In this document: positions 1-64,000 of the stretch, piece by piece
How positions within the stretch are numbered: position 1 is the stretch's first letter
Layout: each line of letters starts with the position of its first letter
Assembly: GCA_029204225.1 (NCBI GenBank)
Contig: CM055098.1
Coordinates: forward strand, 11,491,552 to 11,555,551
DNA length: 64,000 nucleotides
Reading direction: 5' to 3'
Source of the DNA: Diphasiastrum complanatum
Taxonomy: Eukaryota > Streptophyta > Lycopodiopsida > Lycopodiales > Lycopodiaceae
Position numbers and translations under genes: made by a program
Notes under the pieces: model-generated
What the model was told of the DNA's origin: nothing
What the model saw: only the letters and a program-made list of their open reading frames with translations
Databases searched by the model: none

Positions 1-3000
1 TCCATGGAGGTTTCATTACTGTTGAGAGACTACTCACCACACTAATTATGATGTCTCATGAAGGACTAGCACTCGTTTCTATGAACACTTCATTTGATGT
101 ACTTTCTCTTTGACGCCCATCCAAAATTCTACTTATGGTTTGATGTTGTCAAAAGTGGTTTCAATGAACAATGTTCTATGTTGGCACACAAAAGGTTCAA
201 AACTTAGTGGTATCTCGTGGGTAACTCGAGGATATAAGCACCTTCTAAGCCTCTTCTAAAGCTTAAAATATAGAATAATGTCTTTTGTTTCCGTATGTCA
301 CCAGAAACAATATGTCCTGAATCTTACAATAGCTGCTTCAAAAAGTAAGTGGTGAAACTAGAATGATAAGGTAGAGTTTCATCTTGTATTGTTGACTATA
401 TCTTCTACTCTTTGATTGTCAAACTCAAATTTATTTAGTTTGACAGCTAATTTAACATATCTATGATTGTGTTTAAGACTTTATAATCACCACAAGTTAA
501 CTTGATCGCCAAAGAGACTTTTACTATCAATCACCACTTATTGCCATGAAAGCTTGCACTTCCATCAATTTGATCAAACTTTAGGATGAATACTCAAGTG
601 TATCAATTTAACTTTACAATACTTTCTAACTCAGAAAACTAATGTACCATCTCAAGAGCGCTTGCCAAGTGGTCAGTGTGAATTGGCATCACGGCAAGCA
701 ACTCAGCTCAGAGTAACTGCCCAAATGTCTGAGATTAGTGCAATGCACACATAAAGAAAAAAATACACACATACCTGCAATTGAAAAGAAGAGTAAAATT
801 TGGTCTTTTTTTTCAACTCCCTTGATTAAAAGATTTTCAATTTCTTGAAATGCGAAGAGAGAGAACACTCATGTCTTTAAGGAAATCTCTGCTTGGCGCT
901 CCAGACCGCCTTTCTATTTATTTGTGAAGGAACAATGTTAACAGTCTTGATAATCACGAAGGAAATCAGGTACATTATGTAGCCATACATTCATAACTTC
1001 TCAAGTGACAATGTTTATCCTTTCTTGTTCTAGGAGGGATGCAGGTAGCAGAGAAAATAATCTTTACTTTTTTGTGGCGATAGGGTCGATTCTTCAGAAC
1101 GTGAGCTCTCATTTGCTTCAGCCACAACCATTTCCCAATTTACAAGTTCCCTATTGCAATACATCCAATAACTTGGCACCTAGCTGCGTACATCCGTGTC
1201 TAAACAAAGCTCCCTTACAGTTGGGCAGTTATTATGAATCTTTTTCTTTTGGCATTAACTTCCAGAGAAAGTATCTATGTCTTAAGGCCACTCCTTAAAA
1301 CAAAGCGTCCCTCCTAAACTCTGACAAAACGTTGTTCATTCAAATTTTCTTTAAATTGGTAGCTAATATTATTCCCACCTCCTTATAATTTTCCAACGGC
1401 AATTTAATGTTGGATGACGAGAAAGCTTCATCTGCAATAAAATCATCTCCAATCCACGTGAATCTGCAAATCTGCTTGAATGCTAAGCTTCAAAATTGGA
1501 CCGTATACATGTCAGATCATATCCTTTTGAACCCGTAAAATAGCAGAAGAACTCAGTGCATCATAAAAACTGCTGAGTACCATCGTGCCCAACAGCTCTA
1601 GCCTCTCTGGTTACATTTTTTCGGCCTTTTGATAAATTCATTGTCTGTTCGCACACCAAATATTTCTCGAAGTGCTCGCATATGGCTTTGGCATATTCTA
1701 GAGTGGTCCAGCCAAGTGAACCGACCTTATGGATTTCAGCGCTAACTTCACAAGGGAATGTCTTTCTTTATAACTCAAGTAAAACGAGCAAGACGTATCT
1801 GAACTATATGTAAAGAATGTAGCCGCAAACAATTGCTATTTGTTAAGGCAAAGTGGCATTTATACGCTAAAAGGGACACGTTCTTACTGCTAATCACTCA
1901 CGTTTTAAGAGAATGCATGGAGTAAACTCTGACAGAAAGATGGGATTGATAGAAATCAAGCGATCTGGCTCACGAGAAATTACATTCATTCGCTACAGTT
2001 CCAAATGGAATCATTGACAGATGATTAGAGCTGATGAACGTGGCAACGCTATCATACTGATCAAGCTCAAAGAAAGAAACAGCTCAAAAAAAAGTGCCCA
2101 CCGTCAGAATTAGAAGCCATAGGCAATGCCGTCAGCTCGAGCAGCACTATAAGAATGAAAACTGCTCCGAGTAGATCCATTCGTCACTACCTGCTCAACA
2201 TGAGTAGCCTTCCTGACTACTACCTATAGCAAAATTGACATATCGAAACAGCTTGTATGAATTCTGCTGCCTTTTGTTACAGTGAATTATCCACAGATTT
2301 AGAATTAGAAGAAAAAATTATCCACAGAAAATGTGCTTGCTAATGTCACGATCATGAGAAATCAGAAGGAAAGATATCCAAATTCGAAACACATGAGAAA
2401 ATCTGCTTGCTAATGTCGCAATCAGAAGAATTTCGAAACACAGAAAATATACTCGCTAATCATGAAAAATCAAAAATCAGAAGAAAAAATTCTCCAAATC
2501 TGTAGCACAAAAAATAGGCTTGCTAACGTCGCGATCACGATCAGTGCTTACACAGTCAGACAGCAAAAGCAAAATAGGGAACCATATATTTATTTATTTA
2601 TATGTGTGTGAATGCGCCATAGCAAAGGACACGCATTAGGCCCTTGGGGCCTCTTCACATGTGGTCCCACCGAGTCCTTCCCGAACGTCAGGCCCTCGTT
2701 TCTTGGCTACCATTCACGTGTCATGGAAACGCAACCACCAGATGTCGAGTCCACCTTCCCAAGTTAGTGCTCACTAAACCTTTTTTAAGTTATCCTCAAA
2801 AAAATCTGCACTTTGTAAAATGCAGATTTTTAGACATTTTATGGTGCCGATTTTGAGAAAACTTGCCGATTCCTTTTCTATAGTTTGCCGATTTTCTTGA
2901 GCACTGTCCCAGGCCAACCCGTCTTGGCAAGAATCTAGATCTCACAGGTCCACTCCCAACTGCAAATCACCTACTAGTTTTACAAGTTTTTTATATGACT

Positions 3001-4088
3001 AAAAAAATAGTCCCCTTTTTAGAATCAACAACTCTAGACACCTCATGATGTAAGGGTAAAGCAATTTTAGAAAGACAAACATCATCAATTCCATAAATGC
3101 ATGATTATAAAAAAGAAGCACGGTCAATAAATGCAAAAACGTATGCTATGTCAATCTCAGGGATAGGATGTGCCTGAAGAGGCTCTTATCATGAGCACGC
3201 ACCCCCACATGGAGGCGTCGGTGCTTGACCCAACCCTTTGGCATCATGTGACGGCTGTTGCCCTACTCCCAACTGCCCAAGAAAAATTTGACTCAGCAGG
3301 GCATTTTCAACCATAGAATTTCATCACCTCTACCCATGCTTCTTCACAAAGTCATATTAGCATACTCATACTTGCATACAAGAATAAAATATTACAAGGT
3401 TTGCTATGAGATAATCGCCTAGGCTGCTCCATCGCCATGTCGCTCATGATTGTTTGAGCAAACAAAAGGTATAAAAGAAGTTTGTGGTTAAGGCCGAATC
3501 ATCAAACTTTTGAAACTTAATAACATAACATGATGATGATGGTGACGGACCTTACACCATCTTGTGCATGTAAGCTAAGGCTCAATGGAGCTCTAAGGCA
3601 TGCAACACAAGTTGCCTGCCTTTTGGCCTAACGTAGTAAAGTGTGCCACGTGGCACCGTAACCCAAGCCATGGTGCCTAGAAAAAACTCTTCGCAGGCAC
3701 CAACGGGACCAATTTCTTAGGTAGTCCAAAATTCCTAAACCACTAGCACACGCTCAATGTTTACTTATATCAACCATTGAATATCCTTCTAAATTAGTTA
3801 TGGGATATGTTTGTGGGTGCCCAGAGCACCACATCATCAGGCAGCCACAGTTTCTTTTTAAATATCCATTGTCTTGTCTGTCGACAATTAGAGACAATCA
3901 AGCGACAAGGCAACTTCATGGTGTGTGATTTTTACATCCACCAGTCAAATCTTTGCCAAGTGGCATAGTTGCCACTTGGTATCATTTCAATGATTAATTT
4001 ACATGTGGCAAGATTTGAGCATGTACTGAAAATACAACGGTGATGAGTGTTGATTTATTCCATGAAGTTAAGTACTAGGTAATGGCCA
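1..4088. other. No recognisable gene
   Basis: AT-rich sequence with frequent stops in all frames. The few open stretches (near 1005-1298 and 2644-2856, plus strand) have no domain-like composition or splice context, so I leave them out. I see no LTR, primer-binding site or tandem array here. Confidence 0.5.
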
Positions 4089-4090
4089 TT

Positions 4091-4112
4091 GGGGGGGGGG
4101 GGGGGGGGGGGG
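4091..4112. repeat. Poly-G run of 22 bases
   Basis: An uninterrupted run of 22 G residues in otherwise mixed sequence. It could form a G-quadruplex. Its length is likely to be variable or assembly-sensitive. Confidence 0.9.
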
Positions 4113-4676
4113 CTTACTACAAACTAAATCTAGGACTGGGGCAGCGTGTGGCGGAGTCCACAAGCTCTCTAGGGACTCTATCGTAATGGCTCGACCAATT
4201 AACCATTAGCACAAGTAATTTACATTCACATGATTTTTATGTTTTTTTTATATCGCAGGCGTACTCATTGTGTCTTCTTTTAGAATGCCCAACTACAGGC
4301 AGTCGCAAGCAATTGCATGCATTTTGTTTTGTTTTTCTTGAGGGGGAAGATCACCCTCCAAGGCCGTTCTCTGCTGGGGAAGGGCCTTCAGTCTTTAGTC
4401 AAGGGCAGTAGCCCGAGCAAAAGGCCCCTCCCACGGCGGAATGGTCGATGACTTCTATGGTGTGAAAAAAAAATTTACATGTACCTTCCGCATCTCAGAA
4501 GGTGCATGTAAAAAATTTGAAAAAGAAAAAAAAGAGGCACACATATTTCGTTCTATGAGGCAGCTCATTTTTCTTTGCGAAAAAGAAAAAAATGATTTTA
4601 TGTGTATGTGTGTATACGTAACGGGTAATGTATATATATATCTTTATATCTCTCTTCCTAAGCATTTTATTTTTTT

Positions 4677-4678
<2 letters not shown>

Positions 4679-4750
<72 letters not shown>
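4679..4750. repeat. (TC)n microsatellite
   Basis: About 36 pure TC dinucleotides. The open frames crossing it on both strands (Ser-Leu or Arg-Glu repeats) are artefacts of the repeat. Confidence 0.95.
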
Positions 4751-4753
<3 letters not shown>

Positions 4754-5042
4754 GTATTTTCAATGTCATATTAACTCCAATAAAGGACTTGAATCCATAT
4801 ACCATGTAAAATATGTGGCTGGTGAGCTGACTGGTACATATCCTGTACGACCATCTCTCGTATCATGAACGCAACACAGCGAGGATCCTCATATGCAATA
4901 AATGATCTGAGTGTAGTAGGCACATCCTAGAATAGGCAGTGGTATCTCTCTCTGATCGCATCTGAGGATAAGGTTCTCCTCTGACTCTACCTCATGTAAA
5001 GAACATAGCTGGCATAATCTCTCCTCTCGTGGTGCACTTTGG

Positions 5043-5044
<2 letters not shown>

Positions 5045-5087
<43 letters not shown>
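5045..5087. repeat. (GA)n microsatellite
   Basis: About 21 GA units, some 300 bp after the TC tract at 4.7 kb and on the opposite strand. Confidence 0.95.
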
Positions 5088-5088
<1 letters not shown>

Positions 5089-5394
5089 CTTTTTAGCTCA
5101 ATAGGCAACAGTTCGTACTCTTCGCATTTTCCAATAAAATGCGAAAAGGACACTCCCTCTTCGATTTCGGCTTTTTCGCAAAATGCAAAATGAACGCTTA
5201 ACTTTGCATAAACTTCAACTCATGGCTATGTACACTTTATAAATAGGATATACATAGTAAATGAATGGATCTAGATTAGCTATGAGACTAAGGGATGGAG
5301 AGAATAGAAATCCACACCCTCCTTAATCTGGATCTTTGAATGCCTTTAATTTTCAAATTCACGATAGCACAAAAATTCTTGTGTGCTTTATGAC

Positions 5395-5960
5395 TTAACC
5401 CTTTCGTAAAGATATCAGTCCCGTCAGTGCGTTCTGCAAAACCTCCTTGTTGAGTATTCTGCTCCTAATATAGTGGGACTTAATCTCGATGTGCTTTTGA
5501 TTGTCGCATTGAATAATTGTTGGAGCATATTGTCTTAGACCAATGTCAAACAATAAGTTTCTCAACCAAATTACTTCTTTAGTAGCTTGAGAGACTGCAA
5601 TGTATTCTGAATCTACAAAAGACATTGCAATGGAGGTCTATTTTTGGCTGTTCCAGGATATTGGACCATTATTGAGCAGGAAGACAAATCCAAAGGTGGG
5701 TTTTCTTGCGTTTGGTTTACACTTGACCTTGAAGATCCATTTGTAGTCAATGACTTTCCTGTTTGCAGGTAATTTGGTGACAGTGCAAGTCTTGTTTTCC
5801 ATCAATGAGTTGTACTCCTTGTCCATGGCTTCTTTCCACATATCCGAATCGGCTTGTAACATTGCATCTTGGACTATGGTTGGCTCCTGTATAGAATAGT
5901 GAGCAAACTCATCAATGTATCAAACATGCTGAGCTCAAATCATTGTTGATCTCTTGTTGT
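5395..5960 (-). pseudogene. Ty1/copia pol remnant: RT start joined to RNase H
   Basis: Minus-strand copia-type polyprotein fragment. Reading leftward from about 5936 it shows the conserved entry into reverse transcriptase (DMWKEAMDKEYNSLMENKT, then a WIFKVK motif). It then jumps directly to the RNase H region (GFVFLLNNGPISWNSQK, SEYIAVSQATKEVIWL, CDNQ, KHIEIKSHYIRS). The whole RT core, including the catalytic YVDD, is missing, so this is an internal deletion. There are in-frame stops: a TGA near 5928 and a TAG near 5637 where the family has Gln. An old, dead element fragment. Family assignment is secure; the termini are not visible. Confidence 0.88.
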
Positions 5961-8500
5961 TACTTCCACGTCCTACATATAGGATTTGGCATAATCCTAG
6001 ACTTGGATACATGGTATTCCAGTGCTCGAGATTCTTGGTTATGCCACATCATTCCAGACGAGGTTAATAAGGTAATTAATAACCTTGTGAGGCCCAAACA
6101 CACTAATTGGAGTTAGTGCATGGTTTGGGATAGTCAATACATGTGTAGAGTATCAATAGCAATGGAATTTCTCAATTGGGGAGTTTATGTCTTGCATGAC
6201 TACATGCACAAGAAGGATTGGGGTCTATTTATCCCTTGGAAACTCGCCCTACTCCATCATTCTTGTAGTGATTCATTGTCAGGTCCTCTCACTCTTGCTT
6301 CCTATTCCTTGGCTTGAGGGTGAAGCTTCTGGAGATTGATCAGTTGCTTCTACTTGGTTGGGTGGTTTACTCCACAATGTGTTCTCTTATGTTTTGACTT
6401 CTAAGCAGGATCTTGAGGAGCTTTCCCTTACATTGGTATAAGATCGGAGAACTTGGAGTGGTGTAGCTTTTCATCCAATTTTTTGGTGTGAATCAATTGG
6501 TATTCTCATCCAGGTGGCCCAAAGAACAAGGTTACAAGTGGGTGAATTCTCCCAGTTTCCATTTGCATGTCGTTAAGATCCATCTCTTTCGACTTTCCTA
6601 GGGATTTATGGAAGATTGTCCATGGAAGCCAATATGTGATGCTTTTTTTGAGTTTTTTCTTATGTAGCTCAATTTTTTGGTAGATCTGAAATTTCCAGCA
6701 AGTGTACTTTCATTCTAGGGATCATTAATGATGGAATTAATTATGCATGCCGGTTCTTTTCATGATGTACATTTCTAGACTATGTTTTTGGTCAAAAATT
6801 ATTTGTTTTTCATGATTTTTGGCTAAAAATTGATTGTAAGAGCTAAAATCCAGCAAGAAAATTCATGTGGATAGCCATAATCCTATAAATCTAGTTTCAC
6901 ATGTGTGAGAGAGGGTTTCATGTCATGAATTCCACTTTATGTTCAAGAAAAAATCAAAAAATTGTCAAAAATCATCATTTTTGCAAGTTTTTTCATAAAG
7001 TTGGATAGTAGGCTATTGTAAAACGCCTTGTAGAGCTTGACAAAAGTTGAATCAAAGTATTTGGAAGCTGTACCTAAAGTTAGAGCCAAAAGCCAAAAAA
7101 AAAAAAAAAATAGCCTTTTTTTAGTGATTTTTGGGGGATGGATTGCTCTCAATACACAAGGAGATCATGCTGGAAATTGTTACAACCTATTTTTTAATCC
7201 TCTTGACCTTTCTAGAAAGCTATCTGACCTGTAATCTGGTGTTCGGGGGCTTTTGCTCTGTCTCCATCAAGTTTGTAGCAAAACACCCTTCTCAAATCAA
7301 GAAATCTTCGTTCTCAACCCATACTGCTTCTTAGGACATATATGAAGGCTTCACGGAAGTCTAATAGACTGTTTAAGACTATTGGTAACATCACTTTTGG
7401 TGTGTTTGGGGAGGTTTTAGCACGTTTTTTCATGCATAGGCCTTGTAGAAATGCGTCCTACTACAAATTTTCAGACACTTTTTTTTCGCACATGTGAAGC
7501 TGAGGTGTGAAATTTTAGAAGTTTTGTGAGCAAAGTTGTCGAAATCCGTCAATGTTTTGATTGCATGCCTGTTTTTTCCCTGATTTGATGTACTGTGCTT
7601 GCATGGATTTGTTGCATGTTGAATCTGATGATGTTTCTGACATGCATGAGGGATTTACGACAATTTTCGTAAAACTGAAATTTATCTCATTAGGGAATAT
7701 TAGAGCTCAAAATGGGCCCTTTGTCAAGATGTTGTTTTTTACTTCGCACGCTTTCAACGCTTATGTGTCCCAATTGATGGTGTCCATCTGTGATGAACTG
7801 TAACAGTGGTTGACAGACGGAAATTGTATTTAACTTTTCCAGCCAAATTTTCATGATTTTTAAATATCCCGTCGGGCAGAACAAACAATTGTGATTGGAC
7901 CACAGTTACTGCCCGAATACTCTTATGCTACCCGTTATTGTTCACAAGAGGTTGATTTGATGTCAATATTCATAAACTGTGGTTAACTAATCCTTTTAGG
8001 TTAGGAACTTCTTGCCATTCATAGGTATACCTCTCATTTTTTTCATTTTATCTCTTATTTTGGATTGTCATTCTTAGGTTTACCTCGCAATCTCTACATT
8101 CTCTCCGTTCTCAGTTTGTGTACTCGTATTTTCGACTAATGGCTACACATAATCGTAGACCAAGAGGAACCATTGATGCAATCAATATTTGCAATGAAAA
8201 AAATGTAGAAGATCAATGGATACCAAGAATATATCGAAAATATCAATGGATCTTGATGCATCCCTCTGCAAAAGGCTCATTCCGAGAAAGGAAAAGATCG
8301 GATAACATATATAGAAGCTCTTGGAAAGGCAGGATAATGGACTTTAAAGTATCACATGCCGGCCAATCTATCACGAAAGTTTTAGTTCAGCATGCTTATC
8401 TTCACAATGAGCTCAACATTCATGATTTGAATCCAAAAATCTGTATATATCGGTTGTATTTTTTGTCTTCATTGCCTTGGTCTGTATTGTCCTTGTCTTG
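5961..8500. other. No recognisable gene
   Basis: About 2.5 kb of AT-rich sequence. Short open stretches at 6120-6317, 7037-7334, 7561-7803 and 8118-8546 show no domain or splice signature I can name. The last is antisense to where the rest of the protease gene at 8.6-9.6 kb would lie, so it may be a shadow. Confidence 0.4.
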
Positions 8501-8624
8501 GCATATTTGGATATGGCTTTGCTGCAACAAATCTAAGTGTGAATAATGTCGTATATGGCTCCTGGCAATTTTGTGTGTGTGTGTAATATAGCTCATCTTT
8601 AAACAAACTGGATTACACACACCC

Positions 8625-9574
8625 TCATTGATGTATAAGGACAACACATATAAGCTCCAATGATCACTGCAATCAGAAAACAATAAATTTATGAGAATCA
8701 ATGTGAAATCAAAATTCATCTGAAAAATTGAACTCAATAAAATATGAAAAAAATACACTTACTTTGTTATGTATGGGAGCACGAGAATTGGACTCCCCAG
8801 TCTGACGTATTGGAGCATATGATCGTGCAGACTTTTGAAATCAGGAAAATCAAATGCAGCCATGAATTGAAGGGGAAACAATGCTACATCTATAAACAAT
8901 GGGGTCTGGAAAAACTCCATCCAGTGTTGAATGGCCCCATCTCCTACATTGTCACCTAACATTCTATCCCTACTTTCTAATTCACCTATATCTAATTTAG
9001 AAAGGGGAAGACCAGCATTGGTCTTCGGCATCTTAAAACTATATCTTGGACCTAAAGCTTTAAGATATGTGTTCAACAATTGGTCATACTGTACATATTG
9101 AGGAGTATTTACAAAGGCAAGTGCAGGGGGTGACGGAAGTAATACAAATAAACCACAAAAAGAATTGTCATTCAAAATTGATTCTACCTTTACATTTACA
9201 AAATCATCTAAATCATTTCCTAGAGCAGGAGGTGGGGAACTAATATTTATGGGAGTAGGAGGAGACAGAGATTTTGAATGAGAGGAAGATCTAGCAGGAG
9301 AAGTTAATAGTGGAGTTCTGGGAGGAGAAGAAGGAGACTTAGGAGGAGACTTGGGAGGAGATTGCCTAGCAGATAGAATCTCATTTAGAGAAGATGGCTT
9401 TGAAAAATCCCTCGCTTTATTAGGAGGGTCATGAGACCTCTTCTTCTTTGAAACACTCCCGTTCTGTATACGAATAACAAGCCGAGATGGTTGAGATTGC
9501 TTTTGTTCTCTCCTCTCTGAATCTTGTTTTGGAGGAGAGGAAGCAGCAAGTCTAAAGTACTCTGCTCTTGGCAT
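8625..9574 (-). CDS. Ulp1/C48-like cysteine protease, partial
   Basis: The first exon runs from the ATG at 9574 down to 8763. It encodes a Ser/Pro-rich basic linker (about residues 1-120, with repeated PPKSP motifs) and then an alpha-helical domain. The domain has the layout of the front half of a Ulp1/SENP (C48) fold: a short acidic stretch, RMLGDNVGDGAIQHWMEFF, and a strand ending SPILVLPYIT. The exon ends in a consensus donor (AAA|GTAAGTG). A matching acceptor (TTGCAG at 8667-8672) joins in frame to give PYITNDHWSLYVLS, which carries the HW motif around the catalytic His of this family. I could not find the Asp and the Q-x(n)-Cys that should follow, so the gene is truncated or has further unrecognised exons. 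Ulp1 domains cleave SUMO-like modifiers and occur in several plant DNA transposons. The 5' end overlaps the histone-like exon in another frame. Confidence 0.6.
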
Positions 9575-9889
9575 GGACAACTGCAACAACAGTATCTAAA
9601 AAAAATTTCACTTGGAAATCCTCATATGCAATGTGCAGCGTCTCTATTGCCGTTACAATCCATCTCACATCTGCAGATAGACTTCTTGTAACCTGTCTGA
9701 TGGATCTCTGTATGTGAGCTTTCGAAATCAGAAGATTATTTGTCTTCTGTAGCTTTCGAATATCCTTGAGCCAGGGTGGGTCTCGTCTTTTGCCCCTTTG
9801 CCTAGGAGGGGGGGTTAGACGAGGCGGTGGTGGTGCATTTTCTTGACCCCCTCCTGTGATTAGGACTCCACCAGGGTGGACTCGTGCTA
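9552..9889 (-). CDS. Divergent histone H3/CENH3-like exon
   Basis: Open frame of about 112 codons, probably entered from an upstream exon (acceptor-like TTAAGTAG just before it; no Met inside) and ending in TAG at 9552-9554. After a Gly/Pro-rich basic leader (RQRGKRRDPPW) it follows histone H3 almost residue for residue: KDIRKLQKTNNLLISK (H3 EIRRYQKSTELLIRK), then IQRSIRQV (H3 FQRLVREI), ADVRW (H3 TDLRF), an A...L..AYEDFQV helix (H3 A...LQEA.E.YLV), then FFLDT and VVHAKSRVL (H3 LFEDT...AIHAKRVTI). The W after R and the EDF are features of centromeric H3. The H3 N-tail lysines are absent. The frame stops just after HAK. The final H3 helix seems to continue in the overlapping frame (EYFRLAA), as if one frameshift separates this exon from the Ulp1 gene. 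A host CENH3 would be far more conserved, so I infer an accessory or captured histone fold. Confidence 0.7.
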
Positions 9890-11631
9890 TCTACTTAAAT
9901 TAGTCCACGCCATTAGTATCCAATAGCGGATCAGTGCGCGATGGAGGATAACTCAGGTTTAGAGTTCAGGTTGAGCACGTCCAACCGATACCTGAAATAA
10001 ATCTAACCGATAGTTGGTAGCAACTGCACGCGCGCGAGTAAAATCTGATGGAAGGAAGTTTGCTTCGAGCGCGGTGAATCGATATCATATAGATATAGAG
10101 AATAAAAAGAAATTTAAGCAAACAAATTTTAGCGTCGTCTGTTTGTTTATATAGTGAAAATCCAAAATGATTGCAAAAGCGGGGGTTTGGATGTCCGAGG
10201 CTCGGATTTCTTTGAGATATTCAGATGCTTGTCAATCAAATCAAATTAAATATCAATCTTTCTTCAAAATGATTAGTCGATAATAACCACCACAATTAAT
10301 CAAAACAAAAGTATGGTCACATCTACAATTTATTGCTGAAATTGACAAGGTTAAGCTATAAATATCTGACCTTTCTTATATCCAATCGTAATAATTTCGA
10401 AAAATTCCAACGGTCATTATTTCACCCAATTGCGAATCGACACGCATATATAGAATGTGAAAATCAGAGGGGATATTTTCGCATGTTGAACCGATATTGG
10501 AAGATAATATGAATGATCAAAGCTTGACTCGATAATTTCTCCTTAGTTGTGGACAGTATGAAGAGTCTATTGAATCAAGCTTTGATCATGCAAAATACCC
10601 TTCAATAATTTTGAAAAAAATTCAAATTTTTTTTCCCTACAATAGTGATTCGACGCATGCAGTCCAGGTGAAAAATCGTTGTCTTCTCCACAAGCGCGCT
10701 GATCCGATATCTGAGACGCACTGAATATATATTGGAGCGCATTATGAACACCTTATGAAAATGTTCTGAATGAACATTATCTCAAAAGAAAAAATCTCGT
10801 CTTTACGGTCCTTAAATAAGAAGAAAGTCTGTAATGATCCTCCTTGTATACATTTTTCAATGTTGTCCATTTAATATTTGTTTATTAGTTGTTTAACGAT
10901 GATTCGGTGAGGCTAGTGATAAACTATTTAATGTATAACGGCGCGGGAACATATTCTAGGATCAAGGCTAATGATGATTCGTAGAATCTAGTGATAGACT
11001 ATTTAATGTATTCCGGTGTAGGTACAAATTTGTCTCACTCTGATTGGTGGATAAATATAGGTTGTGTTTCTCAATTTATTATTTGACAATTGTATGACTG
11101 CGATCAATAAGAATTGGCTATAAATATGCGCATCTTTCTCTATATTTCGATTCCATGATCTTTCATTCTGAACTCACTAGTCATCTTGTTTTCTTTCTTT
11201 CTCAAGATATCGGATCGATGCGCGCCTTCCCATACAATGCACGGTCAGATTCATTCATGCGCGCTGAATCGATATCAACCTCTTCTGACGTGTGCTTGCG
11301 AAAAATTTTATTCTCATCCTAACGATATCGGATCAACGAGCGCACTGTGGTTCATTCCTCTACCAATATCATTCTGTCGCGTTGAACCGATATCAGGTTC
11401 AATATGGCTAGTTCCTCCATGTCCTCCGATAACAAACTTCTAGATTTTTGAATGCCAGTGACATTTCATCTGAGAAATTAAAGTATTTTGTGAGTTTTTT
11501 TTTTTGCTCCCTTCGATATCGATAAGCTACTTTATGAAAATTGTTATAATTTAATTTCTTATCTTGATAATTTTTCTCAGATTATTAGTATTCATGTTTT
11601 GGATATAGATAGTTTTTGTTTTCTTCATTTT
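9890..11631. promoter_or_regulatory. Divergent intergenic region with CGATATC motif array
   Basis: Non-coding spacer between the minus-strand H3-like/Ulp1 unit and the plus-strand H4-like gene. It contains GC-rich islands built on GCGC-xTGAATCGATATC or its complement, at about 10067-10088, 10692-10720, 11205-11226, 11256-11279, 11321-11345 and 11375-11400. The last four alternate in orientation, and same-orientation copies are about 117 bp apart, so a small inverted pair has been duplicated in tandem. There is also a short inverted repeat around AATGATCAAAGCTTGA at 10511-10590. The layout suits a bidirectional promoter or transposase-binding subterminal repeats. No TATA box can be assigned with confidence. 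Confidence 0.5.
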
Positions 11632-12952
11632 CAGGACCTTGTGCATTCCCAACCATCCTCTAAGCATAAACACAATAAAAAGTATTCTAACCTGCATGAC
11701 CATTTCAAAAGAAATATATATTGTGATATCCACAAAAGAATACCTTGCCTTATAATCAAAGGAATGGCTTTTGTCTTTTACATATCTGCTGAAATTCCAG
11801 ATTATGAGTATGTAGAATCTTCAACTGTTCCATTGATCGAAGCATCTGCACCTGTTCCAGTTGATGTAGATGATGCAAATACTGATACAGGGGTTGAAGC
11901 TGAGGCATCTATGGCTTCAGATTATCAAAAAACTCTTCCTCATTCTATAATCCTCTCTGATTCTCTTCCATCTGCATCTCTTGTTAATCAATTAACTCTA
12001 CTTGATGTTCCCTTATATTTTATAAATACTGAAAGTTATATTTCATTTAATGATATAGAAGATGTTTTGAATTTGAGAGAGGATGAACTCCTCTCAATAT
12101 TTTCTCAAAATTTATCAGAATTTTTCGACATTGTTGATTACACATATGATGACCTTGAAAGTGAAATAGATTACGATAAAGATGGCAATTGGAAATCTGG
12201 CAATGAGGCCTTGGAGGCCATGATTGAAAAATCTAAAGCCTATGAAAAAACTTTGCCTACAGAGGAGGAATTTTTGGAATTCCAAAAAAAATATCCCCCA
12301 AGGCCTAGATATATCCCCTCCGGAAATGTAGAGGCCATTGGAGGACATGACATTAGCAGAGCAAACGTTGTTGAATACAACGATTATGATCTGGTACGTA
12401 GATATTATATCGGTATTGATATTGTTCAGTTTTCTTATTTCAAACATTGTGTTAAAGTATGAGTTTGCAGTGTTATGTATCATTCTAAATCTATTTTATT
12501 TTCTCATTTACAAGATGCTATTGAAATTGATGCCTTTGGTATGAGACATGGAGGCGTCCGAGGTGTATCAGCTAGGAGAAAGGATGTGTCTCTATCTCAT
12601 TATCTGAAAAAACTTTCAAAACAATGAAATTTGTATATATCATTCATCTTTTAATCCATATGCAACCACTGTCATTATGGCCATCAAATCATTATCAGTT
12701 TGTTTAGGAGGCCATAAGTACGCAAGAGGAACATATAAAATAATTTTTGTGAAAAGGGATTTGGCTATTAAGATATTGGGTTATACTCCAAATGAGACTA
12801 AAAAAAGATCATCTGCAATGGCCCTTTATTCGGGTTACATTGATATGAGCAAAAGGAAAAATTTAGAATTTTTGGATCCATATGAGAGGAGATTATTTTT
12901 TCATGACAATACCATTCGTCTGAATCTTGAAGAGGATGATGAAGATAATTAA
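11632..12952 (+). CDS. Acidic protein with H4-like histone-fold stretch
   Basis: Exon one (about 11632-12397) follows a TTTTCAG acceptor, so an upstream exon is likely. It encodes an acidic region rich in Asp/Glu, with DYTYDDLESEIDYDKDGN and a KYPPRPRY segment. A GT-AG intron (12398-12514) joins in frame to an exon starting AIEIDAFGMRHGGVRGVS, which lines up with the H4 helix LARRGGVKRIS. After a one-base excess in the A-run at 12607-12612 the frame continues with LKNFQNNEI, like H4 LKVFLENVI. A Tyr and a TT...I.A...L helix follow at the same spacing as H4 YTEHAKRKTVTAMDVVYAL. The tail (12730-12950) has TYKI and AMALYSGYID, which vaguely recall H2B, and ends in EEDDEDN. Without removing the extra A the reading frame stops at 12625, so this copy may be dead or mis-sequenced. 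The H4 assignment is by eye. Confidence 0.5.
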
Positions 12953-13269
12953 ACAATTTTTTGTACTAGATTTCTGATATATTACAAGGATCTCTCTTTT
13001 GTTATGAATTTGAATGCCTTTCGAAATATCGTAATACTTGGCGAGTTTTTAGCTTGATATCTAAATTGTGCTCTTCTATAAAACCACTGAAAAAGTTGAA
13101 CTAAATATTTATTTCTCTCCATGATTTGTTGCTCTATGAAATGCTCCCCTTGCTTGTCAATGAGATTTTTCCATGCCTTGTGATGACCAGATACTTAAGC
13201 TCTCATATTCCTTTGCAAAATAAGTTGCATGATGAAGAAGGATGTGCTGCAAACAATAGTTTTGATTAG

Positions 13270-14769
13270 TTACATCCGTAGAAAAAAATATAAGCCTGAA
13301 TGAGAAAAGTACCAGATAATGATATAGATTCGCACCACGTAATGAGTAACGTTGTCTTTTCTCCAACAATCATGTACAGATTTTACAAATGTGGAGCAAT
13401 GATTTTGCAAAGTCCTCATATCTTCTGATGATAGGTTTTCTTTCCTGATAAAACCTATGAGTTTGTCTAAGTTGGTCCACACTTGTCCCTTTTCCACTCG
13501 ATTACTTCCTTCCAGTGTTCGTGTGGCTTGAACAATTTCTCTCCAAATTTTGTATCTGACACTTGATTTTTTGCATGTGTGATTGGATAAGAATCTTCTT
13601 GCTTTAGCACCTCCAATTGATGGCTTATTAGGAACGTTTCTTTTTTTCCCGGAGAGTCTGTCACTTTTTTCAATCGTGACATTCTCTTTATGTAGTCCTG
13701 CATTTGACAGAACTATTTCCAGCCTCCTAATTGCTGCTTTAGCCACAGACTCCGGTTTATGATTCCATGCTAGTAGAATATGCAGGTAAATAAGTTTTCC
13801 AATAATACAAACCTCAGCATGCAATGTGCATATGTGAACATTTTTTAATGGAATTGACAGAACACTTTTTATATTTGGATCTTCAGCTTCTCGTGTTGGG
13901 CCAGTGTTTGTTGATCGTCCCAAATTCATATTGCAGCAATCCTTCATGCAATAAAGACATGGATGCTTTGATGTTGTCCCATGAGAGACATTATACATAC
14001 ATTTTAATGTTTTCAAATCCCCTGCAAGGTGCCATTGAATTTGAAAACTTCCATGGTTTTCGACTGTAAATTTCTCACCCTCCAAATGTCTCTTTATAAT
14101 CTTGCCATAATTTGTTCTTGAAAATATTCATGAAAGTATTTTATGGTCCTCTTTCAAGACCTGTAGAGAAGCAAGTAATGCATGACACGTCAATAAAAAC
14201 TGGCAAGGTATGAATTGTTAACAACGATATTCTAAATGAAAATTGAAATGTATACTTGGAATGCCGCCAACCACCATATGTGATTTTCTGATTGAACACT
14301 AAACGTTTGATCATTTGCATCTAAAATTTTGTTCATCAAAGTGACACTCACTCGTTCCAACTTTTGACCCTTGATGATTTCAGATTCATCCAATTTTATT
14401 ACAATAATGATCTTTCCATTTACTTGATGTTCTTCTAGTTTATAGAATTGAATAATGTATTTTAGAACATTTTCAATATCAAGGAAAATATTATTGCAAT
14501 TGTTCCAATTGAGCTCACCATATTCTGATTTGTATAATTCAGTTATACGGACTGGTTGACCGACTACTTTGAACATTCTGTCATTATAATAATTTCTTGC
14601 TAATCTTACCCGATATGGACGCAGAAGATAAATTTTCTTCACCATCACTTGGGAAAAAACTTCTTTAACTATTCTAAAAAAAGTAGAATAAGCATTTAGG
14701 CTAATTCCAGATACATCACATGCACCTTGTATCACATTTGCATCCAAATATGATTGAACCTTAATCAAA
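13270..14769 (-). CDS. Putative DDE/RNase H-fold transposase-like protein
   Basis: Two large minus-strand open segments: about 14769-14232 and about 14085-13270. The first ends WLAAFQ before a possible donor (CAA|GTATAC). The second begins near GEKFTVENHG. The first carries a strand with an acidic residue in VIKLDESEIIKG, then VSVTLMNKI. The second carries WHLAGDLKTLKCMYN followed by a Cys pair, HPCLYCMKDC, and then basic sequence. The order (strand-Asp, later hydrophobic GD-K, then CxxC) resembles RNase H-fold transposases of uncharacterised eukaryotic DNA transposons, including those with an inserted zinc-binding motif. No third acidic residue can be assigned safely. A stop and frame change lie between the segments. 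An uncharacterised host protein remains possible. Confidence 0.4.
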
Positions 14770-14794
14770 TAGTCTCTGCAATTTCATTTTTCAT

Positions 14795-15430
14795 TTTTTC
14801 AGACCGAGCATTTTTCATCATTTCCTTTGCTGACTTTCTTGGTAAAGCATGACTTAAAGATGATCCAATGCATGAACGATCTGTTAAATAGTTCTTTGCC
14901 ACCAAACATGATCTGCAACAAACATACAAAACTCAAATTATGTTTAATAAATAAATAATCCATGTTATCAAGTGCAAATCAAACTTAAATGACATATACA
15001 AATCAAACAAACAGTTTATATGACAACATACTTGAATGTTTGAATTCTTTTTTTCTCATTGCCACTATGTGTAGATAGGTCATCAATATTCTTCATCGGT
15101 ACTCTCTTTCTTTTCCTCTTCATCATTGCCTTATTGATAACTTTTATATCAACGACAAATTTTAAACTCTCGGATCGCAACTTTTCCATGGATTCTAGCA
15201 TTTCTTGGTTTGATCCCCGAAGAGTAGTGACTGTAGTATTCAACTCTAACATAGCATTCTTGAGTGCATTGTTTTCAGCACTAGTGTGTTGCACATAATG
15301 AAGCAATTGCACGTTGCAATTGTTGATTAGCAAGTAATTGTTGATTAAGACAAGATATGCTATGCATTCCAATAACACGCAACCTTTGACAATATCCAAG
15401 TAATACGCTATTTCCTTCACATACAAATCT
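14795..15430 (-). CDS. N-terminal coiled-coil exons of the transposase-like gene
   Basis: Minus-strand open segment with a heptad-like helix (SAENNALKNAMLELNTTV through LRSESLKFVV) and a basic cluster (KRKRKRV) that could be a nuclear localisation signal. It ends at a plausible donor (TTCAA|GTATGTTG near 15031). An acceptor (TTTGTTGCAG near 14914) leads to a Lys/Ser-rich exon, and the frame then changes near 14780 before the segment starting YLIKVQSYLDAN. Probably the front of the gene at 13.3-14.8 kb. Exon borders are uncertain. Confidence 0.35.
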
Positions 15431-16180
15431 AAGAAGATGAGTTACGAACTTAAAATCTGGACACAAATTGGTAGCTGGATTATTAGGATAAATTGATCCA
15501 TCCACCCACAATGTCGCATTGAAAAATCGTCCCGCGCCTCATATTTCACTATAAGCATACAGTGATTTCAAAAGTTATGCCACTCCCGCTTCAGTTTTTG
15601 CATTGAGCACACCAAGATTTTCAGTCTTAAAGCTCTAGTCCCGAATTTTGGAACAAGCATGAAGAGAAGCTATTACATCTCGTGCTTAACTAACTATTGT
15701 TTGAAGTTAACCATACTAGTTAAACGTTGGGCAAGGCCGGAAAGTCGGAAAACGGTGACCAGAAGTTACCGGTTTGCTCTGTCTACGTAACATCTCTCTA
15801 AAGTGAAATTTCTTAGCCCATATTTCTCCTAATGCCTAAAAAATTTCATAATTGAAAAAAAGCAATTAGTGTTGTGTGCTTTGCATGTCGAACTGACATT
15901 ATGGTGGTAAGATTAGGAATCGAATAGTATGTCAATTTTTTGACTTCAATTGCTTATATATTAATTGTGTTTTTTGATTGAATTTTAAGTTATGTAAAAA
16001 AACAAACTTAAAATTAAATTCTGAAAATTCAAAATTTTCAGTTTTTTGAATTGTCTACGATAAAAACACCATACTAGAGTCAGTTTCAATTGGAATTGGT
16101 CAACTGTACTTCACTTAAAGTTAAGAATAGACATATTCATTAACTAAAATTAGTTATTTCTTGAATTAGGTAATTCAAGA

Positions 16181-16590
16181 TGGCCGAAGAAGCTGTAAAT
16201 CAAGCTCTGCCAAATCTAGTTGCACCTTCATACATGCAAATTTTCCAACAATTGAGTACGGCACTCAATGATATGACTGAGAGACCAGCATTGAATGAGA
16301 TAAAGCTATTATCTTTTCCAAACCTCGGATTTTAGCCTGAAACTTATTCGAGGGAGAAGAAGGAGAAAAAATTAGAAGTTGTGGATCACTGGCTCATCAA
16401 ATGGAGCAATTATTTCAACTTGCATGGAATTTCTAATGAGAAAAAAATTGAAAGCATTGTATTATTCTTACATAGCAAGGACATCGTCGTGGTGGCGAGA
16501 TCTGTAGGTAAAGCCCACAACCTGGGATACTTTTGCGGAGGTCTCTAAAAAAGCTTTCATAATAGCCGATGACGTCGATTACTAGTAGTA
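16181..16590 (+). pseudogene. Ty3/gypsy-type gag fragment
   Basis: Plus-strand reading from the ATG near 16181 gives a retrotransposon-gag-like segment: VVDHWLIKWSNYFNLHGISN, then KIESIVLFLHSKD. After a frameshift near 16490 it continues as SWWRDL and PTTWDTFAEVSKKAF, matching the WW...TW..F...F pattern of gypsy gag. In-frame stops and the frameshift mark it as dead. No LTR or pol is attached; a copia LTR begins 50 bp downstream. Confidence 0.65.
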
Positions 16591-16638
16591 AGAGCCTAGA
16601 CTCTTATATCCAAGAATTTATATATCTCTAGAACATAG

Positions 16639-17232
16639 TGTTGGAATTTGATGCTCAGTTTCAGATCCATTCAATAATGAGCATCCTTAAAAACCAAAAC
16701 AGAAGGCTCAAATTTGTGTTCAAGGGATCAAAAAATTTAGGATCAAAGTTTACAGAAATTTTCGATACTGGATCGACTCGAAAAATTCTATATTTTTCGA
16801 GTCAATATTTTTCGAATCAATGTATATTTTTTTGTCGGTCTAAATCCGAACCAACGACTTCACGTTCACAATCCACCCACTTTGTACATGCATTAACTGT
16901 AATGAGGCGGTTGTAATAACTGCAACAGAAGGTAGTTGTAGATATTTTGTAAAATATTGAATCTTCATCAGAAAACCTCTTCTGATTTTGAGATTTATTC
17001 CAAAAATAGCCAGCGTTATCACGCTCAACAACTGTAAGCTGAAGTTATCACTTCAAGCACATGTATTCACTGTTTTGATATTAATCAGAGCGCAATCTTT
17101 CAGTCCTACTACTACCGTTTTTTGTGCATCTGTGAATCTTTCAGTTTGAACATTCTGCTGCCAACTGTGGTGCTTTCAATCCACACAACAAGCTCGCTCC
17201 TAGCTTCCGCTCATTTCCACTAATTTCCGACA
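16639..17232 (+). mobile_element. Ty1/copia LTR
   Basis: Starts TGTTGGAATTTGATG and ends TTTCCGACA, with canonical TG...CA ends, followed immediately by the primer-binding site TGGTATCAAAG (17233 on). About 594 bp. The matching 3' LTR is not visible in the window. Confidence 0.7.
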
Positions 17233-17530
17233 TGGTATCAAAGTGGGCATTCCAGTAATCTGCTTCCATTGCGGATTATTAGCCTTGTTTCTATTAAGAT
17301 GTTGCACTAGCAAGCGTGCAGCCAACAGTATTTCGAAATTGTTGCTTCTACCAACAATCTCGCTCAACCAAAATGGAGCAGTGTTGTCTAATCGAGAGAC
17401 TCGATGGAGGGAACTATCATCTTTGGAAGTTCAAAATGAGGTCATCTGAAAATATTAAGATAGCAAGAGTGAGACACAAGCATATACCAAATAAGGTCCT
17501 CAAAGCTTCTATCTGGAATATACTTCAATA
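17233..17530 (+). pseudogene. Copia primer-binding site and gag N-terminus
   Basis: After the initiator-tRNA-Met-type primer-binding site TGGTATCAAAGT, the reading from about 17373 gives IERLDGGNYHLWKFKMR, the conserved beginning of copia gag (LDGxNYxxWKxxM). Similarity ends after about 30 residues, so the internal region is truncated. Confidence 0.7.
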
Positions 17531-17635
17531 AAACAACTAGATACATCGGCTCTTTATAGCCTCGCGGCTTTCCATAATTGCCTAGCTGTTGTAACTAATT
17601 TAGATATCGAATTACAAACTTCGAGTGTATTGATT

Positions 17636-17661
17636 TTCTAAAAATCGATACCTATCGATTT
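17636..17661. repeat. Short palindrome
   Basis: AAAAATCGATA and TATCGATTTTT flank a central CC: perfect 11-base arms. Could be a binding site or chance. Confidence 0.5.
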
Positions 17662-18022
17662 TTCCTTAACCATTTACAAGCTAGTATAGAAACTCTGAAT
17701 TCTATAACAAAAGGCTGGTATGCCTTCATAACCAAAGTTTTTAACTACAAACAAAAGTAAAAAGATATGAAAAGGGATCATGTGAGCCTTCACATGTCCT
17801 TGCCCTCATCTCCATCAGTCCTGCTGATGATGAAGATGTGGAACTATAAGTTCGTCCAGCCACATGAAGCATTGCACAAATTGTGTGAAACAAGATTGAT
17901 GGCAGTTCATGCGTTAGCAATAGAGAAAGACATGGCACGATCGTTGATTACACAAAAAGGATTTGAAAGCAGGAGATCTCGCACTGAGTACAAAACCAAA
18001 CTGATCAAGGGAAAATTGAAGT

Positions 18023-18415
18023 TTACTGGTGAAGGCCCGTATAGAGTGAAGGATACAAAGATCCAAGATCAGATCCAAGCGGGCACTGGAACTTGAAAGC
18101 CGACATGCTAGATGGACTTAAAAGGCGGATACGAAGATCCGAGATCAGATCCAAGCAGATATCGAGGTAGCTTTTCTCATTGTACTTGCTATTCCTCCAG
18201 TGGACGTAGCAGTGCTTGTGAAGCCTATAAATAAATTCACATTCAAGGTCACAAAATGATGTCCACTTCCTATTATCTCCTCGATCATCTACTGTTAATT
18301 CAGAATATAATCCTGCTCTTCTATGACCCAGAGTTTTCATTCTGAACTTTAGGAATGACATATCTTTAAGAAATTTCGGGTAATCATCTGTTTGAGTAGC
18401 ACTACCCTTCCTCAA
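18023..18415 (-). CDS. Unknown ORF downstream of GATATCGG array
   Basis: Minus-strand open frame of 130 codons, not recognised by family. The segment LKDMSFLKFRMKTLGHRR, followed by RKWTSF, CEFIYRL and YVHWRNS, has the same order of landmarks (LKD[IM], basic helix, W, E-F, VH) as the H3-like exon at 9.6 kb, but about eight residues are missing before the VH. The motif array at 18.6-18.8 kb lies just upstream, as the array at 10-11.4 kb lies upstream of the H3-like exon. Likeness is weak and may be chance. Confidence 0.25.
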   Translation of the reverse strand: MRKGSATQTDDYPKFLKDMSFLKFRMKTLGHRRAGLYSELTVDDRGDNRKWTSFCDLECEFIYRLHKHCYVHWRNSKYNEKSYLDICLDLISDLRIRLLSPSSMSAFKFQCPLGSDLGSLYPSLYTGLHQ

Positions 18416-18592
18416 TAAATGTGATACAAACTTTCTTAGTCAAAGGAAGGTAATCCAGGGCCAGAAGTACATGATTTGTATGTTTAGTATCGTCCTACAG
18501 ATGAAACCTGCCAAATCAGAAGTTTGATATGTCATCTAAATTCGATGTGCTGGATGAACCTCTCTCTTTTTCATCAATATGCAACGCAGAAG

Positions 18593-18830
18593 TACGACTG
18601 CTCAGGATCCTCTTTAACTTATGCGCGTGGATCCGATATTGAAGCATGCGATATCGGATTGGAGCACGGATGTACAGCTGCTCGGAATTTTCTTTAGCTC
18701 GTGCGCTTGGATCCAATATTGGTACGGACATGCGATATCGGACTGGAGTGCGGATGTACGACTGCTCGGGTTTCTTTTCAGCTAGCATGCTTGGATCCAA
18801 TATTGGTACGGATATAAAAAAAGAAAGAAT
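18593..18830. repeat. Tandem array with GGATCCGATATTG / GATATCGGA units
   Basis: Three diverged units of 80-84 bp. Each contains GCGC-TTGGATCCAATATTGG and then GCATGCGATATCGGA; GGATCC occurs at 18629, 18709 and 18793. The core resembles the CGATATC motifs at 10-11.4 kb. The open minus-strand frame across it is a translation of the repeat, not a gene. Confidence 0.7.
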
Positions 18831-19055
18831 ATAAGAACTTTTAGAGGGAATATTCTAGATTTCCTAATCTAGGATTTAGGTCCTAAAAACTAGGAATCAC
18901 TACCAAAATGACATGACCAACCCTATGGACTTGACCTAACCTACATTAGGAGTGGATTGCCACGTGGCATCTTGGCCTCACATGTGTGGAATCCACTTAT
19001 GTACATAATTTACATTATACTACATGGTTTTTGATCAAGCTAGATTTGCCAATTT

Positions 19056-20290
19056 TTGGCAATTCTTCACAGTAAGTGCATGGCAAGTGGCTTCAATCAA
19101 GGGAGGTTGTTTAGGCTTTATGCAAATATTTCTAATGTGAGTGTGATCATGGCAAAGGAGGTGATTTCTCAAGTGGAGCTTTGGCACAAGAGGTTAGGCC
19201 ATCCTAACTTCAAATCCATAGAGATACCAAACTCCTCTACCAAGAGTGGTAGAATTATGAAGCTTGTAGTCTCTCAAAGACATGCAAGCTTGCTTTTTCA
19301 AGTTCAATCACTAGATCTCTGACTCCTTTGAAAATTGTTCATTTGGATGTGCATAGTTTTTCTCATGAATTAAATGGTGGTGCAAAGATGCATGTGTTCT
19401 TCATAAATGATCATTCTAGATCCACTTGGATATACCTTTTATCCTTGAAAAGTTTGGTATTTGAAAATTTTGTCAAATTCAAAGCTCTTGTTCAAAATCA
19501 ACTTGATGCTAGAATCAAGATTTTGAGGTGTGATAATGGAGGGGAATACATCTCTTCTAGAATGAAAGAGTTTTATGGCTTGCATGACATAATGTGTAAG
19601 TATACTTGTCTGTACACTCCACAACAAAATGGAGTGGCTGAGAGAAAGAATAGGAGTATTTCTGAATGTGCCAAGTCTTTGAGACTTGATGCCTCTCTTC
19701 CTAAGCCATTTTGGGAGAATCCATCATTTGTGCTAACTTTTTGTGCGATAGGTTGCCAAGTAATGCTATTGGAGGCGTCACAAGGCCTATATAGTAAGAA
19801 GCCAAATCTCAAAGATTTGAAGGTTTTTGGTTCTACTTGCTATGTCCATAGGCCATTTGACACAAGGAGGAAAGATGATGCCACATCCATTTAGGGAATT
19901 TTTGTGGGGTATGGTGAGTTAACCAAGGGTAAAGAGTTTTTATTCCATCAACTAAGAAGAAGATCATTATGATTAGAAATGACTTGTTTGATGAAAGCAA
20001 TGTGTCCAATGTGAATGAGAGTGCTTCTAACAATCTTGATGTCAAAAATCTTGCTAGGCATGAGGAGGAGGCAAATCAAGATGAGGAAGGGGATGATCAA
20101 ACTTCAATCTCAAGGACTCCATGGAAATATACAAAGGGAGTTTGGGAGAAGGTGCGAGCTAAGGAGATCCAACTTCAACATGTGTCATTTTGAGATTGAG
20201 CTACTAATATTCTCACTAAAGCCTTGCAAAAATATGTCTTTTTCAACTTAAGATCATGTCTTGGAGTTGTAGATAGATATTGTAAATAGA
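19056..20290 (+). pseudogene. Ty1/copia integrase region with deleted RT
   Basis: Plus strand. Starts with the end of GAG-pre-integrase (VELWHKRLGHPNF; the Cys pair of the zinc motif is lost). The integrase core follows at 19328-19894: LDVHSF holds the first Asp position, CDNGGEY the second, and QQNGVAERKNRSI the Glu. After KVFGSTCYVH a stop and frameshift follow. From about 20150 the sequence jumps to the extreme C-terminus of the polyprotein (ILTKAL, then FNLRSCLGV). RT and most of RNase H are therefore deleted. A dead internal-deletion derivative. Confidence 0.85.
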
Positions 20291-21013
20291 TCAAGCTAGT
20301 TTTTTGAGGAGTGAGAAAAATACAAAATATAGCTTGATCTAGGCCAAATTTTGTTGTATATATGTAATCCCACATGTGTGGAGCCTATTACCAGATGTGA
20401 AGCATAGGCATAGAGTGGCTTGTACATGTTATCAAGAGACATCAGGTAAAAGTCAAGTTTTGTAGCCAAAGGGCAAAATTTTCAATTTCTAGCTTTTTTT
20501 TCAAGAGGTGCAATTTCATTGGTTACCCTTGGATGAGGGTGAGACTTTATGAGTGGCACAAGTATAAGTGTGGTTACTGTCTCACACATGTGAAACATGT
20601 CAACTTAGCTTAAGCTCCCTCCTTTTTGTATATACTCCAAATTGGAGCTCATTTGGACATGACTACTCAAGAGGATGAGTGAAATTTACTTCAAGCTTGT
20701 CTCTGTCTCTCTATTTACATGCAATTTTTGTGATCCAATACTTCAATTAATATTAGTACTTTTGCTCAGGTCTCTGTCCATACACGAGTCTTAATTGCAC
20801 ATGTGTGAAGACCATTTGATCATAAATCACTTGGATATTAGATTGTTCTTGCTTGTTTTCAAGGTAGCATCAATTCTAGCTTGAATTTGATAATATCCTT
20901 GATGGAAATGCATCCAATCCCTCTTGTGGATTGATTGAATCCATTTTAGGTCCTTTTTGTCATAAATTTTATAATAATCACATTTGATAAAAATGTAGAC
21001 TATATCAAGATAT

Positions 21014-21293
21014 TGTTAGAAATCAATGATAAACTTCATTGCTACACTTCTTAGTTACTGTTCTTGATGTACTTTATTATTGACAGCTATTACTAGTTGT
21101 AACTAGCCGTAGGCTAGTCTAGTTGTCTACTCCTAAGTTTTTTCTCTCTCTATTAGGGTTTAGGGTTTATATGTACATTTTATATTCAGTATGAAGTTAG
21201 TGTAATTGAGTGATATTGCGTGTTCTTCTTTCGCCTCCCTACTTGGTGATTGCTTATGGTGAATGCTTGATGTTGCATATTTGATTCTTGACA
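21014..21293 (+). mobile_element. Short copia-type LTR with primer-binding site
   Basis: TGTTAGAAATCAATG...TTGATTCTTGACA, 280 bp, followed at once by TGGTATCAGAGCTACG, the standard primer-binding site (21294-21306). The downstream 500 bp has no recognisable gag, so this is a truncated or non-autonomous copy. Confidence 0.75.
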
Positions 21294-21859
21294 TGGTATC
21301 AGAGCTACGATAGTCATGCATGCCTGATCAGTGGATACAGCTTGTCACAGGCTCCACAACGAAGTGAGAAAGTCCCTCACAGGAGGTGAAAGCTTAGAGA
21401 GAGAAAAAAAATTGTTGGAAGAAATCTTTCTTGGTGTATTTTGCAGGTTTTGGAGATCACAATTATTAGTGGGGTACAAAGACACAGTCCCGGAGGCATC
21501 GGAAAGGCCAGGGCAGCATCAGACAGATTGAAAATCTGCTGAGTGGAAAAAGTTTTACAATATCTTTTTTAGTCTTTGTGATAAATGTCATTTCACAGAG
21601 AGTTGTGCCAAGAAATCTCTCATTTGTTTGTTTGGGGTATTGCAAATCACACCAGACAGTGTCTAGTACTGCCATTCAGAGCTTTGAGGCTTCATACCTT
21701 TCACATTACTGATATTTGTCTGTTTGAACGATCACTCGTTTCGAAATCTTTGCAAAGAGGAGGCGGCGTAGCCGCCACACCGAAGGTAAAAAATTGACCA
21801 ACTAGCTATCTACCAAGCATGACTCTAGGAAATAGACTATGGTTTCATTTTAGGGGGGC

Positions 21860-21965
21860 TAGATTCCCTTGCTTGCCCTCTCCTTGTGCATGCTTCTTCT
21901 TAAGAGGCTCGAATACAAAGTGCCCCTTCTTGCCACAATAGAAACATGCAACATACCCAAAGGTT
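21860..21965 (-). pseudogene. Copia gag zinc-knuckle fragment
   Basis: Minus-strand reading gives YVACFYCGKKGHFVFEPLKK. This is a CCHC zinc knuckle (C-x2-C-x4-H) whose final Cys position reads Pro, so the motif is broken. No flanking gag domain. Confidence 0.6.
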
Positions 21966-22037
21966 CAAACATTGGCAAGGGTTCAAGGATTGCCAAAAGT
22001 TTAGGTGTCGAGAAAGCCAATCAAGCTGGTAGATCTT

Positions 22038-22255
<218 letters not shown>

Positions 22256-22402
22256 CATAAATGCATAGAGAGTTCCAAAACATGTTCCAGGATTTTGATC
22301 CAAAATGGTTTTTTTTATATAGGTGTCAAATAAACAGGTCTTCTTATGGGGGATTTGATAGTAATTTTGCAAAAAAAAAATTATGTACTATATGAGCCTG
22401 CA
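22256..22402 (+). repeat. Dispersed repeat, copy A
   Basis: About 145 bp beginning at the (GT)n tract: ATGCATAGAGAG, CCAAAACATGTTCC, GGATTTTGAT, a T-run, TAGGTGTCAAA, GGGGGATTTGATAGTAATTTT. A clearly related copy, also led by (GT)n, lies at 30266-30412. Family unknown. Confidence 0.7.
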
Positions 22403-23098
22403 ATTAGTTGGTCCTATGGATTGTGGGTACGTCCGATAGTTTATGTTCGAGGGTTTACGTCCAAGGGTTTACATCTGATGAGTTACATTCGACAAATTAC
22501 ATCCGACGAGTTACATCCACGAGTTCTTGAATCTAGATCCGACACTGTAACTAAAGCTACATTCGACTATTGGAGGGTTTGTGGATCCCAATGCAATCCT
22601 AACCCTAGTTAATAAGTGAGAGAGATTTGGCACCCTACGTGTGTAAGTCCAACCCGATGATCACATAGTGATTTGATTAATTAGAAAGTCAATAAAAGGA
22701 CTTTAGGCCTTTTTGCGGGACTTCTAATGTCGCAGGGCCTAAATGTCAAGTTAGTGAATAAAGTTGAGTTTCCCTCCAATTTGGATGGTTCCCACTCTTT
22801 TTCAAATCTGAATAATTAGGGAGGCAGAATTGGACCAATAAGATTCAGAGGCCAGGGTCCTCCTTTCTACTATAAAAAGGGACCAACTCGAGTTCCTACA
22901 CATGTTCATTTCCTCATTTCAATAAAGCAGATTGGTTCTCTTCAGAAATGGATTGATGAATGTCCTTGCTCTCTATCACTTTTCCTCCATCTCTCATGAT
23001 TTCTTTGGATTTTGTTAATTGTTGAATCTGATTGTTATTGGGATTGTATGTTATTATACTTTTTATGAGAGATAAAGAGTAAGCTATCTTTGTTGTGG

Positions 23099-23172
23099 AT
23101 GCATAGTGTTAATGGATGTAGTGTTAATGGATTGTAGGGTTAATGGATTGTAGGGTTAATGGATGTTAGAAT
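23099..23172 (+). repeat. Short tandem repeat (GTTAATGGATxx)
   Basis: Four copies of GTTAATGGAT(T)GTAG-like units of 17-20 bp. Confidence 0.7.
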
Positions 23173-23324
23173 TAGATTTGGATCTTCCATTCATGTTGAA
23201 ATCTGAACTATACTATCGCTCTCATGGGAACGAATCTATGTGTGACAACTAACTTTGTCTCTTTGATGCTAGATTGATTGGATCTTGGATTCAGGTTAGG
23301 CAAGGAAAGAAACCCACTGCACCG

Positions 23325-23510
23325 ACAAATCATCACTTACCACAGGCATTCGGCTGATCACTTACCTCAAATATTATGTTGATCACTTACCTCAAACATT
23401 CGGCTGATCACTTACCTCAGATATTCGGCTGATCACTTACCACAAACATTCGGCTAATCACTTACCAGAGATATTTGGCTTATCACTTACCACAGACATA
23501 TGCCTAATAC
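23325..23510 (+). repeat. 25-bp tandem repeat
   Basis: Seven diverged copies of a 25-bp unit with core GATCACTTACCTCAAACATT and CGGCT. It sits just upstream of the gypsy pol fragment, in what would be the gag region. Confidence 0.85.
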
Positions 23511-23559
23511 ACAAACACAAACACATTGAGCGCCAAGAACACAATAAGGGAATGCAGTG

Positions 23560-25972
23560 GACGAAACCGCCCCAACCAAACCTAGACCATACTTTTCGGA
23601 TGTGCGTAGACTACAAGGGGTAAGGTTACCATTAAAAACAAGTATCCTCTACCTAGGATGGACGATCTAGTTGATCGTTTGGTTGGAGCTAAGTATTTTA
23701 CTAAAATTGATTTGCGAACTGGTTATCATCAGATTCGAATTCATCCAGGACATGTATCTAAGATGAGTTTTAGGACTAGGTTTGGTCATTATGAGATTTT
23801 GGTGTTACCGTTTGGTCTAACCAACGCTTCGGCCACTTTCCAGCAAATGATGAATGATTTATATTTCATCCATATTTGGGAAAGTTTGTTGTAGTGATTT
23901 TAGATGATATATTCATCTATAGTAAAACACTCAAATAGCATAAGAAGCATCTTAGGACTGCCTTGAGGATTTTGAGACAGGAGAAGCTTTATGCTAAAGA
24001 GTCGAAGTGTGAGTTCTTTTAGAAAGAACTATTGTATCTGGGTCATGTCATATCCTGGAAGGGAATTATGATTAATCAAGAAAAGATTAAAGCGTTTCTA
24101 GATTGGCCAATTCCTAAAACAGTAAGGGAACTTAAATCTTTTCTGGGGTTTACTGTTTTCTTCCATAGATTCATCGTGGATTATTCGAGGATTGCTGCTC
24201 TCAATAGTGCGTTGGAGGGGATAATTACCCGAAAGGGTAGGCCGAGTCCACCTCTCGTGTGGAATGAGACATTAGATGCAAGTTTTAATAAACTTAAGGA
24301 ACTAATTGTCTCAGCACCAGTTTTGATCATAGCGGATCCTAACAAACCTTATTTGGTTAAAGTGGATGCTAGTGATTATGCGGTTGGTGCAGTTCTTCTA
24401 CAAGAAGGGAGGCCAGTTGCTTTTGGGAGTAAGAAGTTATTTGATGCACAGACTAGGTATACAACTCAAGAAAAAAGACTTTTGCAGTGGTGCATGCGTT
24501 GAAGACATGGAGACACTATTTACATGATAGTAAATTTATAGTGTGCTCAGATCACCATTAAAGTATTTCTGTAATCAGAAAAACCTTAGGGGTCAAAAGG
24601 CTCGTTGGGTGGAGCTGATGCAAGAATTTGACTTTGGTTTGAGATATATAAAAGGATCGTCAAATCAAGTTACGGATGCCTCACACTTCGGAACTATATG
24701 GCAAAGGGTTCTAAATGGCTCTCAATCAGTTACTGATTTGCAAGGTGATCATATGGTTGTGAAAGATAAGAAGGTAGTGAATGAGTTTTCCATTCGGAAT
24801 GGGATTTTGTTCTAAAAGGGAAAAGTGTGTGTACCAAGAATAGATGCGTTAAAAAAGAAAATTTTATTTGAGTGTCATGACGCACCTTGTGTTGGGCATC
24901 CAAGTTTACATCGTATACTAGATTTGGTACGAAGGACTTTTTTTTGGCCAAAGTTAAAACCTTTCGTAGAATCTTATGTGTTGAACTGTGATCAATGCCA
25001 TCAGAATAAAGCAGTGGGTTTACCGAGGACGAATAAACAGAATGATGCAATTTGGGTCATAGTTGATCGGTTAGCAAAATTGGCTACGTTTATTCCAGTA
25101 AAAACTACAGTCAAAGCATCTAGATTAGCTCAAGTTTTTGTTGAACGTTTGTTCAAATTATATGGGTTGCCATCTAACATTGTTAGTGACCGGGATCCTA
25201 AGTTTACAAGTCGATTTTGGACGACAGTGTTTAAAAAGCTTGAAACATCTTTGAGTATGGGCTCGAGTGATCATCCAGAATCCGATGGTCAGACGGAGAG
25301 GACTAATCAGACGATGGAACAAATGCTTCGTGCATATGTTTCACTCAGGCAATCTCAGTGGGAAAGGTATCTTCCATTGATTGAGTTTGTCTATAACAGT
25401 AGTAAGCATTCAGCTACTAGGTATAGTTCGTTTATGCTTATGTATGAATTTCAGCCTAGATCTTCGATAACGGTTGAAATTGAGTCGATTAAAGTTCAAA
25501 AAGTAGCGGATTTCTTGTGTGAAATGCAAGAAATGTTACAGTTAGCACGTGAAAATATTCTAAGTGCCCAGGATCGAGTAAGACATTCTGCTAATCTGAA
25601 AAGATCGCCTCGAGAGTTTCAAGTTGGGGATTGGGTGTATCTTAGAATTCCGAAGGATTCTAAGGTAATGCGCACTTTGAAGCATTACAAACTGTTTGCT
25701 AGGTACAGTGGACCATATAAAATCTTGAAAAGGATTGGACCTTTAGCTTACCGATTAGAGTTACCAGAGGAAACCAAGGCTCATCTTGTGTTTCATGTAA
25801 GTCGTCTGAAGATGAGTTTACATGAGGAGATCATGTTGGTTCTGATACTAATCTAGATTCATTTGAAGACTTATTTGAGAACATTCTTTTAGAACCTGAA
25901 AAGATACAAGATCCAAGCAATTGCAAAATCGAGATGTTATTGAGCATCTGGTTCAAAATAAGGGGGGAAGTA
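23560..25972 (+). pseudogene. Ty3/gypsy pol (RT, RNase H, integrase), decayed
   Basis: Plus strand. RT begins [17 protein letters not shown], with [13 protein letters not shown] and [13 protein letters not shown] holding the catalytic Asp pair. RNase H has KVDASDYAVGAVLLQEG and the SDHHSLKYF and QVTDA motifs. Integrase has the HHCC finger (CHDAP...GHPS...CDQCHQNKA), the second catalytic Asp in VSDRDPKFTSRFW, and ESDGQTERTNQTMEQML with the Glu. Between QCHQNKA and NDAIWVIVDRLAK about 25-30 residues are missing, including the first catalytic Asp. The C-terminal part reaches GPYKIL and LVFHVSRLK, then a frameshift; I see no chromodomain. Several stops and frameshifts (near 23894, 24020, 24500, 24815) make it inactive. 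Gag and protease are not found. Confidence 0.9.
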
Positions 25973-26070
25973 TGTTACGGCCTAATGAGGGTTTGTACCA
26001 TTAGAGGCTATCTTAGAAGAAGGGGCCAGGCCTAATCCGGATAATAGTTGACTAGGACCATGGGCTATGC
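25961..26070 (+). mobile_element. Polypurine tract and start of gypsy 3' LTR
   Basis: AAGGGGGGAAG at 25960-25970 is a typical polypurine tract. The LTR begins TGTTACGGCCTAATGAG at 25973. Its end is not recognisable; the foldback at 26.07 kb may interrupt it. Confidence 0.6.
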
Positions 26071-26071
26071 C

Positions 26072-26103
26072 TGCCCACCGTCATCAACGGGCACAAGCAG
26101 CTA

Positions 26104-26144
<41 letters not shown>

Positions 26145-26195
26145 TATATACATATACACACTAGTAATGTGTGCCCGTCGTTGACGGGCGATGAC
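26072..26195. repeat. Foldback element with AT core
   Basis: Left arm CCGTCATCAACGGGCACAAG...CTAGTGTGTATAT (26077-26112). The right arm is its near reverse complement, ATATACACACTAG...GTGCCCGTCGTTGACGG (26152-26187). Between them is (AT)n. The whole would form a long hairpin, as in a miniature inverted-repeat element. No clear target duplication. Confidence 0.7.
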
Positions 26196-26199
26196 GGCC

Positions 26200-27010
26200 G
26201 ATCTAGGTGACGGCCAATGATTTGGATGGTGGCCAATCTCGCACATCTTGCATGTCGAATATCTAACATATCTTGCATTTGTTCGACGACACTTGACCAA
26301 TTCTCAACAATGTTAGAAAGTAGTCCATTTAGTGGCATTCCCCCTAACGGAAAGGGCGTTTTCGAACAAATGGCCTCGGAATTGAGCTGCAAATGGTCCT
26401 GTGGGTGCATGTCGAGCTCACAAACCCGTAGACACCTTCCGCCCAAAGTTTTGACCATTTTTTATTGAATTTGACCAATTCATGGCTCAACGGGCCTAGA
26501 ATCCCAACACTACGTGACTTTGAGACATGTTGCATAGGGAAATGTATTAGTCATGAGATAAAATTTTGAATTATAGCTATCTATACTCTCCTCTTGCATG
26601 GAATGCATTAGGCAAAGAAAACATTCATACATAACACTTGCTTTTAAGACAAGAATGGGGGCGACAATTGAAATTTTTTTATACTCGTCTCATCCATAAA
26701 TAAATGACCTCTTTAATTGTTGTTCTATCGAACATATCTAAGAGATGCCGAGAAAAGAAAAACTGGCTAGAAAAGAATGATACTATTATGAGTAGAAAGC
26801 AATAGAAAGGAAACAGAAATAATGATTGCCAAAGTGAATTAAAAATTGTGATAGCAGAAGGCAAGAATCAATATGAACACATTAATAAGCTAGTCCAATG
26901 GTAATTCTACCAGACTGCTGAGTTATCTGAGGCAGATGCATAATGAATCAGGAACGCAAAGCAAATATATTAGTTTTCTTCATCATCATAGCAATGACCA
27001 TGGAAGTAGC
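26200..27010. other. No recognisable gene
   Basis: No exon fitting the C-terminal half of the adjacent DUF778 gene and no transposon domain was found. Confidence 0.4.
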
Positions 27011-27018
27011 TATTATAC

Positions 27019-27294
27019 CCTTTTGACATCCAACTGCACGTATCGAACAGGAGCTCCAAAGGCAAAATTGTCCACATTAACAAAATGAGCTCCAGCAAAA
27101 TCCAATATGACACCATCTTCTCGGCAGATACCCGCATGCCCTATGTAGGGCGCTAGCCAAGAAATAACAATCAGAGGTGTCCACACCAAACAACATGGGA
27201 ACCTAGCACTTTCAAGATTTATGGGGATCGCAGCACCAACCAACAACATACCTTCATCTGGCAGACCTTTCTCCTCCTCTGTACCTTGATCCAT
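27019..27294 (-). CDS. RTE1/TMEM222 family (DUF778) protein, one exon
   Basis: Minus strand. ATG at 27294, then MDQGTEEEKGLPDEG, a hydrophobic stretch, ARFPCCLVWTPLIVISWL, APYIGHAGICREDGVILDFA, GAHFVNVDNFAFGAPVRYV and QLDVKR, ending at a donor (AGG|GTATAA). This is the conserved front half of the DUF778 family. Arabidopsis RTE1, a Golgi/ER membrane protein that acts with the ethylene receptor ETR1, and animal TMEM222 belong here. The frame is intact. The second half of the family (the Cys-rich N-C-H-S-F-V-A region) is not visible anywhere downstream to the left edge, so either a very long intron follows or this is a captured single exon. I cannot tell RTE1 from its paralogue RTH. Confidence 0.8.
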
Positions 27295-28479
27295 AGGTGT
27301 TTTGCAAAAGTTGAAGCAGACAATCTTGATCTCCAAGAAACTGACCAAGTTATTTTTACAGTTCAAACGCCATAATACGTTAAGGTTCTAGATGCTCATC
27401 GTATAATTGTCACCTTTGAATGTTGTGTGGAACCAAATGGCTTCAAATATGATGATATAGGGTTGAGTTAAGTTCTACTTTAGAGAATAATGTGAATGGA
27501 TTAGTATCTAGTGGATCTCGACTTATGGATGTAAAGACGCCCATGCCATCTCAGGTCTTTCAATTTTGCCAAATATGAAAGCAATTTAAGTGATAGCCAA
27601 ATGTTGAAAAAATTCTTGAAAATTTTCTTCTAATATATAGCAGTAGATCTATATCGATGCAGGATTGGTAATTCCTACAGTACGGTTAATTTCCTTTGAA
27701 TTGTGATATGAACCGATTTTTAAATGTTGAACCTGAGATTGAATCATTTACCTTCTTCACAATTTTTAGGAGGTTCCGTCCCCGGCTACTTCGAAGAAAG
27801 CAAAATCCTTCTCAGATCTCAAATGGGTAGAGAGCTTTTGGTTTTTAATGGGACTGGAGAGACCTGCAGCAATCAAAGAAGACCGGTGTGAAACCGGCAA
27901 AATCAAGTTCAGGGTCATTATGCTGAATCCTGATAATCTGAGTCTTACAATCATGAAGAGCACGTCTTGTTCCTGATCCAAAATGACACGCATCTCGGCG
28001 ATTGCATCAGTTTCGCTTGACATATACCAGCTAAACACAGATAAAACACACAACGAAACACAAAATGCTACATTAATATGAAGAAGACAAAACCTAGAGT
28101 CAAAACACAAACACTAAACCATGAAAAGGACAAAAAAACAGAGCGAAAACACAAAAGATTATGTTACTGAAGAAGACGAAACATTAAAAGTATACCTATA
28201 TTATTGCAAGAGAGAGAGAGAGAGAGAGAGAGATACACACACACACAGACAGACCAATCTTTTTCACTTCTGCCATAGAGAATAAAGATTTTTGATTTGC
28301 GATAGGCTGCTAGACAACATTAAGTTTAGACTGAGAAGCCATATGTCTCTTCCAAAGGGGGTAGATTCTCTTTAGCCTGTATTAACAAATCCATCTGTTT
28401 AGCCATCTGATCAGTAGAAATCAATGTTCTGCGGTGATTTTGGATCACTTAGGGGGGCGAAGTTCTTTCTCAAACTCAC
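27295..28479. other. Unassigned, exon-like stretch at 27.8-28.1 kb
   Basis: A minus-strand open stretch (about 28030-27766) starts after a good acceptor (GTGTTTAG) and reads SSETDAIAEMRVILDQEQDV. It could be another captured exon but I recognise no family. A (GA)n tract lies at 28208-28233. Confidence 0.3.
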
Positions 28480-28726
28480 ATTAGTTTTCTGGAGACCCTA
28501 CAGAACGTCGAGGTGCTCTTCTACCTGCGAAAGCTTTCCTGCTGTTCTTGCACACATCAGCCTTGCTGCTTGAAGCTCGCCATTGTATTTTGTCAAGCTT
28601 CTTTCAACATTTTCGCCTCTTCCTCCATAGCCGACAGCCTATCACAGCAGTCAAAATCAGGCCCAGGCCTAGGCCCTCTCGGCGTGGAAGGCGAGCTAAT
28701 CTCATTTGCCTCTGCTCTTTGCAATA
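28480..28726 (-). pseudogene. Filament-like plant protein (FPP) exon, broken
   Basis: Minus-strand piece bounded by an acceptor (AACGCAG|TATTGC) and a donor (CTAAT|GTGAGT). It encodes SPSTPRG, then DRLSAMEEEAKMLKEA. After loss of one T it continues TKYNGELQAARLMCARTAGK, LSQVEEHLDVL, an in-frame TAG where Gln is expected, and GLQKTN. EE.KMLKEAL...N.ELQA.R..CA.TA.KL...E is the signature of the coiled-coil FPP family of land plants. One frameshift and one stop make it a pseudo-exon. It lies just downstream of the MCM2 piece on the same strand. Confidence 0.75.
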
Positions 28727-28863
28727 CTGCGTTTGTGATTCAATACCTTCACTTCCCTCCTGCACGTCTTTCTTATGTGCATTAAATTCTAGTCTCTCTG
28801 GTACACTGGCTATATATAGCGGTGGCCACCTTTTGCCTAAGCGACAAAGTCATGAAATTCACA

Positions 28864-29303
28864 TGAAACCATGTCATCTATGCATCTCAAGTACTCAGGC
28901 TGGCCACCTTCGTTTTTTGGACTAACATAGATGATTAAAAACTGTCTGAATTTACGTGCAATGAAGCGCCTAACATCGTTCCCTCTCTTAGAGTTCCTTG
29001 AACATTGTACATTTCATACTCTCCCCCTTCGTCATCTTCCTCTTCCTGCATAACAATCTCACCAGAGTTTCAAAATCCTAAACCAGGAAAACTTAGACAG
29101 TGGCAAGCAGCAATTCAAAGCAAATAGCATGTGGTAGATATGCTCTTTGGGATACATCCCATCAATTACTCGTATAGATACATTTGGTACTAAGAGAGGC
29201 TATACATGACATCGAGTCAGGAGTAGGTGGAAGTACCTCAAAAGCCTCTTCATCTGTGATCTGTGATGGAAGGTTTAACCCTGGCCCGAATCGTCGTCCT
29301 CAT
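28864..29303 (-). pseudogene. MCM2: MCM2 N-terminal exons, broken
   Basis: Exon A (29303-29237) is flanked by TTTCAG and GAG|GTACTT. It reads DEDDDSGQG, then after a one-base shift LNLPSQITDEEAFE. Exon B (29045 down to about 28864) follows a TTATGCAG acceptor and reads EEEDDEGGEYEMYNVQGTLRE. The conserved WVxRDE is then lost with a frameshift. Similarity resumes in another frame as NDVRRFIARKFRQFLIIYVS and PKNEGGQPEYLRCIDDMVS. This matches plant MCM2, a subunit of the replicative helicase, just before its N-terminal OB region. Similarity ends abruptly after DDMVS. Intron positions are retained, so it derives from genomic DNA, not retroposition. Confidence 0.8.
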
Positions 29304-29500
29304 CTGAAATATTCCAACAATGCAGGTTCAGTTGGCTGCAAGTACACCACAGATCCAAGGAATATGGAAACGATCCTTCCAGAAGCCTTTCCATACACGT
29401 TTTGTATGGAATGTGGGCAAATTTTCCACGTTTGTAAAGATATGTGTTTATTCTTGATTTGTGATTTGTTAACCAGGTACTTCCAGGCACACTGAAGTTA

Positions 29501-29655
29501 CTGTAATCCAACGATTTCTATTTGAGCTCATAAGATTTCTTTGCCAAACAATGAGAAATATTCTAAGAAATTCAAGTACTGTAATCCAATGATTTCTATT
29601 TGAGCTCGTAAGATTTCTTTGCCAAACAATGAGAAATATTCTAAGAAATTCAGAT
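29501..29655. repeat. 78-bp tandem duplication
   Basis: CTGTAATCCAA(C/T)GATTTCTATT...AAATATTCTAAGAAATTCA occurs twice, starting at 29501 and 29579, with very few differences: a recent local duplication. Confidence 0.9.
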
Positions 29656-29956
29656 TAAGATAAGCCTTCAAACAGAAAAAGCTTGGAACAGCATAGTGAG
29701 GTTGGAAGTTTCTATAGCAGCTGATGTGGTGATTCTGGGTTTTAACAATAAGGAAGCTCAATGATAATGAGCAAGACTAATCCAATTGTAATATCTGCTT
29801 CAAGACTCAAGAGAAGCATTGCCCGCAGTGCAGAAGAACAATTAGCAAGTTCTTTCAACTTTGAACAAAAAATCAACATCGATTGTGGTAGCCCGCAGTA
29901 CAATGCAGGGAACTAAGCATTGGAGCCCTGCAAAAGCACCACAGGCATCGTGCATT

Positions 29957-29957
<1 letters not shown>

Positions 29958-30002
<45 letters not shown>
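29958..30002. repeat. (GA)n microsatellite
   Basis: About 22 GA units. The open frames on either strand through it are artefacts. Confidence 0.95.
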
Positions 30003-30006
<4 letters not shown>

Positions 30007-30240
30007 GGATCCTCGGAATTTTTTTTTTGAAATCTGTTTGTGTCTGAAAATAAAAATGGCTTGTATTTGTTGTTTTTTCTTACCATTTTTTTTAAAACGT
30101 TGTTTTAACTTTTTACTTTGTTCCAATAGAGTGACATTTTTTGCGGCAGAGAGTGACATTTTTTGGCGGCACAGGGTTAATTTTTTTACGACAACCCTTA
30201 CATTCTCTCTCTAAAATATATTTATATATTTCTAGGAAAC

Positions 30241-30412
30241 CATTGTGTGTGTGTGTGTGTGTGTGATAGATGCATAGAGAGATCCAAAACATGTTCCGGG
30301 ATTTTGATTTAAAATGGTTTTTTTTTTAGATAGGTGTCAAAAGAATAGGTCTTTTGATGGGGGATTTGATAGTAATTTTTGCAAAAAAATTTATGTATTA
30401 TAAGAGCCTACA
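30241..30412 (+). repeat. Dispersed repeat, copy B, with (GT)n leader
   Basis: (GT)n at 30245-30267, then ATGCATAGAGAGATCCAAAA...GGGGGATTTGATAGTAATTTTTGC. Same order and high similarity to 22256-22402. The shared (GT)n lead suggests the microsatellite belongs to the repeat. Confidence 0.7.
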
Positions 30413-30559
30413 TATCCTTGATAATACCTAGGTATTGTTGATTCACTCATTCATGATGCATGGATTCACTAATTCATTAATTCACAGGGACGGCGGGCAT
30501 GTGCTCCAAGCCTGTGCTCATCAATTTCTATCATAGTTGAGACATATGATGACCTTGCA

Positions 30560-31190
30560 AAGTTTTCAAGCAGCTTTCAACTTTCTACAAGCATATTCCA
30601 TGTTTCTTAGGTCCTCCGCACCTTTTTGTTTCTTCAATACCTTGGCCTTCAAATTTTCAAATTCCAATTTTCTCTCCTGCATATTTTGACCTTCCAATGA
30701 CCTTCCAAGCTCCGATGTTTTGTAGTTTCTTTTTACACTTGTTTTTTTTGGATTCAAATTAGTATATATTTTTTTTAAAAAAGAACATTTCGTATACATT
30801 TCGTGGATTTTTCCCACTAAATGGTACGAAACATTTCTTGCTCCTATACCCATTGATCTCTGAATCATGCTGACACATCTTACTGAAAAAGAAATACAAG
30901 TTTGCAAACTTGTTGCCTTACACAAAAATCCCACTCTTGAGACTCTCGTGGCTTTTGACACTATCATTCGCATGAATAATTTCGAACCTTCCCATTGCCC
31001 TTCTGAGCAGACTTGGGCTGAAATACGGAACGGTTCACATGCATATTTTGACCTTCCAAGCTCTATGTGTTTTGTTTGAATTGAAATTAGTATACGTTGA
31101 AAAAAAAATTCAATTTAAAAAAAAAAGGCGTCTCGTACACGTTCCGTGGATTCTTTCCATTGAATGGTATGGAATAGAACCGTTTTGTAT
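30560..31190. repeat. Duplicated segment with basic coiled-coil ORF
   Basis: About 30680-30830 and 31040-31180 are related: CATATTTTGACCTTCCAA, AATTAGTATA, then CGT(G/A)GATT and AATGGTA(C/T)G. On the minus strand 30760-30566 reads as a charged helix (ERKLEFENLKAKVLKKQKGA) of unknown family. Confidence 0.4.
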
Positions 31191-31540
31191 TTCTTCTTGG
31201 ATGTCTAAGATCCTCGCTGAACGCATTATGTCCGATCCCATGCCATGGGCATACTTTTTTTGTTTTTTAATTTTGTTTTGCAAAAATAAAGCTCAAAACA
31301 TACAAAAAAAAAAGGCCAAAAAAAACATTAAAAAACGGTCCTAAATCTATAAATAAAAGGCTAGCAAACGGGTTTTAGGTACTATATCAGGGTTTTTTTT
31401 TTTCGGACATTTAGATTAGAACATATAAAAATAAATAAATTTTAAAAAAAAGGAGATTTTGGGTTTTCCCACAAAACCTGTACAAAACCGTTTCGAACGA
31501 AACAGAACGGTTCCAGATTTATTCTTAGATAGATGTAGAT

Positions 31541-31545
31541 TTATA

Positions 31546-31578
<33 letters not shown>

Positions 31579-31713
31579 GTATACACACACACACCCAAAT
31601 ATGTGTGTGGGCGTGTATATATACATATATCTACATAAATATAGATATATATACATACATATGCAAGATACACCAATTGTCCATGTGTGTGAAGATTGAT
31701 ATATAATGGTTGT

Positions 31714-31770
<57 letters not shown>
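31541..31770. repeat. (AT)n and (CT)n microsatellites
   Basis: An AT-rich TATA tract at 31543-31573 and (CT)n at 31717-31767, separated by low-complexity AT-rich sequence. Confidence 0.9.
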
Positions 31771-31779
31771 ATGCTATGC

Positions 31780-33960
31780 TATGCCATGCCATAAGTTCAA
31801 TTCTTTATGATCCCACAGGTTGATAATACCAAAAAGCATTAAATAGCTAAGAACAAAGTCATAATCCAAATAGACCTTCCTATGGATAAATGCTATAGCG
31901 ACAAGGGTTTCATCTCATTTCAAAAGTTACGAATAAGGCTATGGGCTGGGCCTAGAAACAATATGGCACTAAACTTTTTGAGCATCTCACGGGTCCAACT
32001 TCATGAGCCAAAATATCCGTCTCACGCAATTATACAGAGTAAATTATACGAATATGTCATGGTTACCATGAATCTCAATTCTCGGGCTATTGCAATTCGC
32101 AAATCTAGATTCTCGGCAGAGAATTGATGTTCAAATTTTTTTTTTGATTCTTTTGAGCTTGTTTTTGGCACTTTGTTTCAGCTATATATCTACCCTGAAA
32201 TTGACTATACTGTACCTGAAACTACTGGCAACCTGCATAAATGCACTGCTCTCATCAAGACTACAAGCTAAAACCCATATTGCCCACCAAAAAAAAATGA
32301 TTGTCAAAACCCTAACAAAATCCGTGAATTGCCATTCAAACCGCGATTCGCGGTTCGTCAGTGCAACACAGAATGTGTATATGCCTGTAGTTGCAACTTC
32401 ATGAGCTAGCATTGATTTGGTAGTTTTTGCAAACTGTGTTCTATTTTCACTCTGTAACCTGGGGATAACTAGAATTGCTTGTGGACAAATGACCTTTCTA
32501 ATATCCAGCTAGGAGTGTTATCTTATCTGATTCCCGAAAAGTCTGCAATACAGGGCAATTGAATTCAAATGCTACTGCAGTGATTAGGCGGTAGTAGCTG
32601 AATTGCGGGAGCACATTCTTTTTGAGACATATATTCCTCAACGTATATCATTGCCATGAATGAAACTATACGCAAAATGTCGTATTTCCAGCTGAGCCAC
32701 CAGAATAAAGAGCAAACAAGAAAAAAATGAACTTGCACAAAAGACACATGGCCACCTTTCACATCGAAGGGTTTTTGAAAAAACACCTCAATACTATCCT
32801 AACAAAAGGCCCATAACTTTCAACTAGCTTATATACCAATGCCAGTCAAAAATTAGCTCAAAAACTTAGTGATCTAAGAGCAGCTTAAAATCCCTTATTA
32901 CAGTATTTCCAAATCCATTCACAGAAGTATATCGAAAAGTCATAGGTGATAATGATGAGTTCAAAACATACCAGATAAACCAAATCCTCTTTCAGTATTA
33001 ATGTTTTTTGTTCAAACATTTTACAATCAATCCAGCAGGCTGCAGCATAAGTCCACATTAGATTGAATCAAAGCAACTGGCATCCATGCTTATCAGATGC
33101 AAATGCTGCCAGTTATTTTGACTGATGGATTCGAGAGCACTGAACTAAATGTAACACACTAATGCAAATGAAGAAAATGCTACCTGGATGGTAATACAAT
33201 AACATATTAGTGTACTTGTTAGCCAGACTTTGCTTGTGGAAAATAGTTTTCCTGTTAAATACATCATGCTACTTTGATGTGCAGTACAGATTCTCATTCC
33301 AGATTCGATGCATTCTCTATTCAAAATCCTTGTCTGAAAAATGTCAACCATCCCGAAGACAATTGAATATATGCAAAATGTGAATACATCCAAACAGTAG
33401 GACTCAAGACATAAGTTATAGTGATCCGAGATCCTGGAAAAAAATGTGCTTGGATTTGACATCAAAGTCATTTGAATTACAAAAGATAGTCCGAGACTTT
33501 GATAATTTACTCCGGATTCAACAGACACACTTCTCAACTATCTCAAAGTTTGCATGACCAATCTGAAAGAGAGAATTTTAAAGTTATGAAACTAGCTTTA
33601 TAGCTACCTACCATCTGAGCTATAATTAAAAAAACATTTGAGATTTGATGATTGTTACGTCAGTGTGGGTCCAAGCATTAAACCCCTTATATGAGCTTTG
33701 GCATCACATAAACTACTCCCGTTCTTGACCACCATGGCTAAGTTCAAAGAGTTATACATAAAAGAAGCTATTTCTCCAGACAATCGATTAACTGATGTAT
33801 GCTGAATCACATGGAAAAGTAACCAATCAGTAATGCCTCTTTTGAAATCGTTAAGTGCAACCAACAAGAATCTTCCACCAGGAAAATTGTCCATTAGAAT
33901 GTTTGTAACTGGTCGAATACACCATTTATCACTAGACTTCTTGTACTGCTCAATGGTCAA
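31780..33960. other. No recognisable gene; 3' flank of the RRM/Q-rich gene
   Basis: About 2.2 kb of AT-rich sequence downstream of the stop codon at 33974-33976. No domain-like ORF, LTR or tandem array seen. The 3' untranslated region must start here but no polyadenylation signal can be singled out. Confidence 0.4.
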
Positions 33961-33973
33961 CGTGCCTTTGAGC

Positions 33974-34309
33974 TTAAAATCTAGGCCTTTTGCTGTAATC
34001 ATACATAGTAACTGCAGCAGAAGCTTGTGGGACAGCTGGCTGTTGATATGGTGACATACCTACAGTGGGTTGATAAACAGAAGGTAAACTCGATGCCGCC
34101 TGCTGAACTGATGAGGCATCTACAGTACTACCTTGCTGCTGAAAAAGTGGAAGTGGTGTAGTAGGATGTTGGTAACCAGATACAGTTGAAGGCTGCTGAT
34201 ATCCTGCTGCAACTGATGGCTGTTGTTGATTGAATGGAACACTCGATAACTGATGAGCATAATTCTCAGCCACTATTTGAGTTTGTTGCTGATAATTGTA
34301 TGCCGTTTG
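33974..34309 (-). CDS. Terminal exon (same gene)
   Basis: Acceptor TTATATCAG. Opens [20 protein letters not shown], has repeated GYQ(Q/H)P motifs, and ends [11 protein letters not shown] and TAA at 33974-33976. Confidence 0.85.
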   Translation of the reverse strand, partial: QTAYNYQQQTQIVAENYAHQLSSVPFNQQQPSVAAGYQQPSTVSGYQHPTTPLPLFQQQGSTVDASSVQQAASSLPSVYQPTVGMSPYQQPAVPQASAAVTMYDYSKRPRF

Positions 34310-37300
34310 CTGATATAAATTCGTAATTTAGTTCTACTGAATCTAATGAAAACACCCAACTACAAGTTATGGAATCAATGAACATTAGCATTCAACAGAA
34401 GCCATCAGATGGAGAATTTGAACCTGTGAAGATGGATCCATTTGCTCAGCAGTCCGTTTCTGACCCACATCCACAGTGGCAGCTGGCTGCAAATTCAACG
34501 TGAACACTTCAGAACCAGACTGGATGAGTCAAGGGACAATTTTGCATTGCTTTAGTAAACATTGTAAAGCTAAACTTATGATTAGCATGCCTTCTGTGAC
34601 CTAGATTGCCAATCACAACCAAACGTTCCTAAAATTTTGAGCCAAGGCTATTTCCAAATGAAAAGGTCCTTTAGCCAGAATTTTGCAAAAGTTCAAAGTT
34701 GAGGATCAAGATATAGAACAAATTGAAGAAGCTGGAGGGCACACAAGTGGAATAGTGCATGTTAATCTTTTTAGAAACTCACAAGAAGAAACATCAACCA
34801 AGCAAATTCAACTTTGTAAGCTACAAGAACAACTGTTTTTGCCAAACACAACCTGTTCAGACATCACTTTTGTCCCTCAAGATTAACATTTTGTGTTTCT
34901 CAAAATTGAAATAATTGCTGCCAGATGAACATATATATATACTTCCAAAGCTCATGTCAGAAAGCAGTTGGAACAAAATAAGCCGCAATGTACTAGTCCA
35001 TCTTAAATCTTAACTAAATGCCCCCTCAATAAAATACATCAATGTAATCAATATTTCCTGGTAATAATGGCCATGAATTTTTTTGGGGCTGTTATAGGCC
35101 TCCCTCGCTGTGAAATGTATAAATGTGAATTGTGTGAAAAGAACTATAAAAAGGTTCAGTTATGTTAAAAAGGCTTTGCAGGTAAAGTCACTAGCTCACA
35201 GTAAATGCTTATTGTATTGCAGGTACTGTGTTTCAAATAACTTTCAATACAAGTCTCTTGGAATGGCCTATTGAAAACAAGTAGCCACAAGCGTCTTTAC
35301 GTCGTGCAATATATGGTAGACTACATGAGGGACATATCCGCCTTTCTTGCCAAAGCTCTACACACTGCAGCTTCCCCTTCTTTTTCCAAAAACACCAAAC
35401 CCAAAAGCAACAAAACTTCTCGTCGCCCAAGGAAGCCCTGGTATATGAAGAATGTCATCAACTCCATAATCAACTCAAATATGTCTGTGCACACTCACTC
35501 TCAACTATCCTAGATATAAATCATGCTTACAGAAGTACCCTTTGCCATAAGAAGACAACCTATGAGATTAACGAAGGGAGAAGGCTCAACAACTTTCTCT
35601 TTCGTAGTTCTTCCTCAAGGGCCGTTTGGCGTGAAATCATTTCTCGTGCACCACCTCCTACATTGACTGACCTACACTCTTCATCTTTCAACCTCGTCAC
35701 ACCCTAAATGATCACTGAGTCTATTGAGTACCTCAAATTTCAAAACTCGTTGTGCAAGAGATATCGAAGATCGGGAAGCAATACTTCTTATCTATGCAAA
35801 CGACGTAATCTCCCCCATCCTAGCTGACCTCTTTAATCATGCAATCACTCAGGGCTTCTTGGTGCACCAATGTCATATAATTACAAACAATTAATTACTG
35901 CTACCTAATGTGTCCTATAGTAGATAACCATCATTCTGAAGCTTAATCGCCTACATACATAGTAGATAACAATCAACTACATCCTTGGATCAAAGTGAGA
36001 TCACGGCTTGGGTCAAAACATATGATAGTCAACTCTTTAGGATGAAATAGACATAGGGGTCAAAATAGACCAGCTCCCCTACCTTGTTTGTGTTTAAATA
36101 TAATGCCTATTTTGCCCCTTTTGGCTTGTATACTTGTAACTTGTAAGTTGTGCATAAGACATGGGGGTAAAACATTTATGTACATAGTACACCCCACTTA
36201 TGCTAATTAGGCAAGTAATGACAAGTAGGTTAAAGACGAGTACTGTTGGCTAGGGGAGTACTGTGATCCAAAAACTTTCTAATTTGGGAGAAAAAATTAA
36301 GTTTTCTGGAGCAGCCAAGGCTGTATGAGGGCGCTTTCTATAGTGGGAACTTTAGTGCAAGTACTGACTGGATCTTGGACGGGGGCTAGGAGAGCCATAC
36401 AAGGGGATAGTTTCAAATCCAAAAGCTGAGCGTTATTGAGCAAGTGGCTGCATACCCTAGTTGGGTGAAAACCCTAGTTTACCTTCCATGTATTATTTCT
36501 ATCCAGATATGACTAGTCTTTCAGAGAGCATGCTGAGTGAAGCCAACCGGCGTGATGGCACTAATTTTAGTGTTTGGAAATTCCAGATCAAGAGCATTCT
36601 TGAGGATAAAGAATGTTGGAAGCTTGTGACGTGTGACGAGCCTGTTCCAACATCAGAACCTAAGCTCAAGGACTATATCAACAGAGGGGAAAGGGCACAC
36701 AAGATCATCAACATGATTGTGAGGGATAACGTTATTCCTCTAATCAGGTCAGCCAAAGGGCCTATAGATGCATGGCACATTCTTTGTGCATTGTATGAGA
36801 CAGCAAATACAACTAGACTTCTTTATTTGAAGAACAAGTTGTATACCCTCAGGATGGAGATAGGGGAGACAGTTACCGATTATCTTACTAAGATTCAGGA
36901 TCTTAGATATCAGCTTTCTGTGCTTGGAGAGGGTATTGTTGACAAAGACTTGTTGCCAATAGTTCTGAATAGCTTGTCATATGCTTATCCAAACTTTGTT
37001 ATGATGATATCTATGAGGGACAAAATTCCTACCTATGAAGAGGTATATGGTCACTTGTTATAGGAGGAGATGAGGAGAGTTAATCTCTCCAAGAGGGAGG
37101 ATTTCCAAGAGCATGCCTTTGCTTCTAAGAAGAAGAAAAATTTAGCTAAGGACAAGAAGAAAGGAAAAGGCAAAAACAAAGGAGCGCCACAAGCACTTGA
37201 GCAAGGAATGGAGAACTTGCAAATGTCGGAAGCACAATCCTCCTCAAAAACCTCTTCCACACCTCGAAAGAAGGGGACTTGCAATTATTGTGGTAAATAT

Positions 37301-38291
37301 GGACCCTTTGCTTTTGAGTGCAGGAAGAAGCTTGCAGAGCAAAAGAAGGGCACAAAGAAGCAAGGAGGAAATGTTGTAGAGAGTGTTGCAAGAGAGGAGC
37401 AAAATGACATAAGGCAAACTGAGCTATTTTCTGTTGCATTGGCCTCACAAGCTACATCAGGTGGTTGGTACATTGACTTTGGTGCTTCAAAGCACATGAC
37501 CCCTCATAGGGATTGGTTTGATACCTTTGCGGGGATTGGTGATGGACAAGAGGTGTGCCTAGGTGAAAACTCGACACACAAGGTCAAGGAAAAGGGCACA
37601 ATTCATGTAAAGCTTCCATCAGGAGAAGTCAAAGTCATTAAGAATGGCTTATATGTACCAGGACTTGCTAAAAATCTTCTTTCAATAGAAGCTATCACTC
37701 AACAAAATATGAAAGTAGAATTTGATGCTACTTCTTGTCTTGTATTGGATTTGAGTGATAATATGAAGGTTCTGACCAACAACCAGTAAGTTAATTGTGA
37801 CTATTAAGGGAATTGGGGCCCTTATATGTATAAGGTCATAATTAATGGTTGTAGGCCTAAACTCATGATGGTGGATTGGTATGGGTCTATCAGTGAGGAA
37901 CTGGATGACGTGGCCCAGATAGGCTGCAGAGGTGTCCAGTGAGGTGTCACAATGCACTACTAGTGGTGCATGGGCCTTGGAGGGTATAAGTATACCTATT
38001 GGACTCTCACTAGTGTATCCTTGATTGTGAGACTATTAGTCGTATGTTGCTGGTGTGATGCCTCATTCCTCTTTGAGATTGATCCATAGCATGGGGGCTA
38101 GATCCGTTCGATCTAGGATTGGTTGGGTTGGTCTGTCCACCATCCGTACCCTTTGTGGTTGCTTGTTCTGACATGCTTAGAATAGGATCCTTGGTTGGGT
38201 TGGTTTGTCCACCATCTATACCCTTTGTGGTTGCTTGTTTTGGCATGCTTAGAATAGGATTTTATATTGGTATCAGAGCTATTTCTTTATG

Positions 38292-38336
<45 letters not shown>

Positions 38337-41300
38337 ATTGATTAACCCGTTTTCTTGTGATTCCTTGGAAGGTGATTATTATTACACGTTGACCTTGGAC
38401 GATGTCACAGGAATCGTTAAGTAGATTTCTTCGTAGCCCGGTACTCTACCTCTATAGATGATAAAGCAATAGTATGCTTCTTTTTGGAATTCCAAGAGAT
38501 AGCACCAAAACCAAGACTAAACACATACCCTGTAGTAGATCTTCGATCTTCCACACCTCCAGCCCAATCAGCATCTACATATGCCTATAACTTGAAATCA
38601 TCATGTCTACCATAGAGAATACCAAATCTCAATGTAAACTGGATATATCTAAGTACTCGCTTAGCAACTCTCCAATGAACTTGCTTAGGCTTAGTCATAA
38701 ACTGACTAACCATACTAACAACATAAGCAATATCTAGTCTCATAGTAGTTATATAAATTAAGCTTTCAACAAGCTTTCTATATAGCGTCTCATCTACATC
38801 CTGATCCTCCTCAGCTTTAGTAAGCTTACCTCCACTATCATATGGCGTAGAAATTGGCTTGCACTCTAACATATTCAACTTTTCAAGAAGTTCATGAGCA
38901 TACTTAGATTAAAAAATAGATAGCCCCTGTGCTACTCTCCATACCTCAATCCCAAGAAAGTATTGTAGTGAGCCAAGATCTTTCATGTCGAACTATGATG
39001 AGAGATGTTTCTTGATACCCCAATCTGATTCTGTAATAACAAGGTCATCCACATACATCACTACAATCACAATATGGCCATCCTTGACTAAAACATAAAG
39101 TGTAGGCTCCGAACTACTCGTCTGAAAGCCAAGCTCCTCAAAGTATGTGTGGCTGCTCCATGTAGACTTCCTCCTCTAGAAATCCATTCAGGAATGCACT
39201 CTTCACATCCAATTGTTGAATATCCCATCCAAACTGAGCTGCCAATGATAAATCGTCCTCATAGTAGTTGACTTGGCAACTGGTGCAAAAGTTTCTTCAT
39301 AGTCAATCCCTTCTTGTTGAGCATAACCTTTTGCCACCAATCTTGCCTTATGTTTATCTATAGAACCATCCAATTTGTAGTTAGTTCTATAGACCCATTT
39401 GCATCCAATGGCCTTTTTACCTTTCTTCATGATTGAGTCGTACTCCTCATCCATTGATTTCCAATGTTGTGGCCATATATGCAAAGTGTACATCTTCATC
39501 CTCATGTCGATCCTGATCTTCATGTTGCTTTTCAAGTCTAGCCGATCTCCTAGTTCCTTGTGTATTGGACTCTCCTTGTTCCATAATGAGATTATCCTTC
39601 ATAGTTTCATAGTACCATCTAGCCAATCTTCTAAATTCTGATGTAGGATGCTTCCTGCCTGGTGAAGTAGGAGGTGAATAAGTATCCCATGTACTTGATC
39701 TCTCCTTCTTGTTTAGAAAAGCAATCAGGTCAGCGAACAACAATAGTAAACTGATCTGCAAGAAATGATCAGGTACTACAAAAAACAGTGGACAGCGAAC
39801 AGTAGCTCAGCATGCAAGTTCCCAGCGAACAGTAGACAACTAACGAACTGTCAGGTGTGATTCCAACAGCAGTTCGGATCTGCTTTAAACTCAGCGATCC
39901 AACAAGTTTGATTCCAACGAACTGATCTCCCAACAGGTCTGATTTTCCAACAGCCAGCCAGCGATCTGTTCCTTTAAACTTCTTCTTGCAACCTTGCAAA
40001 AACAAACTCTCTCTCTCTCTCAAAAATTCTTGGATCTTGACAGCTCCACAATCAAAAAGCCTGCTTTGATACCATGTCAGAATTTGTCCTCCAAATTCTA
40101 GATGGAGTTAACTAGTCCCACTAGCACTCAAATCAATATAGAAATTAAAGAGAATGAGGGTTATAGAAGAATCGAGCAAAGCTCTAAAACATTGGAATGA
40201 ATTGTGGTGGGGCACCAACCTACATATATACTTTCTCTAATCTATGTGAAGCGAGTTCCACCGAGCGACCATCTTTTATCGGGCTTATCGAACTTCTCTA
40301 GATTCCTTTCTCTCATGGGGTTGGCTCAACTCTTTTCGTGGCTCCCCAAGGGGGGATATCTACAGAGGGCTTCCCAATTACGAATGTCATTTAATGGGCT
40401 CAACAACCTTTTTGGGAGAGTCTGTACAAATCGTCTATACGACCTTCCGTACAATGTCCGTGCAGTCTAGGATTACAAGGTCTACAAGTAGAAACTGATT
40501 TGGGCTTAAATAGAGTTGTGTAGGCCAAGTAACCTAGGTTCAAAGGCAATGGAACCAAAGACGCTAGAGGTGGGATTGGAACTTGAGACCTTTGGGATAC
40601 AACACATACTTCATAACCACTAACCTCAAAACCATATGGTGATGAGGGTGTGTAAGCCATTGCATATATTTTGTATCTTAAGGCTTCCGATTCCCCTAAC
40701 ACAAAATCGTGAGACGGAGGATATTCGGGAATTATTTCCAACTACTTTGAAAGGTAATGCTTTGCAATGGTATTCGCAATTTGGGTTGCAGGAATTTCAA
40801 GCTTGGGACAATTTGAAGTGTGCTTTCCTTAAGTGTTACAGAAAGGAGCATGAAGATGAGGAAATTTTGGATAAACTTCAAGCCATTAAGCAGAGGAAGG
40901 AGGATGTATTGGCCTATGTCCAACGGTTCTGCTGGAGGAGAGACTTCAAGAGCCTCTCACAAACTTAGAACGAGTCAAGTATTTCCAACATGGATTGCAT
41001 AAAGTTCTTCACCATGGTAAGACTTCTTTAACTGGCCAGGGGCTTGAACGAATTTTGGATTTGGCTGGGCAGTTGGAAGAGGACACACGTAAGAAATATA
41101 GATCGCGTCATCGGCGGCATTGAAGGGGTGATTCTTCGAATTCCGATTCAGATTCAAATTCATCATCCTCTGATTCTCGACATTCTGATTCTGATACATC
41201 ATCTTCTGATGATGAGGCAAAATCTAAGAAGCATAAGAAGAAGATTAAAGAGAAGGAAAAAACAACTGTTAAAAACGGCGTCAAAATTTCCGGTTCTTTG

Positions 41301-44300
41301 AGTAGAGTAGCTCGCTGATCTGATTTCAGATGTGGGGCTCCAACAAGCCGAGTAAAAACCGGAAAATACAGGAAGAAATCCGGAATTTTGATGTCCCTGC
41401 CCTCGCTGATTGGACAGCAACCTGTCTGCCCGATTTGTCCAAAATTAGACTCAAAAATCCGCTTGAATCTCTTATGTTATTTGTAACATGTTCAATCACT
41501 GGACAAATAATTGTCGTAGGTTGCAAGAGGTTCATACTGCTGGTGTTTATGCTGCTCAGCCACAACAACCACAACAACAATAGCAACAGCAGCAGCCACA
41601 GCAACAACCATTTCAGAGACAAGTTCATTATCGACCAGATCTTCCGAAGGATGTTTGTTTGTTTTGTAATCAGTTGGGGCATCGGAATTTTGATTGTGCT
41701 CCATATCATCGTCAGTGTGCAGGGAATTTGGAGCGTGGATTGCCTCCACCATGTTTGAATAATCGGTTTAATGACCATAATCTTGTACCAAATCAGCATC
41801 AGAATCCAGCGGCAGTTAATCCACCGAAACAGCAAGCACCTATACAAGTTATTATTGTGGAAGAGTGCCTACCTGTGGATGTTCAAGTGGTCACTCAATC
41901 TAAAGAAAAGGGCAAAGAATTAACGAGGGATGTGTTGGCAATGATGCTGGTTGCAATACACGTTCTACGTCTCAAAGTGATGTGGGACAAATGGCAAATG
42001 TTACAAAGGGTAAAGAACAGCAGGCACCTGTACAGTGGACGAGTGCATACCTGTGGATGTTCAAGTGGTCACTCGATCTAAAGAAAAGGGTAAAGAATTG
42101 AGGGATGCGTTGGCGATGGTGCTGGTCCCAGTACAAGTTCTATGTCTCGAAGCGATGTGGGACAAATGGCAAATGTTACAAAGGAGGTGTTGATGCAAAT
42201 TCAAAGGAATCAAGGACCTAATTCTTCTCGAGAATTGGTTGATGTTGTAGCGGATCAGATTGCTGACTTTGTTAGCAATTATAAATTTCAAAATATCCCG
42301 GCAATGGAACCAAAGGTGTTAGGGAACTTTAGATCTTTGGAATACAACACATACTTCATAACCACTAACCTCAAAACCATATGGTGATGAGGGTGTGTAA
42401 GCCATTCCATATATGTTGTATCTTAAGGCTCCCCATTCCCCTAACAGCCAGGTGTTGAAAAGATGGTATAATAAAAATTTGATCTGTGCTATCTGAAATG
42501 ATAGTATGATAACATTGCAACATCTAAAAAACCAAGCATGGTCTCTTATGAGATGTATCCACTTGACCCAATGGGAGTTTGTAGATGCTGTATCCAAGTA
42601 AGATCTCAACAGACAAGTATATACCTGAGCCTGAGCAGCACCCACGGTGCCTACATAAGCCTGATTTTGTTGACCATAAGCTGGAATCTGTTGCTCATAA
42701 GTATTAGAAGCACTTACCTGAAGATAAGAATATCAATGAAAAGAAGTTAGAAGGTAGGGAGAATATCTCTTTGCAAAATAAACTCCTTGCACTAACATAT
42801 TCTTCCACATTGGGTTGCCTTTGTTATAACAAGACCCAAGATACACATAAAGGTGCACTGCCGATGACCAATAATCTAAACAGCACAAATGAGAGCTTGT
42901 ACACCTACATGAACATGTAATCAAGCAATAAACAAACATGCTCAATCAAGAAAGAACGTACAGTTTGTTGATAGGCTGCTTGAGCAGCATAATATGCAGC
43001 CCACTGTGCTTCTATACTTTGTTGTGAACCCGCTGCTACCGAGGTGTTCTGGCCTGTTAATGTAGCTGCTTGAGTGACTACTGCTGTTTGTTCCTGGATA
43101 AAGAACAAGAAGTTATATTATAATAAACAAATTGTACTAGTAGCGGAGGCTGACACTTAGAGAGTCATGCAATGATGCAGTTAAGCACGGACTTTCTTTG
43201 AAATCGCAGCAAATTCAAGAAGATAAAAAGTCCGAAAGAGATCTTTTCTTAAGTGAGAACAAGGACATTGTGTGAAGCATTGAACATACCACTGTTCCTT
43301 GCTGATAGAATGCGCCATAATCATGCTGCTGAGACAATTCTTGAGCCTGAAGTGGCCTAATCGAACTAGCTCCTGCTGCTGCAACAGGAGTCATCCCAGA
43401 AGTTTGAGGTACCTGAGTCATCTGCTGCTGAGACTGCTGTTCAGGGTAGTAGTCTGCATAAGCTTGCTGATTATGTTGCTGTTGATAGTACTGAGGTCGT
43501 GATTGCTGCTGAGCTGTTGTTTGGTAAGATTGGGGAATTTGCTGTGCCTGTACTTGGTTATACTGCTGCACATATACCTGTTGATGTTGCTGCTGTGCTT
43601 TCTGTTGGCTGTACTGCTGTCCAACTGGATATTGTTGTTGAACACTAGCAGGAGCCTAGTCACACAAACCCAGTAAGATATACTTTCAAGTTTCTGGCAA
43701 GGGTGCAGGTAACATATGTGTAAGCGGCAATAGCTAAAGTTAGTTTACGTATATTTTGAGCACAAGCACACTCCCGATCATTTCCTGAACAGAAAGGTTG
43801 GTGAAAGCCTCTTCATAAATCATATTATACATCAAAGCCAACAAACTTCAAACAATGAAATTAGTAGGAGCAGCAACTCTCTGATCCAGATAGGAAAGGG
43901 CAAATACAATCAATACTGTCAGGATAAAGAGGCAATCTGTTTCAATGGTAACCAGTTAGCTCTTTCAACTTTGATATTCTCGCCACAGTCTCATGATGGA
44001 GCCTGACGTATCCATATTTTCTACAATCTCTAATCATCTGGCAAAACCTTAAACCCCGAATGGCAAGCTATATCCTGCATGGTACACGGACTTCCCTCTT
44101 GAGTTATAGGTAGGAAAAAAACAAATATAGATTCAACACGAGAGCAATATCATTTGAAAAGCCTAATTTCACAACAGACCTAGCAAACTCAAACAAATTC
44201 TAGAAAAATTTATTCTAAGCCTTAAAGGCCCATAATTCATTCATAATGTGTAGCCCTAACTGAAATACATGGGACTGAGTACTAGACTAGGAAAGATTAT

Positions 44301-47300
44301 GTCGCAGCTTGTAGTATAACTTACTGGTAGAGAGCGATATCTCTGTCCATCATATCAACATCATTTTAGAGAAGAAAAAGCCCACCTAAAGTATACATAA
44401 GTTTTGGCAAAGTTGTAATAAACAACAGAACACCAAACAGAGTAATAGCATACTTGGGGTGTAGCTTGCTGCTGATAAAAAGAATCCTGCTGATAAGCCT
44501 GCTCCAACACAAGTACACAAAAATAAATATAATCACAAGATCAACAACTAACTGTCAATTTAATGAGAGGTTACATTGTGTTTCTATAAAGTATAACAAA
44601 GCAACCTTTGAAGCAAACACTGAAGCTTCTTGTGAAAACATGTTTGTAAACAAGGAAGCTTTATGAACACATTCACGAGAGAAATAAACTGTTAAGCAGC
44701 AAACTATTGATAACTTTGATAATAAACCACGATGACATTCTTAAGCCCTGAAGCCCTCCATAAGCTTGAAACCATATAGTAGTGGTCCAATGTGTCTATC
44801 TCCTAATTCTACCCTATTGACGAAGACATGCAATTTGCCAAGCAGGTCAAATCAAAAACTTGCAAACTCAAAGGTGCTGCATAAAATCAAGATTTCAAAA
44901 GAAGATGCTGCAGAAAAGAGCCCAAAGAAGACGCAGAAAAGGCATATACCCAGACAATTCCCACAAAATAAAATTTATACGTCCTCCAATGAGTTGGTGA
45001 ATTGGTGAGGACTTGCTTTCTTCTCCTTCAGGCCATAAATTCAACTCCAATCAGCAGAAATGAGGACATTTAACGAAAAACTGAATTATGAAGGTAGATT
45101 TCGCAGCAATGAGGTTCAAAAGTAGTCACAAAAGGTAACCGGATCTTTTAAGTGGACCTAGCTTGCCCTTGTTGAGTGTGTTAAAGAAACATGGCACTTT
45201 GGCAATCAACGGATATACTCGCATATGAGGACTCATCAGAAAGTCTTTGCATAGACTGCAACATCATCATTGCATGTCATGTGGAGAATAGCAGAGGGAG
45301 GCCGCCAGCAATTTCCAGAACAACGTTTTAGACTTCAAGACTTAGTGTGAATTCAAGGCTCAAAGGTTAGCCATTTCAGCTGAAATACACTAGTAAAGGA
45401 AAGCAAATGATAAACCTAAAAATAAAAATCGTTTGCACTCTAAGGTGTTGGAAAAAGAGATAGCGTATGAAGTATGCAACAGCTTATCTCAAAGATTCAC
45501 ACATGAAATTGTGAAATAAAAAATTAGAGCACCCCACATTTTGGAAGTGGAAACGCCAAAAACTCATCATTTTTCACTTGGCTAAGTATAAATAGCAATC
45601 TTCCGAGCTGGGATTTGGAGCTTGATGTTTGACACTAATTAAGGACAAAAAGCAAACCAAAGTTTGTGTCTGGAATCAGTAAGACTGGAACACTATTTAC
45701 CTACATTGAACATGCATCGCAATTGGGAAAAGACTCCTCTTTGCCCTAGGAAGTGCTCCGCCATAGACTATAACAAAATATGATGCAGTATAGAAATACA
45801 GCGATATGGATATCTGGAGTGATATCATAACAATCAAACTTGCAAGCACTCCTACAAAGGAATGCTACCTTCTAGAGTTCTTCCCTAAAACTCACAAACC
45901 CACGATCAGGACCTACCAGAATGAGGAGCCCATAGATGGCATTTAGTCTCACTTCCCTCCGCACCCTTCCTCAAAAGGTGTTTTAATCTGACTTGATAAA
46001 ATAGTCCCAAAATGGGGCAAAATGGCTTTCAGAGTCCAGTATGGACTGATGAGGCCCCCAATCTCATACAACATTGACATAATAATGGTCAAATTGTAAG
46101 TTTGAACTGACAACGAAGTCAATAGTAACATTGTATGGCTCCATTGCTTCCAACAGCTAAGACTCAGGTTCACGAATGTGCAAAAATATAGGAAGATAAC
46201 AACAATTTCTGATAACATACTGAACAAAAAACATAATTCAGAAAAAGCATAGAAAAACAATTGATCACTCTTCAAAACACAGAAATATCATATGATATCT
46301 GAAACTGGTCAATCTTCAAATATCTAAGCAGTGCACAACCATAGTACCATGGATCTCAATTTTTTTGTTTTTGAATTGATTTGGAATATTTCTGGATTTG
46401 AGTCTCGTTTCTAATCATTCAAAATTTTGACAATTTCTTTCATTTTCTCCAATGTTATAATAAAATTTTGCATGTTTTTTAGCTAAATTTTGGATTTTTT
46501 CTGATATAGGTCGATCTGATCTATTTTTTTTACTTTCAAATGAATCGGATGTGATGAGAATTTCCTGGGAACAATGGTGCACACATCAAATTTAAAGAAT
46601 AACTTTTATCAACATAGCTATTGACCTATATTTCCAATGTTTTTAGTTGAAGAGAAACTACAGCATGTATGAAATCATAGACGCTCGACATACTACAAAC
46701 TCTGTAAAGATAAGGCAAATTTTTGCACGCATCAAATACTCAAAGGGGTATATAGTTATAGTGATATGGGACAAGCAGAAGTATGATGGAAACTGCCTTC
46801 TCAATTTGAAGCTGTACAACCATTCAGGCAGGGGGAAAGTTTGTCAAAACCAATACATGATCTACAAAAATACAATACACAAAAAGCAAATGAAATCTTC
46901 AATCGATAGAAGCGACTCAAACCTCAGATCTTAAACCAACTGCATCTTCACAACCTCCTTCAGTAAAAACTCATAATCATGCATCTGGTGATCATCATGG
47001 TCATGGACATACCCATCCAAAGTGACCCAGATAATGTCTGCTTCAGGCCAGCATGTAGGTGTTTCATATACTGGTCGGATGTTCAGAGGAAAATACATTC
47101 ACAAGTTTCTAAATGATATCTTAACATTTGCATGTTCTAAATGTCAAAGTAACCTCCAACTTAGGAGCTCTACAACTTACATCAGATTTTAAGTTCTCAG
47201 TGAATGGACTTGTTCTTTTTCTGTTGAGCAGGTTTCTCTCCCCACAATGTTTGCAAGATATCTCAAAGAAGGGACAAAATAGTAAAAATTTATCCAACAT

Positions 47301-50300
47301 TTTTTCAAAGAGAAAAGTTTGTTGCACACCCACCATAAATTCAATAAAGTTGCAAGACTGATCAAGAAATAGATAGGAAGCATTTGGCCATATCCAGTAT
47401 GAAAGCATGACTTCTATGGTACATTGAGCATAAATTATCAATGCTTTTTGCATTGTTTTAGGTTTCAACACAAGATAATTCATACAAAAAAATCCAGTAA
47501 GTAGCAGGCATAGCAGGAGCCTCTGTATGAACCAAGATAATAACAATATCTGAACTACTCCCAAAAGAGTTGAACATATGCAAATGACCTGCTCAAAATA
47601 TAGGTGTAGAGGTCACTAGACAAGAACACCCACAATTTATAAACCTCTGAAGGGTGATTTTGATATTAATCTTACGGAATATGCTGCAAATCCAGAGAAT
47701 AAAGCTCTTCACTCAACAAGATGTCTCAACTAACCTGATATTGTCCTGATGTATTTTGTTGCTGCTCTTGCCCTATGGATTGATAAGGGGGCTGTCTCTC
47801 TTGTGATACAGCAGCTTGTGACTGATGCATATAATGAGACTGAATAGGCTGTTGAAAATTATGGCTGGATGTTCCCTGACAATTCGTGATCAACCAGAAG
47901 AGTGTTTATGGAATGAACTTAGGCTCAGATTCAGCAAACACAAAACACCGCTCTGCAGAAATGTAAAGAATGCAATACTTGAAAAGTAGGCGTCTGTTGT
48001 GTTCCTTGTGGCAAATGTTGATATGATGATCCTCCACTATTAGCAGCAAGTCCATTTGGAGCACGTTGGTTCTTGGCCTGTTCAAAGAGACAATTAGCCA
48101 ACTTTAAATTATCAATATTGGCCTCAAATCTGATCACCACAATAGATAGATATAGTCAATTTTCTTGTGGTCATTTAGCATAAACAATTTGCTTAAGACA
48201 TTCCAAAAACTTTCTTACTTGCTCATTCCTAAGCAAAATAAACAAACTGCTTTGGTATTACAAATCACCGCAGATATTTGTATATTATTAACAGTGTGAA
48301 CATAACATCTTCAAGAAGGAACTGTAATACCTGAACCATCACTGCAGATGATCTTGGAACAGTTCCTGAAAATAGTCAACTCGAAATGTCAAAACAATCC
48401 AACCTGCTTGTAGACCATAAACCAACAACTTTTAATTCTGAACAAACTTTCTGCTTCACTCAATGCCAGAACCACAGGCTTCAGCCAAAACAGTCAAGCT
48501 TTATCAGATTACCTGGCAAATGACCGGGTCCCTGGTTCACGGTTCCTAACCCCAATGGCACATGACCCGTCCTTCCTGCAGCAACTGAAGCAGGTCCAAG
48601 CATCCCAGCACCACTTGATAGTGGTGGTCGTCCAAAACCTTGACCAAGCACTCCAGGAACCCCTCTTCCATACTGCAGTAGACATGTAGCAATGAATTTA
48701 CAGCTAAACTATGGCCAACTACAACAGATTCAGGCTTGAGACTGACAACCTATGTCCAATTACTCATGCCATAAGGTGACAAACCAGATTACAGGGATAT
48801 GAGATAGTTGATGGACCGAAGGACACGATATAAGATAAATACTTGATTTTTTCCATTATATCCAACCTGTACAAAGCATAAACACTACTCATGCCATAAC
48901 GTGGCAAACCCAACCACAGGTATTTCAGATAGTTGATGACCTAAAGCACATAATGAAAACAAGTCCTGATTCTGCTCAAGTTTTAGAGTGAAGTAAAGTG
49001 ATCTCTAACCAAACTTTCTCTAATTAAACAATGTGTCCATTACATATCATGAGGTGAAATTCAAATACAAATCACAGGTAATTAATCAGTTTGCATTCAT
49101 GAGCATATTCAAATGAGCAAACTTACTGAGCCAGAGCCCATCCCTGTCATTGCTGGACGTCCTGGTCCTTGGAAGCGGGGACCTAGTACAGGCATGCCTC
49201 CTGTTTGGCCCCTGAAGGCTGTACAGATTACAAACGAAATAATCAGACGGTGAGCAAACTTTACTGTGGAAATGTTTACTAACTTGAGCGCACCTAAACC
49301 CCACAAAATCGCATGGATAAAAAGGCACATCTAAAGAGATACTAGAATACGATATATGCTTTAATATACACACCTGGGGATCTTCCTCCAAAGCCAAAAG
49401 GAGATGAAGCTGCCTGACTCCCCATGCGTGACTTATATGACTGGCATAAGAAAGTCAAAAAATGGGTAGAATCGATAAAATAAGTTTTAGCATAATAAAA
49501 TGAGCCAGCTTCCTTATATTTCTAGAATGACCACATGTAGAACAATCATGATCTAAAAAACATTCACAAATTGTTATACCTACTTGGTTCTGAATGTTTA
49601 AAAGTTTATAAGATTCGTGATAACTTATACATTTTAAAATGCAGTCTTGAAATCCGCAAGCACTGAGAACTTTACACGTAAACTTATCATGTACAACATT
49701 GCGAACGTTTTAAAACAGCACCTAAAACATATGAAAATTAGTTATCCAGAAATTTTTTACTTCAAACCCAAACACTACATTGAATAGATAGAGCACCAAA
49801 TACATCGAACATTCACTTATATAACATACGCAGCTAGCTTACAAAGAACAATGAGGTGACACCCGAAACAAATGCAGTCTCACGAGCAATAAGCCTTTTT
49901 GAAGACAATTTTGCATAAATTCCTGTTACTGGAATAGAAATTTTAAAAAGAAATGCTTCGTGACAAAATGTTGACGATATGATCTTCACAATTCATAGTT
50001 GCACTGCGTTTCTGGAAACGCGGTCAGAAACGCATTTCTGAATTCTGGGAACATTTCTCAAAAACGTGTTTTTTTTTTTAATTTTTTTGTGGTCAATATG
50101 GGTATCGGATGAAAGCTCTAATTAAGAGCATTACATCTGTATAGTTTGCCGAATGTTTTGGGTACATGATGGTCCAGTTCAGGTGTATCCATGTTGGGTT
50201 TTGTCAAGGATAAAAATTCAAAACTAAACTCTAGCATGTTCGTTACGATCACAGATGGTTCCAGAGGGATAGAGACAGGAACTGTAGAGCAATTGTACCT

Positions 50301-50681
50301 CGCTTTTTGCTTCGGGGAGCGCTGCCCCCCGATCCCCCTGCCATGGGGGGCCTAGGTGGCTGTCGTCGGCCCCCCTTGGACCCTCCGGCGACAGTAGCAG
50401 GGGGGGCGCTGCCCCCCTGCACCCCCCCTAGATAGAAATGGGGGTCCAAATGCGTGCCGATAAGGGCCCAATATTTATTACCCCAACTGTATGCACATTG
50501 CACTCACATCTCCAGTGAAATGATTGTGAAAGTGATCATCATTTGCCATTAACATCTACTGAGAACCAGAGCAGAAAACAACCAAATAGCTACTGAAAAT
50601 AAGATCTGTTTGTGCCCTATCTATTGCACTTCTGAGAGGCAAAACGCTGGTTTGACCATTGCTCCCCTAAAAAAATTTCAA

Positions 50682-50733
<52 letters not shown>

Positions 50734-53013
50734 TAGGTCCCGCGGTACCAAGTCCCGTGGATCCCGGTACCACGGGACCATATATGGTACCGCGGTACCA
50801 TATCGGTTGGCGGTACCAAAAAAAAAAAAAAATTTTTTTTGCAAAAGTAACACGGGAAATTTTTTTTTTTTTTATATTATGTTACCGCACTGGTACCGCG
50901 GGTCTGAGGGCGGTACCACTGATATGATACCGACGGTACCATACCAGCGGTACCACGAGATATAGTACCGCTGGTATGGTACCGCCCTCAGTACCCCGTG
51001 GTACCGCTGGTATGGTACCGCCGGTATCATATCAGTGGTACCGCCGGTACGGTACCGCCCTCAGACCTGCGGTACCAAGGCGGTACCAATTTTAATATTT
51101 TTTTTAAATTTTTTTAATAATTTGTTTTTGCATATTAACTACCAAAAAAGGACAAAAAAAATTAAAAAAAGGTGTAAAAAAAGAGGGTACAGTACATGAT
51201 GCAAGGGACTAGTGCAGTGGCACATGGGCACTGCGGGTAAGCAGACCGAGGGGCCAATGGGAGACCAACACAGGGGGGTAGCATCACATGGGGGCAATAC
51301 AGAGGCACATGGGCACTGTGGGTGAGCAGACCATGGGGCCAATGGGAGACCAACACAGGGGAGGAGCATCACATGGGGGCAGGTACAGAGGCAGATGGGA
51401 CAAATCCGGACAGGTACACCGTCACATGGGCACTGTGGGGGAGCAGACCACGGACCCAATCGGAGTGCAGCATGTGGTACAGGTACATGGAGCAGGTACA
51501 GTAGCACATCACAATTAATGGGGACAGGTACAAGGGCACATGGAGGGATCATCAACAACTGCACATGGGGGAACAAGCTGTGGGGTTAAATAGGCACTCA
51601 CGAGGCTGTGAGAGCCAGTGAGAGGTTGTGAGAGAGAGGCTGTGAGAGGCATTGTGAGAGTTATTGTGAGAGGCATTGTGAGAGCCAGTTCGAAAAACAG
51701 GGTGTCGTGAGATGGTAGAGCGCATACCACCAAGGCCTGAGGGCGAAGCCAGGAGAAAGCTCGAGGAAGATGTCCGAAGGCACAATGAAAGGCATCGGAA
51801 GCAAGAGGCAGACATTGCAGAGATGCTGCGACAAACTCGGGAGAGACACCCAGAGCTGCAGATCCTCGCCCCCGCTATGGCCCCTGCTCCCCCTGTCGAG
51901 CTGGATTTGGATGAGCAGATCGGAATGAACTTCACACGACGGCAGCTCATCATGGTCAGGGAAAGGGCTGCCCGCCGTCGGGCTGACCAAGAGGCAGCTC
52001 GAGCTAACCGGGAGGCAGAGCGAGAGCGACATAACAATGCTCCTGACGAGGGCGAGGAGACAGTGGAGGATCCATAGGAATGTTTAGCATAGATGGGGTC
52101 TAGCCGTATGTGGCTGACTGTTGTTATGTAATGTTCATCAGTAGATGAGGCAGCATTTAGTGTCTAGCATAGTGTAAAGAACAGCCCCAGCCGTATGTCG
52201 CGGGAATACGTATTGTTATTTTGATACATCTGATGAATTAATGTACGGTGTGTTTTTTGTGCAATGCGTGCCTTGTGTATTGCAATCTAATGTATGTGTT
52301 TATGAAATGCTATCAGGGGGGTTGTATTTCTGTGTTCTGCATATGCTCTCAATCTCTGTAGTGAAAACTAATTGAAAACACACACACACCATTTGAAGTA
52401 AAACTGCAAGTAGAACATCACAATTACAAATTGACAATACACACTGTGCAGTGAATAGAATACGTCCACATTGTGTCGGGGACGGTCATGTTGCCACAAG
52501 GGGCAGCATTCAAGGTGGCACCATTTTTGGCGCGTGCACCGAGCAGATGGCCTTTAAGGCGAGTGAGAGATGCAGCAAACTCGTCGAGACAGTATCGGCA
52601 GCGCACGATCTTCTGACCGGTCTTGTTGCCCTTGTCGGCAACCCGCCTGACAATGTCTACCTCGTCCCACAGACCGGAAAGGTCGGATTGTACCATTGCA
52701 GATGAAATGAGGGATGGATTGCTGGAAAAAAAACAGCAGGGTTCACTGTTGGAAAGACGCTGAAAATTGGCGAAGGCAGGGCGAAGCAAGTCAGATGCAA
52801 GGCAAGGCGTTGCGTGGGCGAAGGGCGACGCAAGGAATCAGAAGGCAATTAGGCAAAAACAACAGCAGTGGCAGGGCGGAGGAGGGCGCAAAAAAATTTC
52901 AGAGGAAATGCGAGGGGGGCGGCTAGGTTTAGGTCAAAAAAAAATTTAAAAATATTAAATAATAAAAATATTATTATATTGTGGTACCGCGGTACCCACT
53001 ACCGCGGGACCTA

Positions 53014-53067
<54 letters not shown>

Positions 53068-55981
53068 CGATTCTTTACCAGAACCGCGTTTCTAGAAACG
53101 TTTTTCTCCAAAAACGCGTTTCTGTGCAACTATGCTTCACATCAATATCGAAAGAATCCAGATTCTCTTAGGCAGAGCAGTGTTGACTAAGAAGCAAATG
53201 ACAATTACCAGGAAAAAAGTTCTAAAATAACATTAAATAAAAAACAGGTACCAAAATATGTAAACACATCGACAGTATACAAAATACTAGAACAAAGCAG
53301 GCTCGTTAGCTCCCCACTTTTTTGGATTCTATTGTTAATCGTCTTCAGATGTTACATTCTTGAAACATGTTGTATCTTCATTAATCAGAGTGTACAGTCA
53401 CTCATTTAGGTATTTGCAGATATTTCGATGTGCTCACAATATACTCAGTTTGCTATATGACTATATAGGATAGTAAGCCTCATCATACGTATTAAAGAGA
53501 TCTGGTACTTTTTATGTGTAAAAGGACCTTGGACCAATGGGCTGAATCTGAAGAGACCCAAATCTGTCTGTAACTTAAAGATTTCATTCAACTGTGTATA
53601 AAGATACATGTGCTGGAATAAAAGAGAGCGAACGGCATTCTGTCTTGCTGAAATCTGGAACAAACATCAGTATAGCTACTTCGTATGCTCGCTGACATTG
53701 CTGCTTCATAGGAACTGTTTGGAAATCTGCAGATTCTTCGCTGATGTTGTTGCTAATATTCGCTAACGAAGTCTGTTAAAAGAAGTCTACGCCATGGCAG
53801 ACTGGTACCTATAGGAACTGTGTGAAGGCAGCTGTGTTTGCTCAATCTGAAATGAGGAAGACAGCGCTAATACACCATCTTGTAAGGCCTGCTTTGAAAG
53901 CTAGATACTTGGACATTGGGCCAGATAAGAAAAAAAAAGATAAGGATGATATGAAAGAGAATGTAGACCCGTACACCGAAGATAAAGCTTCTTACTTAAC
54001 TGCTTCTATAGGCACATGCTATGATATCCTTGTATACCATATTACATTCTCAACATTGTCCTGGAAAATGACCTCATTAAAAAGGATGCAGAAAGTTGTA
54101 TGTAATCTCGTTGGAGATCATGCAATTCAGAGGAGAACACTTGAGCATTGCATCGACCTCTGATGGTTTGTTGGCTGAAGACTTTTTGCTGGTAATGAAT
54201 GTTTGAGTAAAGGAGAGGGTTGGACACATATACCAGGAAGAACACAGGCCAATGTGATGAGTTTCTAGTCACTTCTCTTGAGGTGAAGTCACATTTACAA
54301 GAAATTCAAACAAAATGACGAGCAGATAGGAAGAAGCCTTACTTAAAACACACTACAAGAACAAACAAATTTACTACTCAAAGAGAACAAGAGTATGAGA
54401 GACTTGACTTAAGGTGAGGAGGAGATAATCCTTGGACACCCGACTCTTAAACTCCCTACTAGATAGTAGACCTCATGGCATGTGACTATTAATCTAAAAG
54501 ATAAGACCCTCTAGACAACTCTCGTAAATGCTTAAGGAATAATGTGCATATATGTGCCATGAGGCACCACTCATTCCTACACTAGAACTGCTCCAAAGCA
54601 GCTAGAGATCTTCAAAATAACTTGAACACTTCAAATTCCTATAAATAAGCAAGACTCGAGTACCTGAAATACTACTTGAACGAAAATAATTGATTGACAT
54701 GAATTTTGACAAGAAGCTTACTTATGACTCAATCACGATTCAAGACACATGTTAACAAATGGTCTCAGATCTTCAAAATAAATATTAACATCCAACATCA
54801 CCCACCTTGATGATTTCTTTGTTGAAGTGAACACGAACAACTTTGTCCACCATGTAAGCATTGCATAGAAGAGGCACCAAAGGTCGATGTAATCATCATA
54901 TCATATCACACAAGAATCACCATATCTCATATAACAAACTCCACACACTGCTGCTTGAGCTCCATACAATATGTCTGGAAAATTGACATTTGTTAATCAT
55001 TACAAATCTCAATCACACCAGCACAGCTTGAATTTAGTCTCACCACAGCAGTTACCACCTTGACCTCCTCAATGCTACCTCACCCAACACATCAGCCTTG
55101 AATTCATGAGCCACCATGGATTGAGCCTCCTTAATGGAAACCACATTCAGAGTCTGACCCATACCACAATCTTGACAGTCCACATGGTCTGCCACACATA
55201 ATTTATTAGGAGCAGTGATATGACACAAAACACCAAAATTCCCTGAGCCTTCCATCAATTGTAGCCATATGCATAATGCAACATATTCATAGTTCTTTTC
55301 AACCATAACCCATATCTTGGACACCTTCCAAGACCCTTATGGATTCAACAACACTCAATGATTATCAACAACAACTTCACCGCACATCAGTTCTCAATTT
55401 CATGCAAATCATCCCTAATTATATCTAGTCATAGTCTTTTAGACCCTTCTCTACAGGTAATCACCACACAACACAGTTGAGTTTTGTACAATTTTCACCC
55501 AACAGAATCATTTTATGGCCATCTTAGATGTTCCTTAAACCTCTCTTCATGTAGATGGTCGAGTATGCATGTCATATGGTTCTACATCACACACAAGCCT
55601 GACAAACTTCTTTAACTTTTGAACCTTGATCTCCAATGTAAAGTGATACTTCACCCAATGATTCATGCAAACTGAATTTGCATGAAGGTGATGTTACTAG
55701 TTTGGAGAGAATCAGACCCAATAGGAAAATTGATCACTTAGTGTACTTCTGAAAGCTGATATAGTACTTCAGAGCAGAGATAAACATCCTATACAAAATA
55801 TTTCTAGGCTTTTGGAGTCTATATAACCTGTAGAAACTCGTCCATCTCAACAACCTGGTCACAGTGGCTCGGGGGAGAAGCTGATTGGGGTTTCACTCTC
55901 GGCTTCCGGTTGATTGGGTGATTTGGCTCCATAGTAATCCTTCTGGTGCATGCAACAAGATCTAGAGGATCTTCACTTGGC

Positions 55982-56040
<59 letters not shown>

Positions 56041-57497
56041 CACAAGCAAGGCTATAAGCGAAAAAGAATTCCACACATCTAAGACTTCCCCACACAAGCA
56101 CATACCAGGGGCATAAGCTATTCTTGCTCTGAAACAAAATGTAGTAGATTGGTAGGCTATACGTTTCTACCAACTAGCCCACACAAGAGATAGCCATATT
56201 CACAAGAAATTTGAGCAAACAAACATCACGAATGAAGCAAACATAGCAAGAAACCTCCAATTGGCACACACCACAAGAACATAACTTTACTAATCAAAGA
56301 GAACAACAAAACATACAAGGGACTTCATAAATGGCAAGGAAAAGTTGCACTTTATGGGATGGGACCTATGTATCACTTGGGCTTTAAAATGAGAGAGAAC
56401 AAAAACGTACAAGAGACTTCCTATGTGCAGAGAAGAGCTCCACCTTAGATCTCATGGAATCGGACCACTCGAGCCTACCAAACAACCCATCAAGTGTAGC
56501 TCTACAATAGTATCTGACTTAACATAGGACGTGCAGTCTTCAACCCTATGCGAGTCCACCCATAAAGTCAATGCTATAGCTTCGGCCTTCCAAGCAATAG
56601 TCAAAGATGCCTATGGGATAGTTAAGTACACGCACCACTCATTAATGCACTAGGACTCTCTAAAGCATCTTGATTCTCAAGATCCTGAAAACAGCTTTAA
56701 TCCATCTGAATGAACTAGCAACCTAAATTAATTCTTGGGCTCCACAAAATTATTGCACATGGTGGGCCTTGCTCAACAAGACGATTAATTGACCAAGAAA
56801 AATATACTTCAAATGGACTAAGTTATACAAAAAATAGAAAAAGTATAAACTATTTGTAATCTACGAAATCCAGATCTCCTCTTTGAATATTAGTATTTCA
56901 AAAACAAATTTCTATTTTATAATATTATAAAAATATATTCAAAATTCATGATTATCTTGGACATGTATCAAAGAAAACCTGACCAAACCTCAGTAGATAA
57001 AACACGACAAGCATGCTTCTTATGATTTTTGTAGCCTTATCAGTGTTCAGTTTGTTTTTCCTACTATTTCGTGGAAAGAGTATCAGTGCCGTCCAATAAA
57101 TAGCCCTTCCTTGCAGCGCACTCTTTAACACACTTGGATGTTTTCTATTGTCGTATATTGAACCATGAAAATTGTAGACTTGTGCTTTGCAATTCAAGCC
57201 ATACCAAGCAAAAGAGAAACAGATGAGGAGAACCACTTTCTCAATATACAAGGTGATATGTAACGTTCCTACTTCCTACAAAATCTGCACATCTGTCCCA
57301 AGTATTGTTTGACCGACAAAGAAACAGTTTACTAATTTTTCTTCATTGCTCAATGTAGAAAAAGCTAAAACAACAAAAAACTAGAGATAATCATACTAGA
57401 ACTTCATTCAGACATACCGAAGCCGACTTAGAGGGATTTGCAAAGCTAACTCGTATCTTCGAACCTCCCATGTCATAACCATCCAATGCTTGATGAG
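33974..57497 (-). CDS. RRM protein with Gly/Pro-rich and Gln-rich C-terminus (at least 13 exons)
   Basis: Minus strand. Exons I can define with GT-AG borders: 57497-57418, 49440-49374, 49218-49127, 48672-48513, 48365-48331, 48077-47979, 47875-47735, 44498-44454, 43655-43290, 43093-42962, 42717-42625, 34486-34424 and 34309-33974 (TAA). Together they keep one open frame of 568 codons. Order of parts: C-terminal half of an RRM ([19 protein letters not shown], holding the RNP1-side strand and last helix), a Gly/Pro/Arg-rich linker, about 350 residues of Gln/Tyr/Ala-rich low complexity, and a basic tail YDYSKRPRF that could be a nuclear signal. Such proteins are nuclear RNA-binding factors of the hnRNP type. 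Prion-like Q/Y-rich regions favour condensate formation (inference). The 5' exons with the rest of the RRM(s) were not found. Introns of 8 kb are filled with transposons, yet the coding frame is undamaged, so the gene is probably active. Confidence 0.85.
35280..35910 (+). pseudogene. LINE ORF2 fragment (endonuclease-RT junction)
   Basis: Plus-strand readings in three frames give a basic linker ([20 protein letters not shown]), then [15 protein letters not shown], then [20 protein letters not shown], the conserved opening of the LINE reverse transcriptase domain. Stops and shifts throughout. It sits in the 8-kb intron (42624-34487) of the RRM/Q-rich gene, antisense to it. Confidence 0.6.
36461..37789 (+). 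pseudogene. Ty1/copia gag-protease fragment
   Basis: Plus strand. Gag (UBN2-type) with [37 protein letters not shown] and [20 protein letters not shown]. One in-frame TAG at 37061-37063. Then a basic region, a CCHC zinc knuckle [17 protein letters not shown] (the His position reads Pro), and the protease [18 protein letters not shown]. The active-site triplet, normally DSG, reads DFG. The frame ends at 37789 before the integrase zinc finger. Apart from the stop it is one continuous frame, so the insertion is relatively young. Confidence 0.88.
37795..38280 (+). mobile_element. LTR-like segment with 69-bp tandem repeat and primer-binding site
   Basis: Ends at TTGGTATCAGAGCT (primer-binding site at 38268-38280). 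Two copies of GGTTGGGTTGGT(C/T)TGTCCACCAT...ATGCTTAGAATAGGAT lie at about 38119-38189 and 38190-38258. Its start is unclear and the CA end is degraded. It interrupts the copia fragment to its left. Confidence 0.5.
38297..38332. repeat. (AT)n microsatellite
   Basis: About 18 AT units just after the primer-binding site at 38268. Confidence 0.95.
38440..39765 (-). pseudogene. Ty1/copia RT-RNase H region, decayed
   Basis: Minus strand. From about 39765: a pre-RT linker with [15 protein letters not shown]. After a frameshift near 39450: [55 protein letters not shown] (start of RT). A broken middle part includes the region of the catalytic Asp pair near 39040. Then 38878-38585: [40 protein letters not shown] and [12 protein letters not shown]. 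RNase H is cut off at 38.44 kb. Gag, protease and integrase are absent between the primer-binding site at 40063-40074 and this region. Confidence 0.85.
40063..40701 (-). mobile_element. Copia LTR (40701-40075) and primer-binding site
   Basis: Minus strand. Starts TGTTAGGGGAATCGG at 40701 and ends ATTCTGACA at 40075, followed by primer-binding site TGGTATCAAAGC. About 627 bp. A TATA-like GTATATATG lies near 40230. The first 150 bp are repeated at 42446-42302. Confidence 0.65.
40702..42301 (+). pseudogene. Gag-like region with zinc knuckle between direct repeats
   Basis: Plus strand. [20 protein letters not shown], then [20 protein letters not shown] and [20 protein letters not shown] match the gypsy-type gag helix bundle. 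After shifts there is a Gln-rich stretch and [14 protein letters not shown], a good CCHC knuckle (C-x2-C-x4-H-x4-C). A 178-bp segment is duplicated in tandem (from about 41867 and 42045). No protease or pol follows. The block sits between two copies of a 145-154 bp repeat (40550-40701 and 42305-42446). Confidence 0.65.
42302..42446 (-). repeat. Partial copy of copia LTR start
   Basis: Matches 40548-40701 with a gap of about 9 bp, in the same orientation, beginning TGTTAGGGGAATGGG on the minus strand. Truncated where the gag-like block begins. Confidence 0.75.
43290..43655 (-). CDS. Largest Gln-rich exon (same gene)
   Basis: 366 bp, 122 codons, about a third of them Gln, with Tyr and Ala: [20 protein letters not shown] and similar. 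Both CAG and CAA codons are used in mixture, so it is not a recent triplet expansion. The next exon (43093-42962) holds [16 protein letters not shown], like the W/Y-rich repeats of KH-type FUBP proteins. Confidence 0.85.
44500..47730. other. Intron without recognisable insert
   Basis: Intron of the RRM/Q-rich gene between the exons at 47735 and 44498. No transposon domain, LTR or microsatellite of note. Confidence 0.5.
50889..51085. repeat. Large GGTACC-rich palindrome
   Basis: GGTACCGCGGGTCTGAGGGC...GGTACCACG (50890-50965) is mirrored as CGTGGTACCGCTGG...GCCCTCAGACCTGCGGTACC (50995-51078). More than ten GGTACC or GGTACx sites in 200 bp. It would form a long, GC-rich hairpin. Confidence 0.8.
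51205..51480 (+). repeat. Tandem repeat CACATGGGCACTGTGGG
   Basis: Three units start at about 51212, 51305 and 51422 (CACATGGGCACTG, AGCAGACC, GGGGCCAATGGGAGACC, CATCACATGGGGGCA). Unit length 93-117 bp. Confidence 0.75.
51712..52077 (+). CDS. Charged coiled-coil ORF of inner element
   Basis: Intact plus-strand frame, 121 codons. Reads [20 protein letters not shown], then an Ala/Pro hinge (PAMAPAPP), [20 protein letters not shown] and a second charged helix. No family recognised. GC content is clearly higher than that of the neighbours. It may be an accessory protein of the element or a host fragment carried by it. Confidence 0.45.
   Translation: MVERIPPRPEGEARRKLEEDVRRHNERHRKQEADIAEMLRQTRERHPELQILAPAMAPAPPVELDLDEQIGMNFTRRQLIMVRERAARRRADQEAARANREAERERHNNAPDEGEETVEDP
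52424..52696 (-). CDS. BED zinc-finger exon of inner element
   Basis: Minus strand, from an ATG at 52696 after a TTTTTTTTCCAG acceptor. [20 protein letters not shown] leads into a BED finger: [20 protein letters not shown], then GHLLG. The motif is C-x2-C, an aromatic residue, S-x-TRL..HL. This is the DNA-binding N-terminus of hAT transposases. It ends after about 85 residues, with no hAT catalytic or dimerisation region. Confidence 0.65.
   Translation of the reverse strand: MVQSDLSGLWDEVDIVRRVADKGNKTGQKIVRCRYCLDEFAASLTRLKGHLLGARAKNGATLNAAPCGNMTVPDTMWTYSIHCTVCIVNL
53822..54163 (+). CDS. Unknown ORF with [18 protein letters not shown]
   Basis: Plus-strand frame of 113 codons inside the 8-kb intron, antisense to the host gene. 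The first half is gene-like ([20 protein letters not shown], basic-acidic stretch, [11 protein letters not shown]). The second half is not. I do not recognise the family; it could be a captured gene fragment. Confidence 0.25.
   Translation: MKAAVFAQSEMRKTALIHHLVRPALKARYLDIGPDKKKKDKDDMKENVDPYTEDKASYLTASIGTCYDILVYHITFSTLSWKMTSLKRMQKVVCNLVGDHAIQRRTLEHCIDL
55828..55932 (-). CDS. Exon-like ORF after a GA-rich leader
   Basis: ATG at 55932 opens [35 protein letters not shown], and stops at a consensus donor (CTACAG|GTTATATAG). A (GA)n tract 55 bp upstream (55985-56036) could be 5' untranslated sequence. Looks like the first exon of an unknown gene within the intron of the RRM/Q-rich gene. No second exon identified. 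Confidence 0.3.
55985..56036. repeat. (CT)n microsatellite
   Basis: About 25 CT units on the plus strand. Confidence 0.95.
57418..57497 (-). CDS. Exon encoding end of RRM (same gene)
   Basis: 80-bp exon between TATTGCAG and TTCG|GTATGTC. It reads [20 protein letters not shown], then NPSKSAS: helix 2 and strand 4 of an RNA recognition motif. Starts in phase 1 and ends in phase 0, which matches the next exon at 49440 (SYKSRMGSQ). The join spans an 8-kb intron that contains the 50-53 kb DNA element. Confidence 0.8.
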
Positions 57498-58228
57498 CTG
57501 CAATACAGATAATAAATTAGAAAATTCCTTTGAAAATTCTCAAAAATATATATTGACGAATCGACGCAAACATGTGAAAAGTTCATCACATTGTTTCAAT
57601 TCACTACCTAAAAAGACAAGTACCTTTTGAAATTTAGTCTAAATGATAACACGATTTCATCAATGACTAATTTTTCCTTTGCCAAGCAAATTCACTTTGC
57701 CCTTGGTTTTATGTACAGAACAGAAGTTGCCATCTACCTAGCTTTTAATTTATGCCAACATATAACTTCTAGCAATCCCTGGGACTTCATATTTTTATCA
57801 CCTAATATATGAGGATATTGATACGTTTAATGGAATCGCTCTCAATTCAAGCCAAGAGTGTAATGACTACAGACAAAATTGCATAAAAACGTAGGTTTGA
57901 GCACCTAAATTATCTGAATAGTTTCAGCTCTTGATCAAGCTACCAGTATGTCCAGCCACATATGGCCCACATATAGATGCACTCTGGCTTAGTTCAAAGT
58001 CTCTTTAAACTCACTAAGGTTGGCGTAGGCTGATACAGCACAGGTTCTCGCAGAGGTAGAGTTACAGGAGCCCTGCAGCTTCAGTTGCCCAAACGCAGAG
58101 TCAGAGGTGCAATGCATCTTCAGAAGCCCATACGCAAGAAGCTCCGGTAGAACTATTGATATCTTTAGAGAGAGAAAATTTACTACCTCCTTCAGCATTT
58201 TCAACATGCATTGACTAGGCCTATGATT

Positions 58229-58815
58229 TTAAAAGGCGAAACATTGCTGAGTGGAACTTTTGAATATCAACTGCAGCATTTCTTCAATCCTCTGACTAAG
58301 TTGCTTGATTGGCTGAAAACATAATCTAGAATCTCTCGTATCAAGATAGCAGCATTTCAACTAAATATGAGAGGCAACAATAAACGTTTGGAGTTTGCTG
58401 ATTAGTTAAAAGCTGTGAAAATTTTCAAGTTCCAGCTTTTTCCCGTTATGCCAAAAACTCAAATCTCTTGATATGTTGGAAGAACATTCCATTTTTCTAT
58501 TTTACTTTCACATACACGATGGATATTCTTTAAAGGTGAAAAATTGTAGAGTGAAACTTTTGAAGAGACAAATGTGTGACCCTTTCAACTGCAGCATTCC
58601 TTCAATCCTCTGATTGATCTGCTTGACTGGCTCCAAACATAATCTAGAATCTCTCGTATCAAAATAGCAGCATTTCAACTAAATATGAGGCAACCATATT
58701 TGAAGTTGCGAATTTACTATAAGCCAAGAAAATTTTCAAGTTTCAGCTTTTTCCCATATTCCCAAAAAACTGAAATCTTTCAATACATTGGAAGAACATT
58801 CCCAATTTTTTCAAA
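58229..58815. repeat. Direct duplication of about 280 bp
   Basis: Copy one about 58229-58498, copy two about 58530-58809. Both contain AACTGCAGCATT(T/C)CTTCAATCCTCTGA, CATAATCTAGAATCTCTCG, AGCAGCATTTCAACTAAATATGA and TTGGAAGAACATTCC. Similarity around 80-85% by eye. Confidence 0.85.
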
Positions 58816-61800
58816 TCTTTCAAAGACAGATTGTAAACATCAACATTTAGAATATCTCCTCACTATGCTGAATCTGCATATTGGAGAATACAAGAATAAC
58901 AGCTGACATGTGCAGGCAACATATTTCAACATTGACCAACCTCAAGAAAAATATTGACTAGATAATGACATCAGCCAGACCCTTTTATAGCAGTCATTCC
59001 TGGACAACCACCCAGATCAATGAAATGTGACATGTGATACTTACTGAGAGACTTCTTTAAGACCATCAATAAACTCCACACAAGAGTTTCATGATACTGA
59101 TGCTTTGATTTTCAATGCTTATCTTGAAAGTGTGTATTCTAGACAGGAGCATTTTTCACATTAAAGCCATTTCAAAGATCTGATGTTTCCAATCACTCAG
59201 TGCTCACAACGATTTCCTTTTCAGCCTTTTTCTAATACAACCAATTACTTTGCTTTGTAACAATTTTACATGAACTTGTTACTACATTGGAGTTCTCATG
59301 CAGCTTTCAGGATCTCATGAACCTTTGGCACCAAAATTGACCATAGTTGTGCACCGTTATGTTTCTGGAACAGTTTCTGAGATTTCCAGCATTCTGACAG
59401 TGGACAAACCACAGTCCTTCCCAAAAACGATTTGGCAAATTTGATATGGGCACTAACAGAATGAAGTTTAGGTCATATTTTGGACTCTAACAGCATTTAT
59501 GGCAACCCCTGTTTTGTTTGTTGAGCTTGTGTCCAAGTTGGAGATCTCACAGCCCTGAATGATGATATGCAGAAAAAGGTTGCATGCGTGCGTGAAACTA
59601 GTAGTCAAGCACGAGAACTATAGGCTGCAGTAATCCATGTGGAGCACAAGGAGACAAATTGTGGTCCAGAGCCTATGATATAGAGGCTTATGTCTTCAGA
59701 TAAAGCTCATAAAGGACAAGCTAGTAACATATGAAAAATTAATCAAAATTAAGATCTTGCCTAGCAGCAAATTAAGCAGAACCCAGCATGATTTCACAAA
59801 GACATACACAATTCATTGGACTTTCACTACGACTATTAAAAACATCAATGCAAGCTTCTAAAGATGTTCTCACAATTGATTGCGATAAAGCCTTGCTCTA
59901 ACCTAAAGAAGAGAGCGAAATATTTAACTCAATGTTATCTATCATAACAGAAGTTGCCGTCTGTTAGCCATCTCAGCCAAGTTCATGTTTGAGAAACAGG
60001 AAAGATGCGGCTTCAAAAGTTTGAAATTGTACAACCAATATTCAAAAGTGGACTGGCCACTAATTCTCTATCAAGAGCGCTTCATTTGTGCAAGCAGCCC
60101 CTTCTTAATACTCAATCAACGTACCACATTATCAGTGAAAAGGATCTGGAAATATTAAAAACTAAACATCAAGGGTTCAGAAATCCTATGGGAACTAGAA
60201 AATAAAGGGTTAGGAGGATTCTCAAAGTGCCTAGTTACTAATGTTGCCAATCAAGGACACCGAGCATTTCTGAAATGCCAAAAGACTTTTGAACTAAGGA
60301 GAAAAGTAGCGACCCTTCCAGAATTGGAGAAAATATGACAACAAACTGAGAAGACAGTATGAAGAGCTAAGCAGATTAGTGGGCAACAAGATATATGGCA
60401 GAATGTAGGTGCAGGCAAAGTGAAAAACCTAAAGAAAGAGTAGTGGTGGCATTTCCTGTGTATTGAGCACCTAATTGCATATAGTATATTGCGGCTTCGG
60501 CAAGAAGTTACGGCAGTACGTTAAGAAGACAAAAGTTGTAACAAGTAGAGCAATTGTAGAAAGCAAAAAAAATAATTATGCACTTTCAACTCATCTGATT
60601 AACACTTAACACATTTGAAAACCAATACAAACCATTTCAATGCCTAATAATTCAATAAGTTCTAGGTCCCATATTATTTGTAAGTTTTCTGTACTTCAAT
60701 GTATGTTTCTGATATATATTGAACTCTATAATGTGAACTACTTACTAATCTATGAGTTTATTTGAAATCATGTAAAATCATAAAACCTGCTAGTGTTTCA
60801 AGATCGTAATCATATAAACTTGGGTCTTTATTCCAAACACTGATGCATTACCAACCTTTGTGTCTCTCTAGAAATCAAGGAGACAACATAAATTTATGAT
60901 TGAGAGACTTTGTAAAAATCATGCTTCCACAGATTCTAGAGAGTTCCATATTATCAATGTTTTACTAGTAAATGCTTTTCTATGTGCTGAAAAAGTCGCA
61001 TTTCAACATTGAATCACTCTCAAATGTCTGAATTTTCAAATCAAACACACGTTCTTGATTTTTACATCTTTTTTTTGTGTTAAAATGATAATAGCGTGAT
61101 GCCAACTTTTCAAGCATCAGGACAAGGTCCTATAATGACTATCAAATGTAACTGATGTAATCTGAATGGAAAATGGATCAATACGGCCATGTGCCTTAAA
61201 GTAGAGTAAGTTAATAAAACCAGTCCATCACATATCGAAAAGGAGTTGTACTAAGAAAACTCACGTATTATGGAGATCGTCGAGTACTCTTGTAATGTTG
61301 GAGTAATCTTATACATCATGTAGTGTTCCTGTGTTTAATTCTCTCTCTACTACTTGTGTGTCGATCCTTCTACAGTGGCAAGATGATTGATTGATGTATG
61401 CTTCCGCTTAATAATGAATCTTAGAAGAATTATCGCCCTGAAATTTATCAGGATATTAGAGCAGCAGATCCTCCATGAATAGTATTGAGAATGTAGAATA
61501 CACTAAATGAGAGAGAGTATGCTTTGCGGAATGTTTTCCTGATCCTTTGTTACATGAAGAAGCTCTGGGGAAAGCCTGAAGGCAGCCGACTATAGCTCTT
61601 TGATCTATGTGAAAAAAGAAGATTTCTGACGTACAACGTGAGCCACAATCCAGTGTAAAACTGGCGGAACCAGTGGAGAGAACAAAGAAAAACCTCTCAA
61701 TGGAGGGTTGAGCTCAAATATGGCAAGCCGTTGTGGAAAGCAGGCACAAACCATTGTGGAGGATCAACTCTCTAAGAAGAGGTTTCTTGGATCTTGAACT

Positions 61801-61860
61801 ACTTAGTAATGTAGTTATATGGAGTTCATTAATAAGCTGTGACAGCCTGCAGTTTATCAA
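58816..61860. other. No recognisable gene
   Basis: About 3 kb of AT-rich sequence. I looked on the minus strand for the missing N-terminal part of the RRM (an RNP2-type strand) and did not find it. Confidence 0.4.
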
Positions 61861-61864
61861 AGTG

Positions 61865-61867
<3 letters not shown>

Positions 61868-61945
<78 letters not shown>
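61868..61945. repeat. (TC)n microsatellite
   Basis: About 39 TC units, the longest of the window's TC tracts. Confidence 0.95.
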
Positions 61946-61948
<3 letters not shown>

Positions 61949-62184
61949 CGTTACGTTGGCAACACACCTACAATTCCAAGAAATAAAAAGTCGGGGCCCC
62001 AGGCATAGGGAGCATCCCGGGGCCCCTTCCACGGCACCTTTAGACTGGTGTGTGGAACTGTATTGGTATACAATCATCGTCCACTGTTGGTGATCTGACT
62101 GATTTCATTACCGGCCGGATGGGATTTACTGTTTTTTATGGAGACTCATGAAGTCCAAAGAGAGGACTACCTACTTTCCCAAGA

Positions 62185-63330
62185 TACATATGGAATTCGG
62201 CATATCGACCTATGACTCCATCAGCAAGTGGGCATGGTTCTGGTGAGGTCGTTTGTTTATACAGGGAATCTTTCCACTCAATCATTGAGTTCATCGGACA
62301 CAACAAGCACGCACGCTATATTTGGATCCACATTCATGGACAGGATAATGGTTTGGACAAAAACTTCTTTGTTGTTGCATGTTACTTTCCTCCAAAGTCC
62401 TCTTCCTTTGTTGAGGGCCTTGAATCTCCTTACATTTATTTCTCTTCAGATGTTGTCAGATATGCAAAGCATGGATATGTCTTTCTTACTGGGGATTTCA
62501 ATGCCAAGACAGCCTCATGACAATCAAAGCTCCATAATGTTATTGACCAGTTGTGTGTCCATGCCCTTGACAGTGATGATTTGGGAGTTACCAGGATATT
62601 TCATGATAGCATGGGACCTGTTACCCCATACGAGAAGTATTTGCTGAAGTTGGGCGAAGCCCATAAGTTAGCCATTTACAATGGCTTGGCTTAGCTTGCT
62701 AGCCTGATTCCAGTAAATACACGTGTCACCCTCACAATCGAGGTCATAGTGTCATTTGACTATATTATATGGTCACCATCCTCCATTCCTCTCATCTCCA
62801 ATCTCCGATCTTCTCCTACTACTCTCTCTGATCACTCCAAAGTACACTAAGATTACAACAAGAAGTAGAAGATCAGGGAAAGGAGATTGGATTCTGCTTC
62901 ATAGAAAAGATGTCACGCTCTCACATAATCAACATGTCGAAGCCGTAGTTGAAGAGGTGAAGAGGTTGCAGCACATTCTGCCATCATGGCTAAAGTCCGG
63001 TAAATTAAGAGCCAGAGAAAGCAGCATCACACCGACGTCCAATGGGTGGATGTCCTCAACTGCAGAGTAGATTCAATGCTCCAGCCTCTTCAGCCACTTT
63101 CATTGAGAGTAGATTGAGAGCAAAATGCTCTCAATATACGTGCATGAGGCATCCTTTGATTCATTTGATGCAGTTGGGAAAGCTAAAAAGTTTTGGCAGG
63201 AGACCTTCAGCTTCACAGCACATGATTGGACACAGTCTAGCACTAAAAAGGACACTAGCACAAGCATCGACGAGAGGTGTTACACAAACAACCTAAGCTA
63301 CGAGATACCAATATCTATATGAACGAGGAT
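62185..63330 (+). pseudogene. LINE APE-type endonuclease and linker fragment
   Basis: Plus strand. GSGEVVCLYRESFHSIIEFI, then FFVVACYFPPKSSSF and HGYVFLTGDFNAKTAS, which contains the catalytic GDFN of LINE endonucleases. A TGA at 62518 and shifts follow. The C-terminal part shows IIWSPSSIPLISNL and LSDHS near 62825, the SDH motif of the active site. The linker towards RT (HNQHVEAVVEEVKRLQHILP, KKFWQETFSFTA) continues to about 63330. The RT domain is absent, so the element was cut before it. Confidence 0.75.
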
Positions 63331-63634
63331 TTCACATTCATGCAGGTTGAAGAACATAAAAAGGCCCTCCAGAAAGCGAATTCCACAAAGCAACGTCTTA
63401 TCTATAGGGATGGTTGTACACAATTTGTTGAACTCAAATCAATCTCTAAAAACTCGATTGAACTAGTTTACATAACCAAGTTAGAACCAATAAGTCAAAG
63501 AGTTGTCCGATGGTTGTATTTTGCACCACATATTCCTGGAGCATCTCCTTTCAGTTTATAGTTAGTTCCATGCTACCATGCATATCAGTTATGGTTTATC
63601 GTCTTATATGCCTTTTCGCAAAAACATTACTAAT

Positions 63635-63688
<54 letters not shown>
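63635..63688. repeat. (CT)n microsatellite
   Basis: About 27 CT units. Confidence 0.95.
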
Positions 63689-63691
<3 letters not shown>

Positions 63692-64000
63692 AAGAACCAA
63701 TCAAAATGAAGTCCCAACGTCATAATATAGATTTAATCAAGATAATAATTTTTTGCTTCAACTTGTTGATAACCCAACTAAATAGCCAAGTTGGTGGAAA
63801 AAATGCACCCCTAAAGATAGAAAAATTAGCACAAACTTGTTGGCCATAACTTGGACGAAGTTCTCAAAAGACAACTATGTATGCTTGTGTAGTGAAAAAT
63901 AATTCAATATTATATCTAGGACAGTATCTCATATAACAACGTGTAATCCTCGCCCTTACAAACTCCACCCACAAAGTGTTAGACAATCTACTTAATCAAG

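What the first reader, a model, noticed from the sequence alone, without database searches (positions are those of the whole stretch)
9552..9889. Divergent histone H3/CENH3-like fold encoded beside a protease gene
The minus-strand frame follows H3 from the alpha-N helix through alpha-2 and loop 2 (IRKLQKTNNLLISK, QRSIRQV, ADVRW, AYEDFQV, FFLDT, VHAKSRV) with near-constant spacing. R-W in loop 1 and E-D-F in helix 2 are features of centromeric H3. It is far too diverged to be a normal host H3, yet the core frame is intact. A histone fold outside the conserved gene family, in a transposon-rich stretch, is unusual. The match is direct reading; the accessory role is inference.
Basis: partly seen in the sequence, partly recalled or inferred. 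Interest (0 to 1): 0.85.

Follow-up and report, generated by a model that had tools for sequence, protein, structure and literature searches.

The report
Truncated, highly divergent histone H3 relic
A stretch of what looks like plant DNA encodes a strongly changed relative of histone H3 that lacks its last helix; the kinship is real, but it is more likely the remains of a fast-evolving copy than a working histone gene.

Summary
Minus-strand frame 9555-9890 (112 codons) matches Pfam Histone (E 3.2e-10) and PDB H3 chains (E 4.7e-11); the best of 1000 shuffles of its core scores 9.7 bits against 51.4. It follows H3 gaplessly for 68 residues, 26 identical, from alpha-N to loop 2, then stops: alpha-3 is missing and no alpha-3-like stretch above background was found in the window. 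The frame holds no methionine; one spliced start fits, as 8 of 500 shuffles also do.

Simulated neutral decay of H3 gave an open frame with equally conservative changes in 1 of 5000 runs, so it probably diverged mainly as a protein. W and E-D-F point to CENH3; the uninserted loop 1 does not; the tree cannot decide. The "protease" next to it has no Pfam support, and its HWxL motif is no commoner than chance.

Best reading: relic of a fast-evolving, CENH3-like H3 copy, truncated here, possibly carried by a mobile gene cluster. The host genome could not be searched, so copy number and the host's true CENH3 remain unknown.

The parts
9555..9890 (-). open frame of 112 codons with the H3-like domain; bounded by TAG on both sides; no methionine
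9567..9770 (-). 68-residue stretch that aligns without gaps to H3 residues 48-115 (end of alpha-N, alpha-1, loop 1, alpha-2, loop 2)
   Evidence: PDB match to residues 48-116 of H3.3
9992..10088 (-). candidate first exon (ATG at 10088), joined in frame to the H3-like frame; inferred, not shown to be transcribed
9854..9991 (-). candidate intron of 138 nt (donor score 7.12, reached by 73 of 3275 GT sites; acceptor 6.0, reached by 266 of 3846 AG sites)
   Evidence: 8 of 500 shuffles give a model as good
10146..10154 (-). TATA-like CTATATAAA upstream of the candidate start
   Evidence: one of two on this strand in the window
8762..9595 (-). 278-codon open frame, Ser/Pro-rich then a stretch that looks like the start of a C48 (Ulp1-type) protease; overlaps the H3-like frame by 41 nt in another frame
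   Evidence: no family match
8667..8762 (-). candidate 96-nt intron (AAA|GTAAGT ... TTGCAG|TG) that joins the previous frame to ...NDHWSLYVLSL
9922..11394 (.). eight copies, on both strands, of an 18-bp motif like GCGCGCTGAWYCGATATC, between and within the leaders of two apparently divergent genes; relation to the H3-like frame inferred from position only

Best explanation
It is a truncated member of the histone H3 family in a plant genome: the remains of an H3 copy that evolved fast under constraint on its protein, most like a centromeric H3 (CENH3), and then lost its end, so that the present frame cannot make a complete histone fold. How it would have worked: the intact ancestor would pair with H4 through alpha-1, alpha-2 and alpha-3 and enter nucleosomes as CENH3 does. 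The present copy lacks alpha-3, so the most likely state is a relic without histone function. Shown here: homology, divergence, missing alpha-3, conservative pattern of change. Inferred: CENH3 rather than H3 ancestry, loss of function, and carriage by a mobile gene cluster.
For: Histone match. Gapless alignment over 68 residues, 26 identical to H3.1, 27 of 70 columns to human CENP-A and to Arabidopsis CENH3, 28 of 69 to rice CENH3. Neutral simulation from H3.1: 280 of 5000 stayed open at this identity, and 1 of those 280 had a substitution score at non-identical sites as high as observed; by count of conservative changes alone 28 of 280 did. End branch 2.67 against 2.44 for Drosophila CID in the same tree. 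No alpha-3-like stretch above background downstream or anywhere in the window (best 21.0 against 70 for H3 itself; best downstream on the strand 16.8). The GT at the end of the frame is a poor donor (1207 of 3275 GT sites score as well). No methionine in the frame. Codon-usage score of the frame no better than that of other frames.
Against: An in-frame spliced start with TATA box can be drawn, as if a gene were still there. The frame is open over 112 codons, more than neutral decay favours. CENH3 ancestry is not established: loop 1 has the H3 length and grouping with H3 is not rejected (p-AU 0.088). The single-sequence models do not reproduce the histone arrangement.
Confidence: 0.5

Rival explanations
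1. The H3-like domain is the N-terminal part of a gene carried by a plant mobile element, with a Ser/Pro-rich linker and a C48-like protease domain behind it. In this copy the two parts lie in different frames. It would bind or mimic nucleosomes and so steer integration or silencing, while the protease strips SUMO or a similar tag.
For: Same strand, 41-nt overlap; plausible intron in the protease-like part; an 18-bp motif array upstream, as expected of an element's own binding sites (13 matches in the window, 0.52 expected, 8 of them here); unclassified open frames at 11-15 kb with no Pfam match at E<=0.1. Capture of Ulp1 domains by plant MULEs is described in PMC13317346 (passages seen).
Against: No family match for the protease part. 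HWxL occurs 4 times in the window and 4.25 times on average in shuffles. No third protease exon found by pattern. No convincing terminal repeats. No other copy in the window. The motif pattern was composed after seeing the sites.
Confidence: 0.2
2. A working, very divergent H3 variant of the host, transcribed from the TATA box near 10150, whose alpha-3 lies in an exon outside the searched stretch or is dispensed with.
For: Spliced start model; open frame with conservative substitutions.
Against: No alpha-3 found in the window; poor donor at the end of the frame; looser splice thresholds give models in 43 of 200 shuffles.
Confidence: 0.15
3. An ordinary H3 gene copy decaying neutrally.
For: Loop-1 length of H3; grouping with H3 is not rejected.
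Against: Neutral runs from H3.1 reach an open frame with this conservative a pattern in 1 of 5000 (substitutions only, starting codons chosen at random).
Confidence: 0.1
4. Chance resemblance.
For: None beyond the low identity.
Against: Scores 48 to 51 bits against at most 9.7 in 1000 shuffles; E 3.2e-10 in Pfam.
Confidence: 0.01

Closest known systems
Plant CENH3 / CENP-A (centromeric H3)
   Same: W at the start of alpha-2, E-D-F in alpha-2 (as in Arabidopsis A-E-D-Y, typed from recall), fast divergence, I-R-K-[LF]-Q-K in alpha-N
   Different: loop 1 shorter by one (rice) or two residues (Arabidopsis, human); no alpha-3; no MARTK start
Canonical H3.1/H3.3
   Same: gapless alignment over 68 residues, loop-1 length
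   Different: 26 of 68 identical, tail unrelated, no alpha-3
Ulp1-carrying plant transposons (Kaonashi/VANDAL, MULEs; PMC13317346, passages seen)
   Same: a protease-like frame follows on the same strand, in DNA rich in mobile elements
   Different: no Pfam C48 match, no MULE transposase match, and no histone part is mentioned there ('histone' 0 times)

Membership tests
Histone H3 family | significant match to the histone profile | tested here: met
   E 3.2e-10, above the curated cut-off
Histone H3 family | alpha-N, alpha-1, loop 1, alpha-2, loop 2 in order | tested here: met
   gapless alignment; helices 3-16, 21-32, 37-73 of the core model equal H3 46-59, 64-75, 80-116 (numbering)
Histone H3 family | complete histone fold including alpha-3 | tested here: not met
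   frame stops after HAKSRVL; no alpha-3 found
Histone H3 family | histone arrangement in the predicted structure | tested here: inconclusive
CENH3 | W in loop 1/alpha-2 | tested here: met
   D-V-R-W
CENH3 | longer loop 1 than H3 | tested here: not met
   a feature of the compared CENH3 sequences, stated as a family rule from recall
CENH3 | groups with CENH3 in a tree | tested here: inconclusive
   0 of 10 branches well supported; p-AU 0.088 for grouping with H3, 0.496 for grouping with plant CENH3
CENH3 | location at centromeres | not testable with these tools
   needs cytology or ChIP
C48 (Ulp1) protease, neighbouring frame | Pfam Peptidase_C48 match | tested here: not met
   no family at E<=10 for the spliced 157-aa part (its first letter was mistyped, L for V), none for the whole frame at E<=1
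C48 (Ulp1) protease, neighbouring frame | His-Asp-Cys triad | tested here: inconclusive
   HW present; no Cys motif found downstream by pattern

The most novel reading that the evidence does not exclude
A plant mobile element carries its own CENH3-like histone domain, fused or coupled to a C48-like protease, to address centromeric or silenced chromatin; this copy is damaged.
Probability: 0.15. Interest if true: 0.85.

Novelty: new member of a known kind. Interest (0 to 1): 0.4.

Why it matters
H3 is among the slowest-evolving proteins, so an H3-family frame at 26 of 68 identity is uncommon. If it is a CENH3 copy, it records duplication and loss in a family under centromere drive. If it belongs to a mobile element, it would be a route by which such an element could act on chromatin. 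As a lone truncated copy it is a modest finding.

Tried and rejected
Searches for relatives: three scans of viral contigs (H3-like frame; frame 13273-14127; protease-like frame) confirmed none. The host genome search (genome search, own, PF00125) was tried 18 times and never answered. NCBIfam gave nothing for 5 frames (a bacterial and archaeal library). No plant genome collection was on hand.

Structure: the full frame and the core were each folded from a single sequence. Foldseek found no histone in the PDB and nothing at E<=0.001 in BFVD (104 matches at E<=10, 50 rows seen). No control fold of a true H3 cut at the same place was possible, so this does not count against the histone reading.

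Splice start: the first run of the shuffle test found no model in the real sequence because the acceptor cut-off of 6 lay just above its score, and 5 of 300 shuffles passed. I lowered it to 5.9: one real model, 8 of 500 shuffles. The thresholds were thus chosen after seeing the model; the splice weights are approximate and recalled.

Codon usage does not favour the H3 frame (0.016; other frames -0.066 to 0.062). For the protease-like frame one search was one base off; repeated in the right frame it scores 0.18, below one antisense frame at 0.20.

Terminal repeats: 41 candidate pairs of 13 nt, none convincing. The long arms are mostly microsatellites. The second motif cluster near 18.6 kb lies behind what reads like the start of a copia element (about 17.2-17.4 kb, read by eye), so I do not use it to extend a mobile element.

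Literature: ten searches. Those that joined CENH3 or H3 with transposon and Ulp1 or pseudogene terms returned 0 to 5 papers, seen as listings with the starts of abstracts; only passages of PMC13317346 and PMC9210943 were seen. Neither the passages nor the listings mention such a thing; this is a limited library.

Full report
What is there. On the minus strand, 9890 to 9555, lies an open frame of 112 codons bounded by TAG on both sides and without a methionine. The frame matches Pfam Histone with 40.8 bits and E 3.2e-10 and PDB H3 chains down to E 4.7e-11. With the tail removed the match stays (E 2.9e-10). The best PDB row is 4h9s_A, named H3.3, whose aligned letters carry R-W and E-A-F in the region in question. 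Controls: 1000 shuffles of the core reach 9.7 bits at most, where the core has 48 to 51, and the next of 743 open stretches in the window has 6.9.

How far it goes. The alignment runs without gaps over 68 residues, H3 48 to 115, with 26 identities to H3.1; to human CENP-A and Arabidopsis CENH3 27 of 70 columns and to rice CENH3 28 of 69, each with a gap in loop 1. It ends at HAKSRVL and a stop. Alpha-3 is missing. A search for alpha-3-like stretches found nothing above background between 6.5 and 9.6 kb nor in the six frames of the whole window (best 21.0 where H3 itself scores 70; best downstream on this strand 16.8). The only GT at the end of the frame that I scored is a poor donor: 1207 of 3275 GT sites score as well.

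Is it decaying H3? I simulated neutral substitution of H3.1 down to 26 of 68 identity. Of 5000 runs 280 kept an open frame, and one of these had substitutions as conservative by BLOSUM62 as the real ones; counting conservative changes alone, 28 of 280 did. An earlier run over 86 to 88 codons gave 54 of 2000 open from H3 and 57 of 2000 from CENH3 at about this identity. So most of the divergence probably happened while the protein mattered. The model has no indels and uses random starting codons. The score test was run only from H3.

H3 or CENH3? Against: loop 1 has the length of H3. The tree of 13 rows has no well supported branch; grouping with H3 gives p-AU 0.088 and with plant CENH3 0.496. 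I lean to CENH3 but cannot show it.

A possible gene. One start can be drawn: ATG at 10088, exon to 9992, intron 9991-9854, then the H3 frame; a TATA-like box lies at 10154-10146. Under the thresholds, set after seeing the model, 8 of 500 shuffles give a model as good; with looser thresholds 43 of 200 do. It is a lead, not evidence of expression.

Neighbours. A 278-codon frame (8762-9595) overlaps the H3 frame by 41 nt in another frame. It is Ser/Pro-rich and ends in a stretch that, joined over a 96-nt intron with a GTAAGT donor, reads ...ILVLPYITNDHWSLYVLSL, like the first half of a C48 protease by eye. Pfam does not support this, nor do PDB sequences, and HWxL occurs as often in shuffles. 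Upstream, 9922-11394 holds eight copies of an 18-bp motif on both strands; the whole window has 13 matches with up to 3 mismatches, 0.52 expected, with a pattern made after the sites were seen. On the plus strand a second, apparently divergent gene begins near 11404 (read by eye). The frames at 11-15 kb have no Pfam match at E<=0.1. The window carries copia and gypsy pieces and an RTE1-like exon, which is why I call it plant; the species is unknown.

Verdict. The claim of an intact fold is not: alpha-3 is absent. CENH3 kinship is plausible and open. The best reading is a truncated relic of a fast-evolving H3 copy (0.5); a mobile-element gene with an H3-like part is the most novel reading that the evidence leaves open (0.15 to 0.2). 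Host-genome copy number would decide, and could not be had.

Noticed in passing
9922-11394: Eight copies of an 18-bp motif near GCGCGCTGAWYCGATATC on both strands; four of them (11206-11394) alternate in strand about 60 nt apart just before the ATG at 11404.
   Followed up: partly
11404-12949 (+): Apparent gene with a TATA-like CTATAAATA at 11118, start MASSSMSSDNKLLDF and an acidic product in open frames 11494-12459 and 12608-12949; no Pfam match at E<=0.1.
   Followed up: partly
13273-14783 (-): Two open frames that by eye look like a transposase core (..KLDES....AGDLKTL..C..C..); no match in Pfam or NCBIfam; the frame 13273-14127 also none in PDB sequences at E<=10.
   Followed up: partly
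27016-27387 (-): Exon of an RTE1-like gene (PF05608, E 1.4e-32).
   Followed up: no
18589-18815: Tandem repeat of about 80 nt whose units carry GGATCCGATATT-like words similar to the 18-bp motif.
   Followed up: partly
10495-10607: Imperfect hairpin, arms of 51 nt, 75% complementary, 11 nt apart, between the two apparently divergent genes.
   Followed up: no
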